A stretch of 64,000 nt of DNA, taken from the NCBI GenBank assembly GCA_015039465.1, contig MU130549.1, forward strand, positions 245,930 to 309,929, in the 5' to 3' direction. Below, piece after piece: positions 1-64,000 of the stretch (positions are counted from its first letter, which is position 1; each line of letters opens with the position of its first letter). The stretch is from Phlegmacium glaucopus. Lineage: Eukaryota > Basidiomycota > Agaricomycetes > Agaricales > Cortinariaceae. Under the pieces are notes generated by a model. It was given only the letters and a program-made list of their open reading frames with translations. It was not told the DNA's origin and searched no databases. The position numbers and the translations under genes are program-made.

Positions 1-591
1 CAATAGTTGAAATGCTATCCATCTTTTCTCCACAATACTCAGGAAAGGTCGAGTACTGCCAACAAAGGTTTATCAACTAGACGCCAGAGAAACTATTGAG
101 GTCACACGAACCTTATTCGATCATACAGATTGCTCGCAAGCCATTGCCTGATGATATAACCAGCCTTATCCGTCTCCACAAAAGCTTGATAGTTATAGAT
201 ATTGGCAATATCAGCCAGCGCTTCCCTATCAACTAGAAACAACCAACAGTAAGTACCACAATACAATCAACATATCGTGTCGTTCTCTCTCTCACCCTTC
301 ATTCTCCGATGGTGTGTTCTCAAAGAAAGTCCAGGATCAGGTTTAATAAACACCTTAACCACCAGATATCCATTCCGATGACGACATTTCACAGTCTTCA
401 AAAACCGAGCTGAACCCAGACTTTTGACAACAAAAAAACACTTGAATTTAGACACAAAGAAGTCTCGGAATAAGAATGGGAAGTATTTCACACCTCTTTT
501 CAAAAATGATGTCTCCTCCTAATTCGCCTACGAACGAGTCAAGGGCAACCGTAGTACGCGTGAGTGCTGATCCCGAATGAACGTTTCCCAT
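1..591 (-). CDS. vps15: VPS15 (PIK3R4) protein kinase-like subunit, 5' part only
   Basis: The N-terminal part of the myristoylated scaffold kinase of the Vps34 PI3-kinase complex, which acts on endosomal and autophagic membranes. Exons read on the minus strand at about 591-494, 420-296, 232-112 and 55 to beyond base 1, joined by GT-AG introns of 56-73 nt. The ATG at 591 gives Met-Gly-Asn, the expected N-myristoylation start. Next come a GSARFLK segment (the G-loop equivalent, compare GSTRFLK in human VPS15), a VVKVF lysine segment and NLYDRISTRPFL, which is nearly invariant in VPS15, then EKRWIAFQLL. The match to the known family is strong and unlikely to be any other kinase. The gene runs off the left edge, so the HEAT and WD40 regions are not visible. 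A plain ORF view misses it because every exon is short. Confidence 0.9.
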
Positions 592-1028
592 TGCGTAACG
601 CGATAGTTCAATGTGATAATCGGTGTAGTTCTATAATGGCGATGTTATATGTGCGCTCTATGGTTAATGAGAATGGGGGGAGATTTAAAGGTTTCCTTAT
701 GCGTCAGGCTCATGACATGTTATGGCCTGTTCAAGACCGTTCAGGATTGGACTGCGCGGTTGTTTGTTCTAGTTTGTCCCGTCTTTGGTTGAGCACCAAG
801 TGCAAATACAATTCTTCTACATATGTGCTGCTAACAACTACACCTACGATACCAGTCTGCTATGTACTCTCTTCCTCAAAAGAAACAAAAGGAACATTAT
901 TTGAATTACTTGTACAAAAAAGATGATGCGATGGTACTATCTAAGTAGCTGTACTTCAGAGGACATTTGAAAAAGGGGAGAAACCACCATGAGATCCATC
1001 TAAGGAGATGACAAGGAAACCAAAAAAC
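592..1028. other. Intergenic: VPS15 upstream / SSE1 3' flank
   Basis: No supported gene. The stretch lies between the VPS15 start and the SSE1 stop (both minus), so it should hold the VPS15 promoter and SSE1 3' UTR. A plus-strand ORF at 564-926 has no recognisable domain and overlaps the VPS15 first exon. Confidence 0.5.
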
Positions 1029-3627
1029 CTAATCAATATCCATCTCAGACGGTCCATTGTCACCTTCCTTCGCTGGTGGTGGAGCCTCAGGCGTAGGCGC
1101 ATCATTCTTTGGAGTATCACTCTTCGGCGTCTGCGTTCCCGAACCAGGTGCACTAGGTATAACAGGCGGCTTAGGCTTTGGCTTGGTCAAAATCGGAATC
1201 GCGAAATAAATCAACTCGTCTCTCTTCTTCTCAATCTCCGCACTGGTCAGAACAGGGTCCACATCCTTCGGTCGCTCACTCTGCCTCACGGTCTGGTCTT
1301 CAAGCCATTTTTGGATAGTAGCCACTTTCTCGATAACACTCTGCTTGTCCTTCTCGTCGATGTGGGCGTACTTCTCATCGGCGGAGGTGGCTTGGGACAT
1401 GTAGGTATTGATGGTCTCACGGAGTTGTGCAGTGGACTTTTTGCGTTCGTCCACTTCTTTGCAGCGGAAGGTGATAGGGTCTCCGAGCACTTTCAGAGCG
1501 TCGAGACGAGAAACGTATGCAGATTTAGTGGCGTCCTCGCCCTCTTCGGTGTATAACCAGTCTTCAGCCTCAGAAAGAGCGGCGAGTAATTTTTCTTTCT
1601 CCTGGGCCTTGACATAGGGCGCGTATCTATCCTCTAGTTTACCACGCGTGTCGTACACATACTCCTCAAGAGCGTTTTTACGGTCCTAAGAAAAAATATT
1701 AACATGGGTCTACCAAAGAAAAAAGGTTATTCACCTCAGTGTCCATCACCAATTTATCGGCAGCATGCATCTGCGACTCCAGTTCACGATAAGATTCGAT
1801 AATACTTTTATCCAGCGACGAATTGGTTGCAACAATAGGTATCTCCTTTTTCTTCACAACTCGTTTCTTCTTCGGAGGCGGAGGAGCAGCAGCACCGTCA
1901 GCAGATCCATCCACGTCCATAGGTGCAGCAGCAGGTTCCTCCTTCTCCTCAACCTCCTCAACATAAGCACTCTCGAAAGACATAATACCATGCAAATTGA
2001 GTCTCGTCCTCAGCCTGACGCATGTAGCATCACCGTTAGCTGCGACAGGAACTTCTTTGGCAGTAAAATGCCCAATCCAGGGGTTGATAGCACCCGGAAG
2101 TAAATCAGGCTGTGCGTAAACTGCCTCGATGTCGAATAGTTCCTTGCGGTAGAACGACAATACTTTGGTGGAAGGGATAGTGTTTCCTTGAGGGAAAACA
2201 AGAAGCTCTGTATCATCATCGGGGTCGGTGGGAGATGCATTCCATTGGACTTTGATGGGATAATGGTTGATATCGGTCATATGGAAGTCGCGGACGCGGA
2301 AGACTGGGGAAAGCATAGCGCAAGCAAAGGTAGCTCCACGGGCGATGGCCTCATCTTGATTAAGAGTGGTAGAAAGCGTTTTACCAGGGAAAGCATCTTG
2401 GATGCGCTGGCGGATGGATGGAACACGGGTGCTACCACCAACCAGCTCAATCGCATCGATTTGTTCAATAGTAAGGCCAGAGTCGGCCAAAGCGCGATGA
2501 AGTGGTCCTGGGATACGATCGAGGACATGAGAGATCAAACCTTCCAATTCGTCACGGGAAAGTTTGGAAGAGGCGTCAACGTCGTTCATGATGGATTCCA
2601 CGTTAAGAGGAGCCTCTGCATTGGCAGAAAGAACTTTTTTAAGCTTCTCGCATCCGGCGCTCAGCCTGAAGGTAGCTTTGGGGTTACTCATGACATCGAT
2701 CTTGTACTTTGTTTTGAACTCTTTCGAGAAATGCTCGAGGAGGGCGTAGTCAATGTCTCGGCCACCGAGGTTACGATCGTACGCAGTACTTTTAACGGTT
2801 AATTGGCCTTTTGAGAACGCCACGACCGCGACGGACATATCTGCGTGGCCGACATCAACAAAGATGACATGACGAGGGTTTTCTAGCTCAGGAAGGTCGG
2901 ATTTGGTGATACCATATCCAAGAGCAGTAGCTGTTGTATCATTGATCAGGCGAAGGACGTTGAGGTTGGCGATAGCAGCTGCATCGATGATAGCTCGACG
3001 TTGGATATCGGTAAACCATCCTGGAACGGCGATGACAACATCTGTGACACCGATTTTGAGCTCGTTGGCTGTGATGTCTCGCAATTTGCCAAGATACATA
3101 GCAGTTAACTGAGTGGCAGAGAAAGTAGATTTTTCGCCACGGAAAGTAAGCTATAATGATAATGTAAGTCAGAGATCGCCCTTGTTTTTTTTAAAAAAAG
3201 AAGCAAGTACTCGCCTCTGCGCCAACAGATCCATTCACGTCAACTAGTTTTGCATTGATGAACTTTTTCTCGACATCCTGCACTTGTGTGTCGGTCAGAG
3301 TTCGGCCAATAAGGCGTTTCAGAGAGCCGATGGTATTTTTAAAGTTGGAGGTTTCCTGAGTCTTTGCTGCTTCACCGATTGCACGCTGCTTTGGACCAAA
3401 AGCGACCAGAGATCTAGAAGAGGATGACGATGAGATGAAAGGGAACCAACTACAACAAAGACGTACGGCGTTGCACGATTGGAGACCTCATTTACGATGA
3501 TATCAATTCCTCGATGTCTAGCGACACCGATCTAAAGAAATATTATCAGTATCTGTAAGACGAGGAGACCTGCGAGGATGGATACCAAGCTATGTAGAGT
3601 ACCAAAATCGATACCGACGACGGCCAT
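1029..3627 (-). CDS. sse1: Hsp110-type Hsp70 nucleotide exchange factor (SSE1-like)
   Basis: Cytosolic Hsp110 chaperone and exchange factor for Hsp70. Five exons: 3627-3586, 3531-3467, 3413-3215, 3150-1735 and 1685-1029, giving 793 codons (792 aa), in the usual range for the family. The start reads MAVVGIDFGTLHS, followed by the Hsp110 hallmark RGIDIIVNEVSNRATPSLV. The ATPase core has NDTTATALGYG, the VGGSTRVPSIRQ segment and NQDEAIARGA. The C-terminal half carries an acidic loop, a KKKRVVKKKE basic run, the Hsp110 helical region and a tail ending EMDID. The third intron (3214-3151) begins GCGAGT and ends TAG. Only this GC-AG splice keeps the frame (GAE|LTFRGEKSTF), because the nearby GT would shift it. 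Heat-shock control is likely for the family; a possible HSE lies upstream. Confidence 0.95.
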
Positions 3628-3699
3628 GATGGAAAGAGCAGACAGAGTTCTGTGTTTTGATGAAAATCCTCAAATCTACTGGAATTTGCCGTCAATTCC

Positions 3700-3707
3700 T
3701 TCTCGAA
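3700..3707. promoter_or_regulatory. Possible minimal heat-shock element
   Basis: TTCTCGAA, a perfect nTTCnnGAAn pair about 75 bp upstream of the SSE1 start codon. A third adjacent 5-bp unit is not clear, so this is only a candidate Hsf1 site. Confidence 0.3.
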
Positions 3708-4094
3708 CAATCCACACAAATCTATGCAAAAATTTAATAATTCACACGATATCCCTTATATTTAATTGTCACAATAATAGAATGCACAGGACAGGGCTGC
3801 AATGCACCCGAAACCTCGGCCCGTTGAGATATCGGATAGATTCAAAGGACCAAAGCTCATCGATCAAGTGGGAATGGTCCACCAAGCCTAAATCTATCAA
3901 CGGGGGATTCATAGAGTTGTGCTGCTTAATCTGAATTCGGGGTGCCCAGGATCCGGACACCTTGTGTCTATACTAGAAACCTTATAAAGCGCAGCCAATG
4001 AATATCCTCAGGAGTGACCAATTATTTCTGTGCTGTGGCTGTGTCGCTACATATATTTGCATTGGCATGGAGTCATAGATGTAACACTCTGTCC

Positions 4095-6293
4095 ATGACC
4101 ACAAGCCCTCATCCTGATCTTCAACTCCTCAAATCACATCTCCAACAAATTCACGACTCCATTTCTTTCTTTAAACCACTAATCGCACGTCCCCCCATCA
4201 TCGACTCATCTTTCGACCCCTCAGATGAATCAAACGAAGAAAACCAATGGTTGAAACAAGAAAACATCCCTGGACTCAAAAAATTGAAAGAAAACATAAA
4301 GATAGACTTGGGAATGTTAGACAAGGTAAAAAAACTTTTTGCCCCGCTTATTGAACAAAAAAAAGCCAGTGAGAATGAAACACCCTATATAACTCAACTT
4401 TAGTAGTTCTTTGACGATCCTGACTGTACAAATTTGCCGCCTCTGTCTACGAATGCCCCTTACCTTATTGCTGTATGGAACGAAGTCCTATGTGCTCCAG
4501 CACCCATTGTATCTGTATTCAAAACCTTTTTGATCAATACCTCTGCGAGCGACACGGATGGTTCACGAAATCAACGCCCTCCAGGAGCCAAAGTAGATGT
4601 CGTTGCTGATAATGGACGCCGCTGGATCAGAGTCAATACGTAAGTCTAACTTTGATTTTCTCAATGTCAATAAATCCTTGATACGAATAAAATAGTGCCA
4701 AAAACTCGCGTTTACTCTCTGAATTTCGAGAAATAGATTCTTATCTAACAGATTCAGAATACGAGTCAGACGACGACGAACTAGACGATGTCAATCGTCC
4801 AAGCTTGGCACAAAGCGAATTGGACAACTCAGTCTTAAAAATGGGAAGATCCCTAATTGATGCTGCGAAACTTGAATCCAATCCGATAGAAGGCACTTCC
4901 GAAACTCCCAAAGTAACCCTTCGCCTCACAAGGTTGGATCCTAACATAGTAAACGAAGATGGGACAGAACCTGATCCCCGGATCGCTCAAACATTGGACA
5001 GTCTCCGCGAAATGGGGATAGACGTCGAGCTAGGAGAACGGACCGAAAGTGAACTACCTATCTTAACAAATCCTATAACCGAACGGCCCCCATCTCCATC
5101 ACTCCCATTCATCCCCACTATAAACATCAACCTCGATCTATCCATCCTCATCGCACTCATCTCAGATCTCACTCACGCTCCATTACCCACTTCCATAGAA
5201 GACGCCAACAAACGCTTCCTCCCACCACAGGAATATCGTGAATGGAAGAAACAGAAAAAAGTCGAGAATTCGAAGCCCAGAAAAATAAAATTGAGACCAA
5301 CCCAATCACGCATAACTGAGCCTTCAGGAATCGAATCAGACATCAATGACCTTCCTCATTATCTAATCAAACACTCAAGGGCGTTGACAAACCAACTATT
5401 GCAAGAAATGGGGAAGGGTCTGTTGCCAGAAATACACGACCGGTTAACTGCTTCAAATACCAAAGAGGACGATCCCACCAAATTGAATGTAACCTTTTGG
5501 ACTACCCCTGAGGCTCGCGACCGTTGCCTTCGTATCATATCTAAAATCGGTGGTGTACACGAAAAACGTCGAGCATACGCTCTCTTCTGTTATGACACCT
5601 CTGGAGGAGGCACTGAAATACCTCTAGACGAAGCTAAATGTTTATACTGGCAAGACTCACGTTTCGAACCCAATTTTATTCCACTCCTCCCCATTCATCT
5701 GTTTCCTACAAGCTCAATACCTACTTCGGGACAAGATACATCTACTCTAATACCCGGCTCATCATCGGAAACCCGCTCAAAGTTATCATCATTCACTAAA
5801 TCGCTTGATAAAGTATGCGCAGATATCTTATCCCAAGAAACCATCCCGCATCCTCGGGCATTACCCGATGAAGTAGTAGGATCATCCAGTAACGTCACAT
5901 CACCTCTACTTTATCATCATCAACCAGTTAACTCCATACATATCCCCAGGTGAAATCCAACGAGCCATAGTAACAAAAGCCAACCCCCGACTAACAGCAC
6001 ACACCGTCCAAAGTATGCACTGGGGTGCTCATCTCGGCTGGACAACTCTTACCGCCAACCGAACAAGCGTTAAAGCCATTCTAAGAGAGATGAAAACTGC
6101 TCGTACGAGTGGTAGATTAGCTGGTTTGGATCTTCAAGTTGAACATCGAAATCTTCTTGTACACGGGGGAGATTCAGAACAAAGCGATGGAAATGGAGGA
6201 AATGAAGGAGAATCTGCTGGTTGGGCATCGATTTGGATCGTAGATCCTAGGAGTTTGGCAGAGGGTATGTCAAGTCAACCAGTCCAAGCGTAA
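4095..6293 (+). CDS. DUF1308 / UPF0415 (C7orf25-like) protein
   Basis: Conserved eukaryotic protein of unknown function. Exons 4095-4325, 4407-4639, 4696-5812 and 5880-6293 sum to 1995 nt (664 aa). Near residue 140 is VDVVADNGRRWIRV, the counterpart of the VDVVANGGHTWVK block in human C7orf25. The DUF1308 core starts at ININLDLSILIALISDLTH, and the conserved carboxyl part contains WGAHLGWTTLTANRTS. Middle insertions are acidic and Ser/Pro-rich. The first and last introns end TAGTAG and the frame requires the second AG in both. The 5813-5879 intron is inferred from the frame change before YISPGEIQRA and is the least certain junction. A longer ORF starts upstream at 4014, but the ATG at 4095 fits the family N-terminus better. 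The gene converges on the Crinkler-like gene. Confidence 0.82.
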
Positions 6294-7735
6294 TGAAAAA
6301 AATAAAATGAATACACAATATTTTTATTGTTCACCATTTCATTCATTTTTTAGGATTTTTTGGCGATCCTCTGTATCGTACCCTCGAATAATTCCTATTG
6401 GAAAAACGAAATTGCAATTGCAAACTTTCTCTACGCTTACGATTCTGGTTGAGAGACAGCAAACATGAAAAATATTTACCACACAATGGATGACTAAAAT
6501 TTGATTGTGCTATCTTACTGAGTAGTAATAAGTTCCCGCCGACGTGACCCCTAGCGACTTTGAACATTTCTTGGTGAAGTTGGTATGTTGCGGATGGGAA
6601 AATGACTCAAAGTGTAAGATTCAAGCATGTAAATTGCTAGGTATTTATTTGTAAGTATAGATATAAGTAAAAGATTATGAAGAAGTTCTTGTGCTTTTGT
6701 CCTCACTGCAAAAGTGAGGATCGAACCAGTCATGGTCATCTAGGATCTGGGAGTGGTTGAAAGCAAGGTGAAAGATTCCCAGATTTTAGGACAGGGTTAC
6801 TGTTGGAATAATTTCGCAGCTAATAGAACCAAGGGGCACCAAGAAAAGAAAAAAAGAACCTAATCGATTTTTTTTAAGGCCTCCTAGGCTGAACTAACTA
6901 ACTGATCAGACACATGTCTAAATATAGAAATATTACGTCATTAACTCTTTATGAGCATTTGCCTCCACGTCCCATACCTGATGCGTTGCAAGCATCGCAC
7001 ACCCAATTCCAGGGTATCTGCTCAAGGTTAACACATAAGAGATGATACTGAACCTAGTGAGCTAATATGAAAATTATATTATGGATGGAAAATAGATTAC
7101 TCACCCATTGAGTCTCACATCCAGCTTGGTGACCATAGTTTGACACAGTAGTGTTGTTGCTCTTATATTATCACAATATCTTTTTGCTTGCTATTCCAAA
7201 ATTTCATCAAGTGATGACTAATCACATTAGTCAAATTCTAAACTTATTCTCAAGTTTATTCTGCTCAATTTCTTGCACATTTTGAGACAATGCATTAATT
7301 ATGTTTTCTATAATATTAGAAATGTTCCTTCAGCCTCAAAATGATATTCTGAAGCCTTGATGGCACCCATCGCAGCTCATCTTAGATTTTTTACCCATAG
7401 ATCAAGACCCTCGTCAAACCCTCGTTTCAGTCAAAAAACCCTTCGGGTTTTTGCCCAAGCTACTGCCCATATTTTTCCTTTCACTCTCACTGATCTCCCG
7501 GATCTGTTCCCCCTTCGATAACATAACGTTCGACTACATAGACAGTATGCAATTTGAATTTTGTTCTAAAAAGAATTTCGGAATAGTAAATTAAATACAA
7601 CTTGGCCTGAAAGTGTATCTAGACGACTCTACGAATACTATGAATAAGGCAGAAGGGGACGATACAATACAACCTAATGAGTCCAAAGAATGCATAATCA
7701 GAGTACTATCCCACGTTTTACTCCTGTATCAATTT
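6294..7735. other. Convergent intergenic region
   Basis: Lies between the 3' ends of the DUF1308 gene (+) and the Crinkler-like gene (-). AT-rich with short unrelated ORFs. A 7-bp perfect hairpin (CCTCACT/AGTGAGG) lies at 6701-6719. No gene is supported. Confidence 0.5.
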
Positions 7736-10047
7736 CTAGCGAATAAGTGCATCCATATCATGATGTCGGAACAAGGCAGCCAACATTTGTGAATCGTGCT
7801 CTGCTGTTATCAGCTCTCCATCATATGCTCCCTCGGGACGCCAGAGATCGGGTCCTCTATAGACATTCGCCGGATATCTTGCTTCTCCAATCTTCCCAGC
7901 CCAATCGAAGTCCAGGAACATGAACCCAGAACTATCTTCCTGCACCTTTATGTTGATATCACGAATGTCGCCATGAACATAGCCTGCTTCGTGAAATGCA
8001 GTCAACTTCTCTCTCATCTGCCTAAAAAGGTCGCCAATAGGAGACTCAATCGCAACCTCAAATTCGCAATAGCCTTCAGTGACAATATCCATGACAACCA
8101 TGTTCCATCCGCCAGCTATGTGTTCAAATCCCCTGAGCATCGGCGCACAACCCATCTCAGCGCATTTTTCATGTGCTTCCGTGGAGTATGAGCGAACAAA
8201 TTTAATGCATATTTTCTCATCATCCTCGGTCTGACCAAAGAAGACGAGCTTTTGAGGCACCTGCAAGATATATTTGAAGCGTCGCAATGTAGAGTCTGCG
8301 AGTGACCTGTAAGATGACTGATATGGATAACGCGGGTTTGGTCGAAGATCACGTTCTAACTTATCGATGACTGGAAGTTCATGTTCATAATAATAATGAA
8401 GCGAATGAAGTGCGTTTTTCAGTGCACCAATATGACGGGCAGCCACCGCTCGTAGTCCTACATGAGTAGGGTGCGAGAACAGCGGCAACGGCGGGGTAAG
8501 AACTTCGATGTTGGGGCGATCCGTATAAACTGCGGCAGCAAAACCGACGTGCGCGCCTACTCATACTGAATTCAGCAAGCATCACATATGTAAGTAAACA
8601 TTGACAGACAAACCGAAAAGATATATAATAAGGCAGGGAAGAGGAGAGCCCAGGCTTGTCGTCATCTGTTTCCTCATAGATTCTAGATAATACAAAATTG
8701 CTTGGAACAAAGGTTCAGCGCCTGTGGAGCCGATCTCCAATTTGACTTCAATGATGAGGTAACGTAAGCCGTTGTACTGCATGTCGCCATCTGTTTTGTA
8801 CTCGGTACCTTCGACTCCTGTTGCTATCGTCATGATGCCATGGTTTTTGAGGATTTCTCGGAATGCCGCCGCCCGGGCAGTCTCATTTTCAAAAATCTGA
8901 GACAATGCAGACAAAGCGAGAACGAGTGCATTGTCCTCCCTTGTCGGTACATGCATCTGACAGTCGTCAATAAACTTGCCAAATATAGGATGATGGAGTG
9001 TTGGAGGTATCGTTGTAGCAGCTGAAGGAGGCCGATCGAAGTGGAAGGCGGGGCCTTTCAAGGCAGACACTCGTTGCAAGTTATGAAATTCCGATGGTTG
9101 GCCCAAAGTGGATGGAGCTCTGCGTGGCAACTTTTCGATATGTATACGACGAAGTTCACCAAGTTCGTCGTGAAGAATGGAAGACAGACGGACTCGACTA
9201 CCTGGTCCTGGAACGTCAATGTAAACGTGATAAAATGGTTAACAAAGAGACCCAGGAGATTAGGATTGGTTCCAGCATGTAGGAGCAGCCGAGGGAGAAC
9301 GAATACGATAACTTGTAAGAATTGTGATGACGGCAAGCTAATCATACTCACTAGCAGGGGCCTTTACTACGATGTGCAGGTGCCTTCGAACAGGAGGTGT
9401 CGGGAAAACTTCCAACAATAAGTCCTCCGGCGCTAACGTCTTATCAAGCTCCTTGATATTCTCTTGAAGATCTTCGTTGATGGGCACAGAAACCTTCCAT
9501 ATTATGAGAGCGTGTGCGGGAATATGATCAAACGTAGGTTTATTTTTCTCCTTGATGGATTCCCTGAGGTCACTGACGGTCTTGGTATCCAGAATTTCGA
9601 TTTTGAAGATGTGACTACGATCATCACCAGAAACCAAACAATTGAGCTCAAGGAGTGCTAGTGGTGGTTTGGATATTACTGTTGAAGTGGTGAGGAGTTG
9701 ATTATGCGAATAGCTTATGAAAACCAACCAGGCTGCGGACAGTTTATAATAATATGTACAGTCCTTTTCTCCAGCTCGGACGGAAAAACATCGGAGAGAA
9801 TCTCATGAGGGTATAACGAGTCGTCGTCTACTAGATTGAGCGCCTCAACGTCCTTTTTGAGGTTTCGAGTGCTGGGAACAGGCTTATTCCAGAGGTCAAG
9901 CGAGTCGGCAGGAATGTCATCAAATTTGGGTCTCTTTTTCTCTTTGATATATTCCTTGAGGGCGGCAACGGTTTCATCTTCTTCGATTTTGACTATAAAT
10001 GCTCGACGAGAGTCATCGCCGCTCACATAACATAAAAGGCTTAACAT
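7736..10047 (-). CDS. Crinkler-type protein: two tandem header domains + nuclease-like region + kinase
   Basis: Exons 10047-9729, 9678-9352, 9207-8614 and 8556-7736 sum to 2061 nt (686 aa). Residues ~1-105 and ~112-215 are two copies of the ubiquitin-like Crinkler header: each has LLCYVSGDD or LNCLVSGDD, then KEYIKEKKRPKFDDIPA or RESIKEKNKPTFDHIPA, and ends in a HIIIN/HIVVK strand. The middle (~280-410) has an LRYLIIEVKLEIG strand resembling the E-x-K motif of PD-(D/E)xK nucleases. The last ~270 residues form a kinase: CIKF lysine, catalytic YVHGDIRDINIKV and FLDFDWAG in place of DFG. Header-nuclease-kinase order is known for Crinkler-RHS-type proteins. The second header has no ATG of its own, which supports one spliced protein. 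No signal peptide. Target and role are unknown; self/non-self conflict is an inference from the family. Confidence 0.82.
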
Positions 10048-10447
10048 CGTAGTAATGTCTGTAGAACTATTGAGTGGTTCAAAAGAAGACGTTGTTGATG
10101 CTTATTTGCCAAAACGGCGACATGCTGGGCTCGATACTGGTGTTTGTAGGTGTTTGTGGGTTCAATATTATAAATTAGATGACCGGGCGTGAGAGACGCA
10201 GAGGGATAACCGGCTTGGTGGCTCCAAGGCCAAACGGTCAATAGTAATTTATCATCTCGAACTAGCTAGGTACAGCCTGAGTGGATATTAGTTGAACATT
10301 CATCCTCATCGCTATCGTTTCATTTTTCCTCTCGGACTACCTTTTTTTCAAAATTTTTTGGGTTTCAAGAATGATTGAGTACTTGAGGAAAAAAAAAAGA
10401 ACGAAACGGGGAAAAAAACTAATGTGTGGAGATCACAAAATCTCTCT

Positions 10448-12616
10448 CTATTTATTTAATCCCGTCGTCGCCGTCAACATCTCATCCGTCATATCCGACA
10501 CCACATGCCCATCTCCTAACCTCGGCGTCGAACGTCCCGAATCAGAGTTAATATACCCCCAACCTAAAGATTCAGGGGCAGTAGCATACGACTGGAACGA
10601 ATAATTGCTCGCTCTTGATTCTGAACGAGTGGTAGCATCTTGGGGTGTTAATGAGGTAGATGTATAGAGGTTACCAAATTCGGAGAAGATGTTTATGGGA
10701 GGGGGGAGGGGAGGGAGGATGTAAGTGGAGGGGGTGGGTGAAGAAGATCGGTCAGTAGGAGAGATGTCTTTGAAAGTGGATGAGGCGCTTGAAGAAGGGT
10801 CAGTAGGAGAGAGCGGATTAGGGATTTTGGAAGTGGATGTGGAAGAGGAAGGGTCAGTAGGGGAAATGGGATTAGGGATTTTAGAAGTAGATGGTGAAGC
10901 GGATGATGGTTCAGTATATGTGATTGAAGGCGTAGACGTGTTAGCTACATTTTCAGATTGAGTATCCAAAGGTAGGGATGAAGGTGTTGTACTATCACGC
11001 GCCGCTTCCCCCCCTTCTAATGTTGGTTCAGGTATAGGCGGTCGACCTTCCCGTGTGTCTGCAGCATTGTCTGACGACTGAAGCCCTGATGGGCCAGGTC
11101 TAGCTAGAGAGGATTGGGAGGACGAGGCTTCAAAGACTGGCGGAGGTGGCTCTAGATCCTGACGTGAAGACGACGCTGCAAACGCAATCGCATCAACTCC
11201 ATACGGCATACCAAACCGCGAAAAGTTCTCTCTTGACGAGATGACCTTGAGCTGCTCTGGCGTCGGGCCAGACTTGGGGTAAGAAAATTCCGTACGTATC
11301 AGAGTGTGTGAAAGGGGAGATGATATCGAATTTAGGGAGATCGTAGAAGGTGAATTAAGGCGGACAGCGCTGTTGAGTGTATGATTGGATCGTTGACGGG
11401 ATATTGTGCGGAACATAGAGGCTGAAGGTGATGCCCTGTGGTTCGAGGTACGGATGGGGGTAGAACGATCGCGCCTATGGGTGTTTGAAGTAGAAACCGA
11501 CTGGTTTGATTCCGTTCGTCTATGCTCTGGGGTATGCGACATCATCGACATTCGATTCAGGAATGTACGGAAGGCAGAACCTCTTCGTTGAGACTCGGAC
11601 GAAGTCGAGGATGGCATGAATGGCGTTTGGGTTGTGGGTGCTCCGGAATCAGACTCTGGAGTATGATCCGCAAACTCGAAATAGGGTGGTGCTTCGCCTC
11701 TCTGATCGGAGCTTTCTCGAGGTAAATTGCTATCTACCCTCATTAACGAGCTTGTTTCTTGGAGGCTAGAATCAAAGCTAGGCCGCGAATTCGAATTGGG
11801 TGAGCGCAAACTCTGCAAAGAAAGGTCACCCGAAGGATCATCGTTATGCAAAAGTGGCAAATTGTTAGATGTTATAGGCATAGGTGAATATCTTGACACC
11901 TGTGAGTTGTCTTGTGAGTTTAAGGAGTCGTCTTCGTCGGCGGGCATCTCTACCATAGCAGCCGGCATGGTAGTAGCATCCTCCATGTCACGACCTCTGA
12001 TAATTAAATTAATTAGTCATCGCACCAAGACTAAAAAGCTTTGTCTGCAAAGCTTTGTCTGCTCACCGAAAAATCACAAGCTCTTCTTCACCTGGTTCCT
12101 TGTTATATGCAGGTAGTGATGTAACAGACATTTGGGAAGGCGTTCGTCGTGGCCTACGGGTTCTGCGGGTTTGCCTTGCTGGACCCGATGTGGGTGAACC
12201 TGTACCGTTAATCGAGCCAACGAGTTGTTCAGCAGTGAGCTCCCGCCCTGCGACTGTGGGATTGCCATCCGTGACATGTGCGGTATTATAAACATCCCCA
12301 AATGCTACAATTGCCTTTTTCCAGGAGCCCTTGAACCAGATTGTTAAAGCCACGAGGGAGAGCAGTAGAAAAATAACCACAATTGGAACCTTGACATTCC
12401 TTTACATAAGTACATTGCAACAAGTAGAGAAGGGAATAAGAAACCTACCCATGCTCTTGGAGAGAGAGGGTCGCTGTTATCATCCCGTGCCTCGAGGTTA
12501 TAAGGTTGAACTGGGTTTGCGGAAACGTACTTCGCCAAGCCCATGCTAATGATATAGAAACCGTACATTGACAGCGAAGTTTTGAGTTGAATTGCTAGTG
12601 TGTGTCGTGGGATCAT
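10448..12616 (-). CDS. Serine-rich single-pass membrane protein, function unknown
   Basis: Three exons (12616-12449, 12389-12067, 11996-10448) sum to 2040 nt (679 aa). The N-terminus has a signal-peptide-like stretch (SMYGFYIISMGLAKYVSA), a short extracellular segment and one transmembrane helix split from it by intron 1 (VPIVVIFLLLSLVALTIWF), then a basic stop-transfer patch with RQTRRTRRPRR. The remaining ~530 residues are Ser/Pro/Thr-rich, with an island around EQLKVISSRENFSRFGMPYG that looks conserved and a short imperfect repeat around SPTDPSSS. The layout (short ectodomain, one helix, long disordered tail) resembles fungal surface sensors, but no family is recognised. Intron 2 contains a 14-bp perfect tandem repeat next to its donor. 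Confidence 0.75.
12035..12062. repeat. 14-bp perfect tandem duplication inside an intron
   Basis: AAAGCTTTGTCTGC occurs twice head to tail and ends 3 bp from the 5' splice site (minus strand donor at 12066) of the membrane-protein gene. Confidence 0.8.
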
Positions 12617-13133
12617 AAAAGTCGTGTAATAACCATCAATAGACAGAAGATAAGAGAATAAAGATATGTTGTACTCCGTTGACGGTTAACAACGGAGCAT
12701 CATGATGAAGACATGATGCCAAACAAAGGACACCTATTAAAGAAATCCTCGTGACCTTCAATTCTATTAAATAAATTTACTGGTATATAGGTCTGTAAAT
12801 ACATGGAAGGCCAGAGTGCAATTATTAAATTAATGGCAGTCAAGTCTTATAGGAAATTTCTGTGGCGAAGGCGCTAAGGACACTCATTGTCACGTCACGT
12901 ACATGTGATGTAGTGATCAATCATTTTATCATACGCCGTTTTGTTTGGGACTCAAAGTACTCAAACCTCATTTTGACCTCTTCAGCCAGGTCTTTTTTTT
13001 TGTAGCTTTAGTGAATAGTCTGTATATGTCTAGTACCGTACTACTGGACAAACGGGGAACAAACAACCTTCAGAGAATCACTTCACACTACTTTTACTTA
13101 GTGAAGAGGCAACAAAGCAATTACCGTATATTC
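12617..13133. other. Intergenic, upstream of the membrane-protein gene
   Basis: AT-rich region holding the presumed promoter of the minus-strand gene starting at 12616. No coding signal seen. Confidence 0.4.
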
Positions 13134-14013
13134 ATCAGGCTCCTAAAAGCAGCCACTCGTCTCGCGAGCTATTCTCACTATGGGGGAGCTTATCTAATAA
13201 TTGATGGCTGAAATAAACAAAATAAGGTCTCGAGCTCCCGAGAGAGCGGCTGCCGGAAAAGTTGGTCGGTGATCTCGGAGACCGCTGATTAACCCCAAGG
13301 TTGGGTTCCAAATTTGGCAATGAGTGACAAGACGCTGATTCTAGTACGATAAAAATATAGCTACAAGTCAGCGCAGTAGCGCGTTGGAATTAAGTAGTCC
13401 ATGTAGCAACCCTCCATGTCATATAAAATAATGTGTGCATACATGTTCTGTTTAAGAACTCAACTTTGCCTGTACAAGGGCACAGACCTCCTGGATGGTC
13501 CATTCCCCCCATGTTTTATGTGGTGAATGTGCACTTTCCAGTTCCATTTGGAATTGTGCTCATAAGGCTCATAAGTACTTAGTTTTCGTATCATATTCAA
13601 GTTTTCGTGTCTAGTATCTACATATTGCTTGTGACGAAAATGTGACACGACTGCTTGGCGAACCCAACCTTGGGGTTAGTGGTCTCCGAGATCACCGACC
13701 AACTTTTCCGGCAGCCGCTCTCTCGGGAGCTCGAGACCTTACAGGGTCTTGCAATATGGTTTGCACAAAAAATTCGCTGCAGTGTTTGATGTGACTGACA
13801 GCCACACGGTGAAGCTACTTGAAGGCCAAGATCCGACCATCTATACCTCATTCGATTGACAGGCGGTCACATCATAACGCTTCGCTACAATTTTTATGTG
13901 CAAACCATATTGCAAGACCCTGTAGTTTTGTTTATTTCAGCCATCAATTATTAGATAAGCTCACTCATAGTAAGAATAGCTCGCAAGACGAGCAGCTGCT
14001 CTTAGGAGCCTGT
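13134..14013. repeat. Foldback element with ~185-bp inverted arms
   Basis: The sequence at about 13134-13316 recurs as its reverse complement at about 13655-14013, separated by ~340 bp of unique sequence. Matching landmarks are GAGCTCGAGACCT, CAGCCATCAATTATTAGATAAGCTC and TCTTAGGAGCCTG (with point differences). The right arm is longer only because a 181-bp element (13742-13922) has inserted into it. No coding capacity; a non-autonomous, palindromic transposon remnant is the simplest reading. Confidence 0.8.
13742..13922. mobile_element. TA-flanked MITE nested in the foldback arm
   Basis: 181 bp with ~55-bp terminal inverted repeats beginning CAGGGTCTTGCAATATGG and ending in its complement, flanked on both sides by TA (13740-13741 and 13923-13924). 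The allelic empty site is visible in the left arm of the surrounding foldback, where the sequence runs through without the insert. TA duplication with CAG-initial ends is typical of Tc1/mariner/pogo-type MITEs. Confidence 0.82.
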
Positions 14014-14543
14014 ATGCAGAGTGCTAAATCTACTATATACACCTCAGATTTCCTCATGGATGATGGTTTATGTATTACTTCCCAAATAGGGTCGAAACCA
14101 CCAGTTAGCTGTGGTTCAGTTAAAACGGTTAATTTTTCGGTTTGGTTAGCCAGACCACGCCGAACTTCGGCAACACCTACTGCTGGTGATTCCGGATCAC
14201 TTCGTCCAGTTAACCGTCAGCAACGAGGGGCCATCGCTCGTTAAATGCCCCCAAGTGATTCCCAAACTTCGACCCGAGATCCATGCAAGGAAAATAGAGA
14301 GGACAACTTGGGGACCTTGTATATATATACATTATTAGTGTAAGATTGATTTCTCACCATGGGGAACAATGAACCTTCGGCGAACTTTCGAACCAGGGGG
14401 ACGGTGACAGTTCTAGAGCCATGTGTATGGGATCAATACAGATGCCGGGGGAGGCATTTGGTAGAAACTCACATCCAAATAGATTTTCACAGCGAACCTC
14501 AAGGAACCAAACCCATGCTCGCAGTGAACTTTGGCTTTAGCAG

Positions 14544-15394
14544 GATTTTGAAGAGGGTGAATTCAAGTGGCGAAAGAAAAACAAAGACCCTCCATTGTCG
14601 AGGCAGGACATACTGACGCAGTGCGCAAGCTATGCACTCAAAATGTTGTTCCACGGCGGCCTTCACACTCACGTTTTCGGTGCGCTCATTGCTCCAGTGA
14701 TCAGAGACGTTTTCCGCTGTGAGTCTCTGAGACCAATCAGTTTTGTAGCATCCCTAGCTGACCCTCCCCGTTTCTCCTAAGGCTACCGATGGCTATACGA
14801 GGAGGCAAAGGTCATTCACCGCGACATCAGCCTAAACAACCTCATGTACCGGAAGAAAGCAGACAATTCCGTATATGGCGTGCTCAGTGACTATGATTTG
14901 TCGCATTTGCTAACGAGACAGACCCCTGGGCCAACCTCGAAGCAGCGCACTGGGACCAAACCGTATATGGCCATTGATCTCCTTCAACCTTCCCCTCCAA
15001 ACCATCTATACCATCACGATCTTGAGTCACTCTTCTACGTCATTGTCATTCTCACATCTAGGTACCATAAAGGTCAAAAAATAAACGAAAATCCGCCGCA
15101 TCAAGCCTGGTTCGACCTCAGAGCGGAAGCCTTGGTGACAGAAAAGTTGTATTTCTGAGCTTACCAACACCGCAGCCTACCTCAGACTTTCAACACATCA
15201 TGATTTGGACTTCACAAATGAGTTGGATGTTCCAGGATGGTTTTCAGGCGCGCAGGAGGCATGAAGACAATATCAACTTGGCGAAAATATGGCCATCCAA
15301 TGAAAATAAGGATATTCTTATATTTGATGAATTGACTCTTGGAGGACATGTAGACTTTGATAAATTTGCTCGAATCCTTGCTGAGCCTGGATAG
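14544..15394 (+). pseudogene. FunK1-family (fungal-type) protein kinase, internally deleted
   Basis: Reads DFEEGEFKWRKKNKDPPLSRQ, then ASYALKMLFHGGLHTHVFGALI, both typical of the FunK1 N-terminal half. It jumps within a few residues to RDVFRC|YRWLYEEAKVIHRDISLNNLMY, with a good intron at 14719-14781. FunK1 proteins normally have well over 100 residues between these blocks, so part of the kinase fold is missing. Downstream, VYGVLSDYDL, RTGTKP and YHHDLESLFYV are intact, but the frame is lost near 15140-15200 before the C-terminal block DELTLGGHVDFDKFARIL. Deletion plus frame break argue for a pseudogene; a short unusual splice isoform is less likely. The upstream start was not identified. Confidence 0.75.
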
Positions 15395-18191
15395 CATAGT
15401 AGCTGAGAATTAGTAATGATCATGCAGATCCTAATATTATTGACCATCCACTGAGGTTCCTGTATAGTATATACTACACTGTACGCAAGCACTCGAGCCC
15501 TAAGCCACGATTAATAATGTTAGGCGCTTTCCGATAATGATATTAGGACGGGGACAACGTATATATATATACCACAGATGCAATTACAATATTTTACGCT
15601 CTCGGGCCCAGAGTCATCAAAAGCGATTGAAGAATGAGATTATATTTGGGACGGAATACAGTAAAATATATTATCTGCAGGAGTTCCGAAAAAGCTCTTC
15701 CACTGGGTGGGTATATCTAAAAGGCTCTTTTTCCAAATAAACGCTTGAGCATGAAGAGATCATCGCTTATGTTTTCGAGAATCTTCCTATTTGAGAATCT
15801 CTAGAACAAGACCTCCGGCCCCATGCGGCGTGCCTGGTGATTTCAAACTCAGTGCCTTCAAGCGCTCTCGGAGTTCTCGGGCGCGGGCGTAATACCATTG
15901 TCGCCGAATGCAAACCCCGATTAAAGGGTCCACACACAAGGATGAACTTCACATCGAAAAAAAATCCCTGTCCCACCCCGACTTCGACCCATTCCCTAAA
16001 CTCTGAACCGGACTATCCGTTTCTCTTCTATGGAACGTAGAACCAAACTCCCTGTTCAGTACGAGGAGGATCGATCGAATCTGTACGATTTTTGTATAAA
16101 AGTGGCGATGGCCAAGTTGATTGGCATTAAGGGCTTTAAATCCCCCTTTAGTTAGACGCTTCGCCAAGACAAATATGGCTCGGGTTTTTGCGAAAACTGC
16201 TACTTTAGTCTCACAGAAAGAACCCTCCCCCGCACTCACGTTTCACCGGGTGGGTGGGAGTTTTGATGAACCTAACCTGCTACTTGGCTTCCAATGATAT
16301 ACAAGCTACATTGGAAACGATCAATATGTCACGACATATGAGCTTGATTATCAGCTTAATAATCTCTTCAAATGTCAGTCCCAAATTCCACTGGAAGCGT
16401 TTCGCCGAGGCCGAGGCTAAAAATACTTCAGATCGAGGACATGGACCCATATGCCTATCACCATATCAGGAAGCTATTTATGGTGCACGAGTCAACTCTA
16501 CTTACTTATGGGTTATCACGTCTGACAGGAAAATTTCCTCAATGTGTTGGAGATTTAGCACAGCCTGTCGCTGTCATGCAAAACTTTCGTGAAAGTTCTG
16601 CTCAGAGCAGTCAACCTCGATGGAGATTGAAACAAGGGTCTTTCCGGCTCCTTTTTAAGGACAAAGCCTCACTGTGCGTATTGTATAAATTTATTAGCTG
16701 GGAAATAATTGTGCTACCAACCCAATGGTTGTCGACAACGGCACCTTTGTCCTCTTCTTCGCCTTCTGCCAAAAAAAAAACAAGCACCAAAAGCTTCGAT
16801 TACCGATCTATCGCATAAATCTTGTTGAAGTGCCAGAGATAACAAGACAGGTGTCATAAGTGCTTGTATATATCCCGTCACCATCACTCAATACTGGACT
16901 TCTTGACAGATGTTGATTGGCTCATTTTGCTGGCGGGCGCCAATAAATTCCGAGCCGACAGCAAGCTTTCTCACCTGCTCACTCATAGATCTGACAAATA
17001 ACAGAGGAAAGTACTAATTAAATCACTTCTATACTTGCGTGAAATAATATTCGTTTCTCGGCCTTAGAATTACCCTTGGGTGGATTTGTGTCTGGCTTTC
17101 TGGCTGTTATTACGCCAATGTCTTCATTCGGATACTATGCTTGAGTTTAGAAACTTACTCTAGGATCCCATTCCGTCGACTACCAGCGTATCTTAACTCA
17201 GCATATTTGTCGATCGGCTTGTGCAACGAGGGCAATCTCCTACCTTTCTCGTCGTCCACATTCGCATTGTTCAATGATACAATCCTGCCGATTAAACTAC
17301 ATTACTCAAATTACCACCTTGTCACTGTCCGCTTTCCATATACCAAGAACACTAGAACTTGTGTACTGTGTACCTTCCCTGAGCTCCAACTTCCAATCGA
17401 AGAACTGTTTTTTTATAAGACCCATTATTTCCCTGGAATCATTTTTCAGGGTGCCTCGTATGAAGAATTCATCATCGCGGAAACTGGTTAGCATACTATA
17501 ATGAAAAAAGGGTCAATGGACGGATGGATTACCATGTAAGCCTTTAAAATTGTCTATGGTGCATATTGAGTTTTCACATAACTGGCCTAGTAGTTTCAAC
17601 CCGGATTTTTCAATAATATTGATGTTATGGTCATCGAGCCTCGACTCGGAGTCTTGGAGGTACAGCCTAAATTAATATAGCAGCGTGTTTCTCTGACTAT
17701 TGTGAACTGAGGTAGTCATGGTAAGTAAGGCCAGCAAGCCTCTGTCCTGTCGTACCTACTGCTCTCTAGCTTACTTCTGACAGTTGGAGGGCTTTTGAAG
17801 TTTGCGCTACGCCTGTGCACGTATCAATACGGTATACTTCGTTTCAATATCCAGTGCACTGCTTGGTTGACCCCGTGTGCCGTTTTACCCCAAGTTCTGA
17901 GTCCCAAATCCGCAAAAAACAGACTTTTTGGGTGAATCGTATGGAGAAGAAAGACAGGTATAATTCAACCCCGCAGACTTCCGCAGATAACCGTGACATA
18001 ATATTAATAAATAAAGGGCCTGTCGCCATGGTTGTTGATCAAATTCGGACTGATCCGATCAATTCTTTTTAAATATGTGAGTTACCGTGAGGTACATAAA
18101 ATTTTGCCAATGTATGTACTTAAGAGACCTACCTTCAAGCATAGAGTTCTTGGTTCCTTTGCGCTTCACCATCGTTAGATCATCACCCACA
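15395..18191. other. Gene-poor region with unrecognised ORF fragments
   Basis: Short ORFs on both strands (for example 16372-16818 + and 16239-15767 -) change frame often and match nothing I can name. They may be degraded gene or transposon remnants. No supported gene. Confidence 0.4.
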
Positions 18192-18932
18192 ATGCAGCTA
18201 TCGCGATCTTATGATAGAAAGAAACCCAGAGGCGCTCTCCAACAACCACAAGGTGCACGCCTCAAGTGCAGGACAGCTGTCCTTGGACGTGTATTAAACG
18301 ATAATGTCACTTCGTTGACGCAGAATGCCTCACCTTTACGGCAAGTTCGCGCTTTGCCTGCCGTTCCTACTTGTCCTACCAGTGCGCGTACAAACCGCAC
18401 GTCGCCGCTATCACAAAGCGCACACGGTAGACGACCTCTGCCATGCTGTCCTACCTCCTCCCCGCTAAATTCCCCCTCATCATCAACCCAATTCGTTGCT
18501 CCTACTATTGAGATTCCGTCAGCTGGCGATCATTCCCCGCCTGTGGCTTTTTCTATTCCCCCCACTACGCGCAGCAGCCCTTCACCACCACTTCCGAAAG
18601 GTCTGGTCGGAAATCAATTCGGACTAAGGATATACAAGGATCCTTCATTTGTCCTTGAACCGATGGAATTCGAATATCCCAGGAGATGTTCTGACTTTGA
18701 CTGCACGACTGAGGACGATGAAGATGAAGACGCAGACATAATGGAACCGTATCAACCAAAAAGAGTCGAATATAAGAAACCTACCAACTGCCGTGGTATG
18801 TTCGCCAAGAGGACAATTCCTCGTCAGCCTACCTCCAGTTCTCCGCCAACCACGAAATGGGTTAAAGAAAAGAAGGGTCAAAGAGCAACTATAACTGACT
18901 ATGAAGTCCTTGATTTGTTGCGATCCCTGTAA
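18192..18932 (+). CDS. Proline/serine-rich basic protein, unknown function
   Basis: Single-exon ORF of 246 aa from the ATG at 18192 (an in-frame extension to 18087 lacks conservation clues). The N-terminus is basic, the middle rich in Ser/Pro/Thr, then comes an acidic stretch (TTEDDEDEDAD, residues ~175-185) and a basic C-terminus ending DYEVLDLLRSL. No signal peptide or membrane helix. Composition suggests a disordered nuclear protein, but no family is recognised. Codon use and length make it more likely real than chance. Confidence 0.5.
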   Translation: MQLSRSYDRKKPRGALQQPQGARLKCRTAVLGRVLNDNVTSLTQNASPLRQVRALPAVPTCPTSARTNRTSPLSQSAHGRRPLPCCPTSSPLNSPSSSTQFVAPTIEIPSAGDHSPPVAFSIPPTTRSSPSPPLPKGLVGNQFGLRIYKDPSFVLEPMEFEYPRRCSDFDCTTEDDEDEDADIMEPYQPKRVEYKKPTNCRGMFAKRTIPRQPTSSSPPTTKWVKEKKGQRATITDYEVLDLLRSL

Positions 18933-20414
18933 AATCCTACTTTTCGTTCGTTTACCTTTACCTCCAACATTATTCCTTATCTCCAGCATCCACTATCACA
19001 TTCGTTTTCGCGTTATTCGTAGACATATTCATGTCACATGCACTGTCCTTTTCTTCTGATTTCCATATCATATAGATTGGTGATCAGTGTGGCAAGCCGG
19101 AGTAATTGAGCAGATCACTTTTGTGGGTGATCTACTGTGATCTAATGTGGATCCTTAATGGTCCCCCGTTTCAAATTCGGAACCAGATTTTTTATCGACT
19201 TCGGCGTTCGGTGTCAAGGAGATAAACGGTCGGGAGTTTGAAACACCGGTCACACCAGGACTCATGATATATACGTATATGGACTTCACCAAGAACCATC
19301 TCTAACTTCACATGAATATTGTTGAAACAAATTAGAAAGCTCGTGATCAGTATTACAAGTCAGTGCGACGAAGATTGATTCCGCGCAAACGGATGGGGAT
19401 GCGCATAATTGTATAGTGAGAATCCGAAAGGTAAGTACGAATGGCTCATTGTGCACGGTCATGTCAATCAGAATTAGTCCGCAGGTGAGCCGTTGGAAAG
19501 CCTTTTGGGTGCCAAAATACAACATATCCGTCGTCATTGGCATCTGCCTTAGGGACGCTAGCCTGGGTGTGAATCCAAAGGACCCGGAAACTCGAGGAAA
19601 AGTTTTAACCGATGGTGGGTCGCCAAGGCCTTCACATTTGACATGCTCATGATAATCTTGGCACTGATGATCAGAAAGACTTCCAATGTATTTTGCAATC
19701 ATGAGACCGCCATGTTACTATTAGACGAGATCAATCGATATAGAAAGGTCAAGAGGAGCATTGGTAACACAAATCCTTTCCATTCTAACTCACCCATGGT
19801 TTTCTCATGTTTAAGTGCCACAATTCGCTATCAACGCCAGCCCACCCCACTGCTATCTCTTCTGGCTTTCTTCCTAACATTGGGTTCTACCCTCTCCCAG
19901 GCTCTATTTGATTTCACTTCCAGCTGTAATTTTTGCAATCCACAACCCCAACTTCCAATGAACCAAGATCGTTCCATCATGTAGACTCTGAAATGTAAAG
20001 ATGGTATTAGATCTCGTGTGCGCTCACCTTGATAAGCAGCTTGTGAGGTAGAATGCAAGCGTCTCATATTTTCAACTTGCTCGAATGATATCGATGTGGA
20101 TTCGAATGATACAACTGCACGAATTAGTATTAGTAGTGACAACTGCAGGGGTCCTGACTGAACAAAGCATCATTCAAAGCTTGCAGTTGCGCATCACGAC
20201 AAGACGAGTAGTACGCCGCGTTTGTGAAGTAAAAGTAATTAAGCGGATCCTCAAGGACTTGGTTGTGGTTATGAGAAGAGAAGAGGAGAGACCTGAAGTT
20301 GAAAGTTTTTGTGGACGTTGTTTGGCTGTCATGTGCCACGCGCGCCAAAGGCCTTTCCCTTTACCCCGCCAGCTTCCTTTTCTCCTCACCTTTTTTCTCC
20401 CATAAGCGCGATAG
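18933..20414. other. Intergenic region upstream of SET1
   Basis: Contains the SET1 promoter region. Minus-strand frames between about 20348 and 19830 have GT/AG-like boundaries and could be a small divergent gene, but I cannot name a family and do not assert it. Confidence 0.35.
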
Positions 20415-23400
20415 ATGTCCGGCAAGGCCCCTCCTAAAGGCCCGAGAGCCTTGTTGGGTACCCAGCTTGGCTCTTCGTCGAGTCCTACTTCTTCGGCGTC
20501 TCTGGGGTCTTCTACACACTCGCACCAACACCTGCTTCACACCCAACCACAACCTCAACGACCTCCACCCAGCGGTCCGACCTCAACTATTAATACAAGA
20601 ATAGGAGCAACACCCCCAACGGGTCCACGTAGCCTCCAAATAGGTCGACCTCCACCAGGGCCAAAATACGCACTGAACAGCCATACGCCTTCATCAACTC
20701 CTAATGGGCTTGGTCCTCATTCATTGCAGAGTAATCGATTTCCTGTCTCGATTAAAGGTAAAAAACGTGATATTGGGACAAGTAGTGGGGTATGGATACT
20801 TTTCATTGCTTATAGCCGATCACTCATTTTACATCTCTTTATTTTTCTATTCTTCTTCACTTCGTGGTAGAACAACAATACTTGGCAATCGAATCACCTG
20901 CAGCCTAATGGCAGCCAAGATTCTGACCATAAACCAAGCAATGGTGTGGCATCTTCCAGTAGTAGTCCTGGGTGCAGGCCACCCACAGCCCTACCATTGT
21001 CACCAATAGTCATCACCAGACCAGGCGAATTGAAGCATGACCGACTAGCAGTAACAATACCTATGCAGCCCAGAGGTCTTCCTAGGGATCGTCCAACACC
21101 TCTACTGCCATTGGAACCACCTCCTCCCCCTCCTCCCCCAAATTATGACCCCCCACCACCGCCTCCACCACCGCCTCCGCCATCCTCTCCGTCAATGGAA
21201 GTAGAGATTCAACCGCCACCCCCGCGACCGTTGTATCTACTTCTTCCAATGGAATCGGATATTCAACCACCACCACCGGCTATGGAACCCTCGGATTCAT
21301 GTCCAATACCTCCTCTTTCTCCCCCGCCTGATTCGCCACCACCACCGCTACTACCACCTTTACCGCCAGTATCATCGCCGCCGCCTCTACCACAGTCGTG
21401 TTGCCCTTCTCCGCCAGCGCCTCCATCACCACCTCCTTCGGAGCCTCCCACATTACCACCACCACCCCCAGAACCTCCATTGTTACCGCCAACCTCAGGT
21501 CACCCATCACCGCCACCCTTGGAAACCTCTTTACTACCATCACCTTCAGAACCATCGTTGCCGACAACTTCAGAACAGTCGTCACTAGTCCCATGCTCTG
21601 AAGCCCTATCACAATCCTCGCTATCTCCTATTCCTCAAGAGCGTTCCCAACAGCCCCCAACTAGTGATCCCTCACGTCCGCTATCACCAAAATCAGTAAT
21701 ACTTCCACCTGAAAGTTTCAGACCTTCCTCATTGCCACCACGCCCGCGTTCTTTTTCCCCTCCATGGGCTAACTCAAACCGCAGAAAAGATTCTTCATCT
21801 AGGAGTCGTCCACTCGAACCCGAACCTCCCAAGAAATTGTACTCTACACCTCCTCTACTACCATGGCCTCCACCTCGTTCAGAACTTCCACATCATCGAC
21901 CATTCAAAGTTCTTTACGATCCTGCAATTGATTCTCCCTTAAACTCTACTACTTCTTCCTTATCACATAACTCACAATCATATCCAGGTTACCGACCTCC
22001 ATCTTATTATCGCGCGCTGATGGAACATGTGCGGAAACATGCAAGTAGTGCTTCTATTGTTCAAGAGAGGATTAGAGGGAAGGGCAAGGGTAAAGAGATA
22101 CTTTACCGGTGTGAGGGTGAAGTCGTTGGTCCGGCTGAACCAGATGATGGAATGAAGGAAGAAGACATTGTTGTCAAGGACCCGAGAAAGGAAAAAAGTT
22201 TTAAGAAACCTCATCCTATCCGATCGCTGAAAACGGAGTTCATTGAGCTTCCTGGATACGAGGTAAGTTTAAGTTCTCTCTCTATTTCGCTGTACCCGAT
22301 ACCGCCGTCCCCATTGTCTTTTGGCCTCCCCTTTGTCATGGGTTTTGTCTGACGATACCTCCATTTAGTACGATGACAATTCAGCTGGTCCTCCTCCGCC
22401 CATTTCAGTCCTCATCACGGGCATATCTCCTCTGACATCCAATCAATCTCTACGACGGAATTTTCAACAATACGGAAATCTAGTATCCTTCGAGCCTCAA
22501 ATTGACAAAGAAAATGGAAGTGCTCTCGGTATTCTATTTCTAAAATTCGGTACACATGAGGAAGCCAAAAGATGTGTAGAGAAAGAACATGGGAGAAAGG
22601 GTGGTTTGATTTCATTGGGGAAACCAGGAGAGGTGGAGGAATGGAAAGCTGTTCTTGATGGCGAAGGCTCGAAGTTGAAGGCTGTTTTGAAAGGATTGGA
22701 GGAGAGGAAGAAGAGAGAAAAGGAGGACAAGAGAAGAGAGAAGGAGTGGGGTCCACCATTTCCTGCTAACGGCGTTGTGAACGCGGTCGCGAGTGGCAGC
22801 AGTTCAGCGACTGGAAAAGCCGGAAAAGCTGATACACCGCTTTCTGACAAACAAAGCCCCGCTCCACGTAAAGGGCCAAACCTTCCCCCTCATCCGAGGA
22901 GTTCACAACAGCGACCCCCAGATACCAATGGTCGTTCTACCTCTCGATCCGACCCTCCCGCTCTTGGCAAAGACAATACTTCTTCATCTTCAAAACCTCC
23001 GACAGGAGACTCTACACCCCAAAATAAACTCGACAACAAGGATAATGCAGAAATTATCAAACCCAAACTTCCAGCAGACCTTGATCCCATCACAGCTGCC
23101 CTTCAGAAAGCTCGAGAAAGCGTTAACACGATGGAACCCGGTCTGCCTAGTAGCATAAGTAATTCAAATGCAACTCGAGGTAGGAACATGCAGTCCAAGT
23201 ACGAAGGCTACAAAGTAAATACTTCTCGCTCTCCTTCTCCAATGCTGGACGCCCCTAGACCTGGAGCAAAATCAGTAGCGGATCGGGAGAAGGATCATGA
23301 AGAGGTCGTTCGACAGTTGGTGGATAACGGGCATGATCATGTTATGATCCCAGGTGGTGTGCAGTGGATGGCAACTGTGAAAGACGAAGATGTCACGGTT

Positions 23401-25379
23401 TTCTTTGACGGGTTCGATCTGGACAAGGTGAGTGATTTTTTTTGGTATATTTTCCAATGAAATTAAATAAAAGAATTTCTTCACGTTTATCATTTGTAAA
23501 AGATTCTGCGAGATCATACTGCTATCTATGTCACCTTTCGGAAACCCGGTGTTGCTCAACGTGCTGCGATGTTTCTTGGTTCTGGCCACAAGCAACTTGG
23601 ATATCAATTGGTCATCGTGACTGCCCACCAGCCTCCGGCTGACCCGACATCGACAAAGAAGACACATTGGGAGGAATGCGAGATGATTGCAGAGGCACAG
23701 AACTTGATTGTTCAAGAGCTGAGGAGTATGCTTGAAAAAGACATCTCGGAAAAACTTGTGGGACAGGAGTTGAAGAAATTTATTGTGGAGGAGCGGAGCA
23801 AAGCAACGAGCGCGCTGCAGAGAGAACAGAAGCCTCTTGAGAAGAAGGGGCTCAAGGGGCTTTCGTTTAAGAAGCAAGTGAAGGAGGTGAGGGTAGTGGA
23901 GGAGGAAAAGGAGGAGGAAGAGGAGGAGGAAGAGGAAGAGGAAGAGGAAGAAGAGACTGAGGAGGAGGAGGAGGAGGAGGAGGAGAGACCAAAGAAGAAG
24001 CGTAAAACGGAATTGGTGAAGAGGCCCAGAAAGGCCGTTGACGCCGAAGATCTCGAGTCGGAGGAAGAAGATGAAGAAGATTTGATCAAATTGGCTACCC
24101 TCGATCCAGATGGTGCCCGCAAGCGAGCTATCTCTGAAGATCGTGACGATGACGAGCCTATTAAAAAGAAACAGAAGATCATGAAAGTGGAAGTCAAGGG
24201 TAAGAAATCTAGAGTCAAACAAGATGCGACGGACGAAGTCGTTCTTGTTGACGCAGAATTGTACCAAGCTCCTGCTGTCACTCGTCTTTATACATCCGGT
24301 TTCGATTCTTCATTATCGCCCTCACGCTCGCCTTCACCGATACCAATACACAAACGCCGGAAGCGCCCCGTCACACCACCACCCCCGCCTCCGCCCCCTC
24401 CGCCCGAACCCGTTGGCCTTGGTCTGTGTGACGATGATGAAGATCTTTATTTCGCCAAACTCGCGTTATCGAATGAAATACCCGTTGCAGAGAAACTGCA
24501 GCCTCCACCTGCGTCTCCTGACGTACCAACATTTCGCAAACATGGATCCGGCAGTGCCCGTACAGAAGGGTATTATAAGATCACACATGCAGAAAAGGTG
24601 GCATACGTGGTGCAGTACCAAGCACGTGCAGCCAATACCGGATCTGCTCCTGCTCCTGTGGACGAACCGCAGCCACAGCACGTTACCTCCTCGCGGTCTA
24701 ATCGTGCTAATGCCAGACGCCGTGCTCAAGGCTTGGAAGAGATTAACCAAGTTCAACGAGCTGTAGCCCTATCCAAGGGTGAAAACGCTGCCAATGAACT
24801 CACTTTCAAGTTCAATCAATTGCAGACTAGAAAGAAGCATCTCCGATTTGCTCGTTCTCCTATTCATGACTGGGGTCTGTATGCCATGGAGAAGATTTCA
24901 AGAGGGGAGATGGTGATTGAGTACGTTGGAGAGGTTATTCGTGCGCAAGTTGCAGACAAGCGCGAGAAGGCCTACGAGCGTCAAGGTATCGGCAGTAGTT
25001 ATCTTTTTCGAATCGATGAAGATCTGGTGGTGGATGCAACCAAGAAGGGTAATCTAGGGTAAGCATTTCACTTCCGAAGTATCTGTTTTTCGTTCTGACT
25101 TTGACCAACCTTGCAGTCGACTAATCAATCACTCTTGTGACCCTAACTGCACGGCGAAAATCATCACGATAAGTGGAGAGAAGAAGATCGTTATTTATGC
25201 AAAACAGGAGATTGAATTGGGTGATGAGATCACTTATGGTGCGTTCAATCCATTCCTCAACTATATTCAATCTAACTTTTTCCACCCTTCACACACACAC
25301 AGACTATCATTTCCCTTTCGAGCAGGACAAAATTCCATGTTTATGTGGCTCTGCAAAGTGCCGTGGATACTTGAACTAG
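20415..25379 (+). CDS. set1: SET1 histone H3K4 methyltransferase (COMPASS catalytic subunit)
   Basis: Methylates H3 lysine 4 in COMPASS, in the nucleus. Six exons: 20415-20789, 20871-22262, 22369-23427, 23503-25058, 25117-25238 and 25303-25379 (4581 nt, 1526 aa). Residues ~200-400 are an extreme proline-rich region (runs of 8-11 Pro). An RRM begins near residue 600 ([20 protein letters not shown]). The part after ~943 has a conserved segment with [20 protein letters not shown], then an acidic Glu run (~1080-1105). The N-SET region and SET domain follow (~1389 on): [47 protein letters not shown], with post-[16 protein letters not shown] at the end. All catalytic and zinc-binding motifs look intact. 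Confidence 0.96.
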
Positions 25380-28300
25380 AATTCATTATAATTACTCTTA
25401 CAATCTACTTCTTTCGGCTTTATACCCTGCTCGTTTTCCCAACCATTCCCCGCCGCGCTGTGCAATGTATCGCCTTTAGCTTGTTTCCTTGTCGTATTTC
25501 CAGATGATGTTTTTTATCTGTTCAATAGTCACCAATGTTGCTTGTAGTATTTTTTTAACTGGTTATTATGGATGGGTTTTTAGAAATGACGTTGGGCTAA
25601 AACGAAGCGAGTGTGTGGTCTTTATATAAGTGAGCGCAGTCAGAGTTTCTCACGCTTGCATCTTGCTTCTCCTCTCGACTGTCATCGTCGTCTGAGTCTC
25701 GTTTATTTCGTTTATTTACAGAGTAATTCCAGTAATATACAGTATATCACTTTTCTGTTCAGCCAATTGCCTCACCAGAAGGAACCCTGACTGAGCTCTT
25801 GGTTGTGGTACCCACCTACCCACTCAGCTCATCTCGGTTACATAGATTAGGGATTTCTGATGGATCGAAAAGCCTGCAGCTTTTGGCCACACACTGCATG
25901 ATCAAAAGTAAGGAGTTTACCTCATCCTCAGGTAGATTCACAATCATCTCAGACACGCTGACTCGTGACTTCTCCGAGTAGGAACGGGTATTCTCCCTTG
26001 AACAACGTTTAGTCTTCGTTCGCTACACGCATCGTACCTCAAGTCCGACGACTGAAAGTTACCCACAAAGTCCTTCATACGATCATAGTTACATCGTATG
26101 AAGCAAGCAAGGATTGTCAGTTGACCGTAGTACGTGTTTGGAGCAAGGCCCATAAGCAAAATCCATCCTGTCCTCGTGATCCTTGAATGAATGTTCATAA
26201 TACAAATTACATACTTGACGTCCACTTTTGTGCAGAGTCATTGAAGGCTCGGTCGGATCCAAGCCCAAAATGAGGCTGGCAACAAGTGGTTTACTCTTGT
26301 CAACGACCACTGGTAGGCTTTCTGTTCTTGGCGGCATCATACACTTGCCAGCTGATAATATTCCGTTAATGGTCATCTCTGATATTCAAGCGGCTTTTAT
26401 TGGACTGTTGCAGCGGCGTCTTGTGATAACACGCAGTTCGGGATATCATGAGGGCAGCCGCTAGATCATCCCTCAAGGCCTATTGCAGAATAGCTGTTTC
26501 GTTAGAGTTTGATGTGCATAGCCGCACACATGTCAACTCACATGAGTTCATCTGGGAAGGTACGGCTACAGGGTCATGAACCGCTCCTGTTACTACTGGC
26601 GGCGCTGGGACGTGTTTTAATAGTTGCCAAGTCGCAGAAGATTTCGAAGGGACATCATATCCGATGGGCCTATCAAGCCAGCCCGCCATAAGTCGACCTA
26701 CTCTACGAAACAATTGATTTCGAAACTCGAGAAGGGCGTCCATCAGCCAAAGACCATTCCTAACTCTCTGGAGCCTGTTCAGGCTTGTGTTGGCGGCAAC
26801 TCCATCAAAGAGACCCTGGATCAGTGTGAGTAGGGCCGCGGTGCGTAAGGACAAATTTCTTTACTGAGACAATGCAGCGGTTATTAACCCACCCAAAAAC
26901 CATATCTGTAATTCCTCGCAATTATTAATAGCATAGCGGTTCATCCGATACTACTACACATGAAAAGTTGTAGTAAATCCATGGCCTCTTGGTGTCCACG
27001 GATTTCTAGTGTGTTATTTTGTGACCGAATTGGAATTTATTAGAGGATCTGCGACCATTCAATTCAGGAATGCATGAGCCTCGGCTAAGCACTGGAATCG
27101 TCATTCGCCCTTGCCACCCCGGGTAACCGCTAACATTCAACTTCTCACGTCAATAAGGAAATCGCATAAAGCCCTCTCACTAGAAATGAGTTTAAATACT
27201 ATAGATATATAAAGGCATCATGATAGACCTTGGACCATATAAAAATAAACCAAGCGGTGGTATTTACGATTCTGTCATTCGTTCCCGAATGATGATTTCT
27301 AACATTTGAAGTTAGCTTTTTCGGTCAACCTTGATATGAAACTTTGAATTTATTTTTTTACTCCGTTCAAGGCGGCTGTTCAGGAGGTTGGCTGTTCAGG
27401 TTTATCACGTCATCATAAAGCTGCAAGCCATGTTTCAAGCATCGTGACAATTAATAACATCGTAATCAGGGCATGTATTTAAATGTTATAGATTCTGAAC
27501 ATGCGAAAAAGCAGTATCCACCTCTAGATCCGACCTTGCAGGGTAAATAAAAAAGCCTTGCAGGAGCCTGCAAAAGTGCGACTTCCATCCTACAGCTGCT
27601 CGATTTAAATAAATAAAAATTGGATACGCACTATGAATTACACTTTTTTTACGACTCGGACAAGAACTAATTTTTGGTATGATGGATTCGGGTGATGGAT
27701 CCACATATAGACTTTTGCTGCCGTGTGCATACTATTGGCAGCGCCGTGAAATCCGCTAGAACAAAGAACCAACAACAAATTCGTGATTGACGCTGGTCAT
27801 TTGCTCAACAGTTGGTCAAAGCCACAAGTCAAAAAGTCAATTGATGGTCAATGACTATCAAAAACCGATTTGATCCTTGCCTTAACCTGGTTCAGCCAGG
27901 GTCGCCTCGGGTCACCTTGGGCGTTATTTTCCAGAAATCAAGGGAAATGCTATAATCACGTAAGACCCAATTTGGCATATCTGATAACATCTTATATATT
28001 GAATGCTTGCTCAAACATGATGAAGTAGAATGGAGAAGAGAGTCATTTGGAATGGTACATACCCCGTAGCTGACATTCTACATAGGTCAGATGAGCAACG
28101 TAGCCACAGCCTTTTTCCACCAAAGAGGGAAATCAACATCAATCGATGAAAATTTTGCGCCACTTGCGATCCACATCTCAAGATTGTCCAACTCCGACTT
28201 GTTACATGTATTATCTGTTACAAAACATATATTCCATGGACATAGGTCGAAGTTGGGTTAGGAACAGTTGGGAGAAGCACAGATCCCTTTTGGACTGCAG

Positions 28301-28646
28301 CCATGTGGCTCTGCTGAAACGGATGGATTGATGTCGAAATCCTTCCTTGATGGCTTTGCGATCCGGATCCAGTTCGGGCAAGTCCGGAGCCTAAGCCTAA
28401 TTCAAAAAAAATAGTTTCAACAGGATTTCGGTCCAACTTCAGTGCAGCAGACATGTAACTATTTCCAAGGGTAATTAGGTACTGTAAAATACAATTTGAG
28501 CGCAAAACTAAATAATGATCATCGATTGGCATCTACAAGGAGGGGGAGAAAAATGTGGATAGCGATGTGAACAATGTGTAAAAAAAAAAAAAAAATGCGA
28601 TTTGAAAGTGGGATGGAATGCAAAAAAAAAATACAGAAAAATATTA
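25380..28646. other. Gene-poor region
   Basis: Minus-strand ORFs at 26854-26480 (124 aa) and 26376-26089 (95 aa) look protein-like in composition but are joined only through frame breaks, so a decayed gene is possible. The rest is AT-rich with short direct repeats (GGCTGTTCAGG twice near 27375-27400; several TTGATGGTCAA-like words near 27800-27860). Nothing firm. Confidence 0.4.
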
Positions 28647-30336
28647 TTATGATTGCAGAGTCATGTTATGAGTCTGCAAAGGACCACCATTATTCATTAT
28701 ATCGAAGCTAGATATCATATCGTGATGAATTCGTTTTCGAGGGGGAAGATCCGTCAGATTCTGAGGGGCATAGTGCCGTTCAGTACGATATTCCGAATAA
28801 TCCGGAGCACCAACTTGTACCTCACAAGGGTATGGTGTGTCTAAAACCGATTAGAAACCAGAAGGTTGACCAGAGATTTGGGGAATCTACCGTGTAGTTG
28901 AGGCGCGTGCTCCCAAGTGCGGGAATGCTTCCTTGGCCTCCCTGTCTGATCCTATGTCCCGAATGTAAATGAAACGTAGGATATGGGTATGAAAGCTCAA
29001 TCATCATTACCTCAAGATGGGCTACTTGTTCGTTGGTGTACATGGTCTGGCCATCTGTCGGCCACTCTATCGATTTTTGACCGACACGGGTATTCATGAA
29101 GGGATCAACTGGGGTTCTGACATCCTAATAGGAAAAAAATATGACTTTGAGGATCTCATTCGAGAGTAGTTGAGAGCAAGTACCTCCATAGGATACCTTG
29201 GAGGACTGCGTCGATCGTCTCCGGAAATCGATGATTTTCTTGATCTAACATCTGAAAGAGTAAAATGTTGTAGGTCTATATCGGAAAAGAAAAAAAAAAA
29301 AAGGACATTCACGAACCCATTGGCAGCTGGTTTTGAGCTAGAATGATAGCCACTACAGGGAATGAGCAAGGGCGTCAGTCGTCAACAATTCCCATTACTC
29401 ACTTATATCGTCTCGTCGCTTTTCGGCATTTGTCACTGCAAGGCGAGCTTGTTGCTCAATTTCGCGGTAGGATGTATATCTCATAAAGGCTTCCTGAGTG
29501 TCCTTTTGTGCTCGCATCAGTGCCGAGCGAGCAGCTTGAAGTGCCTGTTCTGCTCGATTCGAGGTTCAAGACAGATTGGCTTCATACATCTTTGCAAAAA
29601 CTTACTCGATGAGCTGGCCTCTGCTTGGAGACCCTCTGCAGTACGAAAGGGAGAACCAGATGTTCTCAAATGAGCATGTTGTTCGTGATCTAAAGGATAT
29701 TAAATTAGCCATTGGAAAAAAAGAATTCGATTATCAATTTGAAATTTCTTATATACCATGGGGCGGACGGTGATCCATGAAACTCTGTTCTGAGGGTTCA
29801 GGCGTAAATGAGTCTTCAGATTGATCTCGTTGGGTGTAGGAAGAGTCTCCGCCGACTCCGTTCCGTAGACGTGGATTATGTGAAACCCCGGCGGCTTGTC
29901 GTTCGACAAATCTTCGGAGAAATGATAATTCGATGTCATCAGGCATCGTGTAAGGTGGTCCTTGGATATCGCCCTTTTGCATAAGCAACTCCAAGTGCGA
30001 CATGGTTTTATCCTTCAATTGCTGAAGCCATTCATGCAACTCCATATGATCCTGATCAGCACGGGCGTCGTAGTCTTGACGTCTTCGGGCTTTGCGCCAG
30101 TAAGTCTTGGTCATCTTGAGGGCGCGATTGACCTCACTATCCAGTATCCGATACCAATCGCTGGCCTGACGATTCAAACGCACAGCCAACACGCCAGGTT
30201 GCACTCGTAACTGCAAGACACATCGACCTTCTCGATCGGGTGGTCCGAGGACACCTTTCTGGCCTTGGTTGCCTCGAGTGGCACCACGAGAAACGTTTCC
30301 GAGTTCTGGCCAGGGGAGATCATCAGGAATAGACAT
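28647..30336 (-). CDS. Uncharacterised eight-exon protein with charged helical segments
   Basis: Assembled from small exons: 30336-29758, then seven exons down to the TAA at 28649-28647, giving about 427 aa. The start MSIPDDLPWPELG follows a stop-free leader. Residues ~55-165 are helical and charged (WYRILDSEVNRALKMTKTYW, LQQLKDKTMSHLELLMQKG). After the fifth intron comes DVRTPVDPFMNTRVGQKSIE, then MYTNEQVAHLE. The last exon has PPRKRIHHD, a possible basic nuclear signal. Every junction is GT-AG and in phase, and introns are 46-85 nt, so the model is internally consistent. No family is recognised. Confidence 0.65.
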
Positions 30337-30880
30337 TGTCGAAGAGCAAAGCTGCAGGAGAGATGGTGGCAAGTTCAAATGAAGGGTAAAAAAAAAAAAA
30401 ATCCCAGTCGTTAAATGGAATCCAGTAAAATCTGTCTAGGCCATTCGGTCTTTCACTGTGGGTTGGCTGGACCCTATTATAAGGGTGGCGGAACATCAAA
30501 ATCGTTTGTCACAAATGCTGAAACATAATATCAACGCCTTGGTAACGTCCATCCCCAAAAAGAAGAAACGAGTCAAATTTCTCTTAAATCAAAAATTTAT
30601 ATCCTTTTTTCTGGGTAGATTCCTTGAATCCCGACAGTTGGATTCCCACCAAACAAGTAACTCGATATATATATGGGTTATGGGGGTATTCGGATCAGGC
30701 CATGTCCATCGTTGCCCACAGGTGGGAATTTGTCATGGGAGCTACGCTTAAAACGCGTGTCCCAAGGTCTGCGAGGATTCTATATATACATTTATGTTCA
30801 GAACACGAGGAAGGAAACAATAGTCATGTCAGCAGTATTGCTTTGATGATAGACACCGGAATGCTTTTCACCGGAGCTCT

Positions 30881-33138
30881 TCAGGTTTGGAAATTGACGC
30901 CTTGAGCCAGCGGTGCTTCATCCGAGAAATTGACTGGACAATATCGCTTAGGGAATGCATTGCGGTAAACACGAAGAAAAAGCACATACTGGTGCAGGCG
31001 CTCCACCGCACGTACTGTTTCCACGAATCACCACCAGATTCCCTTCCCCTTGAGATTTTTAACAATGAAGGGACTGATCTTTTCCAGGAATAAATTCAAC
31101 CCTTACCATCCTGTACTCTGCAAGCAGTAAATCATAAATAAGTGCAACTTGATTATGTGGCAAGAGAAGCAAACCTTATTTCCGCCGAAAGCAGCGCCGA
31201 TTTCAGCGCCGCTAGTGCCCACATTTATCTTTTTTAACTAAATAAGCAGGTAGGAAATTTTCCATCGGCGCGCGACTTACGTTCACAATGCCAGTATCTG
31301 AGCCATTAGGACCAATCCATTTACCAAGGTTTCTGAGGTCCCGAGTCCACAGACTACTCGATAATCCCTATTATGCCAGCACAATAAGTACTAGCCATAG
31401 AGACGAGACGAGCCCTTGCCTGGGGTACGCTATTATTCCAGTGAATAGCCTGTTCCAACTCATCAAAAATAGCAACATTGAGGATCGGGGCAAAGGTTTC
31501 AGTCTTCCAGATGGCATCATCGGGTCTGTCTGATTTCGGGATGGTGATTGTTGGCTCAACAAAATTGCCGTAATTGAAAGGTATCTTATCATATTTGTTC
31601 CCTCCAGTCAAAATTTCTGCTCCAGAAGTACGAAGGTATTGAATGGCTTTGCTGTACGTGTCACACGCCGCACGTGAATGAAGTGGCCCAAGTAAGGTGC
31701 CATCAACCAGGGGATCTCCGGGGCTCACAGAACTGTAAAGTTTCTGAAGTCGTTCCAGAAATTCAGGAGCGATACGACTGTGGAGATAAAGCCTCCTCGT
31801 GGAGGTGCATCTCTGGCCCGCTGTACCCACGGCACCAAAGAATACAGCTGGGACAGCGAGGGATAAATCAGCATCAGGCATAATAATTGAAGCTAAGGGA
31901 CCAAGTTAATCTCGATTTTTTTTGGCAGCAAAAAAAAATATATCATATACCGTTATTACCGCCCAATTCTAAAATGGATTTTCCGAATCTTGATGCCACG
32001 GTTTTACCGACAGTGCGGCCAACTTCTTCACTGCCGGTAAATGATACTATGAAGACTTGTAAATTCCGCTGTTTGGCATAATACATTTGAAGGGTTACCC
32101 AGTTCCACATCATTGCTTTCAACAAGCGCTTTGCCGGTGTCCTTGTGGCCTGTGACTAAGCCTGCGACGGCACCTGGAACCCCGTTTCTTTCAAGTACGC
32201 TTGATACCATCTTTGTAACCGCGATGGCACATAATGGCGTAGTCGGGGATGGCTTCCATATGGTTGCATTCCCCGCGGCCAATGAAAGGGCCAGATTCCT
32301 AGTTTCAGTGAAGAGATGTCAAATATATTTCTGATAAATTAAACATACCATCCATAGACAGCCACGGGAAAATTGAAGGCGGATAAGACAGCAACAACAC
32401 CTAGTGGATTGGGAACTGCATTGACGTGTGAGTATTTATTATTCACGTTTGTATTATCTGGATCTTCCACCTTCAAGGATAGAGTGCCCAGGTCTCTCGG
32501 ATGCCACGACCCGACCATTCATCATTCTCGACAAACCTACGGCATAATCGCACTATGTCAAAGACAGATGGTGTTAAATTCGTTCGGCCGCGGAGAACTT
32601 GGAGGGACATGCTCACAATGTCAACAAATTCTTGAACCTCTCCCACCCCCTCAGTTCTAATTTTCCCCATTTCAAGGGAAACCAAAGCCCCAAGTTCCTC
32701 GCGCTGTACATTATCAGTCAAAATAAAAATAAAAAATTGCCACAAGTTCATGCCTTTGACGCAAGCACTTCTCTGATCTGTCTAAGAAGTTCACCACGGC
32801 GGGGAGCAGGTACATCTGTCAACAACCGAGTAAGATATGACTATAAAATGCAACATAAGCGAAAGTCCATTACTTCGAAAGTGGATATAAGCCTCGCGGC
32901 TTCGCTCAAGTGCGTCATGAAGCTCCTTAGGCGACGCCATTCTGACAGTTGCAAGAGTCTCTCCTGTGGTAGGACAGATAGATGAGATCAACTCTCCAGA
33001 GCCTTTCCACTGGCCGTCGTAAACACCAGATAGCTCCCCTTTAGTTGGGATACCAACAGACGACAGTATAGCAGATGCTCTCGTTGACAGGACACGCGTC
33101 AAACGCTTAGCAGACGGTAAACCTCGTGTAACGATCAT
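30881..33138 (-). CDS. ALDH7 (antiquitin)-type aldehyde dehydrogenase
   Basis: NAD-dependent aldehyde dehydrogenase of the ALDH7 family; family members oxidise alpha-aminoadipic semialdehyde/piperideine-6-carboxylate. Starts [20 protein letters not shown], which looks like a mitochondrial presequence. Landmarks in order: [75 protein letters not shown] (catalytic Glu), [13 protein letters not shown] (catalytic Cys), [56 protein letters not shown] and a tail [11 protein letters not shown]. It is split by many short introns, two of them apparent GC-AG introns (32753-32704 and 31419-31368), and includes an 11-nt exon at 31117-31107 encoding part of KSTGWG. Confidence 0.93.
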
Positions 33139-33276
33139 GCTTAATCAATACGAGCACTTATGTCTGGAATGCTGGTCAGTAGGAAAGAAAAGATGCTGGG
33201 CGTTGAGCGTTGCGACGTTGAGCGCTGAGCTTCACAATGTCCAAAATTGTGCTATGGGTATGATCCGTCAATTGGT

Positions 33277-33282
33277 CACGTG
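33277..33282. promoter_or_regulatory. CACGTG E-box upstream of the ALDH7 gene
   Basis: GGTCACGTGATC, about 140 bp upstream of the ALDH7 start, contains the Cbf1/bHLH core GTCACGTG. Two copies of AATGTCCAAAATTG flank it (33236-33249 and 33309-33322). Regulatory role inferred. Confidence 0.35.
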
Positions 33283-33569
33283 ATCACAATGAACTCTGTG
33301 TCAACGTCAATGTCCAAAATTGACGCGCAGGTTATCGCCGTCCTGTGGTGCTATCTATCACACACCACCGCCCTTCCGGTAGAGGCCATCGGGACATTGT
33401 AGTGGGCTTTCAAAGAAGCCATTCGGACTTGACCTGGACAACGAATGCTTTATCTGACAGATGACTGCAACAAGGTTTGTATTATAAGTGGAGGGCTGTG
33501 GGGCTCCCTTGCCCTAAGGACTGGCGCAAAATATTCAAAACAAGATCTCTCATTAAGATAACGGAAGGA

Positions 33570-35366
33570 TCAAAGTTCATCAAAAAATGAATGGTCGACA
33601 GCAATAGAGTTTTTACCCTTGGACTTTTTTTTCTTCGTAATCAATATATTCTTTTCGGCTTTTCGCTTTCTTTTCTTGGGCTGCGGTATATCGGATTCCT
33701 CACCAGATTCTCCCTCGTCGTCTGGTTCAAGATTATCCGCCTCCATTATCTCTGGCTTTTCCTCTGACCCTTCTTCTAAGTTTCCCCCATCTGCCTCGGT
33801 ATCGCTGTCGTCATCTCGAACGTCTGCAGCGAATGCTCCTTTGCCTATCTCAGTTGATTCAGTGTCGCGGAAAAATCCCTCCAGATCTGTCATTCTCAAG
33901 GTATCGTCATGACCAACGCTCCCAACCCACCACCTCCTTTGTGATTGCTCAGCTCCACTGGTCTCGCCTTGGCTCGCTTTTGACTTGTTGGGAATTCTTG
34001 AAGGTTTGGTACTCCCATCTTCCTCAATCGATAATTGACTCATTCCCCCTCCAATTGCTATGCGCTCAACAGGCAAATCACCATGATCCACCACGACACC
34101 TAATAGCTTGGTGGGTAAGATCTGCACAGCACGCACATACCCGTCCGAGGAGCCTGTAAGAACGGTACTCGTGGTATCAACGTTTGGCAAATCAGCAGGC
34201 AGCGTGCACAGCGCATCAACCGACAAAGGATGGCTAATGGGTTTTTCATAAACATAAGGTTATTCTCAGCGCCTTTGATAAACGTCGTGCGTACCCAGGT
34301 ACACGATCGACGCAGTCTCCCCAACCGCTGCTACGGTTGAATATAGAAAGAATTCCTAGTTGTGTTCCTACGACAAACTTTGAGGCCCTGGTGAGGTAAA
34401 AAAAAGATTCCATAAGTTGATCTTGACAGAGAAAACGAGGATTGGAAACTCTGGCAGAAGTCAAATAAGATTGAAGCAGCGTCATTGGACACGCATCATT
34501 CCTTTCCCATGGATCCATCCATCCACAGATCTGCCGTTTGTAAGTTCAAAGAAAATATACCAACCCTTTAATAGCGACAATGGAAAGAAGTTCATCCTCC
34601 TGATCCTCGGAGTGTGCAATAGGGTCTGTTTTTTTCGACCTTATATCCATGACAGACAGGGTGCCATCTCCACTATAAATCCGAGAATGTAAAAATAAAT
34701 GCAAACAAAATAAGATCTGTGCCCGCGTACCTAGTTGCAACAAGTTGTTTCTTGTCATCTAACCAGAGAAAATCTGTGATATAATCAGAGTGTTGTGTGT
34801 ATACCCGTATACAGTCTCGCTGCCGAGGATCCCAAAGCTGAAACGAGCACAAGCAGAACGTCATCAACTGACTTTCTGAGGGGTGTGAGACATTTGCGCA
34901 CTTTTACAACGCCATCGTCGTCTCCTGTGGACAAAAGCCAAGGCATAAGATGCTTTACTCGATTTATAGTGCATCTTTAAAATACTAGAAATATTACAAA
35001 AGGCAAAACAAAGAGTAAATGTCGGAAACTGACTCATGAGCTCTACGCCTTGTATCAATGCTCTCAGTAAGAGTATCAATGGTGCTGACAAACATGGTTT
35101 AAGTAGCGTATAAATCAAAGTAACCATATCACATACCTCAGAGATTTTCCTTTTCCAACTGCGTACAGATGTGACCCATCCTGATCTAGAGAAAGGCCAC
35201 GACATGATGATTTTGACGGACGCACGGAAAATGCAGGCGCATGATTTCCTTGATCATCGTAAGAGAAGGCTTTTACATATCCAGTCAAAAGCCCGGTATA
35301 TACTGTCGAGGACATAGGATGAAAAACCACATCGAATATTTGTGCGCCGACTGGAATTTCTGGCAT
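33570..35366 (-). CDS. jip5: WD-repeat protein JIP5 / WDR55
   Basis: Nucleolar WD40 protein involved in rRNA processing and ribosome biogenesis. Multi-exon. The ATG at 35366 gives MPEIPVGAQIFDVVFHP, the expected first blade; an upstream in-frame TTG is not used. Further blades: CRGLSLDQDGSHLYAVGKGK, INRVKHLMPWLLSTGDDDGV, LWDPRQRDCI, YITDFLWLDDKKQLVATSGDG, LSVMDIRSKKT and VVGTQLGILSIFNRSSGWGD. The C-terminus is an acidic then lysine-rich tail (PKKRKRKAEK, KKKKSKGK) ending DHSFFDEL, characteristic of JIP5. Introns are 50-80 nt with GT-AG ends. It sits upstream of the ALDH7 gene on the same strand, 431 bp apart. Confidence 0.92.
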
Positions 35367-36906
35367 TGGAAGAAACAACCAAAGATATTTGATCGGCTAA
35401 TTCCGGTTGATTGCGTGTGTTTGGTTCGATGGGCTTCCGTTTTCAAAGGGTTTCTTCTTCCAGGGTTCTCAGTCTCTACTGTACTGATTCGACCAATCGC
35501 ATTATTGAGTCCATAGGTTCAAATCCATATGTAATGAGCATTGAACATTGAATATTGAGCACTTGACTGCTTAATAACGGTTTCTCAGGCTAAATGACGT
35601 AGCACAGCCCTACTCTATTTATAATGAATGATCTGGCATAGTTACCATAGAACCCCATTTCTATATCTGTTCACGGATCCGGATCCATTGTCAGTGTTTG
35701 AACTCGACATATCAATGATTTACCGAAAACTGCTTTCTATGATCGACTAGTGCAACGCGACTCCGTCATGTTATAATAATAATAAAAGAGTGTCGATTAC
35801 ACGTTTTTAATTTACCAGATACCATGGATTCGTTCACTAGAAGTAATTTACTACAATAACTCCTTTAGCCCCGCCCGGGCCTTCCGAGTCGGCTAGAGGG
35901 TTTTTTTTTTCGAATTTAAATTCAACAATATGTTGCCTCAAACCGTAACGTGTAGGGATCACACAGCTCGTGTCTTCCATTTGCGTTTTACCTAAAACCC
36001 CTTTCGCAAATTTACTTCTCTGACAGACAAATTTTCCGATGCTTCTAAGGAGTTCTAAGGAGTTGATACCAACAACTACTCCGTTGACATTGGCACTGCT
36101 TACTTCTTGTTGGCTTGGCAAAAAATTCTGGCACTACCGACTCCGAGTCTACTACTGACAACCCTCACCCACCCAAACAAAAAAAATTGATTTTTGCCAA
36201 AACCTGAAAAAAAAAATACCTAGTAAATTGAGGGATTTCCATAGAGATTGAATACACAATAGTATTTTCCGACTGTTCGTACCGCTCAGTAATTCGAACT
36301 AAAACTTCCTTAGGAAATGGGGATATTCGGCCTCGAAAAAAATTTCATTTGTGGTTTGCTGATCCAGTTTTAATATACCGAACAGCGAGATTCCCTCAGA
36401 ATCCCAACAATGTAATCCTGATCTAATTGCTCGGATTTTTTGGGTAGTTTATTTCTAAAATTATGTACCAACTTCTTCTCCCTATTTTTCTTCAAAATGT
36501 CACACAACGCAACGCTAACCTATTGGGAAAGCCGGAAACACCCCCCCAAAGTGTTGCAGCATAAACGCAGTACCGCAGCAACCTCATAACACACCCCGTT
36601 GCGTGCTACACATCGCAGTTAAGTAACCCTTGTTGAAGGGTACGGATGTATATTCAAAATTCTCAAGATGATATTTTAAGGCTTCCCAGTCTTTACACAT
36701 GCTCGCAAGTATATGAAACAAAACCGAGCTCACCATCGGGGTTGCTAGCCTCTGTGTAGCCAGATCTCCTGAGAAGAATCGAAGTTACTTAGGATACATA
36801 TGTATTATCGAGATATCTTTGTCGTTCGGGTTCTCAGCTGATCATACAACCGCGATATCAGATGAAAAAAAACTTGTTTCGACCTCCTATATATTGACTA
36901 CCATCT
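35367..36906. other. Intergenic, about 1.5 kb
   Basis: JIP5 promoter side and F-box gene 3' flank. A 94-aa minus-strand ORF (36121-35837) has no recognisable domain. Several A/T homopolymers. No supported gene. Confidence 0.4.
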
Positions 36907-39058
36907 TCACTCGGGTTCTGATTCGAGTTGTACTAGAGTGCGTAGTCGATGGAAATGACGAGGATGATAATTTTTTAAATCACCGCCTTCCCAATAACGA
37001 GCTGGCGAATATTCATCAACAACAATCTTCTCCTTGCGACCATTACGGAGATCGCAGATGAGATGACAGACAGCTTTTCTAGCGTCGTCTACAGACTGAT
37101 TAAGTACATACTCACACCGGGAAATTGAGAGACTTCGAAGGGCGAGTCCAAAGCACCGCCGTGCTGTTAAACTAACGACTAGAACGTCCAAAAAACGCGA
37201 GTCGTCAAGGTCCAAATGTGAGTTTACCAGCGCCGTAGGAGCTACCATAAACCCCCCACTGGAGCAGTCGACCTTATGAAGGTAGATATCTTTGAGTTTC
37301 GGGACGAGGAGGCGATGTGATCGTTGATGTGCATCACGGTCGGATAATTGATGATGATGGTACCTTGCGTTCAACAAAAGTGCCCAGACAAGACCAGATG
37401 GTGGGGAGCCGGTGATATCGAGGATACGTAGCCCCGGCAAAGTTTTGAGAAATTCCAACCATGTTCTTTGTGTGACGATATCAAGATTTTGTAGAGCAAG
37501 TGTATGAATCCGTGAGAGTGCCAGAGCTTTCCATGTGGCCGCCAGCGCCACAATCATAACATCGTCATTGGAATTATGTTCGTCGGCATCAAACGTGACG
37601 TCAAATGCGGCTTCACCTCGCTCAGAATCTTCTCTGAACGCCCTAAACCGTAGAGACTGTCGAAATTTAGGGTTTGGTTGAAACCCGCCCGTGAAACGTG
37701 AACAGGATTCTTTCCTAGTGATAACTAAGGTTTCGAGGGGGGACAGCCTATCTACTCCCGCCCAAGAATGAGCGTTGAATTGTTGGGCGAGCCTCCAAAT
37801 GTTGCTCTTTAGGTCAGATAAGGTATAAACCTTACTGATGATGCAAACAGATGGCGCGATCGTGATTGAGTCCAGAAGATTGGCGATTTCTGTCACTGAC
37901 CCCCCTAGGGTGATGGTTCTCAATTGGGGTAGACTAACACGACGTTCCAAAGTTCTGATATCATCAAAGTCGATATTAATAGGAAAAGCCCGATCCAAGG
38001 TAAGATATTGTAGACGCTCAAGTTTTTCGAGCATGAAGAGGAAATACCGGAGAGTTGGTCGTTCGGTTAATGGAAGGTCGTGAAGATGGAAATGTGTGAG
38101 ATACGTGCACCGAGGCGTTAGAAGATAAAATGGGGCGCTATGTAGCTCCATATGTTTGAGATTATGAAGTGGGGGACCACCGGTAGGGAATGATGGGGGA
38201 TCGTAGACTTCTAGGGCGCTTCGATCGCGGGGTATACGGACATCGATAATGAGAGACTGCAGCGCAGGATTAGGATGCGATAATACAGGGAGTAAAGAGT
38301 ATATGTGCTGGATGGGAGCAGTGAGATGGATATCTTCAATCTGATGTGCAAGTTGCAGAGTGCGATGTAATAAGCGGATATTTCGATCTGTAATGGTAGT
38401 TTGAATGTGAAGAGGGCACGTCTTTGCACGCCCAAAGGTGACAGCGTGCCATTTGGGGTTAGAGAAATCGATATAACGCCATAAGTCCTGACATTGGAGT
38501 GCTATTCTTCGCCAGGAAGAGCAAACATAAGAAACATTGACCCAACTCCACGAGCGCTCGGGGTTTTCATGAACTGAGAGTCGTGCACACGCAAAAAATA
38601 TCTGGTGCATCACTTCTTCTGGAAGCATGCACGCTAAAACCTGAAGGTTAGGATCTTTTACATCAGAATGGCAGCCATGTCGAAAAAGCGCTGTCTGTTT
38701 GTTTTAAAAATCAGCATGAGGAATTGAAAAAGAAAGGAATTTGTTCTACGGACTGCTGCGAGTTTGATAAAGGCCCGTCTTGATGATCCCTTGTGGTTGA
38801 GGCTCAATGACGAGGGCGTGCAGGTCACTGGAAGGGGCGCTATAATCTGAAGTGGCATTCTGGTCCACTGAGAATAGATAGTAAGTTTATCAGGCAAAAA
38901 TATGGTCCAGAGAAAAAAAACTTGCAACAAAAATTGAGCGCTGAGCTAGTACGGGTGGAAAGTTGGAAAGAGAACCCACGGACACGACGCACTAGTCCTT
39001 TATAATGTCCAACCTGATTGTCTAATTGTGCGCGAAGGTCCGTCGTATTGCCCAAGGC
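36907..39058 (-). CDS. F-box protein of the basidiomycete-expanded family
   Basis: A long exon (38700s to 36907) begins ALFRHGCHSD and carries the F-box LACMLPEEVMHQIFFACARL followed by WSWVNVSYVCSSWRRIALQC, a pattern shared by the many Agaricomycete F-box proteins. The rest (~530 aa) is an irregular leucine-rich-type region (LHNLKHMELHSAP, LPQLRTITLGG, LPGLRILDITGSP). F-box proteins recruit substrates to SCF ubiquitin ligases through Skp1; the target is unknown. An upstream exon at 39058-~38933 encodes DLRAQLDNQVGHYKGLVRR, the usual coiled-coil segment, joined through 2 introns. The true ATG was not found, so the 5' end is uncertain. Confidence 0.8.
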
Positions 39059-39442
39059 CTATTCGATCGAATACGTGAGGAACGCTCATTTAGTAAAGGT
39101 TATTAAGAGAACAACAGCTTGATGAACACAATAACAATAGGGGAATCCCACCGTCCTGGAGAATTGGACAAAACAATGAAAAAACATTGCATTTCATTCC
39201 GTACATTGTCAATTGTCAAAATGTTCAGCAGCCGACTGTGTAACGTGCAGGGTTCCGACCCCGACACCAAGAACAGAGTCCATCCGCGGCGATGATGCGC
39301 ACGTACACGCTGGAAGTAGATACAGCCATTGCCAATCATGTACAAATATGCAAAAGGGAAATCATTAATAAATCAACCACTCTAATCCACACACAAGTAA
39401 TAAGCCTACACCTTCAGCGCTCAACCAACATGCGCCTCCAGA

Positions 39443-41961
39443 TCACCACACCAACCACTCTCCGTACATATTTGGACGTTCACCGCGTATATACGCTTCA
39501 AAAGTCCTTTTGATCACCGTAGACCAATCTAGATCAGTTTTATCACTCTCCTCTCCATCATCTTCAGCCTCGTCTTCAAGGATATCGTCAGTAACTGCCA
39601 CCGCCGCCGCCGCTTTCTTCGTCGACGCTGTTGTTACGTGGGTTTGTTTAGCCAAAAGCGCTGCTTTTATCCTTTCTCTCCGTAGCGTAGCCCGCGCGGT
39701 CTGCTCGCCTGCTGAGAAGCGGGGTCCGAGATCGGGTACGTTGCGCGCGGGGTCGAAGGGTTTCCACCTAGACGTATTTATGGTTAGTTGGGGTTAGATG
39801 ATGCGTTAAAATAAACTCACCAGAAATTGTGAAAGTGGTATGAATAAGATCCTCTAAAGAAACCACGAAAACCAAGCGCATGAGGCGCAGCACTGTTCTG
39901 TGCAGGGGTATCAAAAAAGTCTCCAAATCTGAGGACAAGAGTTAATAGACCATCCTAAACCTTGAAAACCACTTACTCAGTAAAATAAGGCTGTGGTGGC
40001 CTATCCCTTTGAAAGTTTTCCGTGTTCAACCACGCAGCATCAAAAAGTGCATCGGGCAGCCTTAACAACAAACCCTCCAAATAAGCATCTGCAGTATACC
40101 TCGACACCGTCATCGGATGGAAATCCAACCCATTCTTCAAGGCAGTCCGGAAAAGGAATGTGCCAAGAGCTGAACCCTTGTTCATGCGTAACACGGCAGT
40201 ATTATATTTCTCCAACCGAGACCAGCGATAAGCGAATGCACCTTTCCATCCCCAGAGTTCTTCCCAATCCCTAAGTAGGAGGGTATCAGCGTCGAGATAG
40301 ATTCCACCGAATCGATGACATAGAACGAATCGAGCCATATCAGAAAGGATCACTGAAAGTCTGTCGTAAGATGCAGACGATTTCGATCCTGTACGATTCA
40401 AAATATCATCATCATCCACTTTCTCCGCCGTACTAGCCATTGTTGAATTCTCGTGAGCACTGGACGATTTTTGCTTCACGCTAATAATATATCCACCGGA
40501 ATTGAACAAACTTTCCTGCAAGTCTCTCCATTCATCTTTAATTTCTGGAATCCCATCTAACTGCTCTGTCGTATTCCACAGTTTGAATAGAATGACATCT
40601 TTGAATCTCGGATGGAGGAATGGTGACGCCCAAGGGTTCAATTTGAGCTGTTCGAACATATCATGCACGGCAGTAGGGTTTGGAACAGCAGCAGCTGGTC
40701 CTGGGTTGATCCATAACCAGAATTGGGGTCTACAGACTCGAGAATCCGAAGGCCACTCTGGAAGATGCATGCCGGTATTTTGACTGAAAAGGAAGGATAA
40801 AAGCGCAAGATATGGCTTATCAGTAAAGGGACCTGTCCAAAACATATGGAAAACGCGTGGATTTTCGGGATCGCAGGGGTTAGGAAGATCTTCCGATGGT
40901 AGATGGGTCAAAGGAGATGGTAAAAGTAGTTGTGGTTCCCATTGCGCTCCTTTCTTTTTGAGCAGGCCTTCGTTCGGGTCTGGTTCAGATTTCTTGCCAG
41001 GTTTTCGATAATAACCAGGAGTTGGTGGGCGCGCTGGTGGGGACTCGACTGGTTGAGTCGTCGAATTGTCGAGGTGTTCCATATAAATATATCTCCAATC
41101 TTTGGATTCGTCGCGTCGTAATCGGTCGCCATTATCCAAACCTCCACCCATTCGTAGCATCTCTAAGCAATCACGAACATACTGTGCGGCAACGACAAAG
41201 ATAAGACAGCGAACAACAATGCTAGCCAGGACAAACCTTTTCTTTGCCGTAATCGCAATGACTCATGATATGATCCAAGTCAGCTACGCTCCCTGGTACT
41301 GGCCGTGGTGGGTAGGCCGTATGTGGTGGATGACTTTGAATGTCCAAATAGACCCGTTTAGGACCAGTACCCCTGGTTTCCGTAATGACTTCCGGGCCAG
41401 GTGAACGATATCTTAAAGGTTTGATTGCTGGTGACGCTAGTTGAGGCGGCCTTGCAGGGTTAAGCAGTTTGTCTGTTAGTCCAATTTGCAGAGGAACTAC
41501 CAAAAAAAAAGAAAGAAAAATCAATGACAAAACCACCCCCGGCATTTACGTGGGGTATGGGATAACGTACTCGATTGGGTACTTGGATAATGACCACTGG
41601 CAATTTCCCATTTCCAGATACCCTGCAGGTGTTCTCGTTTAAATACGAGTGTTGATGGTTCGCCTGTTGGTCCGTTTTGCCATTGATTATTCCAATCTGA
41701 ACGACCGACACCCTTTGACATGAGAACGACTGTGAGGAAAACAGCCAAGCAAGCGACGGCGACGAGCAATGGCCCGCGTTTCCGTTTCATACGAGAGACG
41801 TGTAGACGATTGAAAGGACCCGCATTTGGCACTAGTATTCGTAGTGGCCTGCTACGAACACCAGGGATCGCCAGCGAGATGGGTCTGGTCCAATGAGATC
41901 TATGCTGTCGCTCAAGTTTCTCTTCTATTGCGGAAGAGTGACTGGGAAGGTCACTGGTCAT
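39443..41961 (-). CDS. Type II membrane glycosyltransferase, GT32-like (DXD motif)
   Basis: Predicted Golgi glycosyltransferase with a sugar-binding DXD fold. The N-terminus is cytosolic and basic, then one signal-anchor helix (GPLLVAVACLAVFLTVVLMS, residues ~65-85). The catalytic part has RVFHMFWTGPFTDKPYLALL, then SDMARFVLCHRFGGIYLDAD, where DAD is the metal-binding DXD, then WEELWGWKGAFAYRW. The C-terminal part includes HALGFRGFFRGSYSYHFHNFW and ends GERPNMYGEWLVW. At least five exons: an intron follows GHYP (~41575), others interrupt YGKEK|YVRDC (~41240), PYFTE (~39980) and HNFW (~39825). The OCH1/Gly_transf_sug family is the best match. The acceptor sugar cannot be told from sequence. 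Confidence 0.85.
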
Positions 41962-42124
41962 GACAATCCTTTGCTACGTATGGACGTCGTCGATGTCGAT
42001 GAGCGCAGGTTTAGATATGTCGCGCAGAGTAAAGAGAGAACTCAGTGGCTGTGCTACTTAGAAAGCCAAAACGTGGCAAATTTGTTGTATCAAAAACACT
42101 ATAGCTAATAACAACTCTATGGTA

Positions 42125-43876
42125 TTACACTTGTTTCTTCTGTAGGCCCTTAGGAAGCTCTTTCACGAATGGAAGGAATTCTCTTCCTTGCAGGTATGGT
42201 CTAAGAACTTCGGGAATAATGAGACCCTGATCAAAAAAAGTTCAGTACCTCTTCATTTCGAACAAATATACAAGCATACCTCAGGCGTCTGATAATTCTC
42301 TACAAGACAACAAAGTGCACGCTCCGTAGCACACAATGTGCCATTTAGCATGTGCACGTACACCTTTCTTGTTTGCTCCTTTGCTTTCAAACCACATCGA
42401 ACCTCTAATCTTCGGCTTTCTAGACAGGGAAATCAGTTTGGATAGACATATACAAAAAATTGTAACCCACGATAATCAGTACAATTCGAACACGAGACCA
42501 GTTCCTTGTACGCCCTCTGGAACGGGAACCACGCTTCCAAATCAAACTTTTGTGCTGCCGCCAAGTTTAACGCTCCCGAAACAATGGCCACAACTCTATA
42601 CCTCAACCCAAGGCTCTGATAGAATCCTTCACTATTCCCAATCATTCTGTCAAACTCTTCCCAACTCTTCTCAGGGTCAGTAATCACAAACTGTTCCACC
42701 TTCTCAAATTGATGAACTCGGAAGATTCCCCACATATCCCGCCCTGCCGATCCCGCTTCTTTACGGAAGCACGTCGAGTATCCCGCATATCTGATCGGTA
42801 GCTGGGTATTGGGCGTTTCAAACCACTCGTCCGAATGGAAAGCCGAAATCGGTTGCTCCGAGGTGGCGATGAGGTATTTCTCGTCGTCCGAGCCTATCAC
42901 CTTTTGGTATTACGTGCCGATCAGATCATTTATGAATGATGTGCATGAAAAGGAACGAATAGGTACTTTATAAAGTTCTTCATCGAACTGATCGAGCTGT
43001 GCCGTCTTCGCCATTTGGTCCTTGTTCATGAAGAAAGGTGGTTGTATTTTCTTGTATTGCTTCGATCGGAGATAGTCCAGGCCATAGGAGATGAGAGCTT
43101 GATTGAGATCAACGCCATCGTTTGTGAGGTAGTAACCTCGATGACCAGCAATTTTGGCTCCTATACGACGAAATGGAAGAATAAGGCAATGCGTCGAGCT
43201 ATCGAGAACCTGCGACTAACCTCTGTCCAAATCCATAGCGTCTAGACGCAGCAAAACTTCATGATGAGGTAGGATACCTGGTCTCTCAGCTGGATCGGCC
43301 AGTTCTCCTGTTGGATCCCATGTCCGTATAACTGCGTTATCGTCCTTGAATCACGAATGAGCAACATTCTTATTCAACAGAATGAAGTATTACCTCTGTC
43401 AAACTAACTGGTACGTTCTTTCCAACGATATTACCCACAGTACTGGCCTTTTGTCGCATCTTGATTTCGAACTCGCGAGCCTCTTTCTTCTTTTCCTCTA
43501 CTTGAGCATCTATCTCCTTCTTTGTTGCAACGAGTTCATCTGCAGGTTCTTTTGCCTATTCAACTCCCATCATCAGGCACCGGAGTCAACGGAAGGACAT
43601 TGGCTACCTTTTTCTTCGCCGATATTTCCTTTTGCACTTCATTTACTTTTTTCCTCAATGTATTTGTGTCGAAATCCACTATCAAAAGAAAACAAATAAA
43701 CATTTCAGAATGGGAGGAAAGGCACATGGACAAGACTTACTTTTCACCCAGTCGGCATACATCTGGATGATCTCATCTACCAGTTCGACCGAAAGGCCCC
43801 TCTTCTTTTGGGACTCTTTGATCTCTGCCGAGTTCCCTCCTTTGCTGTCGATAAAGCTGAGTACGTCTAGAGTCAT
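42125..43876 (-). CDS. ses1: Cytosolic seryl-tRNA synthetase
   Basis: Charges tRNA-Ser with serine. Starts [15 protein letters not shown], the conserved SerRS N-terminus. The coiled-coil tRNA-binding arm follows ([40 protein letters not shown]). The class II core has motif 1 ([20 protein letters not shown]), motif 2 ([20 protein letters not shown]) with [11 protein letters not shown], and motif 3 region [20 protein letters not shown]. It ends [14 protein letters not shown]...KKQV, without a mitochondrial presequence, so cytosolic. At least six exons. Diverges from the 44081 gene over 204 bp. Confidence 0.95.
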
Positions 43877-44080
43877 GATAAAATGTGTTCAAAGTAAGAG
43901 TAAGTGACTCGATCGATCTTATCTTTTTTTTGAGTGACTCGCGCGTGAGCATTGCCATAGGTCACGTGGACTGAAGATAAACAGATAAACAACAACAAAT
44001 TCAAACGGGTCGGATCACGGTCGCGTCTGCATTTCTGATTCTCTTCCCCACACAGTCTCCATAAAACTGTAAAAAAAATT
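43877..44080. promoter_or_regulatory. Bidirectional promoter with CACGTG box
   Basis: The 204 bp between divergent starts (SerRS and the acidic protein gene) must hold both promoters. It contains GGTCACGTGGAC, with the CACGTG core at 43963-43968, matching the Cbf1/bHLH core. Confidence 0.5.
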
Positions 44081-44824
44081 ATGTTCAGCCTCATTAGACG
44101 TATCTCCTACGGTGTAATTCCTCGTCCAGATAGGCCTTGGGAGGAGGATCGTAAGTTCTTTTTTTTACCCCATTCCCTCAAACGCGTGTGTTGCTTGCCT
44201 TACACACTTTATCTTATATCCGCTCTACCCTTATCTCACCTGCGCCTTCTCATCTTATCTATTACAGCAACCTCAAACGCACCGCGCACGAGGAGAAAAC
44301 GCCGTTATAGCTCAACAGAGAGGGAAGCTGATGATGACCAGGCCAACAAGAAAGCACGTGGGGACAGTGCGACGCCTTCATTGGCAGACGCCGAAGGCCT
44401 TTCCATGGGCCCGCCATCTGTGCCACAGAGGGATGCCTCAGAGGTGAAAGAGGTCACTGAAGGAGTCAAGGAAGTTGACTTAGATGGTAAGGATCCAGAG
44501 GATCCTGTAGATCGCGAAGCAGCAGAATCAACTGCCTTCCCCGAAAGCATCCCCCTCCCAGAAGAGAGGGCTGGCGAACTTGATCAGCCGGGTTCCGACG
44601 ACGTCTCTCGAACTCCTTTGTCATCCGTAAGCGGTGTATCAGAGGAAGTAGATGCAGGAGAAGCAGATGCAGAGGATTCTGACGATGTTGCATCTTCATC
44701 AGATGAGAATACTGTCGTATCAGAAGAGGACAAGTTGCAGAAGAAGAAGACAGTTTTGAAAGTTTTGGATCCCGCCGAATCAACGATAGAGCAGATCTTC
44801 CACATAGACACGACCAAGGTCTAA
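44081..44824 (+). CDS. Small acidic, nuclear-looking protein, unknown
   Basis: Two exons, 44081-44150 and 44268-44824 (627 nt, 208 aa). Starts MFSLIRRISYGVIPRPDRPW, followed after the intron by a basic patch RTRRKRRYSS and NKKARG, which could be a bipartite nuclear signal. The rest is strongly acidic and Ser-rich, ending STIEQIFHIDTTKV. The intron (44151-44267) is 117 nt, a multiple of three with no stop, so an unspliced mRNA would still encode a protein with a 39-residue hydrophobic insert. No family recognised. Confidence 0.65.
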   Translation: MFSLIRRISYGVIPRPDRPWEEDRKFFFLPHSLKRVCCLPYTLYLISALPLSHLRLLILSITATSNAPRTRRKRRYSSTEREADDDQANKKARGDSATPSLADAEGLSMGPPSVPQRDASEVKEVTEGVKEVDLDGKDPEDPVDREAAESTAFPESIPLPEERAGELDQPGSDDVSRTPLSSVSGVSEEVDAGEADAEDSDDVASSSDENTVVSEEDKLQKKKTVLKVLDPAESTIEQIFHIDTTKV

Positions 44825-47365
44825 GGCCTAAAGGCTAAAGTCCCCCCTTCACGACCTCTTCCGACCATGACCTTTTCTAAATATCTTCCCCTCATATTTT
44901 GTAATCTGTTATTCCCTCGTTCGTCCCGTCCCGCCCTCTTGCTAGTACGTTTCATCTATGTTTTATATACATGCGTGCGAATACCCTCTCCTCTCTCGTC
45001 CCTCTTGTCTATCTCTTCTTTTTCTTGCTCACTGGAATTCTTATCTATTGACTTCTCGTGTTACCCTGTTGTTTATTGAATGTATAACCCCAATCCAATT
45101 TTCTTTTGGTTTTTTTTTTCTCCCCTCTGTCACTTTGTGCTTTGTTCTTTGCTTTACGCTTTAACACACATCCTCCTTCCTCTCTTCTTGATCATCCTAA
45201 TCCTCATATTTTCTTCGCTTTCAATCCTGCTGTTTGTCCACGATCAACGTATGTTCAAATTCCTTTGCTGTTCAGGCTTCAAGGTTAATTAACTCGTGTG
45301 CTCAATACCACAGGTAGTTCTAGATTATATCCCAAAGCGTTACAGCACACCGTAGAGCCTCTCTACTACCTCGTTTCAGATAATAGATAGGCACGTATCA
45401 CCTTCTCTTCGTCACAATCCTTCACTGAGCTTAAAAACACAGGTGTGTACGGTGTCAACACCACGCAGCCGTTATAGCGAGCATGATATCCAACTCTCAA
45501 CTAGTACCCCAAACCCCACTCTTGTATTCTTTTTTTTGTTTGCCAGTTACAAGACAGTTCCAAAATACCGGTTAATTGCCTTCGACATTCAAATTTCACG
45601 TCTTTATATGGAAATACAAGTCGAGCTTCCTTCCTTAATACCTAAAGGAAGCACCCACTAGCTTATAATGGCGATTCCCTTGAGGCAGCAATGTCACCGT
45701 ATGGCAAATCGCAATTGATCGACGAAAGACTGCGTATAATCTTCGAAGTCGTGGATTTGCTACACGCTCAAGTTTCTTAACTCTATAAAATCCAGGTGGC
45801 CACAGGCGTTCTCTCATGGGCCTAGCCCTTGGCCTTGTAGTTAATCGACTTCAACTTTCAAGCGAACTACTCACCTTCTTTCAGAGCTCAAGTCGAGGAA
45901 AACGGCGAGGTTGTCCGAATCCTTCTGAAAGGGTTTCCAAAAGGTATGTTTTTGATCGGTCTCAATCTCATTGGTTTCTGTCACTTGCATTTCCCTTATC
46001 TTCAGGGTATTATGTGCTGCAGGTTTTCCAGCGGGTTTCATATGAAACGCGGAAAATAAATTACACACCGTCTCCCTAGTGGCATCCTTCTAAGCAAGCC
46101 TCAATCCTATTCTTTTTTCTTTTCTTGTCAACAGCCGGGATATTATCGGAAGGCCACCGTATCACAGTACATATCCCGATGAAGAAGCATGTCTACATGC
46201 ATAACCTAAATATATACGAGGTTATTTTTACCCCCTTGAAGCGAAGCTAATTTATAAAGGCAATCAGAAGCTGAATCTCGAATTTTCTCTATAGATGCAA
46301 GTCTTTCATTTCCTTGTCTATCTGTGTGTATACGTTCATTCTAAAACAACCGAGGTTCAGTTGCACGCCAGTTATCGGTTCTTCTGTCATCCCCTGACGT
46401 ATAAGGAGGTGTGGTGAGGACTGACATCCGCAGGTGTAGGGACATAGATTGGATAGTCAACCTCGAAGCTTCTCCGGAGCAAACTTCTTTGACCCCATGA
46501 TTTACTTGTCTTGGTTCTGGGATGACGGCATGGCCTCCTGCCTTTAGCTCGGAATTAAAAAAAGATGGTGCGTGCTATACGACATGATCAAATGGTTCGG
46601 ACCTCAGGAACCACGAGCTTGGCAGGTCAAAGATCTTCATCATCCGCTTGCCCTCCCACAAGACCTGGCTTGCCCACTTGTACTCGCTGCTTACGCTGTA
46701 CGAAAACAGGATCAAAACTCTCTGATAGCGATTCACTGCTATGCGATGTAATTGCAACGACTGCACCATCAACCTTGAGCCAAGCAAACGTATTATGGGC
46801 TGGATCACCTTAAATCCTTCTTTGACAAGTGACATATACAATACCAAATATGGATCCTATAACCAGCTGGTGCCATGGGCATAGCCTTGAGGCTTCTGTG
46901 ACTGCTGCCCTCCCCTGTTTACATGAATGTTCTTTTACTTGGATTGCATCGTGCTACAAGCAGCAGTCCGGAATGAATGAAACTGGAGGAGACGCACGAA
47001 TGAACCAATGAACGAACGATGAGCACGCGTAATTTATAAAACTGACTCCTGCACACTTGAGGTTCTACCTTTCTTTTTCGCCGTTCTCCCCCCTCTCGTC
47101 CTTCATCCCCTTGCCTTTCTCTTGCCGGCAGCTTGGTCGCTTTCTCACTTGGTCTCCCCCACTTCCTGGTTTACGGTTCTAACGCCCTGAGCGTTCAGTA
47201 GGCCTCTCTCTCTCCTCTCTTTCCGCAGGCCGGAGATCGAAAATCATTATTTCAACACCCTACTCCATATCACCTTTGAGCCGCCCACTTCGTCCCTGCC
47301 GTTATCACGCCAAGGAAACTAGGACCAACAAACCAACTTTGAACCGATCATAGACGAACCAATCG
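44825..47365. other. Long intergenic / UTR region
   Basis: 44825-45290 is very pyrimidine-rich, like a 3' UTR. 47040-47360 is again CT-rich, as in fungal promoters and leaders, with an AATTTATAAAAC TATA-like word at about 47031-47042. No coding signal between. Confidence 0.45.
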
Positions 47366-50300
47366 ATGTTTTCCTTCCTCTCCAACTGGCGTCAAGCATT
47401 TTCCTCCTCAGATGGCGAAAGCGATGATGTATCTTCGTTAAATAGAAGTTTGAGCTTACCATGGCCCGTCACACAAAGTTCTCCTCGGACGAACAAGAAC
47501 GAAGGGACTTCGAAACAGCAGCAGCAGCCAGTGAACGGTATGAACATGAGGGATATAAGCTATCCCATGCCCAAAATGGCTTTGAAAGCCTTGACTAGAC
47601 CCGATGATCATCCTACTGCTGGTCTTCCCGGTCCTTCCGTACCTCCTGCTACTAGTGGTACCATCGGTACTCCCTCTCTTCATCCGTTCATTGCGGCTCC
47701 GACTCCGACTTCGGGATCCGTTCCGTGGTCCCAAGAATCAGCGGCGAAAAGGAGGGATAATAATTATAACCTACGCACGGCGTTACTCCAAGCAAATGCT
47801 TATGCATATACTACGAATGCGCCGCCTCTTCCAGAGGTCGTTCGTCTGGATAATAACTCCGAAATGGATCCTAGATCTCAACCGTCTTCAATGGAAGCTT
47901 CAACAAATCATCATGCCTATGCCTATGCGAACGGGATTTCGAATCAATATGCGGACCAGACGCCTCATGACGAAGATGATGGTGAACATGAGATCTACAC
48001 GTCTCCTTTTGAACGCTCAGATGAGGACGATGAGGATGATTTCTTCTATGGACCTCCTCCGAAACAATCAACAACTATATCATCTACTTCGCGTTGGGGT
48101 GGTTTGAAACTACACACAGCATCTCCATTCTCACAAAGCACATTACGAGTCGACGGGCTCATCTTTCCTCCTCCTCCAGATACATCGCCTCATCGTACCT
48201 TACCTCTGTCTACCACTGCTGCTGGCGTTTTTCCTCCATCTCTACAACCTGGAACACCACCCCTTCCGACGGTGAACACAGACGTCTATAACCATGCCTA
48301 CAACTACCCACTTGCTAAACAGCTTTCTCCTATTGCGGAACAAGATTATTTTTCTCCCGTTTCGGTGAGAGGTTTACCAGCGAGTGCTGCGAGTGCTAGT
48401 CCAGGAGCCGATAGTGTACTCCATTTCGGGTTTGTGAATGGGAATGGGAGTGGCAGGACGATAACAGAAGGTGATAAGAGTATGGAAAGAGAAAGAGATT
48501 TGGACAGAGGCTCTATCAGGACACGCTCCCTCAGAGCGGGGTCGGTGGAGTCAACGAAAGGACCTGCCATGACGAGTGTGAGTAGGTCTGGGTCGTTATC
48601 AATGTCGATGAGGGATCCAAACCCGAGTCCTAGTGGATCGACGATTGGTTCTGAGATTATTCGTAAGTTTTTTTCACCTGCCTCTAATTGTCTGTCGTTT
48701 GGTCCTCTTGCAAACGATAAATTTACTAACAACGACACGCACACTCTGTCTCATAGGTCCATCACCGATATATGCTTCACCATTTATAACACGTCATCTG
48801 AATCGGACGATATCACAGACATCTTCTAATAAATCGGAGTCGCCTTTGCAGGCTCAATTTCAACCTCCCCCACCTCCTCCACCGCCACCTTCACCTCTTT
48901 CTCCAGCACCTGTGCCTGCACCACCTGTAACCCAATCGCAATCACAGCCGCAACCGCAGGGAGAGACACAATCCAACAGCTCATCAACACCAACTCTGTC
49001 GCGCATGACGAGCTGGCTCTCAATAGGCTCTAAAAATTTGACACCTAGATTGTCGACAGTTACCATTACACCTGCAAACGCCTACTTGAAACTAAGCGGG
49101 CCCGATACAAATATCACCACAGTCCAAACACCTACATCTGCCGTCACAACGACAACAGGAACGATGTATACCCCCAACTCTGCCTTCCCAGCACCCACAC
49201 CCACCACACCCACGTTAGCAACGATGGGGATAACGGGAATTCAAATTCCAGCACCAGCCATTACGATCCTTCCGTGTATTCCTCCCTTGGATTTCCGACC
49301 TTGCTTTCCTGGACCCCATCCAAGTCCTAATTTATCAACTGACTCGGGAGTGCCTCGATTAAGACCGCCGAAAATGGGGAAGAAGAAAGGGGATGCGGGA
49401 CATAGGCTGTCGGTTATTCGTGGAAGTGGGATTGAGAGTGGTGGAGGGGATACGTTTACTCGGTATGAAGAGGAAATCTTGGATGATGAGGAGGAGGGAG
49501 GAGGATATGATGTTGAATCATTGCATGCTGACAGTTTTGTCACCGCAACTACGAATAGTAGCGGAGATGAAGATGAAGACGAAGATAAACCAATGGGAAG
49601 AGGTGTAGAATTGACGAATCTAGCAAAAGGCAAGAGCGCATCTGTGCATTCCACTCGAGCCCCAACTCCTCAACTCCCATCAGCAGCGCTATCGCACTCT
49701 GGTTCAGGAAACTCCACAACAGGAGACTCCTTCATAACTCGTCGATGGGACCGAGACGCCGCTCTCGGATTATCTCTTTCTCTCTCCCCAACCACATTCC
49801 GAGAACGGAAACATCAATTCTTCAGCTCCAAATCATCCTTCATCGCTAATTTGACACCTGCATTTTGGGCGTTCTGGTTAGGATTCATTTTTCCTGTGTT
49901 ATGGCTTGTAGGTGGGTGGCATTTCACGAGTTTAGGAGAACAGCCACCGAAATCGACTGTTTGGGAGTGGTATTTCTGGAGGATGAGGGATGGGTGGGGA
50001 GTATTTTGGAAGAGAGTTTTTGTGGGATGGTGCTGTGGGATGAGGAAGGGTGTTGAGAACCATAACCGGGGTAGTAGGCAGCAACAGCAAACGATGCAAA
50101 TGCAACAAGGACCACAAAGGAGGATTCCACCCAGGACTCAGCATAGGACGAGAAGTGTTTCCTACTCTCATTCCAAACTTCGTTCTGGAAAAGTGTTTCC
50201 AGCGCTCCCACGTTGGGTAGCTGAGAAACAAAGTACGGACGATGGTAGGATGAGGTTGAATGATCCTAAGAGATCTATGAAAGGGATATCATTTGGATAT

Positions 50301-50594
50301 CCATTCATCCCTCGTCCACCTTATTCTCAAGAGTCCACACTATCATCCTCAACGACGTCGTTGTCAGTTGCGAAGAAGGTGTTGGTTTGGATAGAGAAAC
50401 CAAATAGGATGTTGGACCAATTATATGGGATCAAATTACGTGAAGTGCGAGGACGACCTGAGAGTGGACGAAGAATGTTTGATCCTTGGATTCAGAGATG
50501 TAGATATGCGTTTTGTTGGATGATGTTAGTCGTGGCGATTGGGTTGTGCACGGCGTCTATCTATTTGATCGTAGTCAATACTAGAAGACTGTAG
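47366..50594 (+). CDS. Large serine/proline-rich protein with two C-terminal membrane helices
   Basis: Two exons (47366-48662 and 48757-50594) sum to 3135 nt (1044 aa). The first ~790 residues are low-complexity Ser/Pro/Thr-rich with a run of 9 Pro and acidic clusters. The C-terminal ~250 residues are structured: LTPAFWAFWLGFIFPVLWLVGG (helix 1), a Trp-rich stretch WEWYFWRMRDGWGVFWKRV, a basic linker, then WIQRCRYAFCWMMLVVAIGL (helix 2) near the end. That pattern suggests a long cytosolic disordered region anchored by a hairpin. Function unknown. Its stop lies only 41 bp before the IRE1 start on the same strand. Confidence 0.75.
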
Positions 50595-50635
50595 ATTACA
50601 CAGCCACACTACCTCCCTTCTTGAAGAACACGGTC

Positions 50636-53600
50636 ATGATTGTACTGCTAGTGACCGTTCTCTTCTGTTTCTCTCTAGCTCTAGCTCAACAACAACTAGC
50701 TCTTGTACACACTGCCTCGTCAACACCTGATATCTCCACAATAAATGACTATAACCTCCTCGACATCATCCTCGTAGCTTCAGTAGACGGTAAATTCCAT
50801 GCCCTCAACAGGACGTCTGGTGCTACTCTCTGGTCAATGGCCTCTTTCGCCACTACTACAAGTGTTTCCGCCCCTTCCTCACTCGCACCGCTCGTCCGCA
50901 CCCAACATGTAGACTATAACCCAGAGTCGGACTACGAAGATGATACACCACAAGAAACCTACATCATTGAACCTCAATCAGGGGATATATATGTCATGAC
51001 AACTCCTTCAAGTCCTTTACAACGATTCCCATTCTCCATGGCAGAATTAGTCGACATATCCCCCTTGACAAATGAACATGAACATCAGACGAGGTACTTT
51101 GTGGGAAGGAAAGAAACCTCTCTGATATTAATGGAATTGGAGACTGGGAAAATAAAAGCTACACTCAATTCGGAATGTCCTTTTATCCCAGACGACACCG
51201 AGGAGTCCCAGGATGTGGACCTTGACGAACTGGAGGGAAGTAAACCACCTATATCAGCTCCTACAGAAATCTATATAGGACGTACAGGTATTTCCATCTC
51301 TCTTTCCTCACACCTTACTCTTTTTTATCTTAGTATTATTCCCAAGACTACCATATATCAATACGCAAGAAACCTACCCCGAGTGTACCGAATCCTCCCA
51401 TACACAATCTCACCTTCTCAACATATGGCCCTAACAACAGGGACAATCACCTACAAACACTTTATCGCAAGACTAACGACAATTCCTATGTACAGAGTCT
51501 ACCCAACGGAGAACTCATCGCATTTCGGGGTAGGACCCCAGCTGCGGACCAAGGAAAAATCAAAGAAAAAGACGGGCCAGACTCTCTCCTCTGGGGACAG
51601 CACTTCAACGCACCAATGTAAAATATTACACTTTTTTTCTCCTCTTCTCTCCAACTTTTAACGTTCTGTTATTTTCAGTGTAGCCATCTTTGACATCCTC
51701 CAAGCCCCACCTACAATCAACACTCCAAACCCACACCCTTTCATCCTCCTCCAACCCCGTCCCCGCCTCCCCGACCTCTTCCCTTCCCGATCTCTCTCCC
51801 GCCACCACCTACCCAATCTAGAAGCTGCCTATGTAGGAGTCGTAGAAGAAACAGGGAGTTTATTCGCTATGAGTCCTGAAAGCTTTCCATTGGTTGTGTT
51901 TGGTGGGAATGAATATAAAGACAAAACGACAAAGACAAGGGATAAGAAGTCCTTACCGGCTGGTGAAGGCAAGGAGGACGAATCTCCCGAAGATGTCATT
52001 AATCCCCATGAATCGACATGCATGCTAAACCCCTACGATATTCGTTGTATCGTAGGAGTTAGGCGAGTTGAAAATGGGGGTGGGCCAGAAGAGAGGTTGA
52101 AGAGTTTGTTAGATGGACCACCTCTTCCACGAGGACCTCTGAATGGTTCCGCAGCACCGATCTCCGCTGTACCTGTCGGTCGTACACCAGGAGACGATAA
52201 TGACGATAAGCGGTGGCACAACGAGAACACCAGCAACAGAGTACAAGATATCATAGCCATCTCTGACGGCCGTGCAAATATCCTACCTCAACTAAACAAA
52301 TTGGAAACTCTTCTCTCAACTATCCTGTTTGCTGTTTTCTCGGCGTGGTTTTTATGGAAACGGGTTGGGATGAAAGTGAATTTGGCTGGAGAGAAAGAAA
52401 GGAAAAGAACAACTGTAGAGGAGGAAGAGGAGCAAGATCGTCATCCCATTGGACATATGGAACGTGATCAGGAGAACACGTCGATAAATGGCACGGCATC
52501 ATCACCATCATCACCTTTTGAGAACACCTTGTTGGACAATGAAACCGGAGTGCATCCAGCGATGTCAACTCCACCACCCGTACTTATGAATGGACATGCT
52601 GACCCCATAAATGATCTTACGAATACCCCAACAACAATACCACCAACGCCGAGTCCTAATCTCAAACGTGAATTCTCCATCTCTCTCCCGTCCAACCTAG
52701 ATCCTCTACCAATCTCACAAACACCCATACCTCTTCTTCCTCAAACACCTCTACCTTCCACGCCCACCACCGCTACTCCAGGGGTAATAGATGACAACGA
52801 AGACAGTGAGGCAGAAGTTGAACCTGAAAACGGGGCAGGTGCAATTACTACGCCTGGTAAACGGAAAGCAAGGAGGGGGAAGAGGGGGAAGAAGAAGAGG
52901 CCTGGCGTTCTAGGTGGGGAAGAGGTTGGTAGTGGCGGGAGTGGTGGCGATAAAGCAGAGAAAGATAGAGATGCAGATGGAGGAGAGAAGGCTTCGTCGT
53001 TGATATTGACAACTTCGTCGCCGAAACCTCTTGCAACGCCTATACCTTCACTGACAGTATCAGATACGATTCTAGGTACGTTTACCTCTTCCTTTCCTCA
53101 ACTTTTTCAAACAAAAAAAAACTCATTAAATTTGCAGGCTACGGTTCACACGGCACAGTCGTGTACCAAGGTTCATTCCAAGGCCGAGCCGTAGCCGTCA
53201 AACGTCTCCTCCAAGATTTCGTAACCCTAGCCACTCGCGAAGTATCCATCCTTCAACAATCTGATGATCATCCTAATGTGATCAGGTATTACTATCAAGA
53301 ATCGCATCTCAACTTTTTTTATATCGCACTTGAATTGTGTCCTGCTTCGTTGGCTGATATTGTCGAGAACCCGTACGGTCATGGCAATGGGATTGGAAGT
53401 TTGGGTGGGAATAGGAGAGAAGAGGAGTGGAGAGAGATTGTAAAGGGGTTTGATGCGAAGAGGGCGATGAGGCAGGTAGCGAGTGGGTTGAGGCATTTAC
53501 ATGGCCTTGGGTTGATTCATCGAGATATCAAACCCCAAAATATTCTGATTTCTTCTGCTTCCTCTTTAACCGGGGGACGAGATGGATCAGGGTACAGGAT

Positions 53601-54579
53601 GCTCATATCCGATTTTGGTCTATGTAAGAAACTAGACGTGGACCAAACTAGTTTCTTACCTACCGCGAATGGTGCAATGGCAGCTGGGACAGTAGGTTGG
53701 CGAGCTCCCGAGATTTTACGTGGGGAAGTCAAGCTTGATGAACTTTCGAATGGTGACGATTCCATATCTTCTCGAGGGAGTGTAGCTACCGTCAACGGCA
53801 CTTCCTCCACACCCACTGGCACAACAACCACAAAAACTCGGCTAACAAAAAGTGTCGACATCTTCGCCTTAGGTTGCCTCTTCTACTACACCCTCACAAA
53901 TGGTGGACACCCATACGGCGACCGTTTCGAACGCGAAGGCAACATCTTCAAAGACAACAAACAACTCTCTCTCCTCCCCCACTTTTGTTCAACAGAAGAA
54001 TCAACAGAAGCCCAACATCTCATAACCCAAATGCTCGATCCCCAACCATCGCAACGACCCGATACCAAAACATGTCTTCTTCATCCATTTTTCTGGGATC
54101 CAGCTAAACGGTTAGGGTTTTTACAAGATGCTTCGGATAGGTTCGAAGTTATGTGTAGAGATCCGAAGGATGGAGCTTTGATTAAGTTGGAGAAGGATGC
54201 TGGGAATGTTGTTGGGAATGATTGGCATCAGAGGTTGGATAAGATTTTTATTGAGAATTTGGGAAAGTATAGGAAGTATGATGGGAGATCTGTACAAGAT
54301 TTGATGAGGGCTTTGAGAAATAAAGTACGTCTTTTTTTTCTTCGTTTGTCCCTGGATGTTCTTATTGATCCTTTTTTTTCCGCCTCTATCTAGAAACATC
54401 ATTATCAAGATCTTCCGGAAAATGTTAAACGACATCTAGGTCCAATGCCAGAAGGTTTCCTTGGGTATTTCACACGTCGATATCCGAAATTGTTCATGCA
54501 TGTGCATGGAGTGGTTAAGGATACTGGGTTGCATGGCGAGTCGATGTTTAGGACGTATTTTGAACTGCCGGAATCATAA
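50636..54579 (+). CDS. ire1: IRE1 ER-stress sensor kinase/endoribonuclease
   Basis: Unfolded-protein-response sensor in the ER membrane. Exons 50636-51287, 51347-51617, 51679-53075, 53138-54324 and 54394-54579 sum to 3693 nt (1230 aa). The ATG at 50636 gives a clear signal peptide (VLLVTVLFCFSLALA). The luminal beta-propeller follows (LLDIILVASVDGKFHALNR, IYIGRTDYHISIRKK). A transmembrane helix lies near 515-535 (LLSTILFAVFSAWFLWKR), then a ~200-aa disordered linker. Kinase from ~773: LGYGSHGTVVY, VAVKRLL, HRDIKPQN (~900), SDFGLCK (~932), GTVGWRAPE. The KEN RNase ends the protein, with RALRNKKHHYQDLP holding the R-N and His residues used in cleavage. Its natural mRNA target (HAC1/XBP1-like) is not in the window. 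Confidence 0.96.
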
Positions 54580-55291
54580 ACCGCCTCTTCTCTCTCAAGC
54601 TCCTCTCCCTCCTCCCTGCTCCTTGTTATTACCTTCCCCTTGCGCTTTACTGTTCTTGGCTCATGCTTTCGATGCAATCCCGTCCCCCCTGCTCTCCACC
54701 ACCCCCATCTATCTAAAAGAAACCATTCCCTGGTTCCCTCCTTGTACTTTTTTCTTTCTGGGATTTTTACATGGTTTACCTAGACTCTACCCATTAATCT
54801 CACCTCAAACCCCTCACCAATATCATCATCACCACCACCAACATCACCACCACCAACGCCAACATCACCAACACCTGCATATCACACACTCGCACTCGCA
54901 ATCAAAACCAACAAACTATCCATTCATCACATATCCTTATTTTCAAACAACCCAACGAACTTGTATTTTGTACTTACCTCATATACTTCTTTTTTTTGCT
55001 TGTTATTTAGGTTCTGAGACCCTACCTACCGTGCTGTTTCCATTTCTCAGTTACCCCATTTTGGTTTGACCCTACTTTTTTTGTTATATATCCCCCCACG
55101 GGCCCTTGCATTGTTTTTTCATCATTAGATGGAGGGATGCTTGCTGTGGGTTTTTAACGGTTTTTCTTGTGTTTTTTATATTTATTGCGAAAGTTGTGTC
55201 TGATGTACTATTGCTAAGATGCCGTAGAGCTTAATCTGAATCGTTACTTTGCAAAGCTAGATGCTGCTGGACGACTGGGCCATGTGAGCTG
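53035..55291 (+). repeat. Segmental duplication, copy 1 (IRE1 3' half plus 3' flank)
   Basis: From just before the kinase exon to about 55291 this block matches 60418-62599 in the same orientation. Similarity covers the kinase and RNase exons, intron positions, the last exon (186 nt in both) and ~700 bp of 3' flank (for example CGATGCAATCCCGTCC, CACCTCAAACCCC, GACTGGGC.ATGTGAGCTG). Within copy 1, 54580-55291 has no gene other than IRE1 3' UTR, with CAC-rich microsatellite at 54820-54880. Confidence 0.9.
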
Positions 55292-55888
55292 TCCTTAATC
55301 TGGCAGTGCGCCTTGACGCAAACCATGCCAGGTTTAATCTCCGATCCTTTATCATCTTATCGATATTTCTCGCCAAAACACCCGTTTACCAAAGTCACTG
55401 GTGTTACGCTTTCGTCGTGAGTAAATGATTAACATTCCTTTGTCTATCAAATATGCGGTCACCAAGCTTTGAAGGTTATAGCGCCGTGAAGGCTGTTCTT
55501 TGATCTAACGGAATTCTTTAGGCATTGACCACCCAAGATAAAAAAACATGTTCAAAACACGATTAAAGCCAGACTAAAGCTGAACCTTTTGGCCGATACC
55601 CTCAACCAACACTAGTTTCGGGTGCATACCCACTAGGTGCGCGTCATTGTGACGCGAGTCCCCCAGGAACACCACTCTCTGTTGTCTTGCCCTCAAGGTA
55701 AGGATCTGAATCTGCAAGATTGACTCGCAGGTTCCGATCCTTACTGAGGTTTCGAACGGCTGAGGCTGCTGCCTCATCGTCTAGACAGGGTGAAAAGATG
55801 GCTACAGATAATACTAAGAATGACATATTTTTTGGTCATGATAACAAGGAGATCATGAGTTTGAGTTGATGGCATATTGCGATGGCAG
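55292..55888. other. Intergenic between duplication and hAT-like element
   Basis: About 115 bp at ~55447-55565 resemble 59412-59525 (CAAATATGCGGTCA, then GGAATTCTT and TTCAAA.CACGA). No gene supported. Confidence 0.45.
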
Positions 55889-56518
55889 TAGGGCTGCCAA
55901 CCGTCCCGTCCACGGGGACGGCCGTCTAAAATCAACCCAGTGACGGGTGACGGTCCGTGTACAGACGGCCGTCTTTTTTGAAATCCAAAGGTCGGTCGGG
56001 TCGGGTACGGTATAAAGACGGCCGTGACGGCCGTACACGGTAAAACAAGGAGAAAATTCATTTTACTTGAAATATTCGCACAGTTAAAAATGTCTACAAA
56101 GCTACAGAATATGTAATCTGGAATAAAAATTCTATGAAACCCACAATTAAGCTGGTTGATGACCAAATTGTTGGGACTGAAGCCAAATATTTAATTTAAT
56201 TTATATTTAATTTGTTTTTTAGCACTAATAATTGGTGTAAATAGGTCGGAGAATAGCTCCCCTGACTTCCCAGATTTATTTGAGAGGGAAATATTAACAC
56301 GATTTTTGAATAAATTGACTTTTTTTGCATTTCTCGTTCAGTATACACCTGCTACCCGTGTACGGCCGTCCACGGCCGTCTTGAGACGGGTAAAGACGGT
56401 TCACGGACCGTTGAAACACGGCCGTGAATATTCAAGTTTTGAATCTCGTCGGGTCGGCATCCGTCACCGTGAGACGGTACCCGTGAACCGTCCAGGACGG
56501 GGCCGGTTGGCAGCCCTA
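55889..56518. mobile_element. Non-autonomous hAT-like element with 8-bp target duplication
   Basis: 630 bp starting TAGGGCTGCCAACCG and ending CGGTTGGCAGCCCTA (terminal inverted repeats), flanked by a perfect 8-bp direct repeat GATGGCAG (55881-55888 and 56519-56526). Both ends are packed with copies of ACGGCCGT in either orientation, as transposase-binding subterminal repeats usually are. The middle is AT-rich. No transposase ORF. 8-bp duplication and TAGGG ends fit the hAT superfamily. Confidence 0.9.
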
Positions 56519-56638
56519 GATGGCAGGGTTCATGCAAGAAAGGATTTTCAGGATATGATTTGGTTTGTGTTGTGGTTTTCGTTTTCATGATTTGAGCGCG
56601 TGCGAGGGAATTGAACGGATTATTCAATTGATGTTATT

Positions 56639-58647
56639 TATGGCAACAGAACCTGGACTGCCCTGTTTTTGATCAGCGAACACCGTTAGCCGACCGAACT
56701 TAGTCACCGGTGTGCCGGATTACTAATTTGGTAATATATATCTGTGACATTGAAATTTCGGGAATGGATTTCTAATAACTTTCCTGCTCCTCGACGTTGC
56801 CTCAAGTGATTTTGGAGATATTTAGAAGCAATATGTGTTAATAAAAAGTTAAAATGAGTTCCCAATATGGACAATGCTGTTTTTAATTTGTTTTTAATGA
56901 AGTTGTGGCAGGTCACATCATGTCACATGTGGCAAAATTCTAATGTCAATCAAGTATCTCGGGATCCGCTAAGCCTACGATGACGATTTTTGGTGCGTTA
57001 GAATTGCATTGAGGAGTAGATGTGTTCCCCACCTTAAAATATATGGTTTGGTCAAGTTTTGGTAGAAATTGAAAATGAGGATCTTGAGAATGCTAAGCAT
57101 GAACTCCTGAGACAATGACATGGTAAAAAAAATCATTCTCTTGGAAAGCAGTTCTAATGTATACAAATGAGTGAACCCCATCAGAAAATTGGTAAAATTT
57201 GGTGTTGTGCAAGTAAAATTTGAAGATGCTGGCCCATGACTCAAGTTAATGATAATCCACCCACTGGCAGGTTCACCCAGTTGTAGCTTGCTGTAATTCT
57301 AAGTGTTTAGGCATAAAATAAGTTTATATTAATATCTGTACCTAGGCACAAAAATTCCTAGATGGCATACAAGTAAACTTCAATGTTTGTAAGTAGTAAG
57401 TACTAAGAAATAAGCAATAGTACTTTACCTCATTTTGGTAGGCAAATGACTGAGGTCTACAGTGAACAAGTGTACCTTTGTATTCTGAACTCCATAGACC
57501 ACTTACATCTGAATTGGATATCACAAGCTGATCACAAGTGACAAGACTCATGCACCCATCATTTTAAACCATTTCTCCTGCTGCCTCACCATAATAATTT
57601 ATCATGGTGATTTTATTACTCTAATACTATGTCATATCTTACTCATTCCTCTATGCCCTAGCTGAGAGCTGTCATTTTGTTCTACTAGTACTTGTCAAGT
57701 TGTACCACTGTTGTAATTTAGTTCATTTCTTACTTTTGCATATATAGTATTTCACTGTGACATTTCTCTTCAGTTGTTTGCTTTTATCACTTGCAAACAT
57801 TGAGTGAGCTTAAATCCTTACATATTTCATTTGCTTACCATGTATTTGAAGCTTTGTTATCATGATATCTCTTTCAGGTAAATTTGAATAAATTCATTTG
57901 CTTTATCACTCACAGACACTGAGTTTTATTATATTTCCCAAGATATTTCAAGCTAAACTAAAAGTAAGGCAATAAGAATACTGAAGGTGCAAAGCTTGGC
58001 ACATTATGCATGTTTGGAAGTTGGTGTAGCTACAGTACAGCAGGTAAATAGTAACAGCACCTTCAAATTTTGCTTGCACAACACCAAATTTTACCAATTT
58101 TCTGATGGGGTTCACTCATTTGTATACATTAGAACTGCTTTCCAAGAGAATGATTTTTTTTACCATGTCATTGTCTCAGGAGTTCATGCTTAGCATTCTC
58201 AAGATCCTCATTTTCAATTTCTACCAAAACTTGACCAAACCATATATTTTAAGGTGGGGAACACATCTACTCCTCAATGCGATTCTAACGCACCAAAAAT
58301 CGTCATCGTAGGCTTAGCGGATCCCGAGATACTTGATTGACATTAGAATTTTGCCACATGTGACATGATGTGACCTGCCACAACTTCATTAAAAACAAAT
58401 TAAAAACAGCATTGTCCATATTGGGAACTCATTTTAACTTTTTATTAACACATATTGCTTCTAAATATCTCCAAAATCACTTGAGGCAACGTCGAGGAGC
58501 AGGAAAGTTATTAGAAATCCATTCCCGAAATTTCAATGTCACAGATATATATTACCAAATTAGTAATCCGGCACACCGGTGACTAAGTTCGGTCGGCTAA
58601 CGGTGTTCGCTGATCAAAAACAGGGCAGTCCAGGTTCTGTTGCCATA
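56639..58647. mobile_element. 2-kb element with ~590-bp terminal inverted repeats
   Basis: Arms 56639-57229 and 58057-58647 are near-perfect reverse complements (single mismatches such as CAATGCAATT/CAATGCGATT). Ends read TATGGCAACAG...CTGTTGCCATA and are flanked by GTTATT on both sides (56633-56638, 58648-58653). The 827-bp centre has no meaningful ORF; ORFs within the arms appear twice, mirrored, and are by-products of the repeat. High arm identity implies recent insertion or gene conversion. Superfamily not determined. Confidence 0.88.
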
Positions 58648-58653
58648 GTTATT

Positions 58654-59623
58654 TGGAGTTCACGAAGGAGATTGCAAATTTGGGGAAAAGAAGTAGACTT
58701 TGGGTCAGATGGAGTCTGCGTTCAGGTACACAAAGAATTAATAAACTGATGTACCCGCAAAATCACAAAAACCATAACCTTTGGATTTACCTGTGTCCCT
58801 GTCAAATACTAGCCTGAAGGTTGAGTGGCATCAGGAATTTAACCAAGGTATAGTAGTCAGGATGAATCTAAGAGTATACATAAATCCTATGACTTGTCCA
58901 ACTGACTTGGACTTGAAGAACAACATCAATGAGCTGGTCCTTCGCAGGGCACATTACCGACTGGCGCACTGTATAAAACCCAATTCTGCTGACATTGAAA
59001 GACCTTGCGCACCAAATAGTACTTTTGACATGTCTTCTGAGGTATTATAGACGCTATACTTATCAAATTCCTAAGTTCCAAGTCGCCACACTGGGCAGTG
59101 ACGGTACAGATTCATTATCATCGCATGGTTTCAGCGTCGACGCCGTCTCTGGTGGTTACTTGAGTAACTTTAAGCAATCCAAATACGACAAGCCCGAATC
59201 GATCGCTAGTGACTTGACCCAAGGAATATTCAAATCATTTACTTGGTTATTGCAACACATTTTTCATCAAATTTCCACGTGTTTGACAAAAAGGGGATAT
59301 AGTCGGCATGCGGCTACATTGTGGCTGGGGCTGGCGTCGAATTTGCACCTTGACTCCTTGAGGCATGGTTTCTCTGACACACCATCAACATCTTTTATAC
59401 ATGAATCGAAGTCAAATATGCGGTCAAAAGTGATTGGGCTATCGCCAGTGACTGTTCTTATATCTCGCGGAATTCTTCAACAACAAACACGCAAGGAAAA
59501 AAAAATGGTGTTCAAACACGACAGAACCACGAGGCCACGAGGCTAACGGGAGCCATCGCCTCATCAAGTTTATCATTACCACCTCTTGTCTCTTCATCCT
59601 TTGTGCGTCGGCAGCTAAGGGCA
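58654..59623. other. Upstream region of the zinc-finger-IRE1 gene
   Basis: Two overlapping plus ORFs (58781-59050 and 58995-59546) have no recognised domain and could be a decayed gene. The ~115-bp similarity to 55447-55565 lies at 59412-59525. The promoter of the next gene should be here. Confidence 0.4.
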
Positions 59624-61920
59624 ATGCCAGTTTCCTCCCAATGTGATTGCAGACAGTTTGCAAACAAGGAAGCTCTTCTCCAGCACATGAAGAGCTCAAG
59701 TGCATGGTACCCCTTCTGTTCAATAGGTGATCGAAGGTTTGTTAGCGAGACCGCCTTTGACGACGTGAGTGCCTTCTTTTTCTTAATGTTCTCTCAGCTC
59801 TAACTTCAGTGTTTTTTTCTTTGTAGGATATGGCGGCTAAGCATCCGCCTGCCTATGATTGCACGCTGTGCAATCAAAGTTACCATGCACTTTTCACATT
59901 GGAAGACCATTATCGTGGATCCCCAGCTCACCCAAACTGTGGACGATGTGGCAAGGGGTTCATAGATGCTCCTGCTTGTGAAGAGGTATTATTTACTGAC
60001 TCTTGCTTCTGTTTCCAATCTAAACTCTTCTGATTATCAGCACTATCGGACGGCGCATCTCTCCCCTCATACTGACTTCCACTCCTGTTTGTATCCTGGA
60101 AGTGTAGGTCACACTGCACAAACAACGGCTGTGAACAGACCTAGCTATCCACTGGGACCTCTTACTGTATTCGAGTCAGCTAAAAGGCGGAAACTTATGG
60201 AAGCCAAAGGTGAGAGGGATTCGAGAACGCTTAAAGAGGACTACTGTCAGCAACAGAAATTAATATCAACTCTGGTGGTGGGGATGCCGGTTGAAAGTGC
60301 ATATTTGCATTCTCAATTCCAGACGCACAGCTCCACAGCCTTTCCATCCTTAGCGACCGCCTCGCCTCCCGCCTTCAGTGTATTTACTCATCCCCTGGCA
60401 TCCGGCTTATCGATACCTCTGGCTACGCCTACACCTTTATTAATAACATTAGATTCAATTCTAGGTACGTTCCCGCTTCCATTCCCTTTTTTCAAAAACC
60501 CCCAAGTTCATATAACCTCCAGGGTATGGTTCCCAGGGTACAGTTGTTTTCCGAGGTTCCTTCCAAGGCCAACCCGTAGCCGTCAAACGTCTCCTCCGAG
60601 ATTTCGTCACATTAGCTACTCGCGAAATATCCATCCTCCAACAATCCGATGATCATCCTAATGTGATCAGGTATTACTACCAAGAATCACAACCGAATTT
60701 TCATTATATTGTGCTTCAGCTTTGTCCTGCTTCGTTGGCAGATATTATCGAAGTTCGGCATGGTAGTGGAGGCTTAACTTGGAGTGATAGTAGGAGAGAG
60801 GAGTGGAGAGATATAGTGCGGGAGTTTGATCCGAAGAAGGCGATGAGGCAGGTAGCGAGTGGGTTGAGGCATTTACATTGCCTTGGATTGGTTCATCGGG
60901 ATATCAAACCTCAGAATATATTGATCTCTTCTTCTGGGGGACAAGGTGGAACGGGATACAGGATGCTCATATCCGACTTTGGCCTATGCAAGAGATTAGA
61001 CGTGGATCAAACCAGTTTCCTGCCCACTACAAACGGCGCGATGGCAGCTGGTACCGTCGGTTGGCGAGCTCCAGAAATATTATGTGGGGAAACTAAGTTT
61101 GATGAACTCTTCACTGGTGAATATAACGGTACCCCCTCTCCGTCCCTTGGCACAACAACAACTCCAAGAACCCGTCTAACAAAAAGCGTCGACATATTTG
61201 CCTTAGGCTGCGTATTTTACTACATCCTAACAAACGGCAGACATCCTTACGGCGACCGTTTCGAACGCGAAGTCAACATCATCAAAGATAACAAACATTT
61301 ATCCCTTCTTTTTTCTACTAAAGAAGCGACAGAAGCACACAACCTCATAACCTCCATGTTACATCCACAACCTTCTCAACGTCCAGATATCAAAACATGT
61401 CTTCTTCATCCATTTTTCTGGGATCCCGCGAAGCGGTTAGGTTTCTTACAAGATGCTTCGGATAGGTTTGAGATTATGTGTAGAAATCCGAGGGATGCGG
61501 CCTTGATTAGCTTGGAGAAGGATGCTGGGAACATTGTTGGTCACGATTGGCATCAAAGATTGGATAAGATTGTTATTAAGAATTTGGGAAAGTATAGGAA
61601 GTATGATGGTAAATCTGTACAAGATTTGATGAGGGCTTTGAGGAATAAAGTACGTGATTTTTTTTAGTTGTCCTCACTTCTTTTTTATTCCATCTCATAA
61701 TTGACCTTGTTTTTTTGTTTTGTTTCATTTTAAGAAAAATCATTACCAAGACCTCCCAGACAATATTAAGGTGAATCTAGGTCCAATGCCGGAAGGTTTC
61801 CTTGGGTATTTCACATATCGATATCCGAAATTGTTCATGCATGTGCATGGAGTGGTTAGGGATACTGGGTTGCATGGCGAGTCGATGTTTCGGACGTATT
61901 TTGAACTGCCGGAATCATAA
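59624..61920 (+). CDS. Chimeric C2H2 zinc-finger + IRE1 kinase/RNase protein
   Basis: Five exons (59624-59764, 59827-59985, 60041-60464, 60523-61649, 61735-61920) sum to 2037 nt, an intact 678-aa frame with GT-AG introns. Residues ~1-110 hold C2H2 fingers: two intact (DCTLCNQSY...LEDHYRGSPAH; CGRCGKGF...CEEHYRTAH) and two degenerate ones before them, where Cys or His is replaced. A ~125-aa linker follows. From ~residue 230, within the same exon, the sequence becomes IRE1: LGYGSQGTVVF, VAVKRLL, HRDIKPQN (~365), SDFGLCK (~391), GTVGWRAPE, and the KEN domain with RALRNKKNHYQDLP. Luminal domain, signal peptide and membrane helix are absent, so the product should be soluble. It derives from the neighbouring IRE1. 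Differences are largely synonymous, which suggests it is functional. In KEN the first His of KKHHY is Asn; the second is kept. Confidence 0.88.
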
Positions 61921-62599
61921 ACCGCCTCTTCTCTCCCCAAGTTTCTCCCTCCTTGCTACTTGCTGCTCCTTGTTATTGCCCCCCCCCCCTTGCGCTTACT
62001 GTTCTTGCTCACGCTTTTGATGCAATCCCGTCCCCCTGCTCTCCACCACCTCATCTATCTAAAAGAAATCGTTTTCCTGATTCTATCGTTGTACTTTTTT
62101 TTCTGGGGGTTTACCTACACTCTACCCATTAATCTCACCTCAAACCCCCTCACCAATATCACCACCACCACTGCCGCCACCGTCACCGGCATATCACACA
62201 CCCGCACTCACAATCAAACCAACAAACTATCCGTTCATCACATATCCTTATTTTAAACAACTAACAAACCTTGTATCTTGTACTCACCTTGTATCCTTTT
62301 TCTTCTTTCGTTCTTTCTTTCTTTGCTTGTTATTTAGGTTCCCTACTTGTACTGTTTCCATTTCTCAGTCACCTCGTTTTTCATCATCTTTTTTTTTTGT
62401 TATATGCTACCCCCTCTTTGTATTGCTTTGTATCATTAAATGGATGGATGCTTGCCGTGGGTTTTAATGGTTTTTCTTGTGTTTTTTTTTTACTGCGAAA
62501 GTTATTTTGATGTACTATTACTAGGGATACCGTTTTTTTAATGTGAATTGCTACATTAAAAGTGTATATGCCGCCGGATGACTGGGCTATGTGAGCTGG
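60418..62599 (+). repeat. Segmental duplication, copy 2 (IRE1-derived)
   Basis: Same block as 53035-55291. The left breakpoint falls just before ACGCCTA.ACCTT inside exon 3 of the chimera; the right one is near GTGAGCTG, a few bases before the inverted-repeat element at 62606. 61921-62599 is the duplicated IRE1 3' UTR, with indels and a C9-10 run at 61981. Confidence 0.9.
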
Positions 62600-62605
62600 A
62601 TCAAG

Positions 62606-63402
62606 CTATCCAGAAACCCCCGTTTCTAAGAGAAACCCGGGGTTTCAAAGATGTTGGGAAGAAACCCCCCCTCCATGAGCTGAGCAAGGTTGTTTGTATA
62701 TGTTATCAGAAACCCCCAGGTCGGGGTTCAATAATAGTGCCGAACTTGTGCCAGCTTGATGTAGCATATCGTTCAATTGGTGTGAGGGTTGAACGTTGAG
62801 CGCTGAGCCCATTCAAATTATTTATTTTGATCTCTACATGCCCAAAATTCAACCCTGCTTACCTTTCTCATGATTGAACTTCGTCTATCTGCTGTCCCTG
62901 GAGCATCTTGTCTCGTGCAACCTTGTGTGGACTGAAGTTTTCACCCTGCTCATCATCATCTGGATAGTATACATGCATGCATAATAGGCTCATATTAACA
63001 TGGAAAACAAAAAATCTATACATTCAAACATTATATGTAGTAGTCCTGTGATATAAATTATAATATATTTTGTACATTTTTACACCTTGAATTGTCCCTT
63101 GATCCTCTGGGGTCAATATTGAATAGTAATCCACAGATTATGAATTTTTGTATGGAGAGTATCTAGTTATACTAGAGCCGAAATATGTAGATTCAAATAC
63201 AAGATAGTCCCCTGGAGGTGCACTACTATGTCACGAATTTAGTTTGCAGCCAACCGATCGTTGGTCGGACTTTCAATGTCGGAAGGGAAAATATAGACTG
63301 CCGATTTAGTGCCGATAAGCGACTTTGGGGAGGAACCCGGGTTTCTGGATAACTTATTTAGAAACCCCGGGTTTCTTCTTAGAAACGGGGGTTTCTGGAT
63401 AG
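62606..63402. mobile_element. Inverted-repeat element with ~41-bp TIRs
   Basis: About 797 bp beginning CTATCCAGAAACCCCCGTTT and ending in the reverse complement; the TIRs match over ~41 bp (one 2-bp indel). Further copies of the AAACCC/GGGTTT core lie inside both ends (62645-62720, 63332-63370). No clear target duplication was found and there is no transposase ORF. The superfamily is unassigned. Confidence 0.75.
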
Positions 63403-63432
63403 TTTAATCCCACGCTGCGGGTCCACCATGTA

Positions 63433-63493
63433 CAGTCGACTCCCTCATAACCCATAGGCGGAATTACCGTAATTTCCCCTAGGGTTATGACTG
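63433..63493. mobile_element. Tiny TA-flanked MITE (pogo/Tc1-like ends)
   Basis: CAGTCGACTCCCTCATAACCC at the left and a GGGTTATGACTG counterpart at the right, flanked by TA (63431-63432 and 63494-63495). Only 61 bp: essentially two terminal repeats with almost no interior. Confidence 0.6.
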
Positions 63494-63726
63494 TATTATA
63501 CATTCTATATGCGGCTCTCACTGAAAAGTTTCAACATCACAGCCTCAACTTTAATCTCGGCTCTGGCTGTTACGCCCGCCTGATGAGTAAGCAATGATTA
63601 ATGATTAACATCTTGATTAGGTGCACGGCGCCACAAATTGTACAGCGGCGGAATCGGCAATCAAAAATAAAAAAATAAAAAAATTAACTACAATTAAAAT
63701 TGTTAATATAATTAAAAACTACAATT

Positions 63727-64000
63727 ATGTCATCAGGAAAACTTGCGGCGCAGAAGCAGCTGCACGAGCCCGAGCAGGTAGGAAAAAAAAGAAGAATCTA
63801 AGCCAACTGGCGAAAACCTTGAAAGAAAATATGCTGAAGACTTTGGCCTCAGTCCCACTTACAACCTTCCGAAAATGGGAGCATAGGATGGGGCATTGGA
63901 TGAATGCTTACAGAGACTTAGCGCTCGCAGGAATATACTATTGGGGCAGGCCAGCGGAATTCAAGTTGAATATTTTAATTACTCCGTCAATTTTGAAGCT
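63727..64000 (+). CDS. Partial ORF, possibly transposon-derived, cut by the window end
   Basis: ATG at 63727 opens MSSGKLAAQKQLHEP. The frame then shifts in an A-run near 63783-63790 and continues as LSQLAKTLKENMLK, then TTFRKWEHRMGHWMNAYR to the window edge. The WEHRM..WM.AYR segment resembles helix-turn-helix parts of repeated Agaricomycete proteins linked to DDE transposases, but this is a weak impression. Either a one-base indel or an unseen intron explains the shift. Confidence 0.4.

Follow-up and report, generated by a model that had tools for sequence, protein, structure and literature searches.

Analysis of a stretch of 64,000 nucleotides (the window, C193:245930-309929 of the 60.5-Mb genome of Phlegmacium (Cortinarius) glaucopus, Cortinariaceae) points to a chimeric IRE1-type gene that arose by duplication at the DNA level, and in which the front of a C2H2-RING gene has taken the place of the sequence preceding the kinase. 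With a probability of roughly 0.55, we propose that this chimera acts as a selected IRE1-type kinase/RNase uncoupled from the ER, or as a partner or competitor of the canonical IRE1 encoded by the first copy of the same tandem array. IRE1 output is usually tied to a luminal sensor, and the chimera would offer a natural test of a kinase-RNase that lacks ER input and the mRNA-docking box, and whose catalytic half has evolved under constraint.

The tandem IRE1 array and its chimeric member

A search of the whole genome with PF06479 gave 11 matches, all of them on contig C193, and protein and nucleotide comparison revealed six tandem copies of IRE1 kinase plus KEN over about 34 kb (C193:299066-332558, from window position 53137 to beyond the window end). 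The chimeric gene is copy 2 of the six, and copy 1 also lies inside the window (Table 1). A first-pass annotation had described the chimera as carrying a second, complete kinase and KEN RNase; both domains keep their catalytic motifs, but the copy is one of six and not of two.

Copy 2 consists of an unbroken frame of 678 amino acids plus stop (2037 nt) over five exons on the forward strand (window 59624-61920), as first annotated. Its four introns, 55-85 nt in length, are all GT..AG, and none can be read through in the frame tested. Introns 1 and 2 are positioned as the joins of the annotated donor protein P0001, and introns 3 and 4 as those of P0013, the annotated sister encoded by copy 5; from the sequence and these relatives we infer the splicing of copy 2. 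Residues 1-106 form four C2H2 fingers, residues 107-223 a donor-derived linker, and the remainder the IRE1-derived kinase and KEN. The C2H2 fingers initially reported are thus present, but two of the four are degenerate, and the proposal that finger and kinase sequences share one exon agrees with a switch of source inside exon 3. No signal peptide or luminal sensor was found in the frame, whose N-terminus derives from the C2H2-RING gene, and no membrane helix was predicted (maximum 19-residue hydropathy of 1.39, for a threshold of 1.6), which bears out the lack of these three features noted at first reading.

Table 1. Location of copy 1 and of the parts of the chimeric copy 2 (window coordinates)
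Feature	Position	Strand	Description
Copy 1, approximate span	50636..54579	+	Signal-like start, luminal part, membrane helix; kinase from 53137; KEN 54394-54576
Captured donor upstream DNA (promoter/5' UTR side)	59266..59623	+	Aligns to C171:1038610-1039041; 309 identities, 41 mismatches, 90 gap columns
Exon 1	59624..59764	+	aa 1-47: finger 1 (donor ligands C4, H29 lost), start of finger 2 (C35 lost)
Exon 2	59827..59985	+	aa 48-100: remainder of finger 2 (H48 lost), complete finger 3, finger 4 minus its two His
Exon 3	60041..60464	+	aa 101-241: last part of finger 4; linker from the donor as far as aa 223; IRE1-derived sequence from there to the kinase
Internal deletion junction	60056..60059	+	About 1.27 kb of donor missing; CATC shared on both sides; donor pieces end at 1039493 and resume at 1040761
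Fusion point	60409..60410	+	Homology to the donor stops at 60409; homology to copy 5 starts at 60409 (contig position 306338)
Exon 4	60523..61649	+	Protein kinase domain of IRE1, start of KEN RNase
Exon 5	61735..61920	+	Remaining KEN RNase including catalytic His, stop codon

Pfam analysis of the open stretch containing exon 4 identified Pkinase (3.2e-39) and Ribonuc_2-5A (5e-22), and that of the stretch containing exon 5 identified Ribonuc_2-5A (2.2e-15); the closest solved structures were those of the yeast IRE1 kinase/RNase, 2rio and 3fbv (E ~1e-110). Alignment to these structures revealed that copy 2 retains VAVK, HRDIKPQN, DFG, RAPE and the RNase R-N...H, as had been read from the sequence at the outset. 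In addition, residues K263, H366-R367-D368, D393-F394-G395, R615-N616 and H620 were invariant in 14 aligned proteins. Among 237 alignment columns in which 56 full-length IRE1s are fixed to at least 97%, copy 2 departs at 26, copy 5 at 25 and copy 1 at 8. The basic [+]-box of the fungal IRE1 linker, present in copy 1 and aligned in the full-length IRE1 P0018, is absent from copy 2, whose IRE1-derived part starts downstream of the expected place of the box. A KRRK cluster in the linker of copy 2 (from residue 148), not found at that place in the donor, could act as a nuclear signal.

The luminal part of copy 1 was 71% identical to P0018 over 195 aa, with the linker and membrane part collinear, and a [+]-box-like sequence, GKRKARRGKRGKKK, is located at 52856-52897. 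Pfam accepted no domain in this luminal part, the identity of which rests on the P0018 match. On these sequence features, copy 1 is a canonical IRE1 sensor. It shares with copy 2 the kinase and KEN, two intron places in the catalytic part and the catalytic residues; on the other hand, it has a signal-like start, a luminal sensor, a membrane helix and a [+]-box, whereas copy 2 carries fingers instead.

In copies 3 and 5 the kinase and KEN parts are open. Copy 4 (C193:319989-321190) is disrupted, with a portion of its kinase missing, and copy 6 (C193:331197-332558) contains an in-frame stop within the kinase, the public model of this copy (P0125) being devoid of the sequence around that stop; the two broken copies indicate that the array has a history of decay. 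At their start, copies 3-6 carry fragments derived from the 5' end of an unrelated gene for a CitMHS-type transporter, which we first took to be of the SLC13/CitMHS type. The parent gene (C128:35861-37658) scores over the CitMHS Pfam cut-off and aligns to copies 3, 4, 5 and 6, although Pfam gave nothing over cut-off on the N-termini of the copies themselves. Pieces of the DNA upstream of the transporter are also found within the array for copies 3, 4 and 6, and the public models P0014 (copy 3), P0013 (copy 5) and P0125 (copy 6) keep membrane-helix-like segments. The array therefore combines captures from two donors side by side, a C2H2-RING front in copy 2 and transporter fronts in copies 3-6. 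Like copy 2, copies 3-6 join the IRE1 catalytic half to the 5' end of another gene; unlike it, they use a CitMHS-type donor. Within this single locus, genes have been born by capturing upstream DNA together with exons of two unrelated donors.

A tree of 15 kinase-KEN rows, from which copy 4 was left out, placed copies 2 and 5 as sisters (100/100) and grouped the five array copies with two ENA proteins (100/100). Nine of its 12 inner branches are open, so that the order of the duplications is not fixed by the tree. Since its sister copy 5 carries a transporter piece, copy 2 may have swapped its front end twice. The public protein set contains P0014, P0013 and P0125 from the array contig, and no protein identical to copy 2 among the matches listed (about 251-1186 aa); this absence is weak evidence, because copy 1 is not listed either.

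An inverted repeat of 593 bases is located upstream of copy 2 (window 56639-57231 and 58055-58647), with arms 99.5% identical and ~0.8 kb apart; it looks like a recent mobile-element insertion. After the IRE1 array, at C193:333585-347224, there is another tandem repeat of three units (2.7-3.8 kb matches, 89-90% identical), in which some open stretches appear by eye to be cytochrome P450-like.

Origin of the front end and state of the fingers

A C2H2-RING gene on contig C171 is the source of the first 1.1 kb of the copy 2 locus, a now diverged copy that comprises upstream DNA, exons 1 and 2, part of exon 3 and two introns: the alignments pair window 59266-60059 with C171:1038610-1039493, and 60056-60409 with C171:1040761-1041107. 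The donor part missing between these two pieces corresponds, by eye, to fingers 5-7 and a linker. At 60409/60410 the letters change from donor-like to copy 5-like, close to the junction suspected at first at ~60418, and the homology ends of the donor and IRE1 meet in frame inside exon 3. The fusion falls near donor residue 559, ahead of the RING, for which P0001 shows matches at about 716-755 (E 4e-4, below curated cut-offs) and P0002 a match over one cut-off; the C-terminal RING of the donor family (P0001 and relatives) is not in copy 2.

The front part of copy 2 and its donor are 76-77% identical in nucleotides (gapped alignment), and both halves of copy 2 differ from their sources (76-87% nucleotide identity). 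A genome search with the finger half matched only the copy 2 place and its donor. The presence of both donor introns led us to reject a retrogene origin of the finger part; at 76-77% identity, the donor locus was rejected likewise as having been duplicated exactly or mis-joined here. The location of both donors in the same genome, the inclusion of introns and upstream DNA, and the meeting homology ends support the formation of the chimera by DNA-level duplication.

The finger part matches the donor over residues 1-106 with 14 changes, of which four affect zinc ligands. Two ligands are missing from finger 1 and two from finger 2, whereas all eight are kept in finger 3 (C59, C62, H75 and H82) and finger 4 (C85, C88, H101 and H106), H29 and H82 having been assigned as ligands by pattern; ligand loss in fingers 1-2 vs 3-4 gave p = 0.077. 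The donor state at 12 of the 14 changed residues is common to three outgroup proteins, which indicates that those changes fell on copy 2. Ligands were changed no less often than other residues (4/16 vs 10/90, p = 0.22), and overall protection of zinc binding is thus not apparent. Pfam finger matches in copy 2 were weak and below curated cut-offs (zf-C2H2_jaz, 0.021; zf-C2H2, 0.16), and no ankyrin match was obtained on its open stretches (Pfam, E up to 1).

The first-pass annotation had suggested that nucleic-acid-binding fingers imply RNA- or DNA-guided targeting. That suggestion fares poorly in view of the two ligands missing from each of fingers 1 and 2 and of the unprotected ligands; furthermore, nothing in this analysis assigns a nucleic-acid role to the C2H2-RING donor. 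The finger data weaken the idea of guidance, and a module of two fingers is conceivable.

Divergence and selection

Over kinase and KEN, copies 2 and 5 differ by a dS of 0.31 and a dN of 0.065. When copies 1, 3 and 6 served as outgroups, and with 14 changes left unassigned, 26 silent and 26 replacement changes were placed on the copy 2 branch (omega ~0.29) and 39 silent and 31 replacement changes on the copy 5 branch (omega ~0.23). The silent excess of copy 2 over neutrality was significant for silent shares of 0.224, 0.28 and 0.33 (p = 1e-5, 6e-4 and 0.008, respectively). These substitution counts indicate that the catalytic part of copy 2 is under purifying selection on its own branch.

Simulations of neutral drift (1000 runs each, substitutions only) left the whole copy 2 frame open in 0.1% of the runs at 0.155 changes per site, 2% at 0.05 and 21% at 0.02. 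The first 241 residues stayed open in 26% of the runs at 0.05 changes per site and in 60% at 0.02; an open frame is therefore weak evidence for that part alone.

In comparison with the donor, the finger part showed a dS of 0.54, a dN of 0.064 and a pairwise omega of 0.12, and the fast-evolving linker a dS of 0.36, a dN of 0.23 and a pairwise omega of 0.64. The captured upstream DNA and introns differ from the donor by 11-20% mismatches plus gaps, the silent sites of the finger part being more diverged than this adjoining non-coding DNA. The finger part carries ~15 replacement differences vs ~48 expected if it were neutral on the copy 2 branch, a figure that assumes that half of the silent changes fall on that branch. 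It has to be noted that the constraint on copy 2 may partly predate the fusion.

Proposed role, alternatives and known relatives

The proposed sequence of events starts with amplification of the IRE1 catalytic half as a tandem array, followed by replacement of the region before the kinase of copy 2 with C2H2-RING upstream DNA, the first two exons and part of the third. The predicted product lacks the luminal oligomerisation domain, the membrane helix and the HAC1-docking [+]-box, and would be expressed from the captured donor promoter. In yeast Ire1, according to the available part of PMC4279078, the luminal domain drives clustering and the linker [+]-box docks HAC1 mRNA and is needed for splicing, although a synthetic bypass can substitute for it. 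With box, luminal domain and membrane helix missing, copy 2 is expected to be a soluble protein that does not respond to ER stress and carries out little or no HAC1-type splicing on its own. It may work as a concentration-driven IRE1-type kinase/RNase or, alternatively, act as a partner or competitor of copy 1 by pairing with it via the dimer faces of kinase and KEN. The finger part would most likely be a leftover, or a tail for protein interaction or localisation, rather than a sequence guide. The 2037-nt open frame, the omega of ~0.29 and the kept catalytic motifs support a selected kinase/RNase role. Against it stand the 26 off-consensus positions of copy 2 and the decay seen elsewhere in the array.

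It is possible, on a more tentative footing, that copy 2 is a by-product of rearrangement in the array, still intact because it is recent, hardly expressed if at all, and heading to decay like copies 4 and 6. The state of those two copies, the degenerate fingers 1 and 2, the fast linker and the lack of a matching public gene model among the matches listed are all in line with this reading, and an open frame would be expected anyway if the fusion were recent. These points have to be set against the omega of the copy 2 branch and a long frame that is still open after a dS of 0.31 from copy 5 and of 0.36-0.54 from the finger donor. We consider it unlikely that the enzyme is a finger-guided RNase, in which fingers 3 and 4 and the linker would stand in for the [+]-box by recruiting selected RNAs to KEN, as a natural counterpart of the synthetic docking bypass that works in yeast (PMC4279078, available part). 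The eight intact ligands of fingers 3 and 4 and the overall constraint on the finger part (pairwise omega and replacement deficit) would fit such a role, but half of the eight ligands of fingers 1 and 2 are lost, donor fingers 5-7 (by eye) are deleted, the Pfam matches fall below cut-offs, nucleic-acid binding by the donor is not established in this analysis, and the constraint may date from before the fusion. Similarly doubtful is the broader proposal that the array repeatedly swaps its input domain (luminal sensor, transporter half, fingers), with fingers 3 and 4 of copy 2 in place of the [+]-box delivering chosen RNAs to a soluble KEN RNase; if true, a stress-splicing enzyme would have become an RNA processor that is independent of the ER and responds to another trigger.

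Two further explanations concern the integrity of the gene itself. That the finger exons form a short separate message, with the kinase expressed alone from an internal start, is quite improbable given that the donor and IRE1 frames are continuous within exon 3 and that both flanking intron pairs agree with annotated relatives. An assembly join of two loci, a concern to which reliance on a single assembly lends some substance, is weakened in the sequence by the divergence of both halves from their sources, by the in-frame meeting of the homology ends, by the occurrence of the finger half only at copy 2 and the donor, by the comparable fusions that copies 3-6 show with a different donor, and by the lack of N in the array stretch (N appears on C193 only from 352590); we regard such a join as very improbable.

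A search with residues 1-240 of copy 2 gave 12 matches from 542 candidates, none of them listing a kinase or KEN domain; the protein search used reaches only relatives that have short words in common with the query and a length of 0.55-1.75 times its own. The closest catalytic relative was copy 5, with 84% (among the best 120 of 522 and the best 120 of 411). A conserved finger-IRE1 family in fungi was considered and not seen among the matches listed. A literature search of titles and abstract openings, with subscription journals outside its scope, found no IRE1 with fingers.

Vertebrate RNase L is a soluble protein with a kinase-like domain and KEN, and N-terminal ankyrin repeats that bind 2-5A. 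By description it resembles copy 2 as a soluble kinase-like plus KEN protein with an unrelated N-terminal module, and differs in having ankyrin repeats, whereas copy 2 combines C2H2 fingers with an intact-looking kinase. A HEPN survey table (PMC3710099, available part) lists kinase-KEN proteins with ankyrin repeats, some with CCCH fingers; by the table entry, the latter also join a zinc-finger module to kinase-KEN, of the CCCH rather than the C2H2 type. Arabidopsis IRE1C lacks the sensor domain, and sensor-less IRE1 also occurs in some other Brassicaceae (PMC6788458, available part); it is likewise a natural IRE1 paralogue without a luminal sensor, but from a plant lineage and, in that description, with no mention of a captured finger module. 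The portion of PMC4891664 at hand contains no finger fusions, and that of PMC7550596 names Cortinarius glaucopus and recent LTR insertions. The initial statement that no IRE1 of this build had been described holds in that no other such protein was found among the matches listed, and has to be narrowed in view of the CCCH/ankyrin kinase-KEN proteins and IRE1C: the C2H2 finger-IRE1 is new as a variant, seen so far in one genome, whereas kinase-KEN proteins with other N-terminal modules are already known.

Nine short IRE1-like proteins were retrieved and eight of them scanned with Pfam (P0222 left out), P0015 being the ninth protein scanned. Apart from a TCAD9 match in P0228 (0.0098, inside the kinase and below cut-off), all families found with an E of 0.01 or less were of the KEN or kinase type. 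P0228, from Dendrothele bispora (714 aa), is a short IRE1-like protein with an N-terminus free of Pfam matches at that E value. In Mycena sanguinolenta, a short IRE1-like protein (P0150, 430 aa) and an IRE1-like protein of 1147 aa (P0126) are apparently encoded on one contig, which suggests that extra IRE1 copies may occur in other mushrooms.
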